From contig NZ_JAUGQQ010000003.1 in the NCBI RefSeq assembly GCF_030410135.1, positions 62,001 to 126,000 of the forward strand: 64,000 nt of DNA, written 5' to 3'. This document shows, one piece after another, positions 1 to 64,000 of this stretch. Numbering within the stretch: the first letter of the stretch is position 1; each line of letters starts with the position of its first letter. The position numbers and the translations under genes are program-made. The DNA comes from Aequorivita aurantiaca. Lineage in GTDB: Bacteria > Bacteroidota > Bacteroidia > Flavobacteriales > Flavobacteriaceae. The notes below the pieces were generated by a model that saw only the letters and a list, made by a program, of their open reading frames with translations, was not told the DNA's origin and did no database searches.

Positions 1-121
1 CAGTTGATGCTTCTAAGTCTATATCAACGTCAATAACACCTGGAACATCGAACAAAGCTGATTTAACATTTCTCATACAACCCTTACAGGTCATTCCTTC
101 AATTTGATATGTATGTTTCAT
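1..121 (-). CDS. HMA-domain metal-binding protein, cut by the window edge
   Basis: Only the first 40 residues are visible, beginning MKHTYQIEGMTCKGC and running off the left edge. The GMTCKGC stretch is the Cu(I)-binding MxCxxC loop of heavy-metal-associated domains, followed by the expected helix and the strand around GVIDVDID. It could be a free copper chaperone or the N-terminal domain of a CopA-type P-ATPase; the missing part decides. It is the last visible gene of a minus-strand metal island and lies 76 bp downstream of an HMA-AraC regulator gene, which supports a role in copper or silver handling. The HMA domain is certain; the full product is unknown. Confidence 0.8.
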   Translation of the reverse strand, partial: MKHTYQIEGMTCKGCMRNVKSALFDVPGVIDVDIDLEAST

Positions 122-197
122 CTTAAAAACTATTAATGTTAGGCTGCACAAGTTATGCAGCTTTCAAGGTGGAAGCTTTGATAATTCAGGTTAATTC

Positions 198-755
198 TTA
201 TACAATTCCATCCAACGTCCTGCGATTCCATTTTTGTAATTTCCTGTATTGGGTCATAGACATACCCGTCATATTTTTAAATTGTTTTGCGAGATGGCTT
301 CCACTATTGTAATCCAGGGAATATGCTATTTCAGAAAAAGTTTTATTACCCATTTGTAATAGCTCTTTTGTTTTTTCTACTTTCAGTTTTATTAGATATT
401 TTTCAACTGTAATTCCTGTTGAAGCACTGAAAGTCTTGCTAATGACAGCGTAATCGACATTGAGTTCATTAGAAAGAAAAGTGGACATCTTCTCGTTTAA
501 GCCTGTGAGGCTTTCAACTTTCTTTATCAAAGTCGTTTTAATGTTCTCTACTAAAACAGAAGTTTTACTATCAATAACTTCAAATCCATTGCGTTCAGCG
601 ATTTCTTTTAATACACTTCGACTAACTGACGCTTCATCCATAACAATCAATTCGCCCAATTCAAGGGATAAAATATCTATTCCTGCCTGTTTTAATTCTT
701 GTTTTAGGACAATTTTGCAACGGTCGCAAACCATATTTTTCAGTTTAACCTTCAT
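198..755 (-). CDS. AraC-family regulator with N-terminal HMA-like metal-binding domain
   Basis: A 185-residue protein if started at ATG 755. An upstream in-frame extension would run back into the preceding permease gene, whose stop is at 761-763, so the shorter start is preferred. The N-terminus resembles an HMA fold with a CxxC pair (NMVCDRC, C10 and C13). From about residue 80 comes an AraC/XylS helix-turn-helix domain, with YLIKLKVEKTKELL and FSEIAYSLDYNSGSHLAKQF. This suggests a one-component metal-sensing activator: metal binds the cysteines and the C-terminal domain binds DNA. A second copy of the same architecture lies at 6115-6681, and both proteins end in a similar R-x-x-LD-x-IV tail. 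The 5-bp gap from the permease gene indicates co-transcription. The metal and target promoters are inferred from context. Confidence 0.82.
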   Translation of the reverse strand: MKVKLKNMVCDRCKIVLKQELKQAGIDILSLELGELIVMDEASVSRSVLKEIAERNGFEVIDSKTSVLVENIKTTLIKKVESLTGLNEKMSTFLSNELNVDYAVISKTFSASTGITVEKYLIKLKVEKTKELLQMGNKTFSEIAYSLDYNSGSHLAKQFKNMTGMSMTQYRKLQKWNRRTLDGIV

Positions 756-760
756 ATTTA

Positions 761-1987
761 TTAGATTAAAAATTTCACAATCAGTCCGCCGGCAAGCCAC
801 AAATAGCAGATAAAAGCGGCATATTTAAGAATGTTTTCCAGCAGTTCGCTTTTTGGGGCCATTTCACTCATTGAATGCTCTACGACCTTTTTCTTGAAAA
901 ATCCGAGATAGACTAAATAACCTGAAATGGCCAAGAATGCTATATTCAAAAAGAGGGTGTAGTCAACCTTAAAATATTCACTATCCTGAATCTTGACCTG
1001 TGAGGGATCGGGCAAAATGCTTAGCAAATCGAATGCATAATGCAGCGCCAAGGAGGTTCCAATCAATGCCGTAAATAACAGGAGCAAAATGAACAGCGAC
1101 ATTTTCCAACCATAGTACTTGGCATTGATACGCAGCACGGGAAAAACCACCAGATCACTAAATATAAAGGCCATCACGCCGGCAAAACTAACTCCTTTCC
1201 CAAATAGCAAGGCCGCAAGTGGAATATTGCCCATCGAACCTATGAAAGTCAGGAAAGCGGCCACGGGACCTACTACGATATGTTCCAGTATCTCGAAAAA
1301 GGTAAAGTCGGTATTTCCCTGCCCACTATTGACAAACAGCGTTTGAAAAAACGAATCGGGAACAAAGGCCGCCACAATACCCGCAATGGTGAACCCGACG
1401 GTTACGTCTTTCCAGACCATTTGCCATTCCATTTTGTATTTTTTGGCCACTTTTGCCCAGCTGGCTTCCTGTTTTATCTGCTTTTTCCAATCTTTGGAGT
1501 CATCTATTTCACTATCGTCATCTTCTTCTTTAAGGTTTTTACGAGCCTTTTCGATTAGTTTTTTTGGATTTATCAGGCGTATCAATATCCAGCAGATAGC
1601 GATGAGCAAGATTCCACCTACATATTCGCCCACCACAAATTGCCAACCGAGAAAAATTGAAATGATGATTCCCAGCTCAATGACAAGGTTTGTCGATGCC
1701 AACAAAAAAGCGATCGATGATACAAAGCTGGCACCTTTTTTAAAAATGGACTTGGTAGAAGCAAGTGCGGCAAAACTGCAAGAGCTGCTTATGAATCCGA
1801 AGAATGTTCCCAGAAGGACGCTCTTTTTTTCATTCTCGCCCATTGTTTTCTGCATCCTTTTTTCGGTCACGAAAACCTGGATCATACTACTGAAGATATA
1901 GCCCAATACAAATGCCCAAAGCGCCATCCAGAAAAATCCGGTGGTGGTATATGCGGCTTCACCCCATTGTTTTAGAAAATCGTCCAT
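761..1987 (-). CDS. YraQ/ArsP-type (DUF318) permease
   Basis: A 408-residue polytopic inner-membrane protein of the permease family that includes YraQ and ArsP. Two blocks of hydrophobic helices are separated by a charged cytoplasmic loop rich in E and D (about residues 148-190). The first block holds the family signature GFISSSCSFAALA, whose cysteine and serines lie in the membrane, and the second block repeats a related GSMGNIPLAALL motif. ArsP members export organoarsenicals, but most Bacteroidota homologues have no known substrate. Here the gene lies in a copper island and is followed 5 bp later by an HMA-AraC regulator, so a metal or metalloid substrate is a reasonable inference and no more. 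Start ATG at 1987 is unambiguous. Confidence 0.82.
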   Translation of the reverse strand: MDDFLKQWGEAAYTTTGFFWMALWAFVLGYIFSSMIQVFVTEKRMQKTMGENEKKSVLLGTFFGFISSSCSFAALASTKSIFKKGASFVSSIAFLLASTNLVIELGIIISIFLGWQFVVGEYVGGILLIAICWILIRLINPKKLIEKARKNLKEEDDDSEIDDSKDWKKQIKQEASWAKVAKKYKMEWQMVWKDVTVGFTIAGIVAAFVPDSFFQTLFVNSGQGNTDFTFFEILEHIVVGPVAAFLTFIGSMGNIPLAALLFGKGVSFAGVMAFIFSDLVVFPVLRINAKYYGWKMSLFILLLLFTALIGTSLALHYAFDLLSILPDPSQVKIQDSEYFKVDYTLFLNIAFLAISGYLVYLGFFKKKVVEHSMSEMAPKSELLENILKYAAFICYLWLAGGLIVKFLI

Positions 1988-2038
1988 ATAAATAATTTGT
2001 TATTGTGCAACAAAAGAAAAACCTTTTCTAATCAAGTT

Positions 2039-2494
2039 TTATTCTAAACTATCCCGCAACGCCGTTAAATAATGGATTATACTTATTTTTTCCGCTTCTG
2101 AAATCTTTGCTTCCCTATGTAATAAAGTATAGGAATACAATGGCATTTCATCATCTTCAATCTGACTGATAATCGACCTTAATTTACTGTTCTTCCTGCG
2201 ATTGGAATACGCTTCCCATTCACTGAAATTTAATTCATCTTTTCCTTGTTTAATGTGATCCTCCAAGAACCAAGCGGCCGGTTGTATTTTATTGTACCAG
2301 GGATAATCGGTATTGTTGCTATGGCAATCGTAACAGGACACCTGTAATTTGTTTCGTATGGTGGCAGGCACTTTATTAACTTCCATAAAATCAGTTTTTG
2401 GTACAACTGTACTTTGATTTAGTTTTGTGGGCACAAACTGTAAGCCCACAAAACACACCAATAAAACCAACATTATGATTTTGACAATTCGCAC
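2039..2494 (-). CDS. Haem-binding-domain protein with CxxCH motif
   Basis: About 150 residues with one N-terminal membrane anchor or signal (IIMLVLLVCFVGLQFVP), then a soluble domain carrying SCYDCHSN, a CxxCH site for covalent c-type haem, followed by the NTDYPWYNKIQPAAWFLEDH segment typical of the Haem_bd family (PF14376). The location is periplasmic and membrane-attached. No ATG sits at the 5' end: TTG (2497) and GTG (2494) follow immediately on the stop of the DUF3347 gene, and ATG 2473 would truncate the signal, so GTG is preferred. Direct abutment with the DUF3347 gene indicates translational coupling. A role in electron transfer for metal oxidation or reduction in this island is inference. 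Confidence 0.8.
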   Translation of the reverse strand: MRIVKIIMLVLLVCFVGLQFVPTKLNQSTVVPKTDFMEVNKVPATIRNKLQVSCYDCHSNNTDYPWYNKIQPAAWFLEDHIKQGKDELNFSEWEAYSNRRKNSKLRSIISQIEDDEMPLYSYTLLHREAKISEAEKISIIHYLTALRDSLE

Positions 2495-2497
2495 CAA

Positions 2498-3127
2498 TTA
2501 ATTGATTTCTTTCTGCACTTTTCCACATTTCATCATTTTACTGCCGAAATAGGGATTTCTAATTTCCTTTTCCATACTTAACCATTGCCCTCCTTTGTTG
2601 TCATTGTACATTGGGCAAAATTGCTGATATAGCGTGTGGTTGGTTCCCGTGATAGTCACCATATCTGTAATATCCTTGGTCAACATTTCAAAATGCTCCC
2701 GTTGGTGAGCCATTTCGCTCCGGCTTATATGCTCTGCGTGCTCGATTGCAGATTCCTTTATATCAGTTAGTTCCTGTTTTTCTTTTGAAGTGTAACTGTC
2801 CACTTTAAAATTCTTTAATGAACTTTCCAGTTTTTTTCCCGCACTTGCAGCTGCTTTTTCATTTGTTTCCACTAAGGCGTTTTTAAGTGTCATATAATCT
2901 GCCAATATCTTTTCTGCTTCTGAATTTTGCGCATCGGAATCCATTTCGGTATTGGAGGAGGTCATAGTACCATCACCCATCTCAGTTCCATTGTTGTGCT
3001 CTGATGCAGACATTTCTGTATGCATAGTATCGTGCGCACCTTCTTTCTTGGTATCATTACAAGAAACGGCGGTAAAACCTAAAATTGCCATTGCCATAAT
3101 TGCTGTTGTTGCTTTTACATTTTTCAT
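2498..3127 (-). CDS. DUF3347 lipoprotein, CusB-associated domain standing alone
   Basis: A 209-residue lipoprotein with lipobox LGFTAVSC, so it is probably anchored in a membrane facing the periplasm. A linker rich in H, M, E and N (about residues 25-70, for example MHTEMSASEHN) could bind metal and is followed by a DUF3347 domain with the late signature FCPMYNDNKGGQWL and MMKCG. In Bacteroidota this domain is commonly found at the C-terminus of CusB-type adaptors or as a separate small protein in copper loci. Here it stands alone, 53 bp after the multicopper oxidase and flush with the haem-binding gene. A periplasmic copper-binding or shuttle role is inferred. Confidence 0.85.
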   Translation of the reverse strand: MKNVKATTAIMAMAILGFTAVSCNDTKKEGAHDTMHTEMSASEHNNGTEMGDGTMTSSNTEMDSDAQNSEAEKILADYMTLKNALVETNEKAAASAGKKLESSLKNFKVDSYTSKEKQELTDIKESAIEHAEHISRSEMAHQREHFEMLTKDITDMVTITGTNHTLYQQFCPMYNDNKGGQWLSMEKEIRNPYFGSKMMKCGKVQKEIN

Positions 3128-3180
3128 TTTGATTCTAATTTTAATTTATATTAATATTTGTTTTAATTACTTACATTTTT

Positions 3181-5550
3181 TTAAAATCTTGCGGAAAGAC
3201 CACCACCCGCACCGAAGCGGTTGTCGTAACTTGCCATCAAGGAAAAGTTTCGTGATAAATAATATTCTACTCCTGCATTCCAGATCACTTCTTTAGCGAA
3301 ATTATCGCCTGCCGGAAGGTCGTCAACCCATCCAAAATTGGCTTGATATTCATACTCTCCAAATATTGCAGTTTTTGGAAATATGAGGATTTCCCGGCTT
3401 AAACTTATTTGGGGTCTTAATTTATTGTCAATACGCACATCTAAATTAAAGAGATAAGGTGTCAAATACCGAATCCCGGCAATTGCGGTGGTTGAAATTT
3501 CGTCTAAATTATCTTCCATTTCGTTTTCGACGTTCACCCCGCCAAAGACCCGCAAATAGTCGTGCAAATAACGTTCATAAGTGACTTCGGCTTCCAGATT
3601 CTTGTTCCACCCATATTCTGCGGAAATATTAAACTGATTGCGAATGTTGGAAGTGACAAAATTAAACTCCGTCATATGGGACGCCACATCGAGCAATGAC
3701 CAGGTGTAGAATCGATCTGTTTCGTTGATTAATTTGTAAACTGGATATTCTTTCATCCTTGGGTCCCGTGGGGTGTCATAACTGAATATCCTGTCCATCC
3801 CGGCATTCATATGGTAGAGAATATGACAATGTAAAAACCAATCACCAAACTCATCTCCTTGATTCCCACTGAACTCTACGGTCACTTCCTGCATAGGCGC
3901 AACATTCACGGTATGCTTTAAGGGTGAATATTCCCCGTTTTTATTTATAACTCTAAAAAAATGACCGTGTAAGTGCATTGGGTGGTGCATCATCGTGAGG
4001 TTGTTGAATGTTATCCTGGTAATTTCCTTTCCACTTATTTTTATTTTATCTGTCTCACTCAGCGGAACACCATTCAAACTCCAGATATACCTGTTCATAT
4101 TTCCCGTAAGGTTCAGAAGAACTTCCTTTACTGGTAAGTCTTTATCAAAGTCGGTTTTTTGGGGAGACTTTAGAAAGTCATAATTGTATTCCGAAAACAT
4201 TTGCATTTTAGCCATATCGTCCTTTTGCATATTGGGAATTGCTTTTTCTCCCATAGCCATTTCGGAATTGCCCATATTTGAATGATCCATCTTTTCGTGC
4301 TTCATTGAATCTTTTGGCATATTCATCTTGTCACCGTCCATCCCTGCCCGACCCTGCGCGACAGAGTCATTCAGACGAGGGGCAGGCGGGTTCATTTTCG
4401 AATGGTCCATATCCATTTGCATTCCATATTCTTTCATTTCATACCGCTCGTCCTTTTTAGGTCGGAATTTTAGGGCGTGCGCCCACATTTTCATATCCAT
4501 TTTTGCCATTTGCTGCATCATCTTGATTTTATCGGGTTTCGGGACAACTTCCGCTGGAAGTATTTTACCCTGGCCTATATAAGCCGTGGTGGTCCCCGAC
4601 CCGTCCTGTGCCATTACACGTAACTCAATTTTTCCATTTTGTGGAACGGCAACAATAAAATCATAAGTTTCAGCAGTCGCTATAAAAGTCTTATTATGGG
4701 CAATGGGAACTACATTTTGCCCATCAGCTGAGACCAACATTGGCGTTTCGCCACCGAAGGTCATCCAAAACTGGGAGGAGGCGGAACCATTTATGATACG
4801 TAACCGAACCTTTTCTCCCGGTTTAAATTGTGGGTATTCAACCGATTCTTCGCCATTGATCAAAAATGCAGGATAATACACATCGGCGATATCTGCTCCT
4901 TCCATCCGTTGTCGCCAAAAATCGAGTTGTGCGCCAAATGCTCCCCGTCCAATAACTTGATTTAAAGGGGTGGAAGTACCTTTCTTCATTTGGTACCATT
5001 CATTACCGCGTTTAAGGTTACGCATCACACTTTTCGGTTTTTCATTGGTCCAATCAGATAGCATCAATATCAAATCTTTGTCATAATCCAGCGTTTTTTC
5101 TTTGGGATTGATTAAGAGAGATCCAAAAACGCCACTTTGTTCCTGAAACATCGTGTGCGAATGATACCAATATGTTCCTGATTGTCTAATAGGGAATTCA
5201 TATTTAAAAGTGGTGCCGGGCTTTATGGGTGGGGTTGTTAAATAGGGTACACCATCCATAAAATTGGGCAATAGCATTCCGTGCCAATGGATGGAGGTTT
5301 CAACGCTCATTTCGTTTTTTACATAAATAACCGCGTATTCGCCTACGGTAAATTCTAATGTTGGCCCAGGTATACTGCCATTGATGGTCATACCTTCTAC
5401 CTTTTTTCCCGCTTTATTGACCATTTCTTCCTTGATCACCAAGTTATACTCACGAATAGGAAGATTATCGGGGTTACCTGCCACTTCCTGCCCAGATACA
5501 GGGTAATTTCCTATAAAAAGGAGAATTATAACAAATTTTAGATGATTCAT
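3181..5550 (-). CDS. Multicopper oxidase (CopA-type) fused to a CopB-like outer-membrane barrel
   Basis: A 789-residue secreted protein with an N-terminal signal ending near VSGQ. Cupredoxin domains carry the four copper-ligand clusters: HWHG (88-91), WYHSH (128-132), HHPMHLHGH (about 520) and WFLHCHILYHM (about 570, holding the type-1 Cys and flanking His). This is the PcoA/CopA laccase-like family that oxidises Cu(I) in the periplasm. A methionine- and histidine-rich linker lies between the second and third parts (about 345-470). From about residue 605 the sequence changes to alternating aromatic strands ending GGGLSARF with a terminal Phe, resembling the PcoB/CopB outer-membrane barrel. 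It is therefore one polypeptide doing the work of two genes in proteobacterial cop operons. The gene is followed by the DUF3347 gene at 53 bp. Confidence 0.9.
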   Translation of the reverse strand: MNHLKFVIILLFIGNYPVSGQEVAGNPDNLPIREYNLVIKEEMVNKAGKKVEGMTINGSIPGPTLEFTVGEYAVIYVKNEMSVETSIHWHGMLLPNFMDGVPYLTTPPIKPGTTFKYEFPIRQSGTYWYHSHTMFQEQSGVFGSLLINPKEKTLDYDKDLILMLSDWTNEKPKSVMRNLKRGNEWYQMKKGTSTPLNQVIGRGAFGAQLDFWRQRMEGADIADVYYPAFLINGEESVEYPQFKPGEKVRLRIINGSASSQFWMTFGGETPMLVSADGQNVVPIAHNKTFIATAETYDFIVAVPQNGKIELRVMAQDGSGTTTAYIGQGKILPAEVVPKPDKIKMMQQMAKMDMKMWAHALKFRPKKDERYEMKEYGMQMDMDHSKMNPPAPRLNDSVAQGRAGMDGDKMNMPKDSMKHEKMDHSNMGNSEMAMGEKAIPNMQKDDMAKMQMFSEYNYDFLKSPQKTDFDKDLPVKEVLLNLTGNMNRYIWSLNGVPLSETDKIKISGKEITRITFNNLTMMHHPMHLHGHFFRVINKNGEYSPLKHTVNVAPMQEVTVEFSGNQGDEFGDWFLHCHILYHMNAGMDRIFSYDTPRDPRMKEYPVYKLINETDRFYTWSLLDVASHMTEFNFVTSNIRNQFNISAEYGWNKNLEAEVTYERYLHDYLRVFGGVNVENEMEDNLDEISTTAIAGIRYLTPYLFNLDVRIDNKLRPQISLSREILIFPKTAIFGEYEYQANFGWVDDLPAGDNFAKEVIWNAGVEYYLSRNFSLMASYDNRFGAGGGLSARF
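4343..4386. repeat. GC-rich imperfect palindrome inside the oxidase linker
   Basis: CCTGCCC (4343-4349) and GGGCAGG (4380-4386) form inverted arms around a GC-rich core, in a gene that is otherwise moderately AT-rich. It is read in frame and supplies about 20 residues (near 386-405, reading PPAPRLNDSVAQGRAG) unlike the surrounding Met/His-rich linker. It resembles an inserted REP-like or MITE-like palindrome that kept the frame. No second copy was noticed in the window. Confidence 0.45.
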
Positions 5551-5661
5551 TTTAAGCTGTTTTCGTAATTCTCAGGCGATATTTCCAATTTTGCCATTAA
5601 GGAGTTTTGAGTAGTTAATATGTACCTTAAATAATTTGATGGGCATCCGCATTAAATCTTC

Positions 5662-5710
5662 AAAAAAAATATTAGAAGGATTGCCGGTTCAAAAAACCGA
5701 CAATCCTAAT
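5662..5710 (-). terminator. Rho-independent terminator after the copper-storage-like gene
   Basis: On the minus strand, AATCCT and GTCGGTT pair across a short loop with AACCGGC and AGGATT (one mismatch), and the stem is followed by eight T residues. It sits right after the stop of the cysteine-rich gene, so that gene is transcribed separately from the oxidase operon. Confidence 0.75.
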
Positions 5711-5713
5711 TTC

Positions 5714-6034
5714 TTAGCCTAAATAAGCTTCACAGGCTTCTGCACATTTTCTGCAGGCCTCCGCGCATTCTTTACAATGGTCGTGGTCGTGTTTCTCACA
5801 TTCCTCGGCACACTGGGTACAGATTTGCTGGCAGTATTCCACCATTGCCCGCACATTTTCAAAATTTGCTGCAAGTAAATTTGCTGTGGTATTGCAAACT
5901 TCTGCACAGGCTCTGTCAATCCTGATGCAGTCAACCATCATTTGAATGTTATCCTCATCCAGACAGGCATCCGCACAATAATTACAATGTGCTGCGCAGT
6001 TATTAAGCGCTTCAATCAGTTTTTCATTTTTCAT
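5714..6034 (-). CDS. Cysteine-rich four-helix-bundle copper-binding protein (Csp/DUF326-like)
   Basis: A 106-residue protein with 16 cysteines at 13, 17, 20, 24, 36, 43, 47, 68, 72, 75, 79, 87, 90, 94, 97 and 101. Most are spaced three or four apart on predicted amphipathic helices, plus a histidine cluster HDHDH at 82-86. This matches the copper-storage protein family (Csp, DUF326-type), in which cysteines line the inside of a four-helix bundle and hold many Cu(I) ions. No signal peptide is visible, so it is probably cytosolic like Csp3. It has its own terminator at 5662-5710 and about 80 bp of upstream space, so it is likely a monocistronic, copper-induced gene. Family assignment is strong; capacity and metal are inferred. 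Confidence 0.88.
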   Translation of the reverse strand: MKNEKLIEALNNCAAHCNYCADACLDEDNIQMMVDCIRIDRACAEVCNTTANLLAANFENVRAMVEYCQQICTQCAEECEKHDHDHCKECAEACRKCAEACEAYLG

Positions 6035-6114
6035 AATATTCTAATTTTAAGATTAATAAAGAGTTAAAAGTAAGCAGGTATTTTATTTTTTTGTGGCACA
6101 ATATTGGTTCTTAT

Positions 6115-6681
6115 CTATACAATTTTATCCAACGGATTCCTGGAATTATGCTGCTGCTGTTTGTAAAGCGATAGACTCATACCGGTTTCATTCTTGAACT
6201 GGCGGCTCAAGTGATTTATATGGCTATAATTGAGCAAATAGGCCATTTCGGTAAAGTTTTGTTCTCCAATTTGGATGAGTTCCTTTACTTTTTCTATTTT
6301 CAGTTTGATAAAATATTTTTCGATGGTAAGTCCTTCCGTATAGGAAAAAACCTTACTTATTTTTGAGTACTCCGTGTTCAGGTTTTTTTCCAGATAGAGC
6401 GATAGCTTTTGTGGCACAACCAAGGGCAGATTTTTCAGAAGTAATATCAATTCTTTTTTTACTTGCTCTACTAACTGTCTTTCGACACTTTGTATCAATA
6501 CAAAACCATTTTCAGAAATGATATCATTTAAAGTTTTTTCGTCTAAGGGATTTTTTATTTCCACTTTCAGTTTTCCCAATTCAATAGCAAGCACCTTGAT
6601 TTCTTTTCCTTCAAGTTCGTTTTGCAATACTTTGATGCACCTGTCACAGACCATATTCTTTATGTGAAATTGTTTTTTCAT
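6115..6681 (-). CDS. AraC-family regulator with N-terminal HMA-like domain (second copy)
   Basis: A 188-residue paralogue of the regulator at 198-755. The N-terminal HMA-like domain contains NMVCDRC (C12, C15). The C-terminal AraC domain contains YFIKLKIEKVKELI and FTEMAYLLNYSHINHLSRQF, and the tail is SRNPLDKIV. It lies 18 bp downstream of the TolC-type gene, so it is the last gene of the cusA-tolC operon and probably autoregulates it in response to Cu(I) or Ag(I). Two such regulators bracketing the island may have split targets. The sensing mechanism is inferred from domain content. Confidence 0.84.
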   Translation of the reverse strand: MKKQFHIKNMVCDRCIKVLQNELEGKEIKVLAIELGKLKVEIKNPLDEKTLNDIISENGFVLIQSVERQLVEQVKKELILLLKNLPLVVPQKLSLYLEKNLNTEYSKISKVFSYTEGLTIEKYFIKLKIEKVKELIQIGEQNFTEMAYLLNYSHINHLSRQFKNETGMSLSLYKQQQHNSRNPLDKIV

Positions 6682-6699
6682 AGCTTCTCGAATTTGCTT

Positions 6700-7911
6700 T
6701 TAATTCGTTAAATAATTGATAACAGCCGCTTGCACATAATACAGTTTTATGCTTTCGATTTGCGCCGTTTGGAATTTCAATTGCAATTCCTGAATATCCA
6801 GTACATCTTTAAAATCAATGGTTCCCGTTTCGTAATTTTTGATTAAAATTTCTTCGGCATCTTCAGCTTGTTTCAGGTTCTGCTTTTGAGTAGCGAATTG
6901 TATGCGCGCCTGATTCTGTTGCGATATTGCCTTGGACAATTCGGCTTTTAAAACATTTAAGCGTTCTTCTTTCTGAAATTGAATTTCCTGTTTCCGCAAT
7001 TCGTTTTGCCGGGTTTGGGACCTATATCTATTGTTGAAGATGGGAATGGACAGGGAAACCATCGGCATCACCATATCTTTAAAAGGACTGGTTATCATCG
7101 GGCTGTTTTCCTGATTGATATATTCCACTCCAAACCCAAGCATTGGTGCACTTTCTTTCTGATTCAATACCTCTGCCTGTTCCACAGATTGATACAGTTT
7201 ATCGTATTTGAGCAGCTCGGGATTTACATCCAAGCTTTTATAATTATAAAGGTTCTCCTCTTCAGAAATTTCCAAAGACGCAACCACAACCACCTCTTTA
7301 TCATATGGGCGGTTCATCAAACTATTGACAGCAGCCTGAATGCCCTTGTTTACCTGAATCAATACTTTCTTTTGCTGTCTTAACTCATTCTGTCTAATCT
7401 GCAACCGCAAAACATCTACTGCCGATGCCTTGCCTACTTCCAAAGAATTCAGTGCCAAACGTTCATAAGTTTGCAAAAGGGCAATATTTTCATCAAGTAC
7501 GTCCTGTTTGGCCCTGATTTCGTAAAGCTGATAATAGAGCTGGGAAATGGTAAGTGCGAGTTTTCGCTTTGCGATGACCACTTCCACATATTGGGCTTCG
7601 GCCATTGATTCGGCATAATTTTCCCTTGCGGATATAGTTCCAAACCAGGGCAACATCTGCATTACAGACGCCCTAAACCGTTCCATCGGCATTTCCATTT
7701 CGGGAGCTACTGCCATATACCCAAAATTGAAATCGGTATTCGGCAAAGAATTGGCTTCATTTACTTTTTCGGAAGCAATTTTATATTGCACATCAAACTT
7801 TTGAATTTCTGGACTATTGGTAAATGCTTCCTGAATAAGGTCTTGTAAATCCTGGGCATTCGCAAATGCGGAAATGAATAGGAAACCTATTAATAGGATT
7901 GTATTTTTCAT
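6700..7911 (-). CDS. TolC-family outer-membrane efflux protein (CusC-like)
   Basis: A 403-residue protein with signal peptide (FISAFANAQ) and two outer-membrane-efflux-protein repeats forming the long alpha-helical barrel, seen as extended Q/E/L-rich heptad stretches around residues 150-200 and 320-370. It forms the outer-membrane exit duct of a tripartite RND pump. ATG 7911 overlaps the stop of the RND pump gene by four bases (ATGA), showing translational coupling with cusA. There is no N-terminal lipobox, unlike E. coli CusC. Confidence 0.9.
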   Translation of the reverse strand: MKNTILLIGFLFISAFANAQDLQDLIQEAFTNSPEIQKFDVQYKIASEKVNEANSLPNTDFNFGYMAVAPEMEMPMERFRASVMQMLPWFGTISARENYAESMAEAQYVEVVIAKRKLALTISQLYYQLYEIRAKQDVLDENIALLQTYERLALNSLEVGKASAVDVLRLQIRQNELRQQKKVLIQVNKGIQAAVNSLMNRPYDKEVVVVASLEISEEENLYNYKSLDVNPELLKYDKLYQSVEQAEVLNQKESAPMLGFGVEYINQENSPMITSPFKDMVMPMVSLSIPIFNNRYRSQTRQNELRKQEIQFQKEERLNVLKAELSKAISQQNQARIQFATQKQNLKQAEDAEEILIKNYETGTIDFKDVLDIQELQLKFQTAQIESIKLYYVQAAVINYLTN

Positions 7912-10900
7912 TTTCGAGCTCTTTTAAGTTGAAATTCCTTTTTCATACTGAACAATACCGGCACTACGAACAGGGTAATGAGGGCAATGAGCATTCCGCC
8001 GAAGCTGGGTATGGCCATCGGTATCATAATATCGCTTCCCCTTCCGGTGGAAGTCAGTATCGGCAACAAGGCCAATATGGTTGTGGCCGTTGTCATTAAG
8101 CAGGGGCGAATACGTTTTTCACCAGCTTCCACAATGGAATCCCGAATTTCGTTCTTATTGTTGGGACTGTTCCGGTCAAAAGTCTGGGTTAGGTAGGTCG
8201 CCATTACCACCCCGTCATCGGTAGCAATACCGAACAAGGCGATAAAGCCCACCCATACGGCTACACTTAAATTTATGGGATGCATCTGGAACAAATCCCT
8301 TAGGTTTTCGCCAAAGACATTGAAGTTGAGAAACCAATCCTGGCCATAGAACCAAATCATTAGGAATCCGCCAGCAAAGGCTACGGCAATACCCGTAAAT
8401 ACCATTAAGGAGGTGGAGACCGAACGGAATTGGAAATAAAGAATGAGGAAGATGATGAGAAGGGCCAAAGGTACCACCACAGCCAATGTTTTTTCTGCGC
8501 GAAGCTGATTTTCATAGGTTCCCGTAAACGCATAACTGATACCTTTTGGCACCGTCAGCTCGCCGGCGTTAATTTTGTCCTGGATGAGTGCCTGCGCGTT
8601 TTCCACCACATCCACTTCGGCAAATCCGTCCAGCTTATCAAAGAGTACATAGCCCACCAAAAAGGTGTCTTCACTTTTAATGACCTGCGGTCCCTGCTCA
8701 TACCTAATCTCCACGAGTTCGCCAAGGGGGACTGGTCTTCCTTTTTCCACAGGGACATAAATATTTTTAAGGTCGGCGGGGCTTTCGCGAAGTTCCCGGG
8801 GATATCGCACCCTTACCGAATAGCGTTCCCTGCCTTCTACGGTCTGGGTCAAAGGCATTCCGCCAACGGCCACCTGCAATATTTCCTGTACGTCCATAAT
8901 GGACACCCCATAGCGGGCAAGCTGCTCCCTCTTTATGTCTATGAGCAGATAGGGTTTTCCCACAATTCGGTCCGCGAACACTGCCGATTCCTTTACACCT
9001 TCAGCCTTTTTTAAAATGGTTTCCAGTTCGAGTCCAAAAGCTTCAATTTGCCGTAAATCCTGCCCCTTTACTTTAATACCCATTGGCGCACGCATTCCCG
9101 TTTGGAGCATCACCAATCGGGTTTCAATGGGCTGCAGTTTGGGTGCCGAAGTAATGCCGGGCAATTTGGTGACCCGAACGATTTCATTCCAAATATCATC
9201 GGGATTATTGATTTCCGGTCGCCAATTTCGATAGTACTCGCCCTCTTCATCAGGAACGAGTTCCTCTCTTGTGGCGATGGTTTGCAATTGGGATGCCTCA
9301 TAATTCACGTCATTCTTGACCTCATTGTTTGGATTTACCACAAAACGTCCATTCTTCAGTACGAAAAGCCCATCGGGATTGATTTTATAACGTTGTCGAT
9401 TTCCATTAGCGTTGAGCATATATTCCGATTTGTACTGAATGATATTTTCATACATTGAAAGTGGGGCAGGGTCAAGGGCAGATTCTGTTCTGCCTGCTTT
9501 ACCCACCACGGTTTCAATCTCCGGAATGGTGGCTACGGCCATATCCAATTGCTGCAATACCCGTTTATTTTCTTCTACCCCTGCGTGTGGCAATGAAGTG
9601 GGCATCAGGAGAAAAGACCCTTCATTGAGCGAGGGCATAAATTCCTTTCCTGTGTTTTGCATTATCAGCACTCCTAAAATTACAATAACGGTGGGCACGG
9701 ACAAAAACAGGAACTTGTTGCGCAAGGCCCATCTCAGGATGCGGGTATAGTAATGGCGAAATACCCAGAAAGTTCCCAATAGGCCAAAGCAGATGATGCT
9801 CACAAAAATCAGGTTCATTATGATGCTTCTATCAAAACCAAGGGGGCGCCAATATTCGGCCAAGAGCAAGATGATGGCCACGGAGGAAATGATGATATTG
9901 ATAAGATTGGCCCTCTTTTCGGAAAGTTTGCCCTGCAGGCTGGCAATACCGGATGTACCAAAGGCAATCAGTATCAAACCAAGCCAATAGCCGTAAATCA
10001 AAGCAAATATTCCCGCTATAATCAAAGAAATATTAAGTACATATCGCAATGAGCTTTTCAAGTTTTTCTTTCGGAAGAGAAATGCTGCGAACGGGGGAAT
10101 AAGAAAGAGTGCTACTATAATGGATGCGGTGAGCGCCATTGTTTTTGTAAACGCCAATGGACGGAACAGCTTTCCTTCTGCGCCCACCATCGTAAACACC
10201 GGAAGGAAACTAATGATGGTCGTAAGAACGGCGGTAAGGATGGCACCAGATACTTCTGCGGTAGCGTTATAGACTACGGTATTGATGGGCAGTTTATTTC
10301 CGTCGGCATCGGAATTCTCCATATCTAGGTGCCTGATGATATTTTCTGAAAGAATAACCCCAACATCCACCATTGTTCCAATGGCAATCGCGATACCCGA
10401 CAGGGCGACGATATTGGCATCTACATTGAATAGCTTCATCGAAATAAAGACCATCAAAACCGCGACGGGTAAAAGTCCCGAAATCAATAGGGACGCCCGA
10501 AGGTTGAACACCATAATGATAATGACCAGAATAGTTATTAAAATTTCCAGGGTCAGGGCTTCATTGAGCGTACCCAAGGTTTCCTGAATCAGCTCGGTAC
10601 GGTCGTAAAACGGAACGATGGTAAGCTGTGACGTACGACCATCTGCCAATTCCTTTGATGGCAGGCCTGCCGAGAGTTCAGCAATCTGTTCTTTGACATT
10701 GTTGATAACTTCCAAAGGATTGGCACCGTAACGCGCAACCACCACACCGCCGACGACTTCGGCACCCTCCTTGTCCAAAATGCCCCTGCGGGGCGCCGGC
10801 CCTAAATGAACTTTCCCCACATCCTTAATCCGGATAGAAGTGAAATCTTCTGAAGTTACCACCGCATTCTCAATGTCCTCAATGGATTTTACGTAGCCCA

Positions 10901-11654
10901 GTCCGCGCACAAGATATTCCGCTTGATTCATTTCCAGGGTCTGGGCACCGATATCCTGATTGCTCTCTTTTACTGCTTTTACAATATCCGTCAGACCAAT
11001 GTTGTATTGGCGCATCAATTCGGGATTTACATCCACCTGATATTCCTGTACATAACCGCCAATGGATGCCACTTCCGAAACACCGCTTGCTGAGGCCAGG
11101 GCATATTTTACATAGTAATCCTGTATGCTCCGCAGTTCGTGCAAATCCCATCCGCCCGTCACGTTACCGTCCTTGTCACGGCCTTCCAAAGTGTACCAGA
11201 AAATCTGCCCCAATCCTGTGGCATCGGGTCCCAAGGTTGGGTTTACACCCTCGGGCAGTAGACCTGCCGGTAAGGAATTTAGCTTTTCCAGGATTCTGCT
11301 GCGACTCCAGTAGAATTCAACATCCTCTTCAAAAATGACATAAATGCTCGAAAACCCGAACATCGACGAACTTCTAATGGTTTTGACCCCGGGTATCCCC
11401 AGTAGCGACGTGGTGAGTGGATAAGTAATCTGGTCCTCGATATTCTGTGGCGAACGCCCTTGCCAATTGGTAAAGACGATTTGTTGGTTTTCACCAATAT
11501 CCGGAATGGCATCCACAGCCACGGGATCGTTGGGAAGAAAGGGGAAATCCCAATTGAACGGTGCGTTTACGATGCCCCATCCTACGAAAAGCGCAAGCAG
11601 TAAAACAGCAACTAACTTATTTTCTATTAAAAATTTTATGCTTTTATTCAGCAT
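7908..11654 (-). CDS. cusA: CusA/CzcA-family heavy-metal efflux RND transporter
   Basis: A 1248-residue inner-membrane proton-driven pump that exports metal through a TolC-type channel. An N-terminal helix is followed by a large periplasmic domain, a block of helices with GIAIAIGTMVDVGVILSEN (the acidic D and E pattern of the monovalent-cation HME class), a second periplasmic domain and a C-terminal block with GIATDDGVVMATYL. A methionine-containing stretch, LQTGMRAPMGIKVKG, lies where CusA places its copper methionines. This points to Cu(I)/Ag(I) rather than Zn/Co/Cd. It is longer than E. coli CusA (1047 aa) because of extra segments in the membrane block and second periplasmic domain. Downstream tolC overlaps by four bases. 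No periplasmic adaptor gene is adjacent. Confidence 0.93.
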   Translation of the reverse strand: MLNKSIKFLIENKLVAVLLLALFVGWGIVNAPFNWDFPFLPNDPVAVDAIPDIGENQQIVFTNWQGRSPQNIEDQITYPLTTSLLGIPGVKTIRSSSMFGFSSIYVIFEEDVEFYWSRSRILEKLNSLPAGLLPEGVNPTLGPDATGLGQIFWYTLEGRDKDGNVTGGWDLHELRSIQDYYVKYALASASGVSEVASIGGYVQEYQVDVNPELMRQYNIGLTDIVKAVKESNQDIGAQTLEMNQAEYLVRGLGYVKSIEDIENAVVTSEDFTSIRIKDVGKVHLGPAPRRGILDKEGAEVVGGVVVARYGANPLEVINNVKEQIAELSAGLPSKELADGRTSQLTIVPFYDRTELIQETLGTLNEALTLEILITILVIIIMVFNLRASLLISGLLPVAVLMVFISMKLFNVDANIVALSGIAIAIGTMVDVGVILSENIIRHLDMENSDADGNKLPINTVVYNATAEVSGAILTAVLTTIISFLPVFTMVGAEGKLFRPLAFTKTMALTASIIVALFLIPPFAAFLFRKKNLKSSLRYVLNISLIIAGIFALIYGYWLGLILIAFGTSGIASLQGKLSEKRANLINIIISSVAIILLLAEYWRPLGFDRSIIMNLIFVSIICFGLLGTFWVFRHYYTRILRWALRNKFLFLSVPTVIVILGVLIMQNTGKEFMPSLNEGSFLLMPTSLPHAGVEENKRVLQQLDMAVATIPEIETVVGKAGRTESALDPAPLSMYENIIQYKSEYMLNANGNRQRYKINPDGLFVLKNGRFVVNPNNEVKNDVNYEASQLQTIATREELVPDEEGEYYRNWRPEINNPDDIWNEIVRVTKLPGITSAPKLQPIETRLVMLQTGMRAPMGIKVKGQDLRQIEAFGLELETILKKAEGVKESAVFADRIVGKPYLLIDIKREQLARYGVSIMDVQEILQVAVGGMPLTQTVEGRERYSVRVRYPRELRESPADLKNIYVPVEKGRPVPLGELVEIRYEQGPQVIKSEDTFLVGYVLFDKLDGFAEVDVVENAQALIQDKINAGELTVPKGISYAFTGTYENQLRAEKTLAVVVPLALLIIFLILYFQFRSVSTSLMVFTGIAVAFAGGFLMIWFYGQDWFLNFNVFGENLRDLFQMHPINLSVAVWVGFIALFGIATDDGVVMATYLTQTFDRNSPNNKNEIRDSIVEAGEKRIRPCLMTTATTILALLPILTSTGRGSDIMIPMAIPSFGGMLIALITLFVVPVLFSMKKEFQLKRARK

Positions 11655-11788
11655 TGGTATTGATTGTTAAACAGTTATACATTGAATAAAATCCTGATAG
11701 TCAGAATATTAAATACAACAAGATGAGCCCAAAATGGCCGTAACCATTGGGCAAATCTTTCCGATTCATTGATCGGAACTGTTTAATA

Positions 11789-12208
11789 TCAAATTAAATA
11801 AGTCTCGTGAAGTTTTTGGATATCCCGCTCAATAAACGGTGGCGAGTAGTGCTTGAAAGGAACTATGTTTTCATCAAGTCCCTCAAAAAGGTTTATATAG
11901 GTGTAGAAAAATGTGGCAACAAAAGTCTGTTGCTCTAAATTAAGTTGATGGAATGCGGTTTTAAGGTCGTCTGAGCCTTCTTTTACAATTTGTTGGTCGC
12001 TACAGCACGATTTATCCGTCATAGAAGGATTCTCACAACTTTCAACCGGTTGGTCTTTTTCCATTCCGCAACTTTCCGCTTTTGCGAACAAGCTGAAATC
12101 AACCATAGATTCCCCGCAATAATGCATATCCACGGTAAAGGACATCGTAGTGAACATCACCACAAACGCCATCAATACGGATACTATTTTATGGAATCCT
12201 TTTTTCAT
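11789..12208 (-). CDS. HYC_CC_PP family secreted metal-site protein
   Basis: A 139-residue protein from ATG 12208; a TTG further out is less likely. A signal or anchor segment (IVSVLMAFVVMFTTMSF) is followed by the three marks of the HYC_CC_PP family: MHYCGE, KSCCSD and YSPPF. In Bacteroidota these small exported proteins are found beside copper or TonB-linked metal genes, and their function is unknown. The conserved His and Cys pairs suggest periplasmic binding of a soft metal. It precedes cusA by 134 bp on the same strand and is probably the first gene of the cus operon. Confidence 0.82.
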   Translation of the reverse strand: MKKGFHKIVSVLMAFVVMFTTMSFTVDMHYCGESMVDFSLFAKAESCGMEKDQPVESCENPSMTDKSCCSDQQIVKEGSDDLKTAFHQLNLEQQTFVATFFYTYINLFEGLDENIVPFKHYSPPFIERDIQKLHETYLI

Positions 12209-12316
12209 TAAATGCAAATGTAATCAAAAAATTTAATACTTCCTTTTTTCCTTAATCGGATATTTGTGAATCTTACGGCAGTTAATAACTCTCCCATCTT
12301 TCTTATCTTTAGCCCT

Positions 12317-12353
12317 TAATTAGCTATAAATCAACTTTTTTTGTTGCTAATTA
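12317..12353. promoter_or_regulatory. Inverted repeat in the divergent HYC/lipoprotein intergenic region
   Basis: TAATTAGC (12317-12324) and GCTAATTA (12346-12353) are exact inverted copies, with an inner CAAC and GTTG pair. It lies between two divergent genes, so it may be an operator or an RNA hairpin. No T-run follows, so a terminator is unlikely. Confidence 0.35.
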
Positions 12354-12460
12354 GTTTCTACTCATCGGTAATTGCCTGAATATCAAGATTACTTCACATA
12401 TTGCATCGGGAAATAATTCATTTTCTAAATTTATTCCTAAATTTTTGATGATTGTTGAAA

Positions 12461-12468
12461 TACTTTTG
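12461..12468 (+). promoter_or_regulatory. Bacteroidota -7 box upstream of the coiled-coil lipoprotein gene
   Basis: TACTTTTG fits the TAnnTTTG -7 consensus, with the ATG about 35 bp further on. A well-spaced -33 TTG is not seen, so support is moderate. Confidence 0.45.
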
Positions 12469-12502
12469 TAATTTAATTTCCTAAAACCAAAAAAACAATA
12501 AA

Positions 12503-13009
12503 ATGAAAAAACTATTTTTGATTCTTACCCTTTCAGCCCTCGCCTTTTCTAGTTGTGAGGACCGTAAAAAGGACCTTTCCCAACAGTATGATAAACTGAT
12601 GGAGGAAAATGACAGTATTATGGCCATGCACAGTGAAGCACAAGCCATGCACGACCAAATGATGAGCCAAAACAAACAAATGTCAGAGCAATTAATGGCG
12701 GCCGAAATGAAAGATTCCTCACAACTCGAAATTCTCGCGGCCAACGAAGTGATTCTTCAAAAACATGAGGCAATGTTGAACAGCCACGAGGAACTGTTAA
12801 CTAGTCATCAAACAATTAAGGATGGTTTTGATACTAAAACCGAAGCCGAAATTGAAGCTCAGATTAAAGAAATGAGAGATAATCTGGACAAAATTGAAAC
12901 TGAAAACAATACAATTCAAGACGAGCACGATAAAATGATGCGTCAACAGGAAGATATGATGCAGCGCCGTACGGATACTGTGAACGATTCTGCAAAGACG
13001 AATACGTAA
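12503..13009 (+). CDS. Met/His-rich coiled-coil lipoprotein, function unknown
   Basis: A 168-residue lipoprotein: signal MKKLFLILTLSALAFSSC with lipobox AFSSC, then almost entirely charged heptad-like helix rich in E, Q, K and D with many Met and His (for example MAMHSEAQAMHDQMM). The predicted structure is a long coiled coil. It is transcribed divergently from the copper operon, separated by about 290 bp, and ends in a strong terminator at 13033-13066. The Met/His content and location hint at binding copper in the periplasm, but low-complexity helical lipoproteins are common in flavobacteria. No family was recognised with confidence. Confidence 0.75.
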   Translation: MKKLFLILTLSALAFSSCEDRKKDLSQQYDKLMEENDSIMAMHSEAQAMHDQMMSQNKQMSEQLMAAEMKDSSQLEILAANEVILQKHEAMLNSHEELLTSHQTIKDGFDTKTEAEIEAQIKEMRDNLDKIETENNTIQDEHDKMMRQQEDMMQRRTDTVNDSAKTNT

Positions 13010-13032
13010 TACGTAAAATCAATAATTAAATC

Positions 13033-13066
13033 TGCCTTTGGATCAATTCCAAAGGCATTTTTTTTT
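13033..13066 (+). terminator. Rho-independent terminator after the coiled-coil lipoprotein gene
   Basis: TGCCTTTGGA (13033-13042) pairs perfectly with TCCAAAGGCA (13048-13057) and is followed by nine T residues. Confidence 0.92.
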
Positions 13067-13129
13067 GGTATAACTTTCATAATTCGATCGTCACTACCAA
13101 TACGTTAAGATTTCCTTAAATTCTCCGGA

Positions 13130-13137
13130 TAGCTTTG
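13130..13137 (+). promoter_or_regulatory. Possible -7 box for the FKBP isomerase gene
   Basis: TAGCTTTG matches TAnnTTTG about 70 bp before the ATG. There is no clear TTG at the -33 distance, so this is tentative. Confidence 0.35.
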
Positions 13138-13206
13138 AATATCTGTGGAATTGGAAAACCAAACCTATAGTTTTGCCCACTTATTCATAAATAAAAAACA
13201 AACATT

Positions 13207-13635
13207 ATGAGTCAAGTAACAGGAAATGAAACCGTAAAAATTCATTACACGGGAAAATTGAACAACGGACAGGTATTCGACAGTTCAGTAAAACGCGAAC
13301 CGTTGGAGGTGAAATTGGGCGAGGGACGTTTAATTCCAGGTTTTGAAAAAGGTTTGGTTAATATGCAGGTGAACGAAAAGAAAACCATCACCATTCCTAA
13401 AGAGGAAGCTTACGGCGAGGTTCAAAAAGCGTTATTTCAAAAAATACCCAGTGAAAACCTTCCCCCAGAAATAAAGCCCGAAATTGGAATGGGCCTTGTG
13501 TCAAAAAATCCGGATGGAAGCGAGCGCCAATTGCGCGTAGCCGACGTTAAAGAGGATTTTATTATTGTGGATGCCAACCATCCTTTAGCGGGTCAGGATT
13601 TGACTTTTGAATTGGAATTGCTGGATATAAAATAA
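13207..13635 (+). CDS. FKBP-type peptidyl-prolyl isomerase (SlyD-like)
   Basis: A 142-residue cytosolic cis-trans prolyl isomerase and chaperone. The FKBP core is split as in SlyD: the N-terminal part has VKIHYTGKLNNGQVFDSS and LGEGRLIPGFEKGLVNM, and an insert-in-flap domain (about 70-125, containing PPEIKPEIGMGLV) precedes the returning strand DANHPLAGQDLTFELELLDI. The histidine-rich metal-binding tail of E. coli SlyD is absent. It is a stand-alone gene bounded by terminators on both sides. Confidence 0.93.
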   Translation: MSQVTGNETVKIHYTGKLNNGQVFDSSVKREPLEVKLGEGRLIPGFEKGLVNMQVNEKKTITIPKEEAYGEVQKALFQKIPSENLPPEIKPEIGMGLVSKNPDGSERQLRVADVKEDFIIVDANHPLAGQDLTFELELLDIK

Positions 13636-13662
13636 AATTGCCCTAATAATTTTAAAATTTAA

Positions 13663-13688
13663 GACTGCCCAATGGGCGGTCTTTTTTT
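13663..13688 (+). terminator. Rho-independent terminator after the FKBP gene
   Basis: GACTGCCC (13663-13670), loop AAT, GGGCGGTC (13674-13681; one G-T pair), then seven T residues. Confidence 0.9.
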
Positions 13689-13788
13689 ATTTAGCTATAA
13701 AAAAAACTTTTCGATTGGAGCTGAATAAAGTGGCAAGTTTATAAACCTACCTTCTTGCGAAACACATATCCTTTAAAAACCCAAATTC

Positions 13789-14247
13789 TTAATTAAATCC
13801 TTCCATAGTCAAAAGAGTGGCTACCCAGACTATTAAGCAAGAAAAGAAAATACCAACGGTATTCGCCAAAAAGGCCTGTTTTTTCTCAAAGCGAAACAGA
13901 TAGGCAGCTATTGTTCCTGCATAAACGCCGGTTCCGGGCAATGGAAGTAGCACAAAAAACATCAATCCCCAGAATCCATATTTCTTAACATTGCCCCCTG
14001 CTCCCGTTTTGGCCCTTCTAGCAATAAAAATGGCGGCCTTTTTATAATAAAACCATCGAAAGAAAAACCTGTTAATTACATCCAGAAAAAAGGACATTAT
14101 CGGAAATGCCAGCACATTGGCAATAAAACAGAAAATAAAGGCAAGATAAATATTAACACCATTCAGCAGGGCATAAGGAATACCCACTTTTGCTTCCCCA
14201 AAAGGAGAGATGCTCCAAAGCATGGCAATAATTATATCGAGGATCAA
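13789..14247 (-). CDS. Putative small multidrug export protein (PF06695)
   Basis: A 152-residue inner-membrane protein with about four to five helices. Family signatures are SPFGEAKVGIPYALLNG near the N-terminus and LLPLPGTGVYAGTIAAYLF in the second half, which form paired re-entrant or helical hairpins. The family name comes from an early annotation and its substrate is not established. There is no ATG at the natural start: TTG 14247 is the only early initiation codon after an in-frame stop, and the next ATG (14223) would remove part of helix one. It has no operon partner. Confidence 0.78.
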   Translation of the reverse strand: MILDIIIAMLWSISPFGEAKVGIPYALLNGVNIYLAFIFCFIANVLAFPIMSFFLDVINRFFFRWFYYKKAAIFIARRAKTGAGGNVKKYGFWGLMFFVLLPLPGTGVYAGTIAAYLFRFEKKQAFLANTVGIFFSCLIVWVATLLTMEGFN

Positions 14248-14381
14248 AATAAGGTGCTATTATAGCGGCAAAAATAATCTATTTAGCCAGCCAACAACGG
14301 TTTGTGATATTAAAGTTTACCTAAAAATTAGATGTAAAACAGGGAATTTTTGAAGGAATCGAGTTTCAATTCCAATAAATG

Positions 14382-15947
14382 TTACTTGCTTGAATTTGAA
14401 ATTTTATTAAAAATGGCGTCCACACAATTAATGCCATCAATGGCCGCGGAAATTATACCGCCGGCGTAACCCGCACCTTCCCCGCAAGGGTATAGTCCCG
14501 TCACCTCAATATGTTCTAATGTTTCCGGATTTCTGGGAATGCTGATAGGTGAAGAAGTACGGCTTTCCGGCGCGTGCAGCACCGCTTGATTGGTATAATA
14601 TCCCTTCATTTTTTTTCCGAATACCACAAATGCTTTTTTCAATCTATCGGAAATTAAGGAAGGCAGCACTTCGTTCAAATCTGCGGAAACAATTCCTGGT
14701 TGATAGGAAGTTTTCGGGAAATCTACCGAAACCTTTCCATCCACGAAATCTATCATCCGCTGTGCAGGTACCTTTTGTGTCTTCCCTCCCGCTTCCCAGC
14801 AACGTTGCTCCACATATTTTTGAAAATCCAAACACACAAAGGGATCATCCTTTTTATAATTTGGCAAATCTTCGGGCGCAACACTAACCACAATTCCGCT
14901 GTTGGCATATGGATTATTGCGTTTGCTAGGGCTCCAACCATTTGTTACCACTTCGTTTTGTTCGGTGGCGCAGGGTGCAATAATCCCACCGGGACACATA
15001 CAAAAGGAATAAACCCCCAAACCGTCCACTTGTTCCACTAAAGAATAACTTGCCGGGGGAAGATAGGGATTGTCGGTTTGGCCGTGGTATTGGATGTTGT
15101 CAATCAATTCCTGTTGGTGCTCTACGCGAACTCCAATCGCAAATGGTTTTGCTTCAATTTTAATATTCTTTTTGTGAAGCAGATAAAAAATATCGCGTGC
15201 GGAATGGCCCGTGGCAAGAATTACATTCGAAAACCGGAACCAATCTTGATTATTGATCTGAATTTTCTCAACGGCATTTTCCTTTAATTGAATATCCGTT
15301 AACTTTGAATTGAAATGAACTTCTCCCCCATTTTCAATAATCGCCTCCCGAATTGTGGTAATTATTTTGGGTAGTTTGTTCGTGCCAATATGAGGGTGCG
15401 CATCGACTAAGATTGATTCATTTGCGCCAAAATGCACAAACCATTCCAACGCTTTCAAAACATTGCCCCGCTTTTTGCTTCGGGTATAAAGTTTACCGTC
15501 TGAATACGTTCCTGCACCACCTTCACCAAAACAGTAGTTGCTTTCGGGATTTACCGTTTGGTCCTTATTGATTGCCGCCAAATCCCGCCGTCTTTCCCGA
15601 ACATCTTTGCCTCGCTCAAAAACAATCGGCTTCAATCCAGCCTCAATGGCTCTTAAAGCAGCATAAAGGCCCGCCGGACCCGCCCCAATTATGGCTATCG
15701 GTTCTGCTTCGGAAACATTTTGGGGAACAAATGGCGGAATGCTTTCCTTTTTTTCGCCCTTTTGCCATAATTCAATTTGTAGGTTTATTTTTATCGGACT
15801 TCGGCGTGCATCAATGGAGCGCTTTCGAATACGCCAATCAGTAATTGCCTCCCGTCGGAGTTTTTCTTTTTCCAAAGTGAGTTCTAAAATATAGTCAGAA
15901 TCCTCCTGTTGGTGGGGTAAAACGGCTATTTGTACCAATCTGCTCAT
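14382..15947 (-). CDS. FAD-dependent dehydrogenase (COG2509 type)
   Basis: A 521-residue flavoprotein. After an N-terminal domain of about 85 residues of its own type come the FAD-binding Rossmann motif IIGAGPAGLYAALRA (about 88-102), the FGEGGAGTYSDGKLYTR block characteristic of this uncharacterised dehydrogenase family, a second nucleotide contact VILATGHSARD, and the C-terminal FAD signature LYPCGEGAGYAGGIISAAIDG. The substrate is unknown. It is probably soluble. It is divergent from the lipoate ligase gene. Confidence 0.88.
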   Translation of the reverse strand: MSRLVQIAVLPHQQEDSDYILELTLEKEKLRREAITDWRIRKRSIDARRSPIKINLQIELWQKGEKKESIPPFVPQNVSEAEPIAIIGAGPAGLYAALRAIEAGLKPIVFERGKDVRERRRDLAAINKDQTVNPESNYCFGEGGAGTYSDGKLYTRSKKRGNVLKALEWFVHFGANESILVDAHPHIGTNKLPKIITTIREAIIENGGEVHFNSKLTDIQLKENAVEKIQINNQDWFRFSNVILATGHSARDIFYLLHKKNIKIEAKPFAIGVRVEHQQELIDNIQYHGQTDNPYLPPASYSLVEQVDGLGVYSFCMCPGGIIAPCATEQNEVVTNGWSPSKRNNPYANSGIVVSVAPEDLPNYKKDDPFVCLDFQKYVEQRCWEAGGKTQKVPAQRMIDFVDGKVSVDFPKTSYQPGIVSADLNEVLPSLISDRLKKAFVVFGKKMKGYYTNQAVLHAPESRTSSPISIPRNPETLEHIEVTGLYPCGEGAGYAGGIISAAIDGINCVDAIFNKISNSSK

Positions 15948-16086
15948 ACGGTCGTAAAGATAAGTGTTAATTTAAAATTGAAGATTTATATTTCATATCC
16001 AGCTTGCAGATAATCCAAAAAATCAAATTAATTTTTTTGAAATTGATTGGGAACTTCCATCCCGATTATTATACAAACTCAATTAT

Positions 16087-16094
16087 TATCTTTG
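16087..16094 (+). promoter_or_regulatory. Bacteroidota -7 box for the lipoate ligase gene
   Basis: TATCTTTG matches TAnnTTTG. Transcription would begin near 16100, 12 bp before ATG 16112, which argues against an earlier in-frame start at 16004. The -33 element is poor. Confidence 0.55.
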
Positions 16095-16111
16095 TGAAAA
16101 ATTGGGAAAAG

Positions 16112-17116
16112 ATGATTTTTATTGAAAACGAAGGAAATACCAATCCCCGGTTAAACTTGGCTTTGGAAGAATATGCGCTGCGAAATTTCAGTGCGGCGAA
16201 CGATTATTTGTTGTTCTATATCAATGAGCCATCCATAATTATTGGTCGAAACCAAAATACTTTGGAGGAAATAAACCACGATTATGTTTCGGAGAAAAAC
16301 ATTCACGTGGTACGCCGTATTTCTGGCGGTGGTGCGGTTTATCACGATTTCGGCAACCTTAATTTCAGTTTCATAACCAATCACGATATTAAAAGTTTGA
16401 ACAACTTTGCCAAGTTTACTGCCCCGGTAATAAAGGTTTTGAACAATCTCGGTTTGAGTGCAGCCCTGAAAGGCCGAAATGACATTCAAGTGGATGAGAA
16501 AAAGATTTCGGGAACGGCGCAATTTTCTACGGGCAAAAGGATGGTGAGCCACGGCACGCTCTTGCTGGATACGGATCTAGGAGAAGTGGTAAATGCCCTA
16601 AATGTAAAAATGAGCAAAATTGAATCGAAAGGCCATAAATCCGTGCGAAGCCGTGTTGCGAACATTTCAGAATTTCTTCATAAACCTTTAAGCATTCAGG
16701 AATTTCGAAATCTCTTGTTGGAAGGCCTATATGAGGAAAGCGAGCCATTTGAAAGTTACCGGTTAACGCCGGAGGAATGGAAAGCCGTCCACGAACTAAA
16801 AGAAGAAAAATACGATACTTGGGACTGGAACTACGGCCGTTCGCCCAAATTTAATATTCAACGCAACAAACGTTTTTCCATTGGCGAAATTGATTTGCGC
16901 ATTTATGTTGAAAAGGGACATATAAAGGAATTTAAAATATTTGGGGATTTCTTTGGAAAGGAGCCGGTGGAAAATCTGGAAAAATTATTGGAAGGCGCTC
17001 GATATGAAAAAGAAGATATTTCGGATCTTTTAAAGGATATTGAAGTGAAGGAATATTTTGGAGACATCCCAAAAATTGATTTTATCGAACTTGTTTACGG
17101 CGCCGATGAAGTTTAA
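16112..17116 (+). CDS. lplA: Lipoate-protein ligase A
   Basis: A 334-residue enzyme that activates lipoate with ATP and attaches it to the lysine of E2 subunits and GcvH. Family marks are RRISGGGAVYHDFGNLNFSF (the lipoyl-AMP loop), GRNDIQVDEKKISGTAQF with the catalytic lysine region, SHGTLLLDTD, and a C-terminal accessory domain from about residue 250. Length fits the two-domain LplA type. An in-frame extension to 16004 exists but overlaps the -7 box at 16087, so ATG 16112 is chosen. Confidence 0.92.
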   Translation: MIFIENEGNTNPRLNLALEEYALRNFSAANDYLLFYINEPSIIIGRNQNTLEEINHDYVSEKNIHVVRRISGGGAVYHDFGNLNFSFITNHDIKSLNNFAKFTAPVIKVLNNLGLSAALKGRNDIQVDEKKISGTAQFSTGKRMVSHGTLLLDTDLGEVVNALNVKMSKIESKGHKSVRSRVANISEFLHKPLSIQEFRNLLLEGLYEESEPFESYRLTPEEWKAVHELKEEKYDTWDWNYGRSPKFNIQRNKRFSIGEIDLRIYVEKGHIKEFKIFGDFFGKEPVENLEKLLEGARYEKEDISDLLKDIEVKEYFGDIPKIDFIELVYGADEV

Positions 17117-17189
17117 GGGCTAGTGGTTTTATTATTATTCCTTATTATTAATTACACATTGCTAATTACAAAATTGTTGCCGAAATAAT

Positions 17190-17324
17190 ATGAAGAAAAA
17201 TACATCCATTTATTTGATGATCGGCGCGGCAATTATTACAATTATAGGGCTGGTAACCGGGAAATATCTATTTCTATTTCTAGCACTCCCGCTAGGTTTT
17301 CTATTCACTAAAAAGAAGAAATAA
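17190..17324 (+). CDS. 44-residue single-helix membrane protein
   Basis: The reading frame encodes MKKNTSIYLMIGAAIITII and then a second hydrophobic stretch (YLFLFLALPLGFLF) and a TKKKK tail. It has a start codon, charged ends and a terminator-like hairpin four bases after the stop, all consistent with a real small gene. It has two short hydrophobic segments, or one long one with a glycine break, and a basic cytosolic tail. The function is unknown. Confidence 0.65.
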   Translation: MKKNTSIYLMIGAAIITIIGLVTGKYLFLFLALPLGFLFTKKKK

Positions 17325-17327
17325 AAA

Positions 17328-17347
17328 ATGCCGCTCTAAAGCGGCAT
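17328..17347 (-). terminator. Bidirectional terminator between the small membrane gene and azurin
   Basis: ATGCCGCT (17328-17335), loop CTAA, AGCGGCAT (17340-17347). On the minus strand the stem is followed by a T-run, so it mainly ends the azurin transcript; it may also serve the convergent plus-strand gene. Confidence 0.85.
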
Positions 17348-17371
17348 CTTCATTTATATGTTTTTCGGAAT

Positions 17372-17881
17372 TTATTCTACAATAAACTTTCCGTTCATCA
17401 GTGCATAATGGCCGGGGAAGGTACACATGAAAGTATAAGTTCCGGGTTCCGGAGCATCAAATTCAATGGTATCCGTTTCGCCGCCGCCCAACATTTTGGT
17501 GTAGGCTATAAACTTATCTTGCATGTCCGTAGGAATATAATCAGTTTCAGACGCAACCGCCGAAGCCTGTCCAACAGCCGCCATATCAGCATCCTTGGTT
17601 AGCAACGCCCAATTATGGCCCATTACCGTTTTGTCCATTTTGCCGACATGCTTAAGGGTTAGCCTCACTTTTTGGCCAGCCTTTACACGAATTTCGCTTT
17701 TGTCGAATTTCATTTGGTCATTTCCTGTAATGGTAATTTCGGCAACTTGGCTGTCAGAACTTTGGGCCGGAGCCGCTTCTTCCACTTGAGTGCCAATTTG
17801 CATTGCAGGTTTTTCCTCCTTTTTGTTATCGCCACAACTAATAGCAACTGCTGCTGCGAATACTAGAATCAATTTATTCAT
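17372..17881 (-). CDS. Azurin-type blue copper lipoprotein
   Basis: A 169-residue lipoprotein (lipobox VAISC) with a spacer of about 30 residues and a complete azurin domain. Type-1 copper ligands are visible: His in MGHNWAL, then Cys, His and Met in CTFPGHYALMNG. It carries electrons between periplasmic redox partners, here tethered to a membrane. It has its own promoter (17911-17941) and terminator, so it is a single-gene unit. It is near, but not within, the copper island. Confidence 0.93.
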   Translation of the reverse strand: MNKLILVFAAAVAISCGDNKKEEKPAMQIGTQVEEAAPAQSSDSQVAEITITGNDQMKFDKSEIRVKAGQKVRLTLKHVGKMDKTVMGHNWALLTKDADMAAVGQASAVASETDYIPTDMQDKFIAYTKMLGGGETDTIEFDAPEPGTYTFMCTFPGHYALMNGKFIVE

Positions 17882-17910
17882 GATTGTGATATTTAGGATT
17901 AATTATAGTA

Positions 17911-17941
17911 CAAAATTAACCTCTTAATTTAGGATAAACAA
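17911..17941 (-). promoter_or_regulatory. Promoter of the azurin gene
   Basis: On the minus strand TTG (17939-17941), a 20-bp spacer and TAATTTTG (17911-17918) fit the Bacteroidota -33/-7 consensus. The predicted start lies about 23 bp before the ATG. Confidence 0.75.
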
Positions 17942-18012
17942 ATCTTTTACTTTTCATTTTGAAAAATTAAAGAAAGTCCTAACGTTTAAAATCTAGAAAG
18001 CCTTGTATGAAA

Positions 18013-19350
18013 TTAAAAAGAATAGGAATATTCAACTCCACCACCAACGAGAGTCTTTGCCTTATTTGAAAAATCTGCCCCTCCCATTATAGTGAACGTA
18101 CCAAGCTTTTCATTTTTGTAGGACAGGGAACCGTAATTATACCAATATTTCCACTCGGGATATAAGGGAGTACGATAGGTTCCGGTATATTTGGCTAAGC
18201 TGCTTTTCAATTTCCATTGGAACGCATCAAAATGACCCATTAATCCAAAATGGTGCACTTTAACCCGATTACTGATAATGGGTGAAACACCTTCAGATAT
18301 CTGTGCGGATTTGTCGTATAAAATAAATGGCACGCCCATTATATTTTTTTCGTAACTCCACCCGCTTCTATAAATTGAATTGCTGAAATAATTATCCTTT
18401 CCACTCCCCACGGAAATTCCGCTTTGGTCCATAGTATCTATATATTCGTAAAGAATTGCGGTAAAAAATCGATTGTTCGCGGGTTCAAAATATATTCCCC
18501 AAAGACCGTCCGGAAAATTTGCCAAACGTGTGCCGGAGCCATCCTCAATATAATGGTCGTGGTAAATTGAGAACGAGCCAAGTTTATTCGCGTGATTATA
18601 ATCCAATAAAACACTCCCCAAATGGTTGCCCAATTTGTTTAAGGTTTCCCCTTCTATTCCATATTCCTCAGTAGTGTGGGCAAAAAAAACATTTACAAAA
18701 TCCTTGAATCCACTTTTCAATTTGCCCCATTCCGGTGATGTACCTCCCCATTGCACATAATGTTGGACCTTTGCGGTAAGGGTGTTATTCTCATTGAATG
18801 AAGTTATTAGCGACAATCTTTTGTAATGGACGTGGGTACCATCCACATATCGATCATCGTTCAGTTCATAATGCGCCATTCCCCAATCAACAGCAAATGT
18901 TTTCGAAATCTTAAAAGGATTGTTTGCCTCCAATAGAATTCCAGGAAGTGGACGCGCATTTCCGGACCATAAAAAATCTTGGTTGGTGGCCGAGAGGCCG
19001 TTGAAAACCTCGAACTGTTTCTTTGCGCCAACAGTGGCAAAGAGCCAAGAATTTTCAAATTGAAGATATAAATCACGGCGTTGTACCGCATCCTTCACGC
19101 CATCCCTGCCAAAGACGGCAGCCCCGCCATTTATTAAAAAAGAAGGAAATAATAAACTTGCCCTTAATTCCCCCGTGGCAGAAAAGTTTGTAAGCTCGCC
19201 CACCGCGAAATTGGTATTGGTATGGAACCAAAACGGATTCTCATTCTCTGTAGCAAGAATTGCCTTTGCTTCCGCACTACCGGCAATTTTAAATTCCTGT
19301 GAGAAAATAAAGAAAGGGCATAAAAGGAAGAAGAACTTCAGCAACTTCAT
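18013..19350 (-). CDS. Capsule assembly Wzi-family outer-membrane protein
   Basis: A 445-residue protein starting at ATG 19350 with signal peptide (FFFLLCPFFIFSQ). A longer in-frame start would lie inside the upstream kinase gene. The mature part is a series of amphipathic strands with aromatic girdles ending in YSYSF with a terminal Phe, an outer-membrane barrel. The Wzi family helps anchor or export capsule at the outer membrane. It follows the Wzc-type kinase gene by 10 bp, so wza-wzc-wzi form one export unit, although wza is 83 bp upstream of wzc. Confidence 0.85.
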   Translation of the reverse strand: MKLLKFFFLLCPFFIFSQEFKIAGSAEAKAILATENENPFWFHTNTNFAVGELTNFSATGELRASLLFPSFLINGGAAVFGRDGVKDAVQRRDLYLQFENSWLFATVGAKKQFEVFNGLSATNQDFLWSGNARPLPGILLEANNPFKISKTFAVDWGMAHYELNDDRYVDGTHVHYKRLSLITSFNENNTLTAKVQHYVQWGGTSPEWGKLKSGFKDFVNVFFAHTTEEYGIEGETLNKLGNHLGSVLLDYNHANKLGSFSIYHDHYIEDGSGTRLANFPDGLWGIYFEPANNRFFTAILYEYIDTMDQSGISVGSGKDNYFSNSIYRSGWSYEKNIMGVPFILYDKSAQISEGVSPIISNRVKVHHFGLMGHFDAFQWKLKSSLAKYTGTYRTPLYPEWKYWYNYGSLSYKNEKLGTFTIMGGADFSNKAKTLVGGGVEYSYSF

Positions 19351-19360
19351 ATAACTATTT

Positions 19361-21742
19361 CTATCTATTGAAAATTCGCTGTAGCAGTGACCTTTCTTCG
19401 CGGGAATAGGCATAACCGTATTTATTTCCGTAACCAAAATTTTGGATATCCACATTATTGAGAATAACCGCAACATTTGCCAAACGCCCATCATTGATGG
19501 CATCCTGTGGAAACTCCAGCAGTCGCTTGTCAGTATATCCGGCACGTACCACATATAGGGTGATGTCTGCGAGTTTATTGATAATAATGGTGTCTGTAAC
19601 CAACATTGCCGGAGCGGTGTCCATAATTACGTAATCAAATTCCTTTTGTAGCGCCTCAATGAAATGTGCCGTTCGCTTCTGCATTAACAATTCCGCGGGA
19701 TTGGGCGGGATGGCACCGGAAAGAACGATGCTCAAATTTTCATTGTATTCACTTTTTGTAATTACTTCGCTTACTTCCAAATTTTCGTAAACGATAAATT
19801 CCGTTAGGCCTTTATTCGCCTTTAAATGCTCCGGCAAATACCGTTGCAATTGGGGATTTCGAATGTCGGCTCCCACCAAGACAACCTTTTTGCCCGTAAT
19901 GGCCAAAGTGAGCGCCAAGTTGAACGCAACAAATGTCTTTCCTTCCCCTTTAATGGTGGAAGTGACAATAATGGTTTTGCCCTTTTCACTTTCCTCTAGC
20001 TTGTTTATAAAGAGATATTGCAGATTGGTTCTCAAGATCCTATATGCCTCGGCCATGATGCTACGGTCGTTATGCTGAATAAGATCCGAATCTCCTTTTT
20101 GGACCTTTGGAATTTCCCCAATAATCGGGATGGATTTTAATTGTTTCTCAACATCTTTTCTACTTTTCACTTTTGTACTGAGCAAATAGAAACTATAAAT
20201 TCCGCCAAAAGGAATTAGCAAGCCAGCAAGCAAGGCACCCAAATAAATAAGTGGTTTTTTTGGCGAAACGGGTTGGTCGGAACCATAGGCGCTATCCACA
20301 ATTTTAGCTCTATCGGAGGTGGCAGCCAAGGCAATGGATGCTTCCTCACGCTGTTGCAACAAAAAAAGATACAGTTGCTCCTTTATGGTCTGTTGGCGTT
20401 CAATACCCCTAAAAATCTTTTCCTTTGCGGGTACCTGTGATATTTTTGAGCTTATAATATTTTCTTGAACGTTTAAATCCTTCATTGCTATTTTGAGCGC
20501 ATTTTTTGAATTTTCCAAACTGCCCAAAATATTGTTGCGCATTTGTGAAATTTGTTCGTTCACACTTTGGACCACCGGGTTTTTTGGGGTGGAAGTCTGC
20601 AATAATTTATTTCGATATAAAATAAGCTCATTATAATTGTTCACCGCAGTGCCCACGTTCTCATTGGAAATACCAATGTTGGCCGGCAGCAATTCGTTGG
20701 CAGAGCTAGTTTTCATATAATCGATCATCGTGTTGCTTAGCTCCAGTTGGGTGGCCACATCCAACTGCCGTTTGTTGAATTCGCTTGCATTCTCCAGCGT
20801 TATCTGTGCCTCGGCCTGAATATCGGTCAAGCGGTTGGTGCTTTTAAAATCTTCCTTATTTGTTTCTACGGAATCCAGTTCGCGGGTAATGATCTGCAAC
20901 CGTGATTCAATAAATTCGGAAGTTTTTCGTGCAATTTCATTTCGGTCCTGCACGGCATCCTTATTATATTGCTGAATTAGTTCATTTAAGAAATCCTGTC
21001 CTTTTGCCTTGTTTTGGGTTTGGATGGATAACTCCACAACATTGCTCTTTGCATCTGTGTTAAGAATATTCACACGGGATTGGAAATCCAACGCCACCCT
21101 TTCCACGGAGCTATAGCTTACTAAAATAGTTCGGTTTAAATATGCCTCAAACTTTTCTCGAGCATCCAAGTTTGGCAGCACGGTTATTTCGCCGAAGAAA
21201 AGCGGAATACGCTCCCCAAATTTGTGCGTGGTTTTATTGCTGCGGGTTTCATCTTCCAAAACAAATTGGGAATCGGAGATCATTTCAATATATAAAGTGG
21301 GGATGGGTTCCCGTGAATCGCTTTCCACAAATGATTGATACTGTACCTCAAACGGCTTATAGCCATACATTTCGGAGGTTTTAATATTTCCCATAACTTC
21401 ATACTTTATATTAAGCTGAAGATTCTTGACGGCTTCCGAAATTATTCTTTTTGAATTAAATATTGCCAATTCATTTTCAATCTGATTGTTCTTAAACCGG
21501 GAGAGAAAACTTCCAAATTGGGAAAATGCCGCCATTTCCAAAGGGCTCTGGCTCTTTTCATCCTTTATTATTATGGTTGCCTGACTTTGGTAAAGTTGGG
21601 GTGTATAGCGCAAATAAAGAAAAGCTACAAAAAGTGCAACAGCTGCTCCTATTACGAAGAAATACCAGTACCGCGAATATTGTTCAATCACTTCCCTCAG
21701 GGAAAGTTCCTCGGCAACTTGGTTGTTAGAATTTTCGATCAT
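19361..21742 (-). CDS. Wzc-type polysaccharide copolymerase and tyrosine kinase
   Basis: A 793-residue inner-membrane BY-kinase. TM1 is at about 30-52; a periplasmic Wzz-like domain with long coiled coils follows; TM2 (GALLAGLLIPFGGIYSFYLL) is near 500. The cytosolic kinase then has Walker A TIKGEGKTFVAFN (about 600), Walker A' VVLVGADIRNP (about 622) and Walker B DYVIMDTAP (about 705). The C-terminus has a tyrosine cluster, NFGYGNKYGYAYSREE, for autophosphorylation. It sets polymer length and drives export with Wza. Both membrane and kinase halves are in one chain, as in proteobacteria. Confidence 0.93.
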   Translation of the reverse strand: MIENSNNQVAEELSLREVIEQYSRYWYFFVIGAAVALFVAFLYLRYTPQLYQSQATIIIKDEKSQSPLEMAAFSQFGSFLSRFKNNQIENELAIFNSKRIISEAVKNLQLNIKYEVMGNIKTSEMYGYKPFEVQYQSFVESDSREPIPTLYIEMISDSQFVLEDETRSNKTTHKFGERIPLFFGEITVLPNLDAREKFEAYLNRTILVSYSSVERVALDFQSRVNILNTDAKSNVVELSIQTQNKAKGQDFLNELIQQYNKDAVQDRNEIARKTSEFIESRLQIITRELDSVETNKEDFKSTNRLTDIQAEAQITLENASEFNKRQLDVATQLELSNTMIDYMKTSSANELLPANIGISNENVGTAVNNYNELILYRNKLLQTSTPKNPVVQSVNEQISQMRNNILGSLENSKNALKIAMKDLNVQENIISSKISQVPAKEKIFRGIERQQTIKEQLYLFLLQQREEASIALAATSDRAKIVDSAYGSDQPVSPKKPLIYLGALLAGLLIPFGGIYSFYLLSTKVKSRKDVEKQLKSIPIIGEIPKVQKGDSDLIQHNDRSIMAEAYRILRTNLQYLFINKLEESEKGKTIIVTSTIKGEGKTFVAFNLALTLAITGKKVVLVGADIRNPQLQRYLPEHLKANKGLTEFIVYENLEVSEVITKSEYNENLSIVLSGAIPPNPAELLMQKRTAHFIEALQKEFDYVIMDTAPAMLVTDTIIINKLADITLYVVRAGYTDKRLLEFPQDAINDGRLANVAVILNNVDIQNFGYGNKYGYAYSREERSLLQRIFNR

Positions 21743-21825
21743 TGTTTAATATTGAAAATTGAATGATTTTGCTTTGGGAGGTAGTCTATTTCAGCGATAC
21801 CCATAATGATAGCTTAATATTTCTT

Positions 21826-22611
21826 TTATCTAAAAATAATCGCCATTGCCGAAAGTAGCAAAGATGCTATGCTAACGTAAATTGCCGTGTTTCGGTTGAA
21901 ACTACTGCCCTGCACTTGTGCCCTATTGGGTTCTACATAAACCACATCGTTTTGCTGAAGGTAATAATATTCACTGTTCAGCACATTGGCGCTCCTCATA
22001 TCAAGATATTTGTAGTTTTTGGTTTTACCATCGTCCCGAATTACCAACACATTATCCCTTCTCCCATAAATAGTCATATCACCCGCCAAACCTAGAGCTG
22101 CGGGCAAGGTTAGCCGTTCGCCTTCAAAATTATAGGTGCCTGGTCTATTCACCTCGCCGAGCAAACTCACTTTGAAATTGAGAATGCGAATGGTAACGAT
22201 GGGTTCCTTTACATATTCCGAAATACGTTTCGCCAGCAATTCACTGAGTTCCACCCGCGTTAACCCCACAACTTGTATCCTTCCCAATATGGGAAAATCT
22301 ATACTACCATCTTGGGCCGTTAAATATGCTTGCTGTTGGTTGTTATTATTGGCGGCAACGCCCATAATTTCCGTGGAGGGTCGCGTTTCGCTGATAAGAT
22401 TGAACGGACGTACGGCGTTCAAATCATAGGCAGAAACCACAATACTGAGAAGATCCCCCGATTGTATTTTGGAACTCTTTTGGATAGTATCCAAAAGCAA
22501 CTGACCTTGCGACAAATCCTGGAAATAAACAATTTTTTCTGAAGAAACGCAGGATACTCCTAAGCTTCCGACGAAAAACAACATTAATACTTTAGCGAAA
22601 AACCGTGTCAT
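21826..22611 (-). CDS. Polysaccharide export lipoprotein (Wza/SLBB type)
   Basis: A 261-residue lipoprotein (lipobox GSLGVSC) with the poly-export domain (KIQSGDLLSIVVSAYD and VDFPILGRIQVVGLT region), an SLBB domain (VSLLGEVNRPGTYNF), and a C-terminal hydrophobic helix (IYVSIASLLLSAMAIIFR) that may span the outer membrane as in Wza. It forms the outer-membrane export channel partner of the Wzc-type kinase immediately downstream. A -7-like TATATTTG lies at 22625-22632, just before the start. Confidence 0.92.
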   Translation of the reverse strand: MTRFFAKVLMLFFVGSLGVSCVSSEKIVYFQDLSQGQLLLDTIQKSSKIQSGDLLSIVVSAYDLNAVRPFNLISETRPSTEIMGVAANNNNQQQAYLTAQDGSIDFPILGRIQVVGLTRVELSELLAKRISEYVKEPIVTIRILNFKVSLLGEVNRPGTYNFEGERLTLPAALGLAGDMTIYGRRDNVLVIRDDGKTKNYKYLDMRSANVLNSEYYYLQQNDVVYVEPNRAQVQGSSFNRNTAIYVSIASLLLSAMAIIFR

Positions 22612-22798
22612 TTATTTTTTTTTGCAAATATAAACTTTTCTAACCAGCATATTTTCAGCGATGCCTTTATATGATAGTGAATGTCACCTCATTACCTGTT
22701 AAAAGATTAAATAGCCAATGGCCAAAAGGATGTCTCATTGCCTATTTCAGCTGAAAGACTCCTTGTGGATTGACTATTGACTATAATACAATCTCGTT

Positions 22799-24724
22799 TT
22801 AATTATGGTGGGCTTTATCCAAACTTTGGAACTCCGAATTTTGACTTAAATATTCAGGCACCAATTCCTTTAGTCGTTTTACTACCGGTTTTCGTTTATT
22901 CTGAGTGGTAGCTTTTAAGATGGCTTGAATTTTTCGGCTTACTTCATTAAAATCTTCAACGGGCACTTTTGATACCATAATTTTCGGATGATATGTGGGA
23001 AGGGTCATTGCGGTATCGCTGAGCAATTCCTCATAAAGTTTTTCACCCGGACGCAGCCCAACAATTTGAATATCGATATCCTTATAAGGTTTTAGACCGG
23101 ACAGACGAATCATATTTTCCGCCATATCCATAATCTTAATCGGTTTGCCCATATCAAAAACGTATATTTCGCCACCATTGCCCATTGTGCCCGCTTGCAG
23201 CACAAGTTGGCAAGCTTCTGAAATAGTCATAAAATAGCGAATAATATCCTTATGGGTCACCGTCACAGGCCCCCCGTTGGCAATTTGTTTTCTAAAATAT
23301 GGTATTACCGAACCATTTGACCCCAAAACATTACCAAACCTCGTTGTGATAAACTTGGTGTGTGTGCCAATGCGTTCCTGTAGCGACTGTACATACATTT
23401 CCGCTCCTCTTTTGGAGGCACCCATAACATTGGTAGGGTTTACAGCCTTATCGGTAGATATCATCACAAATTTATCTACCCCGTGCTGTACCGCGAGATT
23501 CGCTAAATTAATGGTGCCCATAATATTGACCGCAACGGCCTCGTGTGGGTTTTTTTCCATTAAGGGAACATGCTTGTAGGCCGCAGCGTGATAAACAAAA
23601 TTGAATTTATATTTCGAAAATATCATCTCGAGCCGGTCAATGTTTCTGACATCGGCAAGGGCCACTACAAAATTCAGCGATGGATATTCCGTACGGAGGT
23701 AAAGCTCAATGGCGTGCAGGGCAGATTCGGCGTTGTCTAGAATAACTATCTTTTTGGGGCGGAACGCTGCCAATTGCTTCACAATCTCGCTGCCAATGGA
23801 GCCTGCGGCGCCCGTAACAAGAATTGTTTTAGCTTCCAAATCGTGCTTTAAAATATCCGCGTCAATTTTTATAGGATGTCTTTCCAGTAAATCCTCAATT
23901 TGAATGGGCCTAATTTGCGTTTGAATATCTTCTTTTTTGTTCCAATTTTCCACCAATGGCACGTTGAAAACCTCAACGTTATTTGCCAAACAGGCTTCCA
24001 CTATTTGTTTTGTTTCAGCTATGGAATGGGAATCGCGAACTATTAATACCCCATCCAAATCAGTTTTGGCTATCAATTCTGTAAAAGGAAGAGAGTCTTT
24101 GTTTATGGCTAATGAAAAAACTGGTTTTCCAAGAATGCTCAAGCTTTTGGAGGAAGGATTTTCGGAAAGGAAACCTACCAATTTAAAGGGCAAATCAGAC
24201 TCCGTGGTAAGAGCTCTACCAAGACTAATGGTTTGGTTATCCATGCCCACAATCAGTACTTTTTTCTTAAAATTACCAGCGTTCATTCGCTGTAAATATT
24301 GATAAACTTCCTTAACGGCTATTCTGAAAAACAGCATTAGTGTAAAGGAAAAAAACATATATAGCAAAACTCCTGTTGTAAGAAATATTTTCTGCCCCAA
24401 TAACATATAGAAAATATAGTTAAGGGCTATAGCGCTGAACGCTGTGAGAAAGGAAGCGGATGCCACTTTGAAAACATCGGTAAATGTAGAATGCCTCACA
24501 ATCCCGGCATAAGTGCGAAACACCAAAAAGAAAAGAATATTAATGCCAATAACCACGATTGCCTTAATTGGCATGGGCAATACCTTATTAAATTTCAATG
24601 GGGTGCCGTCCAAAATGAGAAACATTAGGGCGAAGGAGCATATACAAATCCCAATATCTAACGCAAAAACAGCCCATCGGGGCAGATAGCGCTGGTTCAA
24701 TAATACTATCTTTTTAGAACGCAT
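22799..24724 (-). CDS. PglF/WbpM-like UDP-HexNAc 4,6-dehydratase
   Basis: A 641-residue membrane enzyme from ATG 24724; a GTG 36 bases upstream is less likely. Four N-terminal helices (about 15-140) and a CoA-binding-like domain precede the SDR catalytic domain with VTGAAGSIGSEIV (about 315). The active site reads STDKAVNPTNVMGASKR, where Met replaces the usual Tyr of YxxxK, as in PglF and WbpM. It makes a UDP-4-keto-6-deoxy sugar from UDP-GlcNAc, the first step toward bacillosamine- or QuiNAc-type sugars. The next gene is the matching aminotransferase. Confidence 0.9.
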   Translation of the reverse strand: MRSKKIVLLNQRYLPRWAVFALDIGICICSFALMFLILDGTPLKFNKVLPMPIKAIVVIGINILFFLVFRTYAGIVRHSTFTDVFKVASASFLTAFSAIALNYIFYMLLGQKIFLTTGVLLYMFFSFTLMLFFRIAVKEVYQYLQRMNAGNFKKKVLIVGMDNQTISLGRALTTESDLPFKLVGFLSENPSSKSLSILGKPVFSLAINKDSLPFTELIAKTDLDGVLIVRDSHSIAETKQIVEACLANNVEVFNVPLVENWNKKEDIQTQIRPIQIEDLLERHPIKIDADILKHDLEAKTILVTGAAGSIGSEIVKQLAAFRPKKIVILDNAESALHAIELYLRTEYPSLNFVVALADVRNIDRLEMIFSKYKFNFVYHAAAYKHVPLMEKNPHEAVAVNIMGTINLANLAVQHGVDKFVMISTDKAVNPTNVMGASKRGAEMYVQSLQERIGTHTKFITTRFGNVLGSNGSVIPYFRKQIANGGPVTVTHKDIIRYFMTISEACQLVLQAGTMGNGGEIYVFDMGKPIKIMDMAENMIRLSGLKPYKDIDIQIVGLRPGEKLYEELLSDTAMTLPTYHPKIMVSKVPVEDFNEVSRKIQAILKATTQNKRKPVVKRLKELVPEYLSQNSEFQSLDKAHHN

Positions 24725-24791
24725 TCTTATTATTTCTACAAATGATATTTTAGGTAGCACTTTAATGAAGATTTGGGGCTACAAATATACT

Positions 24792-25931
24792 TTAAATATC
24801 GATGAAACGCATTAAAACATCGTTAATCTTCAACTTATCCTGTTTATTTAAATTAGAACCCGAAGGCAAACAGAGACCAATTTCAAAAAGTTTTTCAGAA
24901 ATGTTTGAGCCATAATAGGGAACATTTTGAAAAATAGGTTGTAGGTGCATTGGTTTCCATAACGGTCGCGATTCAATATTATTTTCCGCCAAGGCAAATC
25001 GAACATTTTCGGCAGAAAAACCACAGTGAGTCTCATCTATAAGAATACAAGATAACCAGTGGTTGGAAAAATAGGCCGAGGATGGTTCAGAAAATACAGT
25101 CACACCCTTGGTATCCCTAAAAATTTCCTGGTAAAATTGGTTCATTTGCCTTCTTAATTCCACGTGAGCGTCCAGCACTTCCATTTGCCCGCGTCCAATT
25201 CCGGCCGATATGTTGCTGAGCCGGTAATTGTACCCAATCTGGGAATGCTGATAATGCGGGGCATTATCCCTTGCCTGCGTTGCGAGAAATACCGCTTTTT
25301 CCTTCAATTGTAAATTTTTAGCCACTAAGGCACCACCGCCTGAGGTAGTAATTATTTTGTTACCATTAAAGGATAGAATGGAAATATCTCCAAAGGTGCC
25401 ACATTTTTGGTTTTTATAACTGCTTCCCAATGCTTCGGCGCTGTCCTCTACAATCGGGATTTCATACTTATCGGAAATGTTTCTAATTTCCTCTACCTTA
25501 TAGGGCATGCCGTAAAGATGCACAGCTATAATGGCTTTAGGTTTTTTACCTTTTGAAATTCTATCCTTGATTGCCTCCTCCAAATGACTGGGACAAATGT
25601 TCCAAGTATCCGGCTCACTGTCCACGAAAATTGGGGTTGCTCCTTGATATACAATCGGGTTCGCTGAAGCCGAAAAAGTCATGCTCTGGCAAATTACCTC
25701 ATCTCCTCTCCCAACGCCCAATAAAATTAAGGCCAAATGTAAGGCAGCGGTTCCCGAACTTAGGGCGGCAACATAATTTCCGTTGCCAAGATACTGCTCC
25801 AAATCCGTTTCAAACCCAGTTACGTTTGGACCCAGGGGTGCTATCCAATTTGTTTTGAATGCTTCGTTAACAAAAGATTGTTCCGTGCCCCCCATATGTG
25901 GGGATGAGAGGTAGATTTTTTCTGATGCCAT
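24792..25931 (-). CDS. PglE-like DegT/DnrJ aminotransferase for a 4-keto-6-deoxy sugar
   Basis: A 379-residue PLP enzyme from ATG 25931 (MASEKIYLSSPHMGG); a 16-residue upstream extension is probably not translated. The PLP lysine is in SFNGNKIITTSGGG (about 185), with EDSAEALGSSY and NYRLSNISAGIGRGQ as family motifs. The start resembles PglE and related C4-aminotransferases that convert UDP-4-keto-6-deoxy-GlcNAc to the 4-amino sugar using glutamate. In transcription order it precedes pglF by 67 bp on the same strand, so the two are probably co-transcribed. The exact sugar is inferred from neighbours. Confidence 0.88.
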   Translation of the reverse strand: MASEKIYLSSPHMGGTEQSFVNEAFKTNWIAPLGPNVTGFETDLEQYLGNGNYVAALSSGTAALHLALILLGVGRGDEVICQSMTFSASANPIVYQGATPIFVDSEPDTWNICPSHLEEAIKDRISKGKKPKAIIAVHLYGMPYKVEEIRNISDKYEIPIVEDSAEALGSSYKNQKCGTFGDISILSFNGNKIITTSGGGALVAKNLQLKEKAVFLATQARDNAPHYQHSQIGYNYRLSNISAGIGRGQMEVLDAHVELRRQMNQFYQEIFRDTKGVTVFSEPSSAYFSNHWLSCILIDETHCGFSAENVRFALAENNIESRPLWKPMHLQPIFQNVPYYGSNISEKLFEIGLCLPSGSNLNKQDKLKINDVLMRFIDI

Positions 25932-26245
25932 TGTATTTATTTTTGTAGAGAAAAAAATGCTTTTAAAGAGCCAATTCATTTTCGGTGTAAAGATAGGCCA
26001 TTACAAATAGTATTTTCACATCTTCGGTGGATCAAGGGAATAATTAAAATTTGTAGTGTAAAACAATCTATTCTCGCTTTTTAACGAAAATTCCGTGGCT
26101 GGGAATTAGAATTTGTGTTTTCAACTTGGCTCAGAATGAAAGTATGTTGAAACCGGAGGAGATTATTTTCAATTTTAAAATTAAGCGCAAAAAATAACCG
26201 CCCCGTTAAATTCGGGGCGGTTAAGTTTTACATTTAAATGTTCAA
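25932..26245. other. Intergenic stretch of 314 bp
   Basis: Between the aminotransferase gene and the 3' end of the large surface-protein gene. It holds the terminator at 26189-26222 and presumably the aminotransferase promoter, though no good -33/-7 pair was found. Nothing else was seen. Confidence 0.6.
26189..26222 (-). terminator. Rho-independent terminator of the large T9SS protein gene
   Basis: AACCGCCCCG and CGGGGCGGTT form a perfect 10-bp stem with a 7-base loop; on the minus strand it is followed by TA-less T-rich sequence (ATTTTTT). It is located just past the stop of the surface-protein gene. Confidence 0.9.
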
Positions 26246-29200
26246 TTAATAAAAAATCAACTTTTTGGTAGCTGATCCATTTTCCGTTTGAACCTGAATA
26301 ATATACGTTCCAGCGGCAAAGTCGTGCTCCATTATAGAAGTTCCGGCTTGTTTAACGCCTGTGTATAAAATTCTTCCATTCAAATCATATATGGTCACGG
26401 TCGCTTGACTTTCCATTTCGAGTGAAAATCTTCCCGAGGTTGGATTCGGATAAACTAAAAATTCCTTCATTTTATGTTCTTCTGTTCCCAACATAGAAAT
26501 GATTACCTCGGTCTTTTCCGATGCTCCGGTTTCATATATAGCTTCCACTTCAGCAATGTGACTTCCTGCACTTAGGTCCTCTAGTAAAAATGTTAACTCT
26601 GTCACTTCTTCCATTACCAATTCCCCGTCAAGATAAATATTATAGTAAAGGGCATGGTCGTAAGCTCTTTCATAAGTTAAATCATCAATTTTCAATATAT
26701 AGCTGTCATTGCTCAAATAGTTTATAGCCACATATTTTGTACCCTCAGGCGCATCAAAGGAATATGGAGTCCATGCTTCTGGCACGCTGATTACACCTCC
26801 AAAGGCTGTAAAATCTGAAACATCAGTTCCAGTTGTGGAATACAATACCTGCATTTGTTCAGGCATAGCTCCTACCAGAGAGGCCGCGTTAAAGGAAAAC
26901 TCACCACTTCCGGCCGGAATTATTAACCAATCATTGTTAGCACCATCAGGACCTGCAATTCCAGCCAAAAATCTTCTACCGGAAAACGCATCCATGTCTA
27001 CTGCAGGGGTGGTTGCATAGGGATTGAAAACCATAAAAGACATCGGATCTCCTGCATTCGGCCATGTGAAATTGTTATAGGTATAGGTCTGAAGCCCATC
27101 CAAATCCCTTAAAATATAGTCGCCAATATTTTGACGCTCAAAATCCTCATATTTTTCTACACGATCCAAGTAGCTATTGTGAAGCGTCCAGTCCAGTCTC
27201 GCTGAAGATGATCCCACAATAGTCGCGGTCAAGTTGGAAGGCTGTACCTTCAGCAGATTCATCGGTACGGTTAGGCTGCCGTCCTCTTCCACTACAACAT
27301 CAGAAAGTTCTACCGGCTCATAGTTATCCAATTCTACCCGTAGGTTATAAGTTCCGTTCAATAAATCGGCAATAGTCACAGACCCGGTACTATCCATATT
27401 AGCTTCCGCAAAAGCGTCATCATTCCAAATAGAAATATAGGCGCCCTCCGAACTTCCAAAATCCGTATCCAACTCTAATGTAAAATCAAAGAACATATTA
27501 TGTTCTACCTCATTCGAAATACCCAATTCAGAAATTAAATTATTTTCATAATGTGCCGCAATTCCGTACTCATACATATTCGGTGCCGCATCATTCAACG
27601 TAGGGTCGCTATATGTGGTTTCGGTAATGATTGTAGATGTAAGTTCAGTCCAATCATTTGCCGAGGCGGGACTTCTGTAAACCTTATATCCCACAGGGTT
27701 AGCGTCCATAGTATTATTGGCAATACCATAAATATTCCAGTTTTTATTGGTGAGGCTCATTGGGGTCCATACGCCATTCTCATACTTCATACTTCCTTTT
27801 CTTGAAGGGGCGTTAGGGCCATCATCGAGACCAATAGGATAGGCCCCATATTGACCTGCCAAAAATTCTATTCCTATCCAAAGTTCCTTGTTTACATCAA
27901 TCAGCAGGGATTCCGTCAGTTCAAAAACGTACCAGTCCTCACCAGGAATGGAAGCAGTCTGTGAATGGATAAGCTCCGCCCCATTTTCCCCTTCAAATAT
28001 TTTGATGACAACCTCTGCAGTGTTGGCAAAATAAACACGAACATGGGTAAGTTCGGCATCTGCTGTTAGTTGGCTTTGCAAATCTGAGGTTTCAAATCGA
28101 ATACCTGCAATAAATGGATCACCGCCATTGCCCCAAGAATCTCCGGCCGTGGCAAAAGTGCCCCACCCCAACATGGTTTCATTGTAATGCCCTACAGGTT
28201 TTCTCCAGTTTACTTCCCCTACGCCATTGTTATTTACGGCTACCACGTTTCCTGGTTTTGGCGTTGCAAGCTCAAGAATAATCGGATCGAGAGTGTAGTC
28301 ACCCGCCTCGCTGGTAAATGATATGGTTTGAGTTTCGTAAAGCGGATGCACAACCTCAAGCTCATACTGCTTGTCGGCAAACGCATTCAAGGCAAAGCTT
28401 CCCGAAGCATCACTTTGGGTTGTAAATTGGGAGAATCCTGTTAGTATGAGGTTAATTCCTTCAACACCATTTCCGGCGTTATCCACAACTGTTCCTGAAA
28501 TAACGATAGGAAGGGAATTGTCCAGGGCTGCATCAAGCGTAAGTTGTTCCGAAGGTGCAATGCTGAAGTTTATTTCCAAGGTATTGAAAGTGTCCTTACT
28601 AAAAGTGGCCACATAATCCCCGGCCATAAGCGCAGGAATTGTATATGCCCCTGTTTGGTCTGTTGTGGTCGTTTCAGTTTGATATGCTCCGGCGCCATCA
28701 GGTGTTATGGTAACTGTTACATCCTCAAGTGGGGAACCATCGGCCGCCAAGGTAACTGTTCCGCTTAGGCTACCATAGTCGGCAACCTTATCTACCACTA
28801 TGCTAGGAATTGTGGGCACCTCAGTTGTAGACCAAGCGGCGGGCTGCGTTGTAATTAAGCTAAGATCCACAGAGTACCCATTCGCAAAATAGGTTCGCAT
28901 TCCTTCCACTGGGGTATTAAAAAACTCCCTGGGGTTAACTGAGGGGGGATTATTTATCAGGGGTTTTACAATTGTTATAATTACATTTTCATTGGCGCTG
29001 GCATCATAATAAAAAGGTTGATCCAGTTCAATGGAAACTGCATTTCGCCCTGCGGGAAATTCAATATTCCCATCAAACAAAAGCTTTTGGTCCCCAAAAT
29101 ATTCCCAAACGGCATTGTTAAGGGTTGTGCCGAAGATATCTCGGTTTGTAACACTCATATAAATTTTATAGCGGGCGGAGGTAGTAGTTCCAAAATTTCC

Positions 29201-30583
29201 AAAATAGGAGATGGAAGTAATTAATCCGGTGCTACCAATTTCCTCCGGAGTATAAATACTTTGCGAAATAATGGATGATCTACTAAGCTCAAAAGGCTGA
29301 TCAGATACAGCATTCCCGCTAGTCACTGAAACTTGGTTCTCTTGTAAGCCAGAATAAGCTGATACCACTGCTGGAATACCTAAATCAACAGCGCTGGTTT
29401 GCGCAATTATGGTATAGGTATAAAGGTTTAGAGCCGGGATGTCGGCTTCCGTAAAGGTCGTGTTTGGGTGCATTTCAACCAAGGTTTCCGTTACGCCACC
29501 CAGACTGCGCTTTATGGTATAGCCCACAACAGGATCTTGGAGTACGCCGCCATTTGCGCCGTAGTCCACTGCATCCCAAGAAATCACGGTATTTAAACTT
29601 GCGTTCTGGGTGAAAGTGATATTTCTTGGTGCTCCTGGAATGGTTTCATATCCAAAATAGGCCACGGGGGTATTATAGGCTATTCCATTCCCAGACGCAT
29701 TGTAGGGAACCAATCTATGTGTAAAAGATCCTTCTTCTGGGAGAATATCCGTATAGTTCATGGTTTGTCCGGGCGTTCCGGGCAAATCTGCAATTTCAAC
29801 CAGATTCATTGGATTTGTGCCTCTATAAATCTTTACGCCGGTCATATTGCCGAGTGCGTTTCCATCACGGTCTACCGTTGGATTTATCCAATTCATCACA
29901 GCCTTAAACTCAGTATCTATTTCGGCCTCACGTGAAAAGGCTGTTACAGCACCCGGCGCTTGTGGCTCAATATTCGGAACAAATTGGATATCGTCAATCA
30001 GCATCATAAATGCCTGCGATACGCAATTAATGGCCAAATGTTTTGCACCTGCGGGGATTATGTATTCAAATTTGGCCCAATTCAACGAAGGCGAAGTAGT
30101 GGCCCCTCCATTAAAGAATATAAAATCCTGTGGATCTTGGCCAGTAGTGGAATAGGCTACCTTAAATTTATCGTCTCCGGCAAAATCGGCCGTCATTTTC
30201 GCATAAAATGAAAGCACACCTCCTGGGTGATCGGCCAGTTCATCAGAGATAAGCCAGTCGTTTACGGGACCATCATAAGAGGAGATGCTTGCAAAGTATT
30301 TTTCGCCGGAATGGGGAACGTAACCTTCCAACACATTTGGCGGATTTGTTTGGGAAGGATTGTAAACAAAAAACCCCAACGGCCCTCCTTTCCCCGGAAA
30401 GCTTTGAAAGGGACCATTGGTATTAAAGCCATCAAGATCGAGGGAGGTCCATCCCACAATATTGTTTTGCTCAAAATCAGTATGCGATTCTACATCATCG
30501 TTAAAAGGTTGTAGTTGTCCCTGTGCCCAACCCGTAATCGCAAACAGCAGGGCAAACAGGAAAATAGAGTGTTTTTTTTTCAT
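26246..30583 (-). CDS. Large T9SS-secreted surface protein with choice-of-anchor J and carboxypeptidase-regulatory-like domains
   Basis: A 1445-residue protein from ATG 30583; an 11-residue upstream extension precedes the signal FLFALLFAITGWAQ. The order is: choice-of-anchor J module (about 30-200, with FEQNNIVGW and NDWLISDEL), Fn3-like repeats (about 205-420), two carboxypeptidase-regulatory-like beta domains (about 610-775, with GTVTLAADGSPLEDVTVT and GTVVDNAGNGVEGINLIL), a further Fn3-like part, a second choice-of-anchor J module (about 1145-1300, with FERQNIGDYI and NNDWLIIPAG), and a C-terminal type A sorting domain starting FLVYPNPTSGRFSLEM. It is exported by the type IX system and attached to or released from the cell surface. 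No catalytic motif was found, so it is probably an adhesin or binding protein. It interrupts the polysaccharide genes. Confidence 0.88.
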   Translation of the reverse strand: MKKKHSIFLFALLFAITGWAQGQLQPFNDDVESHTDFEQNNIVGWTSLDLDGFNTNGPFQSFPGKGGPLGFFVYNPSQTNPPNVLEGYVPHSGEKYFASISSYDGPVNDWLISDELADHPGGVLSFYAKMTADFAGDDKFKVAYSTTGQDPQDFIFFNGGATTSPSLNWAKFEYIIPAGAKHLAINCVSQAFMMLIDDIQFVPNIEPQAPGAVTAFSREAEIDTEFKAVMNWINPTVDRDGNALGNMTGVKIYRGTNPMNLVEIADLPGTPGQTMNYTDILPEEGSFTHRLVPYNASGNGIAYNTPVAYFGYETIPGAPRNITFTQNASLNTVISWDAVDYGANGGVLQDPVVGYTIKRSLGGVTETLVEMHPNTTFTEADIPALNLYTYTIIAQTSAVDLGIPAVVSAYSGLQENQVSVTSGNAVSDQPFELSRSSIISQSIYTPEEIGSTGLITSISYFGNFGTTTSARYKIYMSVTNRDIFGTTLNNAVWEYFGDQKLLFDGNIEFPAGRNAVSIELDQPFYYDASANENVIITIVKPLINNPPSVNPREFFNTPVEGMRTYFANGYSVDLSLITTQPAAWSTTEVPTIPSIVVDKVADYGSLSGTVTLAADGSPLEDVTVTITPDGAGAYQTETTTTDQTGAYTIPALMAGDYVATFSKDTFNTLEINFSIAPSEQLTLDAALDNSLPIVISGTVVDNAGNGVEGINLILTGFSQFTTQSDASGSFALNAFADKQYELEVVHPLYETQTISFTSEAGDYTLDPIILELATPKPGNVVAVNNNGVGEVNWRKPVGHYNETMLGWGTFATAGDSWGNGGDPFIAGIRFETSDLQSQLTADAELTHVRVYFANTAEVVIKIFEGENGAELIHSQTASIPGEDWYVFELTESLLIDVNKELWIGIEFLAGQYGAYPIGLDDGPNAPSRKGSMKYENGVWTPMSLTNKNWNIYGIANNTMDANPVGYKVYRSPASANDWTELTSTIITETTYSDPTLNDAAPNMYEYGIAAHYENNLISELGISNEVEHNMFFDFTLELDTDFGSSEGAYISIWNDDAFAEANMDSTGSVTIADLLNGTYNLRVELDNYEPVELSDVVVEEDGSLTVPMNLLKVQPSNLTATIVGSSSARLDWTLHNSYLDRVEKYEDFERQNIGDYILRDLDGLQTYTYNNFTWPNAGDPMSFMVFNPYATTPAVDMDAFSGRRFLAGIAGPDGANNDWLIIPAGSGEFSFNAASLVGAMPEQMQVLYSTTGTDVSDFTAFGGVISVPEAWTPYSFDAPEGTKYVAINYLSNDSYILKIDDLTYERAYDHALYYNIYLDGELVMEEVTELTFLLEDLSAGSHIAEVEAIYETGASEKTEVIISMLGTEEHKMKEFLVYPNPTSGRFSLEMESQATVTIYDLNGRILYTGVKQAGTSIMEHDFAAGTYIIQVQTENGSATKKLIFY

Positions 30584-30652
30584 TCTGAAGAAATTTTTAA
30601 AAGTGTTTAGTCGCAATCAAGAAGAATGATTGCAGAATTATTTATTCCGCAG

Positions 30653-30683
30653 CAAACTAATCAGTTTATATCATTTTATACAA
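30653..30683 (-). promoter_or_regulatory. Probable promoter of the large T9SS protein gene
   Basis: On the minus strand TTG (30681-30683), a 20-bp spacer and TTAGTTTG (30653-30660), one mismatch from TAnnTTTG. The predicted leader is about 65 nt. Confidence 0.5.
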
Positions 30684-30748
30684 ATAATATTGCTCCTTTT
30701 AGTCCCAAACATATACACGTATTAGTGAAAGCATTAACAATGAATGCT

Positions 30749-31930
30749 TTATAAATTAAGATGGTTTTTGCGGTAAACTGCCGGAGTCACTTTTTCAATG
30801 TCCTTAAAAAAGCGATAAAAGACGGACATGGTCTTAAACCCCGATTCTGCCGCAATGCCTTCAATGGTGAAGTGAAGTAAGGATTCGTCAGCCAGCAGTC
30901 GCTTGCTCTCCTCAATGCGCAATTCATTAATATAATTGTAAAAAGTTTTTTCCAAACTTTTATTGAGCACTGTGGAAATGGCATTTCGGCTTTCTGAAAT
31001 AGCCGCGGCAAGATCGTTCAAACTAAAATTAGGATTTTTATAGGGCTTCTCTTCCCTCATAAAGTTTTCAATTTTGGCAATAATATCCGTGTCCTTTGCC
31101 AGATGTTGGCCTTCCGAGGAAGTAATTGTGGGCACAACGGATTGCACGGAAGGCATTTCGGTTTCAACGCTCTCTATAATATTCAATTCGGAAACCGGTT
31201 CAGGATTTTTAAAAATTACAGGCGATTTAAAAATCATTAGTGTAATATAGAATATACTTATTGCAATCACGGCGTGATATGCCATGTAGAGTATATAGGG
31301 ATCCAAATAGGTAATGCGAATGATGGCGGATATTCCACCTATTATAAAAACCAGAGCAAAACTATAGTTGATTACATGCAGCCACTCCAACTTACGGCTT
31401 TCTATTTCTGAATATTGCTCCTTGAGCCTTTGGTGGCGTAATTTTAGAATGCGATTGGTCATAATAAAGTAAAACGGCCCCTGCACCATAGCAATATAAG
31501 AACAGACTAGCGTACGCGCATGGTACCATTCATGATGCCTCATTTCTGCTATCGAAAAGCCACTGTCCACATAGAGAAATAAGGTAAATATTATAAAGAG
31601 ATATACTGGCAAAAAATGTAAATGGTCATTTTTTGGAAAACCTTTATGCTCGTAAAACAGAAACTTTACGTATAAATAAATGGGTGGGAATAATAGCAGC
31701 GCCAACATGGGGCCGATAAAGGTTGTGACCGTAACGCTAAAAAATGGCCCTTTGTGAATAAAGGCGAAAAACCAATAGCAGGAAAACCCCCAAACCAAAA
31801 GTAATAATGCGAGCATGTTATTGGCAAAAGGTTTGTGGTTTGTGTTTAGCAAAAGATATATTCCCGTTACGGCCTGCGAGGCACCAAACAACATTAGGAC
31901 TGAAAAATAGGATTCAATTACGGATGGCAT
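30749..31930 (-). CDS. Membrane-anchored AraC-family regulator
   Basis: A 393-residue protein from ATG 31930; the frame runs back to a TTG at 31945 that lies in a palindrome. The N-terminal half has six to seven hydrophobic helices (for example LMLFGASQAVTGIYLLL, MLALLLLVWGFSCYWFF). A linker of about 50 residues leads to the C-terminal AraC helix-turn-helix domain (about 285-390, with FSLNDLAAAISESRNAISTVLNK and IAAESGFKTMSVFYRFFKD). In Bacteroidota this layout occurs in regulators that sense membrane or extracellular signals. It lies between the surface-protein gene and the second polysaccharide block; the targets are unknown. Confidence 0.85.
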   Translation of the reverse strand: MPSVIESYFSVLMLFGASQAVTGIYLLLNTNHKPFANNMLALLLLVWGFSCYWFFAFIHKGPFFSVTVTTFIGPMLALLLFPPIYLYVKFLFYEHKGFPKNDHLHFLPVYLFIIFTLFLYVDSGFSIAEMRHHEWYHARTLVCSYIAMVQGPFYFIMTNRILKLRHQRLKEQYSEIESRKLEWLHVINYSFALVFIIGGISAIIRITYLDPYILYMAYHAVIAISIFYITLMIFKSPVIFKNPEPVSELNIIESVETEMPSVQSVVPTITSSEGQHLAKDTDIIAKIENFMREEKPYKNPNFSLNDLAAAISESRNAISTVLNKSLEKTFYNYINELRIEESKRLLADESLLHFTIEGIAAESGFKTMSVFYRFFKDIEKVTPAVYRKNHLNL

Positions 31931-31943
31931 AGCAAATGGGAGC

Positions 31944-31961
31944 AATACGCATATGCGTATT
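31944..31961. promoter_or_regulatory. 18-bp perfect palindrome before the membrane AraC gene
   Basis: AATACGCATATGCGTATT is exactly self-complementary and lies 14-31 bp upstream of the regulator's ATG. The position fits an operator for autoregulation by a dimeric protein. A random perfect 18-mer palindrome is unlikely. Confidence 0.55.
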
Positions 31962-32167
31962 TAGATTGCGAATTTAGCTATTACACCTTCGGTTTTCCAA
32001 ATGATTGTGTTAAATCGTTTATTCGGTTAATCGTTAATTCTGGATTACTGATAGAAGAATGTGTCAATATCTGAATTTGTCAATTTGGAATTCGTAATTC
32101 GGGGTTTTGGAACTATTCGCTCTTCGCTAACTCAGTATTAGAATAACAATTTTGAATTTTGAATTTT

Positions 32168-32722
32168 TCACAACTCACGTTTAAAACAAGCCCATAAAAT
32201 CCGCAAATCCTCCCAAAAAGAACGCTTGTAATAATATTCGAGATTCATCCGCACCTTATCAGGGAAAATGATGGTGTCGTTATATTCTAATGGATTGCTT
32301 TGTGCTGCCAGCAGTGCTTCCTCGTTAAAATATTTAAGGGCAGCCCTGCTGCATAGGCCGGGTTTCAGTTCCAATAATTTTCTTTCTTCCCCTTGCAATT
32401 GGTCATAATATCCTGGTAGGTCGGGTCGCGGGCCCACGAAGCTCATCTGCCCCCAGAGAATGTTCAGCAGCTGTGGTAGCTCGTCCAGCTTGGTATTCCT
32501 CACAAATCTGCCATACCAAGAAATACTACCGTTGCGTATGTGCATGGTTCTTATCTTATAAATATCAAAAGGTTTTCCAAATTGGCCGATTCTTTTTTGA
32601 AGAAAAATACCTTTACTGGTATCTATGTAGGCAAAAAGAATTAAAAGAAGAATTATCCAACCAAATAATAAAAGTGCGATACTTGAGAAAACAATATCGA
32701 ATAACCTTTTAAAAATCTTCAC
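32168..32722 (-). CDS. Phosphoglycosyl transferase (second initiating sugar transferase)
   Basis: A 184-residue monotopic membrane enzyme of the bacterial sugar transferase family (PF02397). An N-terminal re-entrant membrane helix is followed by YKIRTMHI, the [22 protein letters not shown] core with the catalytic DE dyad, and a Y-rich C-terminus. It transfers a phospho-sugar to undecaprenyl phosphate. The start is GTG at 32722, placed directly after the TAA of the acetyltransferase gene, so translation is coupled. It is the last gene of the long polysaccharide operon and differs clearly from the PglC-like enzyme at 33382. Confidence 0.87.
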   Translation of the reverse strand: MKIFKRLFDIVFSSIALLLFGWIILLLILFAYIDTSKGIFLQKRIGQFGKPFDIYKIRTMHIRNGSISWYGRFVRNTKLDELPQLLNILWGQMSFVGPRPDLPGYYDQLQGEERKLLELKPGLCSRAALKYFNEEALLAAQSNPLEYNDTIIFPDKVRMNLEYYYKRSFWEDLRILWACFKREL

Positions 32723-33322
32723 TTAATCATTTTTATTAATAATTTTTCCGGGATTTCCCACAACCACCGCCCCATCTGGCACATCATTTATTATTACCGC
32801 TCCCGCTCCGATAATGGCCCATTTACCAATCTTTATTTCAGGTAAAACAGACGCCCCAATGCCAATATGTGAACCTTCCCCAACAGTGACGCCGCCGGCA
32901 AGACTAACATTGGGGGAAATATGGGCGTAATTCTCTATAATACAATCATGCTCTACAACTGCCCCCGAATTTATTATACAATGTTTCCCTATGGTTGCGC
33001 ATGTATTTACAACTACCTTGGCCATTATCACGGTTCCATCGCCTAATGAGGACCACGAGGAAATACTAGCTGTTTTATGAATCAGCATTCCAAAATTCTT
33101 GTTCAGCCTTTCCGAAACTTCCTTTCGATTTTTATTATTACCTATTGAAATTAGCCAAGTTCCCTTCAATCCAAGAACAATAGTAGAATATTCCTGCACC
33201 GGGATATGACATACAGCTTCCACTTTGGGATTATCGTCATAAATAATCTCGATACTTACACCTATGGATTCGGCAATGTCGATTACAGATTTACAATGCC
33301 CACTGGCGCCAAATAGTATCAT
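32723..33322 (-). CDS. PglD-like sugar acetyltransferase
   Basis: A 199-residue enzyme from ATG 33322 (MILFGASGHCKSVIDIAES); a TTG two codons earlier is ignored. The N-terminal PglD_N Rossmann-like domain is followed by a left-handed beta-helix of hexapeptide repeats (about 90-190, such as IGKHCIINSGAVVEHDCIIE and GAVIINDVPDGAVVVGNPGK). It acetylates the amino group of a UDP-4-amino-6-deoxy sugar with acetyl-CoA, following the PglF- and PglE-like steps encoded at 22.8-25.9 kb. It is adjacent to both phosphoglycosyl transferases. Confidence 0.9.
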   Translation of the reverse strand: MILFGASGHCKSVIDIAESIGVSIEIIYDDNPKVEAVCHIPVQEYSTIVLGLKGTWLISIGNNKNRKEVSERLNKNFGMLIHKTASISSWSSLGDGTVIMAKVVVNTCATIGKHCIINSGAVVEHDCIIENYAHISPNVSLAGGVTVGEGSHIGIGASVLPEIKIGKWAIIGAGAVIINDVPDGAVVVGNPGKIINKND

Positions 33323-33381
33323 TTTCAATGGATTTTATAATTTTTTGAAGTTACGAATATACAAGAAAAATGCTGCGTGCC

Positions 33382-33981
33382 CTATTTCTTGAAAGGTTCA
33401 ACCGTAGCTTGCCCCATTTGGGAAATACCTTCTTTTTTAAACACTTTTTCAATTGTTTTCAATAGAATTTTCATATCCAATATGAAAGAAATATTATTAA
33501 CATACCAAACATCATATTCAAACTTTTGATCCCAACTTATTGCATTACGACCATTTACCTGCGCCCATCCGGTAATTCCTGGCTTTACTTTATGGCGTTG
33601 TTTTTGAAAATGGTTGTATAGCGGAAGATATTGGGGCAATAAAGGTCTTGGCCCCACGAAGCTCATATCGCCCTTCAACACATTCAGCAATTGCGGCAAC
33701 TCATCGAGGGAAGTGGAACGTATAAACTTTCCTAATGCGGTGAGCCGTTGGGAGTCGGGCAATAAATTGCCATTACTATCCTTCTTATCATTCATAGTCT
33801 TGAATTTTACTATGGTGAAAATGCGTTCATTTTTGCCGGGCCGTTTTTGAAAGAAAAAAGGGGCTCCTGAATTTTGGATGGCGAGTACAATTGCAACTAA
33901 AATTAAAATAGGGCTGGATATCAATAATAAAAGAAGAGCACCGCTAAAATCAAAAAAAGGTTTCAAGAAGCACTGATACAT
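33382..33981 (-). CDS. PglC-like phosphoglycosyl transferase
   Basis: A 199-residue monotopic membrane enzyme. The N-terminal helix [23 protein letters not shown] is followed by [41 protein letters not shown] with the DE dyad, and [15 protein letters not shown] and [14 protein letters not shown] motifs. This is the arrangement of PglC, which moves phospho-diNAcBac from UDP to undecaprenyl phosphate. With PglF-, PglE- and PglD-like genes in the same region, it is the likely first committed step of repeat-unit assembly. Confidence 0.9.
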
Positions 33982-34031
33982 TTATTGGAAATAATTTAGG
34001 AACCAAAATTACATAAAAGCATTTATAGCTA

Positions 34032-35198
34032 CTAACTTTTCAAACGATTGTATTCCTCCAAAAGCGCCTGCCAAAATTCTTCCCTTTTATATTTTTCAAC
34101 AATTGTTTTTCGAGTATTAATTTTTAAGCTCGCATATAGTTGTGGTTCTGTGGCCAAATTTTTCATGGATTCAAACAACTTTTCTCTATTTTTCGGCGGC
34201 ACTATCAGGCCATTGACTCCATGCGAGATTATTTCATTGCAGCCATTAATGTCAGTTACTATTGATGGCAATCCCATAGCGCCGGCCTGCATTACCACAT
34301 TGGGGAAACCTTCACGGTAACTTGGAAAAACCAAGGCATCTGCAGTGGCAAAATATGGCCGAACATCCTGCTGATATCCCACAGAGATAATATTGTGGTT
34401 GTTTTCTATGGCTTGAAGGGTTTCAGTTTTTAGAGGATCCAATTCCGTTTCCAAAGATCCTACTAGTAAAAGTCTTTGTTTTTTATTCTCTGCTTTTTTC
34501 TCTTTATTCTCTATTCTAAAAAAAGCCTCAACCAGCTCATTTATCCCCTTATCACCTACCAGACGGCCTATGAATATAAATACAAAAGCATCTTCTGGAA
34601 TATTGAGTTCTTGGCGTAGGGTGGTTCTGGTAGTTAGAAAAAGTGAAGGATTGAAATATTGAGTGTCTATGCCATTGCTACTGCCCTGCCCTATTATTTT
34701 AAGTTTGGATAGTTTTGTAAAGTTTTCTGAAACTATAAAATCATATAGCCCTTGGGAGTTGGGGTACACTTTGGTGGCAAAGCTATAAGTTTGTTTTTCT
34801 ACAAAATCCAACAGCTTTCTTTTCTTCCCCGTTGCTTCCATTAACGGAAGGCCTGCTACGGTGTGTAATCTATGGGGAACTCCTGCCAACCAAGCGGCCA
34901 TCATGCCAACAATACCCGCTTTGGGGGTGTGGGTGTGGACAATGGCAGGTTTTTCTTTCTTTAAATATCGATAAAGCGATATCAGGGCGGTTATATCTGC
35001 CAAAGGAGTGATTTTACGAGTCATTTCAACGTGGAAAGTACAATATCCATTTTTCCGACCCAAGATCGCCAAATTTTCTTTTTCTGCAGATATCGCTGTG
35101 ACCTTGAAATGAGCTTGCATAAACTCTAGTTGTCCTTCCAAAAGTTTTTCGAGGGAGATGGGGACGGTGGTGATGCGGATTAGTTTAGGTTGGGGCAT
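34032..35198 (-). CDS. Glycosyltransferase family 4 (PglA-like)
   Basis: A 388-residue GT-B enzyme. The N-terminal acceptor domain includes VHTHTPKAGIVGMMAAWLAGVP and GLPLMEATGKKRKLLDF; the C-terminal donor domain includes FIFIGRLVGDKGINELVEAF and FPSYREGFPNVVMQAGAMGLP with the EGFPNVVMQA nucleotide-sugar signature. It resembles PglA, which adds the second sugar to the bacillosamine-linked lipid. Its start overlaps the end of the next upstream gene by 14 bp (35185-35198), exactly where base composition changes to AT-rich. Confidence 0.88.
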   Translation of the reverse strand: MPQPKLIRITTVPISLEKLLEGQLEFMQAHFKVTAISAEKENLAILGRKNGYCTFHVEMTRKITPLADITALISLYRYLKKEKPAIVHTHTPKAGIVGMMAAWLAGVPHRLHTVAGLPLMEATGKKRKLLDFVEKQTYSFATKVYPNSQGLYDFIVSENFTKLSKLKIIGQGSSNGIDTQYFNPSLFLTTRTTLRQELNIPEDAFVFIFIGRLVGDKGINELVEAFFRIENKEKKAENKKQRLLLVGSLETELDPLKTETLQAIENNHNIISVGYQQDVRPYFATADALVFPSYREGFPNVVMQAGAMGLPSIVTDINGCNEIISHGVNGLIVPPKNREKLFESMKNLATEPQLYASLKINTRKTIVEKYKREEFWQALLEEYNRLKS

Positions 35199-36276
35199 TT
35201 AAAACTGTTTTATAAAGTTTTATATATTCTTCTACCATTGTATTAATATCAAAATTTTTTGCTCTATCAAAACAAGCAGAGGCAGTTTTTTGATAAAAAT
35301 TTGAATCATTCATTAAATTTCTTACTAACCTAGCTAAATCTTTTTCATCACCTTGTTTAAAAAGCAAACCATAACCGTTAACAATCTCTCTAAGACCCGG
35401 TACATCTGAGCCAATAAATGGTTTATCTACCGACATCCCCTCTATATTGGATAATGACAATCCTTCATATTTTGATGATAAGACTACTACATCCGCTGTT
35501 ATTAAAAGTTGAGGAACATCATTTCTATTACCTAAAAAGTTTACACGTTCTTCTAATTCCAAATTTTTCACCAACTCAACACAATCATTTTTTAAATTCC
35601 CATCTCCAACTAATAGTAATTTTACATTCAGAGGTAGGAATTTTAAAGATTTTATTAATGTTGCTTGATCCTTTTGCCATCGGAAGCTTGAAACCTGGAT
35701 CAAAATAAAATCATTTAACGAAAAAAAAACATCCTTAGAATAAGCCACAGCAGTCGCAAAACGATCTATATCTACACCATTATGAATCATTTTAAATTTT
35801 GAAGAAGGAAAATTCAAATGTTTCTTTAAATTAAGATCCACTTCCTTAGCAATAGTTACAATTATTGCAAGCTTGCTGTATATAAACTTATCTATAGTCT
35901 TCCAAAAAAAAGAACTTCTCCTTCTGTTGTTAGTACTATGTTCGGTATAAATTAACTTTACATTTGAGAAGGAAAGTACCTTTGCCAAAACAACCAAGTA
36001 CAACGTAGGAAATAAATGTAAGTGTACTATGTCATATTTTTTTAAATACGGAATAATTCTGAAAATTAAAAATGGATTATATATAGAATGTAGCGTAAGT
36101 CCCTTTATGCATGCTGTAGAGATCAACTTCAACTCCTCCCAAAAAGAGGTCTTCTTATTACTTAGAAGAAGAACATCGGTCTTCAGCCCTTTTTTTTGAT
36201 AGATAGGTACACTTTCCATGATTAACTTTTCTGCTCCACCAGTTGAAAGACTATTTATTACTTGTAGGATTCTCAT
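35185..36276 (-). CDS. Glycosyltransferase family 4
   Basis: A 363-residue GT-B enzyme from ATG 36276 (MRILQVINSLSTGGAEKLIM), whose A overlaps the TAA stop of the upstream gene (TAATG). The GGAEKL loop, LIQVSSFRWQKDQATLIKS and SSKYEGLSLSNIEGMSVDKP donor-site signature are present. Sugar and linkage cannot be read from the sequence. Codons are markedly AT-rich compared with genes left of 35.2 kb. Confidence 0.88.
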   Translation of the reverse strand: MRILQVINSLSTGGAEKLIMESVPIYQKKGLKTDVLLLSNKKTSFWEELKLISTACIKGLTLHSIYNPFLIFRIIPYLKKYDIVHLHLFPTLYLVVLAKVLSFSNVKLIYTEHSTNNRRRSSFFWKTIDKFIYSKLAIIVTIAKEVDLNLKKHLNFPSSKFKMIHNGVDIDRFATAVAYSKDVFFSLNDFILIQVSSFRWQKDQATLIKSLKFLPLNVKLLLVGDGNLKNDCVELVKNLELEERVNFLGNRNDVPQLLITADVVVLSSKYEGLSLSNIEGMSVDKPFIGSDVPGLREIVNGYGLLFKQGDEKDLARLVRNLMNDSNFYQKTASACFDRAKNFDINTMVEEYIKLYKTVLNAPT

Positions 36277-37157
36277 TACCAGGTCATCAGTCGTATATAT
36301 AAATTTAAGAATACCCCAAAAGGAAATAAAATAATATTCAACCATGCTTTTTTTCCCTTAAAAATAGCACCCATATCATTTGCAAAAATACTGGACGAAA
36401 CAATATGAATCGAATTTTTTAGGTCTTCCCAAAATGAAGAAGAGTATTTCTTTTGAATATTTCTTGCGTATAAAAAGCCCTTAGGGGATGTTTTATATTG
36501 CTTTAATATCGTGCCAGAGGAGCCGTCAACTTGATAATCAACAATGCATAAAATTTCATTCATATATATAAAGTCATAATCATGTCCAATCATTAAATAA
36601 AGCACCCCCAAAGGTACAAGCCGTTCATTTGGAAACTCGGGATACTGAGGATATTGTTTGACGATTTCTGTTTTTAATACAATCTTTTTATCACCTGTAA
36701 CTTTATGCTTCGTATAGAGCTTCTTTAATGCCCCTCTTTTTAAAGTATCTGGTATTTTTGTTCCAATAATATTTCCGTGCACATCAGCATCTAAACCAAT
36801 AAGCCCTGCAATTTTAGAAGTATCTTCAATAGCATTCCAACGATGGAGTATTTTCTCTAGCCCATCTTTTGGCATATAATCATCTGAATCGATACAAACA
36901 TTCAATTCAGTTTTGATATTTGCATAGGCCAAATTATGTCCCGTATGCATCCCTCCATTCTCTTTAAATTGATAATGGATTTCTATCTTGGCTTCGCTTA
37001 TCCATTTTTCAACTAGGTTTCTTGTATTGTCTATTGACCCATCATCTATGAGCATCCATATAAAATCTTTATTTGACTGTTTCAAAAGACTTTTATATAA
37101 TCTAGGCAATAAATGTGCTCTATTAAATGTAGGAGTAAATACAGTAATTGTTTTCAT
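36276..37157 (-). CDS. Glycosyltransferase family 2
   Basis: A 293-residue GT-A enzyme: ITVFTPTFNRAHLLPRLYKSLL, DDGSIDNTRNLVEKW and the metal-binding CIDSDDYMP (D-x-D type) near residue 95. No clear transmembrane helices except a hydrophobic C-terminus (LNIILFPFGVFLNLY). Its start codon overlaps the polymerase stop by one base. It adds one sugar of the repeat unit; the donor is unknown. Confidence 0.9.
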   Translation of the reverse strand: MKTITVFTPTFNRAHLLPRLYKSLLKQSNKDFIWMLIDDGSIDNTRNLVEKWISEAKIEIHYQFKENGGMHTGHNLAYANIKTELNVCIDSDDYMPKDGLEKILHRWNAIEDTSKIAGLIGLDADVHGNIIGTKIPDTLKRGALKKLYTKHKVTGDKKIVLKTEIVKQYPQYPEFPNERLVPLGVLYLMIGHDYDFIYMNEILCIVDYQVDGSSGTILKQYKTSPKGFLYARNIQKKYSSSFWEDLKNSIHIVSSSIFANDMGAIFKGKKAWLNIILFPFGVFLNLYIRLMTW

Positions 37158-38248
37158 TAGTTTATCAACAGATTCATTATAAAAGTGAATGAAAAATAAG
37201 CGATTAAAACCAATCCTATACGATGATGCTGTCTAGGAATAATCTCCTTTATCAATAATGGATAAATAAGGACCACACCAATCATAAACCATGATAGATA
37301 AGCAAAACGATTAGAAAAGTTAGCCCTAATCACCAAAATCCAGAAGGCATTAGAGAATAAATAGGTGTTGTAAAGCCAAAAATAGATTTTATCTTTAAAT
37401 TTTAGCTTAACAATATAGTACCATCCGGCAAATACTGCCGTAGCACTATACATCAAAAAATCCCAACGAAACCCGGTGAACCTAAAATCATCATTATTTA
37501 TCTTGCCTTCGGTGAAATAATGGATTCGTTGATCATCAAATCCAATAGACCCGAAGAAATTTTCGAAAAACCCTCCCCCTATTAGTGAAACGGGAATACA
37601 TAACGCCCAAAAAACAATCATTCTTTTCGGTTGATTATAGAAATTAGCTAGTAAAAATCCAACTGCCGGCAATAACATAGTTTTATGAAAGTTAATAGCC
37701 AGAACGATCCATAAAATCTGCCATACTCTTTTTTCTCTTGAAATACCTAATAAAAAAAATGAACCTGCTATACCATTCCGAATTCCATTAGTACCATAGG
37801 CCCAGAAAGAAAAGGCTCCAATTAGAAATAAAAAGCCATAGAACCAGTAATCATTAAACCATTTTTTACAGATGAAATATAATGGGATTACATATAACCC
37901 TGCGCACAATAGAAAATATACATGAATTGTCATTAATTGTGAGGAGAATTTAGTAAAATTATGAAATAGAATATCTCTTGTGGATGTAATAGGAGCGCCA
38001 GTTGAATATATTTTAAAATAATGACTATAGGTACTCATATCACCAAAATAGCGCCCACTAATTGGCCTTAATCCCATATAGAGAATAACAAAAATTAACA
38101 ACACAGGACCTATTACTTTTATGTACTTTAAAATTTTTACTGAGTTAAGAGGAAGAATTAGAGTATGCAGAAAAGTGACTAGGACTATAAATAATAAACT
38201 ATAGAAGTAAAAGGGAGTATATAGCTCTATGGGAATAAAGGAATTCAT
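37157..38248 (-). CDS. EpsG-family polysaccharide polymerase (Wzy role)
   Basis: A 363-residue integral membrane protein with about ten helices and the EpsG-type middle motif WAYGTNGIRNGIAGSFFLLG (about 165-184). It most likely polymerises undecaprenol-linked repeat units at the outer face of the inner membrane. It lies between glycosyltransferase genes with 1-bp overlap on one side and 6-bp spacing on the other. It is the only polymerase-like protein in the cluster. Confidence 0.85.
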   Translation of the reverse strand: MNSFIPIELYTPFYFYSLLFIVLVTFLHTLILPLNSVKILKYIKVIGPVLLIFVILYMGLRPISGRYFGDMSTYSHYFKIYSTGAPITSTRDILFHNFTKFSSQLMTIHVYFLLCAGLYVIPLYFICKKWFNDYWFYGFLFLIGAFSFWAYGTNGIRNGIAGSFFLLGISREKRVWQILWIVLAINFHKTMLLPAVGFLLANFYNQPKRMIVFWALCIPVSLIGGGFFENFFGSIGFDDQRIHYFTEGKINNDDFRFTGFRWDFLMYSATAVFAGWYYIVKLKFKDKIYFWLYNTYLFSNAFWILVIRANFSNRFAYLSWFMIGVVLIYPLLIKEIIPRQHHRIGLVLIAYFSFTFIMNLLIN

Positions 38249-38254
38249 CTATTG

Positions 38255-39349
38255 TCAAATTAGCTTGTGGAACAGTTCGTCCCATTCCTTTACTATGTTT
38301 TCTGGCAGATATCTCTGTACATTTTCCCTTCCCCTAGCACCCATTTCCTTTCGCAAAGTTTGATTTTCTATAAGCGTTATCAGTTTCTCGGCTAGTGATT
38401 CTATATTTCCGTTTTTTACGAGATAACCGTCTATTCCATCGTGAATAATATCTGCGGGACCATGTGGACAATTAAAGCTTACACAAGGAATGCCGCAGGC
38501 CATAGCTTCAATAATAACCATTCCAAATCCTTCAGACCGAGATGGCAAAACCATTATAGAAGAATTCAAATATTTACTTTTAATATTTTTCACGGGATCA
38601 TAAAAGTTAACACTCCCAATCAAACCCATCTTCTCTGCTTTTTTTTTAAAAGTATTATTTATATCTGGCATTCCATATATATTCAATGTCCAATCTTTAT
38701 ATACTTCTGCAACCTTTTTCCATGTCAAAAACAATAAATCATATCCTTTATTATAGCTATGACTTCCTACAACAATAATTTTTTTGGTATCCAAAGCTGC
38801 AGATTCTTTAGGATAGAAAGAAAGTGCGTTGGGAATGACTGATAAATTATCTCCTTTCCATTCCTTTAGATTACTTTTGGTAAGAACAATAAATTTTTCG
38901 AAATTAGTGGCTAAATTTTTCATTAAATTATATTGAAGTTTAGCTTGAAGAAAAAAAAAGATGCCTTTATTTTCTTTATTAAAGTTCAAATTTATGGAAG
39001 CATGACGTTCATAAATGATTGGAATCTTTTCTCTTATAATTAACGGAACAAAAAAACCTTTTAAACCATCATCACAGACTGAAATGACATCAGGCTGAAC
39101 ATCCCTCACTATGCTCTTTATTCCTCTTTTATATTCGAATATATTTTCGAAAATACTTCCTCCTACCGGAATACTATACATCTGTATTTTTTTGGAAAAA
39201 ATATAAAATGGATTTAAGTGATTATTATTTAAACATAATATGCTTACTTCATACCCATAGTGCTCAGCAAGATAGGACGCTTTAATTGAAAGCACTCGCT
39301 CTAAACCTCCTGAACCATTTATTCCATTTGTAATATATAGTAGTTTCAT
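38255..39349 (-). CDS. Glycosyltransferase family 4
   Basis: A 364-residue GT-B enzyme beginning MKLLYITNGINGSGGLERVL (GGLER loop). Donor-site motifs are VLPSRSEGFGMVIIEAMACGIPC and the following GPADIIHDGIDGYLV. It is part of the AT-rich glycosyltransferase block and is separated by 6 bp from the polymerase gene. The linkage is unknown. Confidence 0.88.
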   Translation of the reverse strand: MKLLYITNGINGSGGLERVLSIKASYLAEHYGYEVSILCLNNNHLNPFYIFSKKIQMYSIPVGGSIFENIFEYKRGIKSIVRDVQPDVISVCDDGLKGFFVPLIIREKIPIIYERHASINLNFNKENKGIFFFLQAKLQYNLMKNLATNFEKFIVLTKSNLKEWKGDNLSVIPNALSFYPKESAALDTKKIIVVGSHSYNKGYDLLFLTWKKVAEVYKDWTLNIYGMPDINNTFKKKAEKMGLIGSVNFYDPVKNIKSKYLNSSIMVLPSRSEGFGMVIIEAMACGIPCVSFNCPHGPADIIHDGIDGYLVKNGNIESLAEKLITLIENQTLRKEMGARGRENVQRYLPENIVKEWDELFHKLI

Positions 39350-39361
39350 GTTATAAATAAA

Positions 39362-40573
39362 CTAATTTTCGTTGATCAAAGCGTATAATTTCTCTACCAC
39401 TCGCTGGTTGCTATAATCCGTATTTTTCATATTTCCAAGGAGATCCTTTTGTTTTGCTATATCAAAAATAAATTCTGAAATTTCATTTGCGGCTTTTTCA
39501 TTATCCATTGAAACAATAATACCATCAAAATTTTCGCGCAATTGGGAAGCAGAGGTGGAAAAGCGTGTAATTATCACCAACTTTTGCAAAATTTGAGCTT
39601 CTCTCACAGTAACGGCCTTACCTTCATATTTAGAAGGTTGTATGTAAAAATCGCAGGCTTGCATATAGGGATAAGGATTGACTTTTTCACCTAAAAGAAA
39701 AAAATGAGAGTGCATTTCTGCCTTTATTATATTATTGTGTATTGTAGTTTTTTCTGGTCCATCCCCAATAACGTACCATTTAATATTCAATCCCATTTCA
39801 ACCAAGTATTTACAAATGTAGACAGCCTGATCAAAATTTTTTTGTGCAGACAACCTCCCAACAGAACAAAAAATAATCTCAGATACTTCCTTTCTTAATT
39901 CTTTTTCAACATTGGCTTCTTGTGCTTGTTTCCTAACCATCTCTGGGGATAATATATTTTCAATTTCAATTATTTTTTGTTCTAATTCTGGCATTACCGA
40001 TACAAAAGTTTTAGTTACACTTTCAGAAATCGATACAACATAATCGAATTTTCTCCAAATTGGCAGTTCTATTTTTTTATTTAAGTCAATTTTAGAGTAA
40101 TCGGTATGAATCCACGCTAATTTCTTTTTTGCATCAACTTTATTTAGAACAATATTATGTGGCATTAAAAAACTTATAGCTAAATCATATACTCCATAGG
40201 CTTTGAGTGATGGCAAAAATGGTTCAGTATATTTTAAGCTATAAGTCAAGGAGGAAGAATCATCTGTTGATTGATTTTTCTTTTGAAAGATTTTTGTTCT
40301 TAGAGCAGCGATGGTTCGCGCAATGCCAATACACCAAAAACCTTCTTTTATCAAATGCTTAACAGGGCGACCGTAAGTGGCATAGTTGTTATTCTCTGGC
40401 AATAGATTTACTGATGAAGGGATAAGATTCATAAACGCACCAGAATGTCTGTGCAGAAACAAATCTACTTCGTAACTTTGGTAATCAATACTATTCAATA
40501 AGCCTATTAAACTTCGTTCAACCCCACCTATTTCCATGTAATAGGTGCTAATAAATATTCGTTTTTTTACCAT
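39362..40573 (-). CDS. Glycosyltransferase family 4
   Basis: A 403-residue GT-B enzyme beginning MVKKRIFISTYYMEIGGVER, with a central FCSVGRLSAQKNFDQAVYICKYL and a donor site IQPSKYEGKAVTVREAQILQKLV. The EGKAVTVREA form of the signature is a common variant among flavobacterial capsule genes. It lies 12 bp from the gene at 38255 and 20 bp from the family 2 gene at 40594. Confidence 0.87.
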   Translation of the reverse strand: MVKKRIFISTYYMEIGGVERSLIGLLNSIDYQSYEVDLFLHRHSGAFMNLIPSSVNLLPENNNYATYGRPVKHLIKEGFWCIGIARTIAALRTKIFQKKNQSTDDSSSLTYSLKYTEPFLPSLKAYGVYDLAISFLMPHNIVLNKVDAKKKLAWIHTDYSKIDLNKKIELPIWRKFDYVVSISESVTKTFVSVMPELEQKIIEIENILSPEMVRKQAQEANVEKELRKEVSEIIFCSVGRLSAQKNFDQAVYICKYLVEMGLNIKWYVIGDGPEKTTIHNNIIKAEMHSHFFLLGEKVNPYPYMQACDFYIQPSKYEGKAVTVREAQILQKLVIITRFSTSASQLRENFDGIIVSMDNEKAANEISEFIFDIAKQKDLLGNMKNTDYSNQRVVEKLYALINEN

Positions 40574-40593
40574 TGAAAATCCTCTATTGAAGG

Positions 40594-41586
40594 TTAGAAT
40601 TTATTTTTGAAATTTCTAATAAAATCTATCAGGCCCAATACTGTAAGTGGATAATGATTCAAACCCCATTTGATAAGTTTCATCTTTCCCTTACAATCAA
40701 CCTGTAACGGATAAAGACGATTCTTTTGCAATAAATCAATAATTTTTATAGCCCAAGTTTTTTCATATCTGAAATATACCAAGTGATTAAATATAACATC
40801 ATGTAGACTTTCAATTTTTTTTTTCAGACCTACCCTTATTTGCTCATCGTTTCCTACATCATTATCCAAAAAATGTTGTAACGATTTTTTTACTTTTATA
40901 ATAGAAGCAAAATATATATAGCGATTCTTTCCATTTTTTGAATTTGTAAAAGAATTAGGGTGTTGAACATAGTTATAACACCTTACATTCAGAAAAGATA
41001 TACGTTTTGAATGAAACATTAATTTAGGCAATATTTCCGAGTCTTGCATGTTAATTCTTTCCTTAAAAAAAATTCGATTTTTGTAAAATAAAATTCTCTC
41101 AAAAACAAAACTCCATGTATAACTTTTTGAATAATTATTTTTATAAAATTCAGAGCCTGAAATCACTTCTGTTACGTCCGGATTGTTTGCATTATTATTG
41201 ATTACAGTACCCTGTTCATCCACAATTTTGTAATTCAACATTAAAATATCAAGATTTAAATTCTTCAATGAAAATATAATCTTTGACAAGACCATTGGTT
41301 CAATAAAATCATCACCATCAATAAACCAAACGAAACTTCCAGATGCGTGATGTAATGCTTTATTTCTTGCCGAGCCCAAACCACTATTTGCTTGTTCTAT
41401 TAATATTATATTTCGATAACTTAATTGTATTTCTTTAATTATTGTTGCTGTTTGATCTGTAGATCCATCATTAACACAAATTATTTCAAATTTTTCAGAA
41501 GGTAAATCTTGTAATACACAAGACAGGAGACATTTTTTTATATGTTTTTCTACATTATATGCAGCTATCAATAAACTTATTATCAT
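40594..41586 (-). CDS. Glycosyltransferase family 2
   Basis: A 330-residue GT-A enzyme beginning ISLLIAAYNVEKHIKKCLLS, with CVNDGSTDQTATIIKEI and the acidic metal site FVWFIDGDDFIEP. A C-terminal helical domain of about 100 residues is rich in K and F. Its ATG overlaps the flippase stop by four bases (ATGA), indicating coupled translation. Confidence 0.9.
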   Translation of the reverse strand: MIISLLIAAYNVEKHIKKCLLSCVLQDLPSEKFEIICVNDGSTDQTATIIKEIQLSYRNIILIEQANSGLGSARNKALHHASGSFVWFIDGDDFIEPMVLSKIIFSLKNLNLDILMLNYKIVDEQGTVINNNANNPDVTEVISGSEFYKNNYSKSYTWSFVFERILFYKNRIFFKERINMQDSEILPKLMFHSKRISFLNVRCYNYVQHPNSFTNSKNGKNRYIYFASIIKVKKSLQHFLDNDVGNDEQIRVGLKKKIESLHDVIFNHLVYFRYEKTWAIKIIDLLQKNRLYPLQVDCKGKMKLIKWGLNHYPLTVLGLIDFIRNFKNKF

Positions 41587-43076
41587 CTTCTCAAACTTAT
41601 AATCAAAGCCTTCTCATATTTATTAAACACGACTACATAATAGACAATGAAATAAATTATAACATAGGATAAACTTTTTATGACGAAATCCGCCAAATTG
41701 TTACTATATGCTATAGAAGAATATATATAATCTAAAATGATAATGATGAAAAATAATGGTAGTATGGCTTTTAAAAAATTGAAATAAAATTTTACCATAC
41801 CTAATCCCAATACTGCATGGAATATATAATTTAAAGTGATAATGCCTATAAACCAGAGTACACAAATGGATGCAATGACTCCGTTTAGTTGAAAATTTGG
41901 ATAACTAACATATCCCAATATAGTCCCTAAGGGTATAACAACTAAGTAAATTAGTGTTTTATAATAAATTTTGTTTTTTACTTCTAACAGAGAGGTTGCA
42001 AAGGTTTGGGTTAACGGAATAGTATAAGCTAACATTATAATCAAACTTATGTAATAAGCAGGAATATAGGTTTCCCCAAGCCATAAAAGAATAAAATTTT
42101 TACCTAAAAGATAAAATCCACCTAAAATAAGAAAAAGAACTATAAATGATATTCTTCCAATCTTTATAAACATATTTGTCAATTCATCGGAATTTTCAGA
42201 ATTTACTACCATCTTGGTGGCCGTGGGCAGGAATAAAGAAGAAATAGATGAGGAAAAAGCGCCATAATATGTTCCCAACATTATTCCAATAGCATATATT
42301 GCAACTTGCTCTGTACCACCTCGAATTCCTACTACAATTTGTCCTCCCTGCCATTGAAATTGACTGATAAGTCCTAATAAAAACATCCACACAGAAAAAC
42401 TTAATATATTCTTTACTTGAAAGATCTTAAGTTTTGTGAAAACAAAATCTATTTTCAAATACTGCTTCACAAATATAAAGTTGGATATAAAAAATAAAAT
42501 ATTTACTGAAGTATCGATTATTACTAAAGTTACTGCATCTCCATAACTACTCAAAATCACAAAAACTATTATAGCTCTAAGCAGATATTTTACAACTAAC
42601 ACACCCCGAGCATATATAAATCTTTCATATGCATTAGCTACACCTAAGAAAATATTTCCTGGCAATGAAATTGTCAGATTGACTAATAACAAAACAAACA
42701 TAATTTTTGCTTTGTTAATTTCGATATGATTCATTGATTTATTAAATAATACTTCAATGTTAAAGTACATGAGTATACCTAAAATAACCAGAATCAAGGT
42801 TATAAAACTATATAGTTTAACTATCGTTCCTAAAAATTTGGACTGTTCTTCAAATTGATTTTTTGCCCTGTATCTTGCAACAAATCTAATTACTGTATCT
42901 CCCAACCCAAAATCTACCAATGTAAAATAAGCAACCAATGAGCCTAATAAACTGTATAGACCATATTCTGCATCTCCTATTGAGGCTATAATAAAGGGTG
43001 TTAATAACATACCAATTATGGTTGTTATTATAACATTCAGATATGAAAGTAAAGCTCCTTTTTTTAATTGACTCAT
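41583..43076 (-). CDS. Wzx-type polysaccharide flippase
   Basis: A 497-residue inner-membrane protein of the MOP/PST superfamily with 12 to 14 helices; early segment IASIGDAEYGLYSLLGSLVA and DFGLGDTVIRFVARYR are typical. It flips undecaprenol-linked oligosaccharide to the periplasmic face. It is the first gene of the AT-rich polysaccharide operon and has a probable promoter at 43286-43315 with a leader of about 200 nt. Confidence 0.9.
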   Translation of the reverse strand: MSQLKKGALLSYLNVIITTIIGMLLTPFIIASIGDAEYGLYSLLGSLVAYFTLVDFGLGDTVIRFVARYRAKNQFEEQSKFLGTIVKLYSFITLILVILGILMYFNIEVLFNKSMNHIEINKAKIMFVLLLVNLTISLPGNIFLGVANAYERFIYARGVLVVKYLLRAIIVFVILSSYGDAVTLVIIDTSVNILFFISNFIFVKQYLKIDFVFTKLKIFQVKNILSFSVWMFLLGLISQFQWQGGQIVVGIRGGTEQVAIYAIGIMLGTYYGAFSSSISSLFLPTATKMVVNSENSDELTNMFIKIGRISFIVLFLILGGFYLLGKNFILLWLGETYIPAYYISLIIMLAYTIPLTQTFATSLLEVKNKIYYKTLIYLVVIPLGTILGYVSYPNFQLNGVIASICVLWFIGIITLNYIFHAVLGLGMVKFYFNFLKAILPLFFIIIILDYIYSSIAYSNNLADFVIKSLSYVIIYFIVYYVVVFNKYEKALIISLRR

Positions 43077-43285
43077 TATCTTTATTAAAATCCGAAATTT
43101 TTAATGAGAGTAATTAAAATTTCTCTATACCAATCATAAAATAAATTAAATTTTAAAAATTTCTGAAGCTGGAGATAGATTTTAATATTTTAAGCACTAT
43201 TCTCTGTATCTCTTGTTGATCAAATAGTTTAAAATCATCAATTTTCAAAGCACTAAAATATTCGTCCATGAAGAATTTGAAGATG

Positions 43286-43315
43286 CAAAGATAAACAACC
43301 ACGATTAACTACCAA
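43286..43315 (-). promoter_or_regulatory. Promoter of the polysaccharide operon
   Basis: On the minus strand TTG (43313-43315), a 19-bp spacer and TATCTTTG (43286-43293), an exact fit to the Bacteroidota consensus. Transcription would start near 43279 and run into wzx after a leader of about 200 nt with no obvious gene. Confidence 0.7.
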
Positions 43316-43850
43316 TTAATATCGATAAAATGCCAAGAGGAAAGTAAAGTTTTAATTGAGACATCTAGGCGTAACATAGAATTGAAATTTAATTACTGCG
43401 TTCTCTTTAAGTGACCATTAAATTATTGAAACATTGTCCGTTGGAATTCGAAAAAACATTAAATAATATATCTGTTTATGTATGTAAACTAATAACGTAT
43501 TTGTTTAAGGTATCTAAAACACTGATTATCTCCTAACCCATTCCGGGATTACAACTTCCCCAGTTCCAATGTATGAACGTAACAATTTAATTATTCCAAC
43601 ACACAGAATACGGTATCAATGCCTAGTTCAACTCGCCCCGAGGCATAGTATATAGTGCATCTGAGTATAGTTCATGTTGTCCCAATGGGTAGTTCAAGGG
43701 GGTCGAATGTATGCCGAATGTATGGTTTAAGCTACATTAATGGTACCCAAAGGCTAGGTTCATGCTAGGTTTAAGTGACGAATAATCACAATTTTTTATG
43801 AATTCTAATTGAATTTTATATAAATTGTTACGGAATATAAAACTATACAT
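43316..43850. other. 535-bp non-coding region between divergent operons
   Basis: No convincing gene is present. The left part is plain AT-rich DNA. The part from about 43600 to 43780 is richer in GC and holds repeated TAG(G)TTCA-like words and small hairpins. No TAnnTTTG promoter for the glycine-rich gene on the right could be found. Confidence 0.6.
43619..43773. repeat. Cluster of degenerate TAG(G)TTCA repeats and hairpins
   Basis: TAGTTCA occurs at 43624, 43668 and 43690; TAGGTTCA at 43755 and TAGGTTTA at 43766; CGAATGTATG occurs twice in tandem near 43704-43722. ATGCCT (43619-43624) and AGGCAT (43641-43646) can pair around CTCGCCCCGAG. It may be a regulatory array or a decayed repeat element. 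Confidence 0.45.
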
Positions 43851-45104
43851 ATGAAAAATATCTTTACTTTTCTAACATTCGTGTTATCAGTTCCCGTTAT
43901 ATGGGCGCAATCGGGGTCGCAGGAATTTACCGCGTCCGGCGATTTTACTGTTCCAGCAGGCATAACTTCCATTACCATTGAGGTAATCGGTGGCGGCGGT
44001 GGTGGGGGGAATAATGGTTCCGGCGGCGGCGGCGGCGGCGGATATGCCATGGGTACCTTCACGGTTGCCCCGTCAGATGTCATTTCCGTTACTATTGGAG
44101 CCGGTGGTGAAAGCAATACAGCGGGAGAAACAACCAGTGTGGGAGCATTCATTGAGGCCACTGGCGGAGGCCCAGGAACCTGGGTTCCTCATCCCGATCT
44201 TGGCGGTGGAGGTGCTGGAGGAGTTGGCTCCGGAGGTACCATCAACTATTCTGGCGGAGCCGGTGGTGGTGGTTATTGGACGTATTTCGGTGGCGGCGGT
44301 GGCGGGGCCGCTGGATCTGATGGCGACGGCGCCAATGGCGGAGATACCATTCCATGGACAGGAAATTGTATCACCCCAGGCGGAAGCGGCGGTGAAAGTG
44401 GTGGTATACCGGGTGGTTATGGAGGAAAAGGTGCGGGAATTACAAATGCCAATTGCACAATAACCGATCCTGCTGCCAGCGGCCTGCCCTATGGTGGCGG
44501 AGGTGGCGGTGGTAATGGCATCGGTAGCGATCCTGGTGCTGGCCATAGCGGCTATGCCTTAATCTCTTGGGGACCTCAACCTTGTGCATCACCATCAGAC
44601 CTTGGTGTAATGGACATACAATTGAACTCTGTTATATTGGATTGGACGGAAAACGGATCAGCAACTACGTGGCTTATTGAATGGGGTATTTCAGGATTTA
44701 CCTTAGGAACAGGAACTTCAATAGTTACACAAGAGAAACCTTATTTATTGGAAGGTTTAATGGCAAATACTTTTTATGACTATTACGTTCAATCCAATTG
44801 TGGGGGAACTGGCAGCAGCACTTGGTCTGGGCCTTTTACATTCCAAACGGAAACATTGGGAACAGCGGAAAATACCATTGAGGGTTTTGCATTCTATCCA
44901 AACCCCATGAAGGATTTGTTGCAACTCAGCGCCAATAGCACTATTGAAAATGTTATAATTTATAATGTGCTGGGCCAAAAAGTACTTGATCAAAACATTA
45001 GGGAAAATAGCGCACAACTAAACATTTCAAATCTCTCCGCTGGCAATTATTTTATGAAGGTAATTTCAGGAGGGCAGACTGGAGTCTATAGGTTAATTAA
45101 ATGA
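43851..45104 (+). CDS. Glycine-rich T9SS-secreted protein with Fn3-like domain
   Basis: A 417-residue secreted protein: signal FLTFVLSVPVIWAQ; a glycine-rich domain (about 20-240) with beta motifs FTASGDFTVPAGITSITIEV and repeated GGGGGG tracts; an Fn3-like domain (about 245-330, LGVMDIQLNSVILDWTENGS); and a C-terminal type A sorting domain starting FAFYPNPMKDLLQLSAN. It is exported through type IX secretion to the surface. No enzyme motif was seen; a structural or matrix role is inferred. The glycine stretches are GC-rich and stand out from the AT-rich surroundings. Confidence 0.87.
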   Translation: MKNIFTFLTFVLSVPVIWAQSGSQEFTASGDFTVPAGITSITIEVIGGGGGGGNNGSGGGGGGGYAMGTFTVAPSDVISVTIGAGGESNTAGETTSVGAFIEATGGGPGTWVPHPDLGGGGAGGVGSGGTINYSGGAGGGGYWTYFGGGGGGAAGSDGDGANGGDTIPWTGNCITPGGSGGESGGIPGGYGGKGAGITNANCTITDPAASGLPYGGGGGGGNGIGSDPGAGHSGYALISWGPQPCASPSDLGVMDIQLNSVILDWTENGSATTWLIEWGISGFTLGTGTSIVTQEKPYLLEGLMANTFYDYYVQSNCGGTGSSTWSGPFTFQTETLGTAENTIEGFAFYPNPMKDLLQLSANSTIENVIIYNVLGQKVLDQNIRENSAQLNISNLSAGNYFMKVISGGQTGVYRLIK

Positions 45105-45121
45105 TAGTTGCTAATTTGTAG

Positions 45122-45193
45122 TATTTAGGTTCCAAATTTCAAGTTCCACAGTGAATCCAAAGCCTGGGAATTTGGAATTTGGAATTATAAATA
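45122..45193. repeat. 72-bp imperfect palindrome built of GGAATTT heptamers
   Basis: The left end reads TATTTAGGTTCCAAATTTCA and the right end carries GGAATTT units in tandem followed by ATAAATA; the two ends are near-complementary. It lies just after the glycine-rich gene and might act as a terminator, but it lacks a T-run and its 7-bp iteration resembles the cassette ends described for the cys and nqr operons. Confidence 0.5.
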
Positions 45194-45306
45194 CTCTAAA
45201 GATATCGACTGCCATTGGGCTAATACAGCAAAAGCTGCTCCACCGGACTTTGTTCGAATAACAAATCCCTAAATAAAAAAATTCATAAATTCAGCGATAC
45301 ACAAAC

Positions 45307-46563
45307 TCAAACAATCATCCCAGCAGCCACAGTTTCATGCGAAGCATCATCAATAAGAACAAAACTTCCCGTTACGCGGTTATCGCGATACTCATCAACC
45401 ATTAATGGTCGGGTGGTCCTGATACTGATTCGGGCGATGTCGTTCATTTTTAGTTGCTTGTCCTCTTCATTTCTTGCATAGGTGTTGATGTCAATTTTAT
45501 ATACCACTTCCTTAATCATTGCCTTCTGTTCGTTCGAAGTGTGAACAATGGTATATTTAGCCCGATCGCGGGCTGGGGAATTGTTGAACCAACACAGCAT
45601 GGCGTCAAATTCCTGCAAGGCTTTTGGTTGGTTGTTTTCCTTTACAATCATATCGCCCCGGCTGATGTCAATGTCATCTTCTAAGGTAATCGCAACAGAC
45701 ATTGGGGCAAAAACCTCTTCCATACTCCCATCCATAGTGTCAATGCTTCTAATTTTTGAAGTGAAGCCCGAGGGCAGAATAACTACTTCATCCCCCTTTC
45801 TGAAAATTCCGCTTGCAACGCGGCCGGCATAACCTCGGTAATCCCTAAACTCTTCATTTTGCGGCCGTAAAACGGTCTGCACCGGAAAACGGGCATCAAT
45901 TTTATTGATGTCGCTACTAATGTGCATGGTTTCCAAAGCGTGTAACAAGGGGGCGCCCTGGTACCAATCCATATTTGTGGAACGGTTTACCACATTGTCG
46001 CCATCAAGTGCGCTAATGGGAAGAAACTGTATATCCTTTACATATAATTTTGAAGAAAATTCCTCAAATTGATGGATTATATTTTGGTAAACTTCTTCTG
46101 AATAATCCACTAAATCCATTTTATTGATGCAGACAATTATATGCGGAATCTGTAATAGTGAAGCGATAAAGGCGTGCCGCTTGGTTTGTTCAATAACACC
46201 ATGGCGGGCATCAATCAATATAAGGGCGGCGTTCGCAGTGGAAGCCCCGGTAACCATATTGCGAGTATATTGAATATGGCCCGGGGTATCGGCGATTATG
46301 AATTTCCGCTTTGGCGTGGTGAAATATCTATATGCAACATCTATAGTAATCCCCTGCTCCCGCTCATCGCGCAAGCCGTCTGTAAACAAGGCCAAATCCA
46401 CCCCTTTGTGTCCCTTTTTTTTGCTTGTATTTTCTACAGCTTCCAGTTGATCCTCGAAAATAGCCTTGCTATCATAGAGCAATCTGCCAATAAGGGTGCT
46501 TTTCCCATCATCAACGCTGCCGGCGGTTGTGAATCTTAGTAGTTGGTTTTTGTCTATCTCCAT
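45307..46563 (-). CDS. cysN: Sulfate adenylyltransferase subunit 1 (GTPase)
   Basis: A 418-residue EF-Tu-like GTPase: G1 GSVDDGKSTLIGRLLYD, the G2/switch region REQGITIDVAYRYF, G3 DTPGHIQYTRNM and G4 CINKMDLVDYS. It couples GTP hydrolysis to APS formation by CysD. It lacks any fused APS kinase, consistent with the separate cysC gene. It is separated from cysD by the inserted GxxExxY gene, although in most genomes the two are adjacent. It is the last gene of the operon. Confidence 0.95.
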   Translation of the reverse strand: MEIDKNQLLRFTTAGSVDDGKSTLIGRLLYDSKAIFEDQLEAVENTSKKKGHKGVDLALFTDGLRDEREQGITIDVAYRYFTTPKRKFIIADTPGHIQYTRNMVTGASTANAALILIDARHGVIEQTKRHAFIASLLQIPHIIVCINKMDLVDYSEEVYQNIIHQFEEFSSKLYVKDIQFLPISALDGDNVVNRSTNMDWYQGAPLLHALETMHISSDINKIDARFPVQTVLRPQNEEFRDYRGYAGRVASGIFRKGDEVVILPSGFTSKIRSIDTMDGSMEEVFAPMSVAITLEDDIDISRGDMIVKENNQPKALQEFDAMLCWFNNSPARDRAKYTIVHTSNEQKAMIKEVVYKIDINTYARNEEDKQLKMNDIARISIRTTRPLMVDEYRDNRVTGSFVLIDDASHETVAAGMIV

Positions 46564-46566
46564 TTT

Positions 46567-47028
46567 ACACGGATTTTCGGATTAATTTATTTAAACTTCT
46601 TATTAGTATTGACAAAACGCTTCCAAGTTAAACTGGTTTGTCCAAAATTGAGCAATAAACCCACTGGAGCATTTATTGATTTTAAATAGTTTATGGTTTG
46701 GGCTTCAGCAATCTTATGAAGAAAAGACGCCGATTTGATTTCAATAACAATATTTTCATAACAAATAAAATCTGCAACAAAATACTTTTTCAAAGGTTTA
46801 CCCAGATAATAAACCATCAACTTTTTTTTAGTTTCGAAAGGTATCAATTGATTTTTAAACTCAACTTCCAAAGCTTCATGGTAAACCGATTCCAAAAATC
46901 CTGCTCCCAGTCCTGTATGTACAGCCATAGCAGCGCCAATAATCTTGAATGTTTCCTGTTCATAAACCAATTTTCCCATATTAAATCTAAGTAATCCGCG
47001 AAATCCGCGAAATTCGTTTAATCCGTGT
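46567..47028. mobile_element. Candidate micro-cassette carrying the GxxExxY gene
   Basis: The cysD-cysN junction holds a 462-bp block whose ends are exact inverted copies, ACACGGATT (46567-46575) and AATCCGTGT (47020-47028). Inside the right end the word is iterated in 9-bp steps (TCGCGGATT twice, then variants); the left end has one further CGGATT. The block starts 3 bp from the cysN start codon and ends 6 bp from the cysD stop codon, so it occupies just the junction. No transposase or target-site duplication was recognised. That it is mobile is inference. Confidence 0.5.
46587..46979 (-). CDS. GxxExxY protein inserted between cysD and cysN
   Basis: A 130-residue protein with the naming motif in GAGFLESVYHEAL (about 26-38), then FVADFICYENIVIEIKSA and LLLNFG, which resemble the PD-(D/E)xK nuclease-like fold proposed for the family (PF13366). 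Its biochemical function is not established. It lies in the operon direction, 23 bp before the cysN start and 55 bp after the cysD stop, and is not related to sulfur metabolism. The reading frame is intact. Flanking inverted 9-mers suggest it arrived as a cassette. Confidence 0.88.
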   Translation of the reverse strand: MGKLVYEQETFKIIGAAMAVHTGLGAGFLESVYHEALEVEFKNQLIPFETKKKLMVYYLGKPLKKYFVADFICYENIVIEIKSASFLHKIAEAQTINYLKSINAPVGLLLNFGQTSLTWKRFVNTNKKFK

Positions 47029-47034
47029 TATTTT

Positions 47035-47940
47035 TTAAAAATACCCCTGCCGCTTCCTATCCTCCATCGCGGTTTCGCTTCGCTTATCGTCGCTGCGGTT
47101 GCCGCGTTCGGTTTGTTTCATGGCTGCTACTTCGGCCACGATTTTCTCCAGGGTGTCGGCTTCACTTTCAATCCCTCCAGTTATCGTAATATCCCCAAGG
47201 GTTCTAAAGCGAATTTTTTTAGATTCAACCTTTTCATTGTCATCCAGTTTCAAATATTCCGAAACGGGAATCCACGAATCATTTCGCCAGACAACTTCGC
47301 GTTGATGCGCAAGGTATAGCGAAGGAATTTTTATGTCTTCGCGTTTAATATAGTTCCAAACATCCATTTCGGTCCAATTGCTAATGGGAAAGGCGCGGAA
47401 ATGCTCTCCTTCAAAATGTTTTCCATTAAGCAAGTTCCACAATTCCGGGCGTTGGTTTTTTGGGTCCCACTGCCCAAAATCGTCCCGATGTGAAAAAAAG
47501 CGTTCCTTTGCACGAGCTTTTTCCTCATCGCGCCTTCCGCCGCCAATGGCGCAGTCAATTTTGTTTTTTTCAATAGCATCCAAAAGGGTGGTTATCTGAA
47601 GGGCATTTCGGGTGGCACTTTTACCTTTTTCCTCTGCTACCCTACCAGTGTCAATAGATTCCTGTACGGAACCGACAATTAATTGTACGGCCAACTCCTT
47701 TATCATATCATCACGAAACTGTATGGTTTCGGGGAAGTTATGTCCCGTATCCACATGCAAAAGTGGGAACGGAATTTTTGAAGGAAAGAAAGCTTTTCTT
47801 GCCAAATGCGTAACAAGAATGGAATCCTTTCCGCCGGAAAAAAGTATCACCGGGTTTTGGAACTGCGCCCACACTTCGCGAAGAATATAGATGGCTTCCG
47901 ATTCCAATTCGTCTAGATAGCTTAGATAGTATTTGCTCAT
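47035..47940 (-). CDS. cysD: Sulfate adenylyltransferase subunit 2
   Basis: A 301-residue PP-loop ATP sulfurylase subunit. FSGGKDSILVTHLARKAF (about 34-51) is the pyrophosphate-binding loop, followed by LLHVDTGHNFPET and GGGRRDEEKARAKERFFS. It makes APS from ATP and sulfate together with CysN. Length equals E. coli CysD (302 aa). The C-terminus is the usual arginine-rich RKRQGYF tail. It lies in the cys operon, with a scar-like 195-bp gap upstream. Confidence 0.96.
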   Translation of the reverse strand: MSKYYLSYLDELESEAIYILREVWAQFQNPVILFSGGKDSILVTHLARKAFFPSKIPFPLLHVDTGHNFPETIQFRDDMIKELAVQLIVGSVQESIDTGRVAEEKGKSATRNALQITTLLDAIEKNKIDCAIGGGRRDEEKARAKERFFSHRDDFGQWDPKNQRPELWNLLNGKHFEGEHFRAFPISNWTEMDVWNYIKREDIKIPSLYLAHQREVVWRNDSWIPVSEYLKLDDNEKVESKKIRFRTLGDITITGGIESEADTLEKIVAEVAAMKQTERGNRSDDKRSETAMEDRKRQGYF

Positions 47941-47985
47941 TTTTCGTTTGTTAGTTTTTAAATCGGGAATTGGGATTGGGAATTT

Positions 47986-48128
47986 GGGATTTGGGAAAAT
48001 TCTTTAATAGTATTTACTTTTCGTTATTCTTATTCTGGATATAAATTTCCAACCATTTTTGTATTTTAAAACTAAAACGTTATCTCAATTTTGAAATGCT
48101 AATTTCAAATTATCGAATTTCAAATCCC
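47986..48128. repeat. Gene-less scar with inverted ends between cysC and cysD
   Basis: GGGATTTG (47986-47993) and CAAATCCC (48121-48128) are inverted. The left side is iterated as GGGAATT, GGGATT, GGGAATTT, GGGATTT, GGGAAAATT from 47965 to about 48001. The interior has only a short unassignable frame. The layout repeats that of the cassettes at 46567 and 54343, so this may be an emptied one. Confidence 0.4.
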
Positions 48129-48135
48129 ATATCAC

Positions 48136-48723
48136 TTACATTCTTTTATCAATAAATTTCATAATCAAACCAACCGCCTCCGCAACTGAAATTAACGTAG
48201 TATCAATCTCCAGATCCGGCGCCATGGGTGGCTCGTAGGGTGCGTTTACGCCTGTAAAATTCTCAATTTCCCCTGCCCTTGCCTTCGCATATAGTCCTTT
48301 TACGTCCCGACGTTCGCATTCCTCAATTGGCGTATTTACAAATATTTCTACAAAATTGGTGTAGCCCACAATCCGCTTCGCGTTTTCACGGTCCTCTCTA
48401 AATGGAGAAATGAAGGAGGCTATCACTATCAAGCCAGCATCAAGCATTAAATGGGCAACTTCGGCAATACGGCGAATGTTTTCGGCTCTGTCCTCCTCTG
48501 AAAAGGAAAGATTGTTGTTTAGACCTTTTCGAACGTTATCGCCATCCAGCAAATAAGTGTGGATTTCCCTTTGGAACAATGCGTTTTCAAGAGCGTCGGC
48601 TATTGTTGATTTTCCCGAACCGGACAGTCCCGTGAACCAAATCAATAAAGATTTGTGCTTTTTCAATTCGCTTCGTTGTTGCTGCCCAATACTGAAATTG
48701 TTGGGGATAATATTTTGTTCCAT
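48136..48723 (-). CDS. cysC: Adenylyl-sulfate kinase
   Basis: A 195-residue enzyme that phosphorylates APS to PAPS. Walker A is GLSGSGKSTIADAL (about 32-45), followed by LLDGDNVRKGLNNNLSFSEEDR and FISPFREDRENAKRIVG, the APS-binding signatures. It lies 5 bp downstream of the DUF2061 gene. PAPS could feed assimilatory reduction or sulfation of polymers; no PAPS reductase or sulfotransferase is in the window. Confidence 0.95.
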   Translation of the reverse strand: MEQNIIPNNFSIGQQQRSELKKHKSLLIWFTGLSGSGKSTIADALENALFQREIHTYLLDGDNVRKGLNNNLSFSEEDRAENIRRIAEVAHLMLDAGLIVIASFISPFREDRENAKRIVGYTNFVEIFVNTPIEECERRDVKGLYAKARAGEIENFTGVNAPYEPPMAPDLEIDTTLISVAEAVGLIMKFIDKRM

Positions 48724-48728
48724 AAATT

Positions 48729-49151
48729 TTATTTTCTGTTGGGAAGGCCAAAATTAGTGCGGTACCAAACCCGTTCGTGAAGATAATATAAAATCATTTT
48801 TGTCAAAAGTTCCGATAGGCCAATCTTAAGGCCCGTAAACGGATTTCCTGTTATAATCCACGCAAGAAACATGGTGTCCAAGGTCCCAATTCCGCGCCAC
48901 GTGAAGGTTTTGGCAAGATGTCGTTTTCGACTTTCGCGAATCACTCCTTTTTTTGATAGGTTAATTTTAAACCATACCCGTTCGTGAAGATAATATAACA
49001 ACATTTTGGTGAGTATTTCGGCCAGGCCTATTTTAACCCCGGTAAAGGCATTACCTGTAATAAACCATGACAGAATTATGGTATCCAAGGTGCCAACCAT
49101 ACGCCAGGTGATGGTTTTGGCAACGTGCCTTTTACGGGATTGATCCTTCAT
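48729..49151 (-). CDS. Tandem DUF2061 membrane protein of the cys operon
   Basis: A 140-residue protein made of two near-identical DUF2061 units (about 4-62 and 73-132). Each starts SRKRHxAKTxTWRxxGTLDT, has one hydrophobic hairpin (SWFITGNAFTG and AWIITGNPFTG) and ends TKMxLYYLHERVW. The function of the domain is unknown. Its start overlaps the cysQ stop by four bases (ATGA) and cysC follows at 5 bp, so it is firmly part of sulfate activation. A role in sulfate uptake or in membrane docking of the enzymes is inferred from context only. Confidence 0.9.
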   Translation of the reverse strand: MKDQSRKRHVAKTITWRMVGTLDTIILSWFITGNAFTGVKIGLAEILTKMLLYYLHERVWFKINLSKKGVIRESRKRHLAKTFTWRGIGTLDTMFLAWIITGNPFTGLKIGLSELLTKMILYYLHERVWYRTNFGLPNRK

Positions 49152-49939
49152 GGTACCTTTACCAAAAAGTAGTTATTCAGTAAATTTGGCTTGTTGTACA
49201 CCATCGGTTTCTGGGTTGTTTGGTCAATCACCGAAACTCCCGCGGCGCTGCAAATAGCGTGGCCAGCGGCGGTGTCCCACTCCATTGTAGGGGCAAACCG
49301 CGGATAAATATGCGCCAAGCCTTCCGCAACCAAACAAAATTTAAGGGAACTTCCTTTGGAAAAAATGGTTACGTTATCGCCTCTTTCTAATTTAGAAATG
49401 AAATTTTTGGTGTCTTCATTTAAATGCGAACGGCTACCGACCACCCTTACTTCGGAAATAATTTTTGATGGCTTTAAAATTTCGGCATTACCCAGAATTT
49501 CCTCAACCAACATTTCTTCCGAAGTAACAATTATCTTTTTAGAGCTCCCGCCATCTTCGGATGTAAAATAAAGCTCCTTTGAAACCGGAACATAAATGAC
49601 CCCGAGTTTTGGCTTGCCATTTTCCACCAGGGCAATGTTTACCGTGAATTCGCCATTTCTTTTTATGAATTCTTTCGTGCCATCCAACGGATCGACTATC
49701 CAGCAACGTTGCCAATCTTTTCTTTCCGAAAAATCCAGTTGCCGATTTTCTTCGCTAATAATGGGTATTTCCGTTAGTTTCAAAAATTGGTTTATCACTT
49801 CATTGGCGTTTTTATCGGCCAGCGTCAAAGGGGAATTGTCATCCTTGGTTTCAACGTTGAAATTGGTTTCATAAATTTTAAGGATTTCCGCTCCGGCTGC
49901 CAAAGCAGCTTTTATAGCGGTTGCCAAAAGTAATTGCAT
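49148..49939 (-). CDS. cysQ: 3'(2'),5'-bisphosphate nucleotidase
   Basis: A 263-residue inositol-monophosphatase-fold enzyme that removes the 3'-phosphate from PAP (and PAPS). The lithium-sensitive Mg site is seen as EENR in the first third, WIVDPLDGTKEFIKRNGEFT (about 82-101), and the late EWDTAAGHAI. It heads the operon cysQ-DUF2061-cysC-cysD-cysN and overlaps the DUF2061 gene by four bases. Its product prevents build-up of PAP produced by PAPS use. Confidence 0.94.
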   Translation of the reverse strand: MQLLLATAIKAALAAGAEILKIYETNFNVETKDDNSPLTLADKNANEVINQFLKLTEIPIISEENRQLDFSERKDWQRCWIVDPLDGTKEFIKRNGEFTVNIALVENGKPKLGVIYVPVSKELYFTSEDGGSSKKIIVTSEEMLVEEILGNAEILKPSKIISEVRVVGSRSHLNEDTKNFISKLERGDNVTIFSKGSSLKFCLVAEGLAHIYPRFAPTMEWDTAAGHAICSAAGVSVIDQTTQKPMVYNKPNLLNNYFLVKVP

Positions 49940-50052
49940 AGGGAGAATATGTTTTGGGCAACAAGGTACAATAAATGAAAGAAAATTAAATTTGGATGGC
50001 TTATTGATTTGGCCGCGCCACCGTTAAATAAAGGCTAAACAGCAGTGCAATA

Positions 50053-50083
50053 TTGTTGATAAAGCGGGTAATAATTATCTTTG
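50053..50083 (+). promoter_or_regulatory. Promoter of dps
   Basis: TTG (50053-50055), a 20-bp spacer, TATCTTTG (50076-50083). It predicts a start near 50090 and rules out translation from an in-frame ATG at 50053. Confidence 0.75.
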
Positions 50084-50106
50084 GGGGAACCATAAAACAA
50101 AAAAAT

Positions 50107-50598
50107 ATGAACTATCTAAACCTTGATAAAAAGAAAACCGCCAGTACTGCGAAGGAATTGAACGTGCTTCTGGCAGATTATCATCTTTACTATCAAAAAC
50201 TCAGGAATTTCCATTGGAATATCGTTGGAAACCATTTCTTCAATCTTCATATTAAATTCGAGGAAATGTATGACGACGCAAGGTTGAAAGTGGATGAAAT
50301 CGCGGAGCGAATTCTAACCCTTCGTTACCAGCCCACCAGCAATTTCACCGATTATCTAAAAATGAGCAATATTGAGGAATCTTCGGAAAATACGAAGGAT
50401 GTGCAAATGGTAAAAATCCTGCTCGAGGATCACGGAAAGCTATTAAAGCAGATGCGCACCGTGGTTGACAAAGCCGATGAAGCGGGCGATGAGGGAACAA
50501 TCGATATGATTGGAGGCTTTATTGGCCATATAGAAAAAATAAGTTGGATGTTGGACGCATTTCTAATGAAGGCGGGGGACAATCATCCAGAAGCATAA
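50107..50598 (+). CDS. dps: Dps-family ferritin-like DNA-protection protein
   Basis: A 163-residue four-helix protein from ATG 50107, chosen because the promoter lies further upstream. The inter-subunit ferroxidase centre is visible as NFHWNIVGNHFFNLHIKFEE followed by MYDDARLKVDEIAER, with the His, Asp and Glu ligands. It assembles as a 12-mer that oxidises Fe(II) with peroxide and stores iron. There is no long lysine-rich N-terminus, so direct DNA binding may be weak. It is monocistronic with a terminator at 50641-50683. Confidence 0.93.
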   Translation: MNYLNLDKKKTASTAKELNVLLADYHLYYQKLRNFHWNIVGNHFFNLHIKFEEMYDDARLKVDEIAERILTLRYQPTSNFTDYLKMSNIEESSENTKDVQMVKILLEDHGKLLKQMRTVVDKADEAGDEGTIDMIGGFIGHIEKISWMLDAFLMKAGDNHPEA

Positions 50599-50640
50599 AT
50601 GCCCCAACGAATCGTTGGAAGCTAAAGAATTAAAACAATA

Positions 50641-50683
50641 AACTGGATTGGTTTGTGATAATACAAGCCTCTCCGGTTTTTTT
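50641..50683 (+). terminator. Terminator of dps
   Basis: Outer stem AACTGGA/TCCGGTT and inner stem GGTTTGT/ACAAGCC enclose loop GATAAT and end in seven T residues. Confidence 0.85.
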
Positions 50684-50753
50684 CATATTTTTTCCTTCAT
50701 CGTATATTTTTAAAAAATAATATGTTAATAAAAAATAAAAAAAGGTGCAAAAA

Positions 50754-50783
50754 CTGGTATCAATGAATAATCAGCTACTTTTG
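50754..50783 (+). promoter_or_regulatory. Promoter of the TlpA-like gene
   Basis: CTG (50754-50756), a 19-bp spacer, TACTTTTG (50776-50783). The -7 box is perfect and the -33 one base off. The ATG lies 24 bp after the -7 box. Confidence 0.6.
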
Positions 50784-50806
50784 CCCAAATTTTAAAAACC
50801 AATTTT

Positions 50807-51922
50807 ATGAGAATTATATTCGCTTTACTACTGAGTATTACCTTAATTTCCTGTAACAAGGACTCAAACACTTACACCCTTGAAGGAGAGGCTTTGGGGT
50901 TTGCCGATGGTACGGAAATTTATGTATACACTTTTGAAAACAATCAGCCCAAACCTATTGACACCTTGACAATAACGCAAGGGAAATTTTCGGCAACCTA
51001 TCCTAAAAACGATACTACCCCTTTGAATTTCTTGAGGATCAATGAAATTAATGCATCAATCTTGTTTTTTCCTGAAAATGAAAATATGCAGGCAACAATT
51101 TATAAGGATAGCATAAAGGCATCACGCATAACTGGTGGAAATCAAAATGCCGCCTACAACAGTTTTGTTGATAAAATGGATTCCTTCAACGCCAGAAAAC
51201 AAGAGCGCATGGAACAATTCCGCACCGCAAATGAGGCGAACGATACAGTGGAAATTGCAAGAATACAAAGTGACAATCTAAACTTGGTGGCCGAGGAAAC
51301 TGAATATAAAAAACAGTTTTTGAACGATCATAGCAATACACTATTTGCGGTTATGCTTATTTCGGATATGGCCGGTAGAAAAGAAATAACTCCCGCCGAA
51401 GCCTCAGCCTATGTTGAAAAATTGGATCCTAAAATTGCCAATACGCAATTGGCCAAAGATTTAAAGACGAATTTGGATTCCCTTAAAAAGGCCGATGTTG
51501 GCAGTGCCGCGCCAGACTTTAGCGCTCCCACTCCAACCGGGGAAACTATGGCATTAAAAGACGCCTTGGGCAAATATACCATTATTGATTTTTGGGCCTC
51601 TTGGTGCAAGCCATGCCGCATTGAAAATCCGAATGTTGTGAAAGTTTACAATAAATACCACGATAAAGGATTGAACATAATCAGCGTTTCCTTAGATAAA
51701 GCAGATCAAAAGGACAAGTGGATACAGGCCATAAAGGACGACAAAATGGATTGGTATCATGTTTCCAACCTTCAGTTTTGGCAGGATCCGATTGCAAAAC
51801 AATATAACGTGCGCTCTATTCCGGCCACTTTTCTTTTGGATGAAAACGGGATGATAATAGACAAGGACCTTCGAGGTGCCGCATTGGAGGCAAAAATCGC
51901 AACCCTTTTGGGCGGCGAATAA
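50807..51922 (+). CDS. TlpA-like thioredoxin lipoprotein with DUF4369-type N-terminal domain
   Basis: A 371-residue lipoprotein (lipobox ITLISC). A beta-rich DUF4369-like domain (about 20-115) and a helical linker rich in E, Q and N are followed by a thioredoxin/AhpC-TSA domain (about 230-370) with the active site FWASWCKPCR and the cis-proline loop VRSIPATFLLDENG. It acts in the periplasm as a thiol-disulfide reductase, of a type that keeps apocytochrome or other cysteines reduced. It is a single-gene unit. Confidence 0.92.
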   Translation: MRIIFALLLSITLISCNKDSNTYTLEGEALGFADGTEIYVYTFENNQPKPIDTLTITQGKFSATYPKNDTTPLNFLRINEINASILFFPENENMQATIYKDSIKASRITGGNQNAAYNSFVDKMDSFNARKQERMEQFRTANEANDTVEIARIQSDNLNLVAEETEYKKQFLNDHSNTLFAVMLISDMAGRKEITPAEASAYVEKLDPKIANTQLAKDLKTNLDSLKKADVGSAAPDFSAPTPTGETMALKDALGKYTIIDFWASWCKPCRIENPNVVKVYNKYHDKGLNIISVSLDKADQKDKWIQAIKDDKMDWYHVSNLQFWQDPIAKQYNVRSIPATFLLDENGMIIDKDLRGAALEAKIATLLGGE

Positions 51923-52023
51923 ATAGAAGTGATAGTTTAGATTTTATTAGAAAGTTCTCTATTGCATATTTGCATTTCATTAGTTTGAAATGCGAAGAAC
52001 AAACCAAAATAACCACCATAAAT

Positions 52024-52062
52024 AAAAACCGCTTCCATTAATACAGGGGCGGTTTTTATTTT
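52024..52062 (+). terminator. Terminator of the TlpA-like gene
   Basis: AAAAACCGC (52024-52032) and GCGGTTTTT (52049-52057) form a nine-base stem, followed by a T-rich tail. Confidence 0.85.
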
Positions 52063-52212
52063 ATGGATAAAGGCCTTACGCCTTAAGTTTTTATAATTAT
52101 AGTTGAGGCTATTCAAGGGTTTTGTTTATATGAAGTACAGCTTCGAAACAGCCCAACTAAGAATGCTGTTTAATCATAGCAGCTCATCTTTTAGGCTATG
52201 TACAACTTCTTC

Positions 52213-52243
52213 AAAAAAAAACCGTCTCAGTATATTGAAACGG
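52213..52243 (-). terminator. Terminator of the nqr operon
   Basis: On the minus strand CCGTTTCA and TGAGACGG pair (one mismatch) around ATATAC and are followed by a run of nine T residues. It lies 31 bp past the nqrF stop. Confidence 0.85.
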
Positions 52244-52274
52244 CTTTTTAATTGCTTTTTGGAAACGGCTTTGA

Positions 52275-53585
52275 TTATCCTCCAAAGTCGTCAAAACGAA
52301 TATTTTCATCGGGGATCCCAAAATCCTCTCCCATTTTTTGAACTGCTTGGTTCATCAACGGTGGACCGCAGAAATATAATTCAATGTCCTCGGGAGCATC
52401 GTGATGGTTTAAATAGTTATCAATTACCACTTGGTGAATAAAGCCTACAAAGCCATCGCCACTCTCATCATGAATATCCTTTTTTACTTTCCAATTATCC
52501 TCTTCCATTGGCTCGGAAAGCGCTAGGTAGAACTTGAAATTTGGAAACTCATCTTCCAATTGCTTAAAATGGTCTAGATAGAAAAGCTCTCTTTTTGAAC
52601 GTCCACCGTACCAATAAGTTACTTTTCGTCCGGTTTTAAGTGTTTTGAAAAGATGATATAAGTGCGAACGCATTGGCGCCATTCCGGCACCACCGCCAAC
52701 GTATAGCATTTCTGCTTCGGATGGATTGATGAAGAATTCGCCATAAGGCCCAGAAATAATAACTTTATCACCTTCCTTACAATTAAAAATATAGGAAGAA
52801 GCGATTCCCGGATTCACACTCATCCAGCCTCCTTTTGCACGGTCAAAGGGTGGGGTGGCAATACGAACGTTCAACATAATTTCGCGACCTTCGGCAGGAT
52901 AGGAAGCCATGGAATAGGCTCTCTCAACAATCTCCGTATTTTTCATTACCAATGGCCAAAGCTTAAATTTATCCCACTCTTCCTGAAATTTATCCGGTCT
53001 TTCGTGTTCTTGAGGATGGGCGGTAATATCCATATCCTCAAATTTAATTTCGCAGGGTGGAATTTCAATTTGAATGTAGCCACCTGCTTTATAATTCATA
53101 TCCTCAGGAATTTCAACTACGAATTCCTTGATAAAGGAAGCAACGTTAAAGTTACGAACCACTGTGGCCTCCCATTTCTTGATTCCGAAAACTTCTTCGG
53201 GAATATGAATGTTCATATCCTGCTTCACTTTCACTTGGCAAGAAAGCCGCGCGCCTTCCTTCAATTCCTTTCTGGTGAAATGTGGCGTCTCTGTTGGGAG
53301 AGCCTCCCCACCACCGGAAAGTACGTGGCACTCACATTGAATACAGGTTCCACCACCGCCACAGGCAGAAGGTAGAAATATTTTTTCCGCGCCCAAGGTT
53401 GAAAGCAATGAACCACCGGATGGCACCTCGATTACTTTTTCATCATTAATGGTAATTTTCACGGGACCCGATGGCGCCAATTTTTGTTTGGTAAAAAGTA
53501 ATAAGGCTACCAAGAGCAGGGTGAGCACCAAAAAAGCGATCACCGTTACTATAATTACTCCGAGTGTACTAACTGCTAAAAACAT
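52275..53585 (-). CDS. nqrF: Na+-NQR subunit F
   Basis: A 436-residue subunit that takes electrons from NADH. After an N-terminal membrane helix ([20 protein letters not shown]) comes a [2Fe-2S] domain with [16 protein letters not shown] and the fourth Cys in GARLSCQV. The FAD domain contains RAYSMASYP, and the NADH site [13 protein letters not shown]. Length is somewhat over the usual 410 residues. It is the last gene of nqrABCDEF, 1 bp after nqrE. Confidence 0.96.
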
Positions 53586-53586
53586 A

Positions 53587-54327
53587 TTATTGCTTGGTTA
53601 TTGTTGAAACTTCAACCGTTTCGGATGTTTCTATTTTTTCGTTTGGAATATTCTCTGTGTGTATTCCTAAATTTTCAGGATTTGAATCCAATGATGGGTT
53701 GTCCTCATCGCCGCCTGTCAACATTCCCCCAAAGCTCATAAAACCAATTGCCATAAGGCCGGTAATGATAAAGGTAATGCCCAGACCCCTGAGAGGTGCC
53801 GGCACATTGGAGTAACGTATTTTCTCACGGATGGCAGCAATTGCCAAAATAGCCAAGAACCAACCTATTCCAGAGCTAATTCCATAGTTTAGGGCAAGGC
53901 CCAAAGTAGGGATATCTCTGGACTGCATAAAAAGCGAACCTCCCAAAATAGCACAGTTTACAGCGATAAGTGGAAGAAAGATACCCAGGGAATTGTAAAG
54001 TGCGGGTGAAAACTTTTCAACAACAATCTCTACCAACTGGACCATGGTTGCAATGGTCGCAATAAAAAGAATAAATGAAAGGAAGCCTAGATTATAGGAA
54101 GCATATTCCTCTCCCAACCATACCAATGCCCCATCCCTTAAAATATAATGGTCCAGCAACCAGTTGATGGGTACCGTAACGGCAAGTACGAAAATTACCG
54201 CTGCGCCAAGCCCGACGGCTGTGGAAACTTTTTTGGAAACAGCAAGATAGGAGCACATTCCAAGGAAGGTGGCAAATACCATGTTGTCTATGAAAATCGA
54301 TTTAAAAAATAACTCTACGTGTTCCAT
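53587..54327 (-). CDS. nqrE: Na+-NQR subunit E
   Basis: A 246-residue integral membrane subunit with six helices; [23 protein letters not shown] and [11 protein letters not shown] (with conserved Cys) form the site for the NqrD/E iron centre. The last 45 residues or so (from [17 protein letters not shown]) are a hydrophilic, acidic and Ser/Thr-rich extension absent from the typical 200-residue NqrE. It is separated from nqrD by 470 bp that hold a pseudogene cassette. Confidence 0.95.
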
Positions 54328-54751
54328 TTTTTCTTGTAGTCTGTACGCAGTATGCAGTAGTCAGTTATGTGGTCTTCACTCCAAACTATTCGGGAGTGGT
54401 TCATCATATAATTTAACCAGTTGCCTACTTCAATACTTCCGTTTATTAATTTATCAAATTCTATTTTTACAATATATCTACTTTCTTTTGCAAAATCCAG
54501 CCAACTTTGTGTTTCTAAATTCTCAGAATCACTATCCTTCAGCTTACTTACAAAATGCTTTGGATATTTTCTTTTTCCCTAAGATTGTCCATTAGCCGTC
54601 GAAACCGCTATTGAGACCTTCCAATCTGAGTTGTCAGAGAATATTTCTCCTCTTTGGGAAAACTTCTTGAAATTTCAAATATCTCCATAGCTAATGAAAT
54701 TGATTTTTTAAAGCTATGAAATCCTGAAATTTCAATATTACATAATTTCAA
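54315..54751 (-). pseudogene. Broken four-helix-bundle (S23/bAvd-type) gene between nqrD and nqrE
   Basis: The minus strand from TTG 54751 reads KLCNIEISGFHSFKKSISLA, then FPKEEKYSLTTQIGRS, the usual start of PF05635 proteins (23S rRNA intervening-sequence family). A 1-base deletion after GGAAGGTCT shifts the frame; in the shifted frame it continues SIAVSTANGQS, a TAG where the family has Trp (AESWRKR), then GKRKYPKHFVSKLKDSDSEN, LETQSWLDFAKESRYIV and EVGNWLNYMMNHSR. So both halves are recognisable and the gene is dead, with at least one frameshift and one nonsense change. The shifted frame runs into the first bases of nqrE. The gene has the same direction as the nqr operon. Confidence 0.85.
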
Positions 54752-54774
54752 ATTAATTCTTCGTCACTGCGTAC
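54343..54774. mobile_element. Candidate micro-cassette holding the four-helix-bundle pseudogene
   Basis: GTACGCAGT (54343-54351) and ACTGCGTAC (54766-54774) are exact inverted copies. From 54343 the left end runs in 7-bp steps: GTACGCA, GTATGCA, GTAGTCA. The right end read inward is similar: AGTAATA, AGTACGC, AGTGACG. The block fills the nqrD-nqrE junction and contains nothing but the pseudogene. The organisation matches the GxxExxY block in the cys operon. Mobility is inferred. Confidence 0.5.
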
Positions 54775-54797
54775 TTATTACTTCGCATTGACAATGA

Positions 54798-55442
54798 TCA
54801 TTCTTCTATTAATGCCTTATTTCTTGCGCGTTGTACCCAAATAATCAATCCCACGATTATCAATGCCATGGGCGAAAGCAACATAAAGCCATTGTTTTCA
54901 TAACCTATTGCGTAAACACCAGTTTTTTCGATCGGGTCGCCCAAAACCTGAAAGCCCAACAGGGTTCCGGAGCCAAGCAATTCCCTGAAAAAACCAACAA
55001 TAACGAGAATCAATCCATATCCGGCGGCGTTTCCTATCCCATCCAAAAACGATCTCCACGGACCGTTGGCAAGGGCAAAGGCTTCAAAACGTCCCATAAT
55101 AATACAGTTGGTAATAATAAGTCCAATAAATACCGATAGCTCTTTGCTCAATTCGTAAGCGAAGGCCTTCAGCACTTGGTCTACAATAATTACCAATGCG
55201 GCAACCACAACCAATTGAACAATAATCCTAATTTTTGAAGGAATTACATTTCGCATTAGCGATATTACCACGTTTCCGACGCCCAAAACGGCTATAACGG
55301 AAATAGCCATAACTATGGAAGCCTTAAGCTGTGCGGTAATAGCAAGTGCCGAGCAAATTCCCAATACCTGGATGGTAATTGGGTTGTTATCAGCCAATGG
55401 GTCTAAAATTAATCTACTGTCTTTTTTTGATAGTAATCCCAT
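54798..55442 (-). CDS. nqrD: Na+-NQR subunit D
   Basis: A 214-residue membrane subunit with six helices; TNCIIMGRFEAFALANGPW carries the conserved Cys of the NqrD/E iron site and the family-specific AFALANGP. It forms, with NqrE, the inverted-topology pair through which electrons cross the membrane. It is spaced 3 bp from nqrC. Confidence 0.96.
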   Translation of the reverse strand: MGLLSKKDSRLILDPLADNNPITIQVLGICSALAITAQLKASIVMAISVIAVLGVGNVVISLMRNVIPSKIRIIVQLVVVAALVIIVDQVLKAFAYELSKELSVFIGLIITNCIIMGRFEAFALANGPWRSFLDGIGNAAGYGLILVIVGFFRELLGSGTLLGFQVLGDPIEKTGVYAIGYENNGFMLLSPMALIIVGLIIWVQRARNKALIEE

Positions 55443-55445
55443 AGT

Positions 55446-56195
55446 TTATTTATTTAATGTTCTTAAGTAAGGCAAATACATTCTTACATCCTTTTTGATC
55501 ATTGCCGTTACCCCGTCACCGGTAATAGTAGCACCAGCAAGGGCATCAACCGCATTGTCGGTTTTCTTGGTGTTTATGGGGTCGTTGTTTCCTTTAGCAA
55601 CTGATATGCCCTTAAACACGTCGTTGTCCAAAATGGCTTCCCCTTCAAAATCGTCCATAAAGTAACGTTGCTTAATTTCCGCACCAAGTCCGGGAGTTTC
55701 TCCTTTGTGATCAAAGAATACACCTTGTACCACGAGTGACTCATCCAAGGCAAGAAAGCCCCAAATGGCATCCCACAGTCCTTTTCCTCTCATAGGAATT
55801 ATGTACATGGTTTTGCCATCTTTTTCACCTATAAACAGTGGAAGTCTTCTTTGGTATCCCTCCTCCTTTGCTTTAGTTTCTTCTTTTTTGATATCAATTA
55901 AATATGCCTCTGGGTCTTCAGAAACGTTCTCACCTTGTATTACCAACTGTTTTTTGATATACATAGCAAAAATTTCTTCCACCTTGTCCGTCGGGACGAA
56001 ATTTATGTCGCCATCGCCTTCATTGCCGTTAACACCCATTGCATATAGAATGTTTTGCATCTTTTCATATCGCTCATTCAGATCAATTTTGCTTCTCAAA
56101 CCTTGTGCTACGCCGGCCAAAAGTGAGCCGACAACAAGCACCATGATAATTGAGAAGATGATAGTATATGAGTTTTTATCAGTAAACTTTGCCAT
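55446..56195 (-). CDS. nqrC: Na+-NQR subunit C
   Basis: A 249-residue subunit with one N-terminal helix (YTIIFSIIMVLVVGSLLAGVA) and a periplasmic FMN-binding domain. The covalent-FMN threonine is in the late motif DALAGATITGDGVTAM, modified by ApbE flavin transferase; no apbE gene is in the window. PGLGAEI precedes it, also family-typical. It is 2 bp from nqrB. Confidence 0.95.
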   Translation of the reverse strand: MAKFTDKNSYTIIFSIIMVLVVGSLLAGVAQGLRSKIDLNERYEKMQNILYAMGVNGNEGDGDINFVPTDKVEEIFAMYIKKQLVIQGENVSEDPEAYLIDIKKEETKAKEEGYQRRLPLFIGEKDGKTMYIIPMRGKGLWDAIWGFLALDESLVVQGVFFDHKGETPGLGAEIKQRYFMDDFEGEAILDNDVFKGISVAKGNNDPINTKKTDNAVDALAGATITGDGVTAMIKKDVRMYLPYLRTLNK

Positions 56196-56197
56196 GA

Positions 56198-57397
56198 TTA
56201 TGCTGTTTTAGCTTTTAATCGTTTCAATCTCCTCTTAATATTTCCTTGCAATACATAATGGTCAATGGTTGGCGCAAATACGTTCATCAACAAAATTGCG
56301 AGCATTACCCCTTCCGGATATGCGGGGTTGAATACGCGAATTAAAATTGAAATAAACCCTATAAAGAATCCATAGATCCATTTTCCTTTATTGGTCTGCG
56401 AAGCCGTTACCGGATCCGTGGCCATGTAGACTATTCCAAAGGCCAATCCGCCAAGGATTAGGTGGTGCCAAAAGGGTTCGCTCATTAAGCCGTAGAAATT
56501 GCTGCTTTCCTTTATCCAACCTGCATCGGCGGCGAAGTTGAATATTAATCCCATTACAATTGCTCCAATAACGGAGGACAACATTATTCGCCAGCTTCCC
56601 ACTTTGGTAAAAATAAGGAAGAGGCCCCCCAATAAGATAAGGAAGGTTGAGGTTTCCCCCACCGAACCTGGAATAAAGCCCCAAAACATATCCCAAATAC
56701 TATAAGCGTAATCGTGGTTTTGCGCTAGGCTTCCTAAAATGGTTTCCCCAGAAATAGCGTCGGGTTGACTGGCCATTTCTTTGGCCCCATGTACCCACAC
56801 TTTGTCACCGCTCATCCAAGTGGGATAAGCAAAGAACAGAAATGCACGGATGGTTAAGGCGGGGTTGAGAATGTTCATTCCGGTTCCCCCAAAAACTTCC
56901 TTTCCTATTACCACCCCAAAGATTACGGCCACAGATAGCATCCACAGCGGAATGTCAACAGGAACAATTAGCGGCACGAGCATTCCCGTAACCAAATATC
57001 CCTCCTCTACTTCGTGACCCTTAATTACTGCGAAAATAAATTCAACCAAAAGCCCTACTCCATACGATACAAGTACTAAAGGAATCACCGTCCACGCACC
57101 TAGAATAAAGTTATCCCAAGTAAAGAAATTAGCCAAAGGATCCAATCGTAAAGAGGCATCTATAGCCGCATAATGTTGATAACCGGCATTGAATATCCCA
57201 AAGATTAAACAAGGTACCAGCGCCATAATAACAGTGTTCATGGTACGCTTTAGATCATCCACTACCCTAACGTGCGAACCGGAATGGGTTGTTTCATTCG
57301 GGGTGTACAAAAAGGTATGCAGTGCATTGAACGCAGGAGCCATTTTGGTGCCCTTGTACTTTTCCTTTAAGTTATGTAAATTCTGTTTCAATCCCAT
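56198..57397 (-). CDS. nqrB: Na+-NQR subunit B
   Basis: A 399-residue membrane subunit with ten predicted helices that binds riboflavin, covalent FMN and ubiquinone. GTGMNILNPALTIRAFLFF and the segment DAISGETILGS are visible; the latter is the likely FMN attachment region (S-G-x-T). It follows nqrA by 35 bp. Confidence 0.95.
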   Translation of the reverse strand: MGLKQNLHNLKEKYKGTKMAPAFNALHTFLYTPNETTHSGSHVRVVDDLKRTMNTVIMALVPCLIFGIFNAGYQHYAAIDASLRLDPLANFFTWDNFILGAWTVIPLVLVSYGVGLLVEFIFAVIKGHEVEEGYLVTGMLVPLIVPVDIPLWMLSVAVIFGVVIGKEVFGGTGMNILNPALTIRAFLFFAYPTWMSGDKVWVHGAKEMASQPDAISGETILGSLAQNHDYAYSIWDMFWGFIPGSVGETSTFLILLGGLFLIFTKVGSWRIMLSSVIGAIVMGLIFNFAADAGWIKESSNFYGLMSEPFWHHLILGGLAFGIVYMATDPVTASQTNKGKWIYGFFIGFISILIRVFNPAYPEGVMLAILLMNVFAPTIDHYVLQGNIKRRLKRLKAKTA

Positions 57398-57432
57398 ATA
57401 CTACGTATTTTTCATTTTTTCAAAATGAATAA

Positions 57433-58785
57433 TTATCCAATTTCTTTATACATTAAATCAAGACCGTTCCTGATAATTTGCTGGTGGGGCTGTTTGCTCA
57501 CGCATACAAATTCCGTAAGCGAGAAGTCCTCTGGCGCCACTTCATACATACCCAAAACTTCCATAGCGTCCAAGTCTTTCACCATACACGCCTTAAGCAT
57601 TTGAAGTGGATACATGTCCAGCGGAAAAACTTCTTCATATCCTCCCGTAACCACAAAAGCACGGTGCTCTCCATTCGTGTTGGTGTCGAGATCGTATTTT
57701 TTATTTGGCGTTAACCAAGAGAATGTGAGGGCTCTGGAGGTGGAAATCTTATCGAAAACTGGTTTGTTCCAACCAAAAAGTTCATAATCATCTCCTTCAG
57801 GAATTACGGTAACAGTATTGCTGTAATAACCTAAATGTCCTTTTGGGGAAATCTTCTTTCCAGTTAGCACATCGCCACTGATAACTCGAACGTTTTCGTC
57901 CTTTATACCGGAATCATATAAAAATGTTGCGGCCTCAGAACCAATTCTTGTTCTGTAATATTTGGGTGTTTTAACCTCTGAACCAGCAAGTGCAATAATA
58001 CGTTCGGGGTTAAACTTTCCGGTAAGCAAGAGCTCACCAATAATCACTAAATCCTGTGGGGCTATTGTCCAAACAATTTCACCTTTATTCACAGGGGCAA
58101 TTTTATTTATTTGCGTGCCCACGTTCCCTGCCGGATGCGGACCAGAAATATTGTGCAGCGAAATATCCTTTAAACCTTTGAAGGGGGAAGTTCCATCTTT
58201 ACCGACACCCACATGCACCTGTCCTTTTGTAAGTTTACTGAGTGCCGTTACGGCTGCCTGCAGTTCCTTTTCCTTTCCGTTTAAAGAAAAATCAAGATCG
58301 TTGGCTAACGGTGCGGTGTTGTGCGCAGACACAAAAATGTCTCTCGGCTCCTGTTCCGTGTCGGCAATAACCGCATAGGGCCTTTGCATGATGAACGGCC
58401 AGCAACCGGACTCCAGCAAACGGGCCTTAATTGCTTCGGCGCTGGAGGAGTTTGGGCTCAGAATGTCGAAATCCCTAAAAGTATCCTGGGCGTCCGCCTC
58501 AATGGTTATTTCCTTAATAACGCGTTTGGCGCCACGGTCAATCTTGGTTAGGGTACCACTAACGGGGGAAACGAACTTAAGGAGTTCATTACTTTTCGAA
58601 TAGAAAATAGTATCGCCGGAATGAACTTTTCCACCTTCACGAACTACCATTTTAGGGATAACAAGGTGAAAATCGGAAGGTCTTATTGCGAAAGTTCTTG
58701 ATCGCGGGGCGCTGGATAGCGTTTTCTGTGCTTCGCCCTTTAATTTGATGGTAAGACCTTTTTTAATCTTAATGTCTTTGGACAT
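57433..58785 (-). CDS. nqrA: Na+-NQR subunit A
   Basis: A 450-residue peripheral cytosolic subunit implicated in quinone binding. Family marks: GLTIKLKGEAQKTLS at the N-terminus, HLVIPKMVVREGGKVHSGD, GPHPAGNVGTQINKIAPVNKG and PLDMYPLQMLKACMVKDLDAM. It is the first gene of the operon, with a promoter at 58860-58891 and a leader of about 68 nt that can form a stem (ATTCCCC/GGGGAAAT). Confidence 0.95.
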   Translation of the reverse strand: MSKDIKIKKGLTIKLKGEAQKTLSSAPRSRTFAIRPSDFHLVIPKMVVREGGKVHSGDTIFYSKSNELLKFVSPVSGTLTKIDRGAKRVIKEITIEADAQDTFRDFDILSPNSSSAEAIKARLLESGCWPFIMQRPYAVIADTEQEPRDIFVSAHNTAPLANDLDFSLNGKEKELQAAVTALSKLTKGQVHVGVGKDGTSPFKGLKDISLHNISGPHPAGNVGTQINKIAPVNKGEIVWTIAPQDLVIIGELLLTGKFNPERIIALAGSEVKTPKYYRTRIGSEAATFLYDSGIKDENVRVISGDVLTGKKISPKGHLGYYSNTVTVIPEGDDYELFGWNKPVFDKISTSRALTFSWLTPNKKYDLDTNTNGEHRAFVVTGGYEEVFPLDMYPLQMLKACMVKDLDAMEVLGMYEVAPEDFSLTEFVCVSKQPHQQIIRNGLDLMYKEIG

Positions 58786-58859
58786 AAATATGGATATTAA
58801 TAATGTCTTTTTAATACCCTATTTCCCCTCAGATTAAATACGCGGGGAATAAGGGCGTG

Positions 58860-58891
58860 CAAATTTATAAATTAAATATACCATTGCACAA
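58860..58891 (-). promoter_or_regulatory. Promoter of the nqr operon
   Basis: On the minus strand TTG (58889-58891), a 21-bp spacer and TAAATTTG (58860-58867), a full match to the Bacteroidota consensus. Start predicted near 58853. Confidence 0.72.
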
Positions 58892-59117
58892 TAAAAGGGT
58901 ATAATTTTCTGTGTTAAAAAGGCTTTAGCGTCTATTTTAAAACGTTTATAAATTAGCCATCCAAATTAATGGATAACCCTTTATTCATTTTCTATAGAAT
59001 TGTATATTAAACGAATTATTGAAGTTCACATAAAACTATTTTTAAGGGAAAAATTGACAACCGTAAAGAATTTTTAAAGCCTTCATCGACTGCCAGCAAA
59101 GGAATTATAATGATATC

Positions 59118-59147
59118 AAAAAAAAAGCAACCAAAATAGGTTGCTTT
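59118..59147 (-). terminator. Terminator of the ferredoxin gene
   Basis: AAAGCAACC/GGTTGCTTT nine-base perfect stem with a six-base loop; on the minus strand it is followed by nine T residues. Confidence 0.92.
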
Positions 59148-59166
59148 CTTCGGTATAAATTTTGTG

Positions 59167-59573
<407 letters not shown>

Positions 59574-59580
59574 AAGAAGT

Positions 59581-60612
59581 ATGCAATTAAATCAAAGAAT
59601 TAACGCTTTTGTTGAATTGGGTAAATTACTCAAAGATTTGGCCGAAAATGAAACAATAGCGCAAACAATTCTCGCAAAGGCCGAAGCGGAAAATGGCTGG
59701 TTTACACGGGAAAACATTTTGTTCTCCCTAAATAATTGGGCCGAGGCCCTCACCCAGGCAAATTTGTTGCAATGGATGTCAAAATATAATGTTGAATTGC
59801 TACCCCAAGAATCCAATGAAGTAAAAAAGGTGGCCATCATTATGGCTGGAAATATCCCGTTGGTTGGGTTCCATGATTTTCTTTCGGTATTGATGACTGG
59901 AAATAAGGTTATAACAAAACTTTCCTCAAATGATAAAACCTTGTTGCCATTCATTGCTGCGCAATTGATTGAAATTGAGCCGAGATTCAAGGATTACGTT
60001 GCATTTACAGAAGGAAAACTCGAGCATTTCGATATGGTTATTGCCACGGGAAGCAATAACACAGCGCGCTATTTTGAATATTATTTTGGAAAATACCCGA
60101 ATATAATTCGTAAGAACAGGAATTCCGTTGCAATCCTGAACGGAACGGAAACCGAAGCTGAGTTGAAATTGTTGGCCGATGATATCTTTGTTTATTTCGG
60201 TCTTGGCTGTCGCAATGTTTCAAAACTTTACGTACCCGAGGGTTACAATTTTGAAGCATTTTTTAAGGCAATGTACCATTGGAAGGAAATCATACATAAC
60301 CATAAATACATAAACAATTACGATTATAACAAAGCGGTATATTTAATGGATAGCTTCCCACTGCTGGACAATGAGTTTATGCTTTTGAAAGAAGACAAAG
60401 GTTTCTCCTCACCCATTTCAGTTGTTTTCTTCGAGAAATATGATTCCGAGGAATCGCTAAAAAAGGAAGTATCAAAACACTCTGAAAATATTCAATGTAT
60501 CGTTTCCAAAATAGGAATTGATAATGAAATTCGCTTTGGCGAAACCCAATTTCCAAAATTATGGGATTACGCCGATGGTGTGGACACGGTTGCTTTTCTT
60601 TTGGATAGCTGA
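59581..60612 (+). CDS. LuxC-like acyl-CoA reductase
   Basis: A 343-residue member of the LuxC/acyl-CoA reductase family (PF05893). The catalytic Cys is in FGLGCRNVSKLYVP (about 218 from this start), after the aldehyde-dehydrogenase-like NAD region (MVIATGSNNTARYFEYYFG). It would reduce an acyl-CoA to an aldehyde; its substrate in flavobacteria is unknown. In-frame ATGs at 59551 and 59560 fall 4-14 bases after the predicted transcription start, so ATG 59581 (MQLNQRINAFVELG) is preferred. It precedes serC by 130 bp. Confidence 0.87.
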   Translation: MQLNQRINAFVELGKLLKDLAENETIAQTILAKAEAENGWFTRENILFSLNNWAEALTQANLLQWMSKYNVELLPQESNEVKKVAIIMAGNIPLVGFHDFLSVLMTGNKVITKLSSNDKTLLPFIAAQLIEIEPRFKDYVAFTEGKLEHFDMVIATGSNNTARYFEYYFGKYPNIIRKNRNSVAILNGTETEAELKLLADDIFVYFGLGCRNVSKLYVPEGYNFEAFFKAMYHWKEIIHNHKYINNYDYNKAVYLMDSFPLLDNEFMLLKEDKGFSSPISVVFFEKYDSEESLKKEVSKHSENIQCIVSKIGIDNEIRFGETQFPKLWDYADGVDTVAFLLDS

Positions 60613-60742
60613 TGCACTCCAAATTTTTCATTTTAATCAATCGAAATTCAGAAATCAGTTGTAAAATTAATTTATAAAAAATTGGTTATCCCTCCATTTT
60701 TAGTGGCATAATCTGCATCTTTGTATAATAAATTTTCATTCC

Positions 60743-61810
60743 ATGCAAAAACATAATTTTAGCGCAGGCCCTTGCATTTTGCCGCAATCGGTCCTACAAA
60801 AATCTGCTGAAGCGGTTTTAAATTTCAACAATTCAAATTTATCATTGATCGAAATATCCCATAGAAGCAAGGATTTTGTGGAGGTGATGGAAAATGCCCG
60901 CAATCTTGCCCTAGAACATTTGGGTCTTCTGAACAAAGGATATCAGGCGCTCTATCTTCAAGGTGGGGCAAGCCTTCAGTTTTTGATGGTTGCCTATAAT
61001 CTACTTGAAAAAAAAGCCGCCTATTTAAACACCGGAACTTGGAGCAATAATGCAATAAAAGAGGCCAAATTGATTGGTGAAGTGGTTGAAGTTGCCACCT
61101 CCAAAAATGAAAATTTCAATTTTATTCCCAAAAATTACACCGTGCCATCGGATGCGGATTATTTTCATTGCACCAGCAACAATACTATTTTTGGCACTCA
61201 AATGCAGGTTTTTCCGGACACGGAAATTCCCATGGTTTGCGATATGAGTAGCGATATTTTTTCGCGACAGCTCGATTTTTCTAAATTCGATTTAATTTAT
61301 GCAGGCGCCCAAAAAAATATGGGACCATCCGGAACAACTTTGGTAGTTGTAAAAGAAAATATTTTGGAGAAGGTATCGCGGAACATACCCTCCATGCTTA
61401 ATTATAAGGTACACATTAACAAGGAAAGCATGTTTAACACCCCTTCCGTTTTTGCCGTTTATGTTTCCATGTTGACATTGCAATGGTTGAAGGATTTGGG
61501 AGGCATTCCAAAAATTGAAAAAGCGAACACAACAAAAGCTCAACTTCTTTATAATGAAATAGACAGAAACTCACTGTTTGAAGGTTTTGTTCCAAACAAG
61601 GAAGACCGCTCAAAAATGAATGCAACCTTTAATTTAAAAAACGAAACTCTTAAGGCAACTTTTGATGAACAACTGAAACAAGCGGGCATAAATGGACTGA
61701 ACGGCCACCGAAGCGTGGGCGGCTATCGCGCGTCCATGTACAATGCCCTTCCATTGGAAAGCGTACAAATTCTGGTAGATGTAATGCAACATTTGGAAAA
61801 ACAGGCGTAA
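60743..61810 (+). CDS. serC: Phosphoserine aminotransferase
   Basis: A 355-residue PLP enzyme that converts 3-phosphohydroxypyruvate to phosphoserine. It begins HNFSAGPCILPQSVL. The PLP lysine is in YAGAQKNMGPSGTTLVVV (about 190), and the late GHRSVGGYRASMYNALPLE is the phosphate-binding signature. serA follows 66 bp later, so the pair supplies the first two enzymes of serine synthesis. The serB step is not in the window. Confidence 0.96.
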   Translation: MQKHNFSAGPCILPQSVLQKSAEAVLNFNNSNLSLIEISHRSKDFVEVMENARNLALEHLGLLNKGYQALYLQGGASLQFLMVAYNLLEKKAAYLNTGTWSNNAIKEAKLIGEVVEVATSKNENFNFIPKNYTVPSDADYFHCTSNNTIFGTQMQVFPDTEIPMVCDMSSDIFSRQLDFSKFDLIYAGAQKNMGPSGTTLVVVKENILEKVSRNIPSMLNYKVHINKESMFNTPSVFAVYVSMLTLQWLKDLGGIPKIEKANTTKAQLLYNEIDRNSLFEGFVPNKEDRSKMNATFNLKNETLKATFDEQLKQAGINGLNGHRSVGGYRASMYNALPLESVQILVDVMQHLEKQA

Positions 61811-61876
61811 AAAAAAGAACAATCTAAATCATTGGTTTACTGATGAACTGACTTATTAATTATTCACCCTATTTAA

Positions 61877-62830
61877 ATGAAAATATTAGCAAACGACGGA
61901 ATTTCAAAAAGTGGAATTAACGCCCTCAAAGCCGCGGGATTCGAGATTTTGACCGTACAAGTGGCGCAGGCCCAACTTCAAAACTACATAAATGAGCACC
62001 AAATAGAAATCCTTTTAGTGCGGAGTGCCACGAAGGTCCGAAAAGATATAATAGACAACTGCCCTTCCTTAAAAATGATTGGTCGAGGCGGTGTGGGCAT
62101 GGATAACATTGACGTGGAATATGCCGTTAAAAACGGAATTGAGGTTATCAATACTCCAGCGGCATCATCAGAATCGGTCGCAGAATTGGTATTTGCGCAC
62201 CTTTTTGGAGGGGTAAGGTTCCTTCACGATTCCAATAGAAATATGCCTTTGGATGGTGACACAAAATTTAACGAACTTAAAAAAAGTTATGGCGCAGGCC
62301 GGGAGCTACGCGGCAAAATTTTAGGAATTATCGGTTTCGGACGAATTGGTCGGCAGGTGGCCAAAATTGCTTTGGGCTGCGGCATGGAAGTAATAGCCAG
62401 CGACCACGAAGTGGGCGAAGCGGACATCACCCTATCATTTTATGACGGGCAGCAAATAACCTTAAAAATCAAAACGGCGCCAGTGGATAATTTGATTAAG
62501 CAAAGTGATTTTATAAGCCTTCACGTGCCTTCCCAGTCGGGATACTTGATAGGCAAGGAAGAAATTTCGAAAATGAAGGATGGTGTGGGTATTGTAAATA
62601 CTGCCCGTGGCGGAGTTTTGGATGAAAATGCTCTTTTGGAAGGAATCGAAGATGGAAAAATTTCCTTTGCGGCCTTGGACGTTTTTGAAAACGAACCCAG
62701 CCCTTCAATTAAAGTTTTGATGCACGATCAAATTTCGCTGACGCCGCACATTGGTGCAGCCACCGAGGAAGCTCAAGACAGAATTGGCACTGAACTTGCG
62801 AGCCAGATTATCTCAATTTTCAGAAAATAA
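61877..62830 (+). CDS. serA: D-3-phosphoglycerate dehydrogenase, short form
   Basis: A 317-residue D-2-hydroxyacid dehydrogenase. NAD motif GIIGFGRIGRQVAKIAL (about 148-164), the catalytic Arg in NTARGGVLDENALL, Glu in VFENEPSP and His in LTPHIGAAT. It ends after the catalytic domain, so the ACT serine-sensing domain of E. coli SerA is absent and feedback control by serine is not expected by that route. Being next to serC supports the phosphoglycerate substrate over another hydroxyacid. Confidence 0.92.
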   Translation: MKILANDGISKSGINALKAAGFEILTVQVAQAQLQNYINEHQIEILLVRSATKVRKDIIDNCPSLKMIGRGGVGMDNIDVEYAVKNGIEVINTPAASSESVAELVFAHLFGGVRFLHDSNRNMPLDGDTKFNELKKSYGAGRELRGKILGIIGFGRIGRQVAKIALGCGMEVIASDHEVGEADITLSFYDGQQITLKIKTAPVDNLIKQSDFISLHVPSQSGYLIGKEEISKMKDGVGIVNTARGGVLDENALLEGIEDGKISFAALDVFENEPSPSIKVLMHDQISLTPHIGAATEEAQDRIGTELASQIISIFRK

Positions 62831-62942
62831 TTTTGTGCTTCTTCATTATAAATTATGTCCGCGACGGAAATTCACGGTAGAATTTGAACGATAAATACCT
62901 TCTATTTTGCACTACAATGTTTAACTTTGTAAAAATGTAGTT

Positions 62943-63362
62943 ATGAAAAATTTATTATTAATTGCGGCCTTTTGTATTGCCTGCTACAGTTGCGGTTCGG
63001 GAAATAAAACGTTGAATAGTAACAATACAGAAATATCAAAAAATGATACCATTCGTATTGCCAATGATAGTCTGGAATACGAAATAATAATTATAGAGCC
63101 AGGGTTTGAGTCGTGGCTTGTATCCCAACCGCCAAGAGGTTTTTACGGCCAATCCTTGTTAGAAAACAAAAACTATCAGTGGGTTACGGAATATAACACT
63201 CGCGTGCTTCAGCCAGCTAAATATTCCCCGAGTTTATATACTGAACAAATTAATTACGATCCCGCTATTGATTATGGATACGAGGTAAATTATTTACTCT
63301 ATAATTATTTTGTCTATTTTCAGGACAAGTACAATCAAAAATTTATTGGAGGAAGAAATTGA
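62943..63362 (+). CDS. DUF6146 family lipoprotein
   Basis: A 139-residue lipoprotein (lipobox ACYSC) with the conserved core LEYEIIIIEPGFESWL, YNTRVLQPAKYSPSLY and EVNYLLYNYFVYFQDKYNQKF of DUF6146, a Bacteroidota family of unknown role. It overlaps the next gene by four bases (the TTG start at 63359 and the TGA stop at 63360-63362). Confidence 0.88.
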   Translation: MKNLLLIAAFCIACYSCGSGNKTLNSNNTEISKNDTIRIANDSLEYEIIIIEPGFESWLVSQPPRGFYGQSLLENKNYQWVTEYNTRVLQPAKYSPSLYTEQINYDPAIDYGYEVNYLLYNYFVYFQDKYNQKFIGGRN

Positions 63363-63661
63363 AAAAGCTTAAACAACGCTGGAACATCGATTCCAATTTC
63401 CAACTTTTTATAATACTTCTTGTGTTTGCCATCACAGGAAGTTCGGCAGCAAAACTGGCGGCGCCACTCACGGATTTTTTCGGAGTAGAAAGGGAAATGG
63501 GTTGGTATATTTATTGGCCTTTCAGAATTTTGATTATTCTCCCAATTTATAAAGTGCTATTGGTTTTTTTCGGATGGGTTTTTGGTGAGTCAGCATTTTT
63601 CTGGAACTTTGTCAAGAAAATGCTGCGCAATATGGGGCTCGGGTTCTTAATTAGCAAATGA
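63359..63661 (+). CDS. DUF6787 family membrane protein
   Basis: A 100-residue protein with two helices (LFIILLVFAITGSSAAKLA and IYWPFRILIILPIYKVLLVFFGWVFG) and the family ends KKLKQRWNIDSNFQL and FFWNFVKKMLRNMGLG. The start is TTG 63359, overlapping the upstream stop; no ATG fits. It overlaps the next gene as ATGA. The function is unknown. Confidence 0.86.
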   Translation: MKKLKQRWNIDSNFQLFIILLVFAITGSSAAKLAAPLTDFFGVEREMGWYIYWPFRILIILPIYKVLLVFFGWVFGESAFFWNFVKKMLRNMGLGFLISK

Positions 63662-63987
63662 TTTATTTTAAAAAGGAAATATTACGGATTATTTCAGTGG
63701 CGATTTTTTCAGCCGCGCTGTTACTTCCTACGGCAGTAAAATTAGCCCATTCCTTTGAAGGTCACCAACACGAAACCTGCACGGACATTTCGGTCCACAT
63801 ACATGAAAAGCAATTGGAATGTTCCATTTGTGATTTTCATTTTTCAATCTTCAACTTCACTCCGGCGCAACAGCCGGATTTTAAAGTCTTCCACAGCTTT
63901 CAAAACAGTAGTACCGATTATGTTTTTGCGTATTACCATTCCAATCCAAACATATATTTCCTTCGGGGTCCCCCACTGTTTTCTTGA
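63658..63987 (+). CDS. Hypothetical exported protein with His/Cys motif
   Basis: A 109-residue protein with an N-terminal signal or anchor (IISVAIFSAALLLPTAVKL), then HSFEGHQHETCTDISVHIHE and LECSICDFHFSIFNF, giving several His and three Cys, and a C-terminal RGPPLFS. The layout recalls the HYC_CC_PP protein at 11789 and small exported proteins that precede TonB-dependent receptors in flavobacteria, but no family is assigned. It overlaps the DUF6787 gene by four bases. The genes beyond the right edge would help. Confidence 0.75.
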   Translation: MIYFKKEILRIISVAIFSAALLLPTAVKLAHSFEGHQHETCTDISVHIHEKQLECSICDFHFSIFNFTPAQQPDFKVFHSFQNSSTDYVFAYYHSNPNIYFLRGPPLFS

Positions 63988-64000
63988 TTTTTAGCATTTT

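Follow-up and report, generated by a model that had tools for sequence, protein, structure and literature searches.

Insertion sequences and MITEs carry a single gene or none between inverted ends, and they are present at or absent from individual sites. In REPIN/RAYT systems, a gene lies between inverted repeats that also stand alone as hairpins (available text of PMC3116915). According to the available sections of PMC4990558 and PMC11270868, 23S rRNA IVSs consist of a small S23/23S_rRNA_IVP ORF between complementary termini and occur sporadically, in sense orientation, within a transcribed unit. Heptameric GGGAATC and GGGGA(C/T)T repeats of Xanthomonas and Nostoc were described as G-quadruplex repeats; these 7-bp intergenic repeats favor positions between aligned ORFs, two Xanthomonas genomes contain 70–75 convergent inverted pairs of them, and neither "helix bundle" nor "S23" appears in the available text of the paper (PMC4692102). 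Furthermore, 18 23S_rRNA_IVP genes were found in cas loci, one of them between the co-operonic genes cmr3 and cmr2, and were read as having a CRISPR-associated function (available text of PMC3936711).

The window analyzed here, a stretch of 64,000 nucleotides from Aequorivita aurantiaca, contains a GxxExxY gene in a cassette between cysD and cysN. The unit resembles 23S rRNA IVSs in having one small ORF between complementary termini and in its sporadic occurrence and sense orientation, and four-helix-bundle cassettes of the genus carry the IVS protein family itself (PF05635). However, the window cassette lies between protein genes, not in rRNA, its ends are iterated words, and its gene belongs to PF13366, an unrelated nuclease family; S23/23S_rRNA_IVP genes occur in the four-helix-bundle cassettes of relatives. 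REPIN/RAYT systems share the gene between inverted repeats that also occur as solo hairpins, but the cassette protein gave no Y1 (RAYT) transposase match in profile and Foldseek searches, the cassettes have iterated 7–10-bp words instead of REP palindromes, and genes and solo words do not co-occur. As in insertion sequences, the cassette has inverted terminal repeats and is present or absent at sites, whereas it has no transposase, its ends are word arrays, its sense orientation is strong, and no target duplication was recognized by eye. Unlike a homing endonuclease gene, GxxExxY is not confined to one homologous site and occupies 17 locus groups in the genus. One of the 18 23S_rRNA_IVP genes of cas loci likewise lies between co-operonic genes; the ends of these genes are not discussed in the available text of PMC3936711.

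The GxxExxY cassette of the window

The cassette (46567–47028, minus strand), delimited by its outermost inverted 9-mers, lies 6 bp from the cysD stop codon and 3 bp from the cysN start codon; spacers free of a cassette occur in other genomes of the genus. The upstream neighbor cysD (47035–47940) and the downstream neighbor cysN (45307–46563) matched TIGR02039 (417.5 bits) and TIGR02034 (553 bits), respectively. Both are on the minus strand, co-directional with the intact GxxExxY ORF (46587–46979, minus strand), which encodes a PD-(D/E)XK nuclease-like protein of 130 aa and is the sole GxxExxY match of the 3.09-Mb genome. The upstream array (46993–47028, minus strand) consists of four 9-bp units, AATCCGCGA AATCCGCGA AATTCGTTT AATCCGTGT, with gene-pointing CRCNRAK words at −48, −30, and −21 from the start codon, and a period of 9 was detected by TRF at 46993–47013. 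The downstream array (46567–46585, plus strand) has the inverse orientation and comprises a single CRCNRAK word plus a diverged unit. The three upstream words and the one downstream word all point inward; the density of the word in the window was 1.58 per kb per strand. The outermost 9-mers, ACACGGATT and AATCCGTGT, are exact inverted copies. The first-pass annotation was accurate in its coordinates, the intact gene, the operon-wise direction, the exact inverted 9-mers, and the 9-bp steps; the outermost 9-mer, which it had taken as the diagnostic unit, is replaced here by the short core word CRCNRAK in 8–10-bp steps.

As stand-alone evidence, the 9-mer pair was rejected as being at chance level: another exact 9-nt inverted pair was present within the same kilobase, and the end-match score of the window copy (local inverted alignment) was 12, compared with a median of 11 for the flanks of 394 control ORFs. 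It is the comparison with other loci, including the CRCNRAK pattern, that raises the window copy above chance. The window's own word occurs elsewhere in its genome at one other site with 1 mismatch and at three sites with 2 mismatches.

The cysC-cysD spacer (47941–48135, minus strand) contains no gene; GGGATTT-like arrays lie close to one of its ends and a short inverse match lies close to the opposite end, and the spacer is probably the remnant of a second cassette. At the corresponding place upstream of cysD, a four-helix-bundle gene was present in G002, G006, G014, G022, and G026. Elsewhere in the window (54396–54709, minus strand), a four-helix-bundle gene has decayed and is interrupted by an internal stop. 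At another locus of the same genome, L107, a partial match to the four-helix bundle is flanked on both sides by CAACCGA-like arrays in direct, not inverted, orientation.

The window protein matched TIGR04256 (131 bits; cut-off, 35) and PF13366 (120.9 bits; cut-off, 22) only, and no known transposase domain was found in it. The catalytic-type residues E30, D70, E80, and K82 (E...D...ExK pattern) were invariant in 25 diverse copies. The best Foldseek match of the AlphaFold model (pLDDT 89.7, pTM 0.83) was 4ic1, SSO0001 (E 1.3e-4, TMq 0.60), which we take to be a Cas4 nuclease, followed at weaker E values by MGME1, lambda exonuclease, RecE, and AddAB. By its modeled fold and these residues, the GxxExxY protein is predicted to be a RecB/Cas4-like PD-(D/E)XK nuclease and is thus a probable DNA-cutting enzyme. 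One relative weakly matched a phage CRISPR-associated family. In the PDB, no sequence relative was found beyond two S100 chains at E 0.5–0.7, and a role as an anti-phage defense gene was rejected, with 0 PADLOC-DB matches for three copies. GxxExxY matches were also seen within an 883-aa open frame (G053:C9, G065:C22, and G081:C1), possibly a fusion to a larger protein. The four-helix-bundle proteins matched 23S_rRNA_IVP (PF05635) and, weakly, Avd/bAvd of diversity-generating retroelements. For pairs of same-site copies with dS of 0.1–1.5 and dN below 0.35, the median dN/dS was 0.07 for GxxExxY (35 pairs) and 0.08 for the four-helix bundle (96 pairs). This low ratio shows purifying selection, and intact copies are therefore in use.

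Matching ends and family-specific words

Within the genus, GxxExxY matches were present in 26 of 28 genomes and four-helix-bundle (TIGR02436) matches in all 28; among sampled Bacteroidota genomes, the two families were found in 50 of 99 and 45 of 61, respectively. From the genus, 162 distinct copies were fetched, of which 136 were usable and 26 with short flanks or partial genes were dropped. When the upstream 150 bp were matched with the reverse complement of the downstream 150 bp, the mean score was 20.3 for the two ends of one copy, 11.1 for cross pairs, and 10.5 for shuffled sequences. Limiting the set to a single copy from each locus group (17 GxxExxY and 23 four-helix-bundle groups, 40 in all) gave 21.3, compared with 11.3 after permutation, and the largest of 5000 permutations gave 14.1. 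A score of at least 17 was reached by 75% of the cassettes and 11% of the 394 control ORF flanks. The end match was 21.5 vs 12.0 for named GxxExxY loci (71 usable among the best 80 of the matches listed, many of them from metagenome bins; nine were dropped) and 18.2 vs 10.6 for 25 usable four-helix-bundle loci across the phylum. The best 80 named loci came from Bacteroidota, Acidobacteria, Planctomycetota, Cyanobacteria, Desulfobacteraceae, Neomarinimicrobiota, Lentisphaerae, Methanosarcinales, and others. The end matching and the word arrays support the earlier description of a self-bounded cassette with iterated inverted ends.

Both neighbors were co-directional for 75 of 77 resolved four-helix-bundle copies and 32 of 42 GxxExxY copies of the genus, and for 39 of 51 resolved named GxxExxY loci. 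The four-helix-bundle copies of the window's own genome lie at atpA-atpG and in what, from reading the translations, are presumably the sdh and paa operons, and most carry their own word. In the four-helix-bundle cassettes of the genus, the matched upstream end was C-poor (7% C and 25% G, sense strand), and GxxExxY ends were balanced. Adjacent GxxExxY gene pairs, possibly tandem insertions, were observed at G412:C4:68683-69764 and G057:C1:1593381-1594196.

Over 55 of the named loci, gene-pointing CRCNRAK words within 50 bp of the gene reached 14.2 per kb upstream and 22.2 downstream, compared with 2.5 and 2.8 per kb, respectively, at 500–700 bp; reverse-oriented words were also raised within 50 bp (10.9 and 12.0 per kb). 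Among 113 word spacings of up to 20 bp, 90 were 8, 9, or 10 bp. The word was then counted in 28 Bacteroidota GxxExxY loci found by profile, independently of the word definition; 2 of 30 GxxExxY and 4 of 29 four-helix-bundle loci of the phylum were dropped. CRCNRAK was present on both sides within 120 bp in 20 of the 28 loci and absent from one or both sides in eight, and the controls showed it on both sides in 0 of 28 distal windows (580–700 bp away) and 2 of 25 four-helix-bundle loci. Within 60 bp of these 28 genes, the inward orientation was clear, with inward words at 21.4 and 27.4 per kb, compared with 7.1 and 2.4 per kb, respectively, for reverse ones. In the genus, 14 of 17 GxxExxY groups and 0 of 23 four-helix-bundle groups had the word on both sides. 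Present on both sides of most GxxExxY loci and in few or none of the controls, the word is thus specific to the gene family. Inverted iterated words also flank GxxExxY genes elsewhere, which the first-pass annotation had proposed to check, as seen in the 20 independent loci and among the named ones.

Words were shared by 48 of 56 GxxExxY pairs and 23 of 26 four-helix-bundle pairs whose proteins were at least 70% identical and which had no common neighbor. When both neighbors were common and the proteins less than 60% identical, words were shared by 0 of 4 and 0 of 36 pairs, respectively, some of which may be neighboring junctions; pairs overlap in their members. The background of unrelated pairs was 31 of 520 and 173 of 1866. 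Sharing was defined as a score of at least 17, and only copies with a self score of at least 17 were entered, with the window copy excluded. The highest score for different genes at the same site was 16, and the cut-off of 17 therefore matters for the GxxExxY pairs. The idea that the insertion site dictates the words was rejected, the comparison giving the opposite result. The comparison shows that the words are a property of the element and follow its gene.

Turnover at operon junctions and gene-less forms

cysD was found in 26 of the 28 genomes of the genus, at 27 loci, one of which ends before cysN and one of which has a partial cysD. The cysD-cysN spacer, stop codon included, was 15–20 bp in three loci and 60–76 bp in four, making seven sites empty or almost empty, and longer inserts or remnants were present in 20; the two genes had been said normally to abut, a statement that holds only in part in this genus. 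GxxExxY genes of two subtypes occupied six of the 27 loci (G000 and G011; G002, G006, G023, and G026). Four-helix-bundle (23S-IVP) genes of two types occupied 11, five with 8-bp GTGAATCT-like words and six with 7-bp GCTGTAG-like words, and at least two of these copies were broken. Three loci had remnants, namely one DUF559 ORF locus and two one-sided repeat remnants. At L085 (G015), the DUF559 ORF, with CCAACCCTAAAGGG-like inverted ends, lies inside an apparent GxxExxY remnant and reads as a nested third cassette type. In the cysD tree, the sisters G013 and G006 (97/97) carry different cassettes. Cassettes are present, absent, and exchanged at this one site; the exchange rests on a weakly forked tree, in which 13 of 23 inner forks were open and many were weak, and exchange of the whole region is also conceivable.

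In Flavobacterium, a GxxExxY cassette with nearly perfect inverted ends of about 50 bp (L245, L252, and L254) lies between two genes that, by their sequence, we take to be thiG and thiH. Among 27 thiG-thiH junctions in the family, a count that omits 5 of 32 loci with the genes in another order, 15 were shorter than 40 bp, three had a GxxExxY cassette, and nine had other spacers of 45–488 bp. The short spacers represent empty sites in other members of the family. Cassette-free spacers, which the first-pass annotation proposed to look for, exist at both junctions, and the gene is not fixed at cysD-cysN; GxxExxY genes located elsewhere carry inverted words, so that neither of the outcomes named there as refuting was seen. 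The empty sites are, however, too diverged to show an exact join at the 9-mers or a target duplication, and no duplication was recognizable by eye in six loci.

At atpA-atpG, all 27 loci (L179–L205) had an inverted-word unit of one of three kinds: eight four-helix-bundle cassettes (two broken), ten gene-less GTATTGAG hairpins, and nine gene-less GxxExxY-word hairpins, so that 19 of the 27 loci had gene-less hairpins. The hairpin may serve some function for the ATP synthase operon. GxxExxY-type words of the gene-less hairpins point outward, whereas those of cassette ends point inward, and the hairpins are therefore not simply cassettes without their gene. Exact GxxExxY-type double words were present in 20 of the 28 genomes, and the reversed control gave zero. 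G022 had 23 such words and zero GxxExxY genes, and G000, G005, G008, G012, G013, G017, G020, and G025 had genes and no exact double word. The GTATTGAG pattern was left out as a count because its reversed control was non-zero in many genomes. A long one-direction array of this 7-bp word was seen in the window's own genome (G000:C50:174292-174383).

Candidate explanations and implications

With moderate confidence, we read the block as a compact insertion element with a single gene, the nuclease product of which would act on the iterated ends of the element itself. A mobile unit is proposed because the words are element-borne, family-specific, and inward, and because cassettes turn over at fixed sites (cysD-cysN, atpA-atpG, and thiG-thiH); the matching ends, the low dN/dS, and the nuclease fold also speak for it. 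The weak ends of the window copy count against it, as do the lack of a known transposase domain and of a recognizable target duplication, the raised reverse-oriented words near the gene, the eight of 28 loci with no word on one or both sides, the words without genes and genes without words, and the weak forks of the cysD tree, and no movement event was seen in the loci compared. The element would consist of an inward array of short words (CRCNRAK core, 8–10-bp steps), a small Cas4/RecB-like nuclease gene, and an inverse array, mostly inserted co-directionally between operon genes. The nuclease would most likely recognize its own iterated ends and would cut or trim them as the unit moves into a new intercistronic site or enters it by repair, and host repair or recombination would finish the insertion. 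Antisense insertions may be selected against, or the route of insertion may be linked to a transcript; either would account for the sense orientation. Word binding, nuclease activity, and mobilization are what we infer from this pattern. The anatomy and the site turnover of the new mobile unit envisaged in the first-pass annotation were observed, and its movement is putative; the same architecture carries the unrelated four-helix-bundle/23S-IVP family with other words.

The ends might instead pair in the operon transcript and enclose the ORF in an IVS-like stem that either stabilizes the mRNA or is cut by RNase III; their complementarity would then be kept for this pairing. The anatomy matches that of 23S rRNA IVSs, with a four-helix-bundle ORF between complementary termini (available text of PMC4990558), and the strong sense orientation and intercistronic position of the cassettes would fit as well. 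However, in locus groups scoring at least 17, with the window copy left out, G-U and A-C end mismatches were equally frequent (36.5 vs 37.8 for GxxExxY and 40.6 vs 37.1 for the four-helix bundle), a comparison that sense-strand cytosine deamination could bias, and selection for RNA stems was rejected on this ground. There was no Rfam match at 46200–48200, and the word sequence is conserved across phyla, which pairing alone would not demand; we regard the RNA stem as unlikely.

Mobility of the gene-less iterated hairpins, moved in trans by a GxxExxY or four-helix-bundle protein as in REPIN/RAYT systems, with the gene captured or domesticated, would account for the atpA-atpG hairpins, whose words are of the same kinds, and for the double words in 20 genomes. 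Words and genes do not co-occur, however, as in G022 and the eight genomes listed above, and simple trans-mobilization of gene-less words was rejected on these counts; the gene-bearing cassettes themselves turn over at cysD-cysN and thiG-thiH, and this explanation is quite improbable. A very improbable one is that the arrays are slippage-prone simple repeats of operon spacers with ordinary host genes between them by chance. It would agree with the varying number of units among arrays, the direct arrays of L107, and long one-direction GTATTGAG arrays such as that on C50, but not with inverted end matching far above permutation, words tied to the gene and not to the site, and the recurrence of a single word theme with one gene family in different phyla.

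Compared with described systems, the window unit lacks the defining features of an insertion sequence (transposase), RAYT/REPIN (Y1 gene and co-occurrence), and an rRNA IVS (location and gene). Open-licence PMC searches, among the papers listed and within the text available there, found no published account joining GxxExxY or four-helix-bundle genes to iterated ends, and no described function of either family was found. We know of no kind of element in which a lone gene for a Cas4/RecB-like nuclease, or for a four-helix bundle, lies between operon genes and is flanked by iterated ends specific to the element. The recurrence of this design around GxxExxY and around an unrelated gene in many bacteria suggests a type of insertion element not described before; for the four-helix-bundle cassettes, the milder label "IVS-like" is fair. 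The heptamer repeats may be linked to such cassettes. More tentatively, GxxExxY and the 23S-IVP four-helix bundle could be two founders of a class of recombinase-free single-gene mobile elements that insert in sense between the genes of operons, and each protein would read the iterated and inverted end words of its own element. Many short 7–10-bp intergenic repeats of bacteria, including the Xanthomonas/Nostoc heptamers, would then represent ends of such elements or derivatives without a gene, and rRNA IVSs would be the special case of elements that landed in rRNA.

If this is true, the GxxExxY and four-helix-bundle families would be explained together, as genes of small insertion elements, and the 23S-IVP genes in cas operons (available text of PMC3936711) would have an alternative reading. 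The origin of many short intergenic repeats would become testable, and the rewriting of operon spacers would be shown. It also suggests that a minimal Cas4/RecB-like nuclease could serve iterated ends without a classical transposase.
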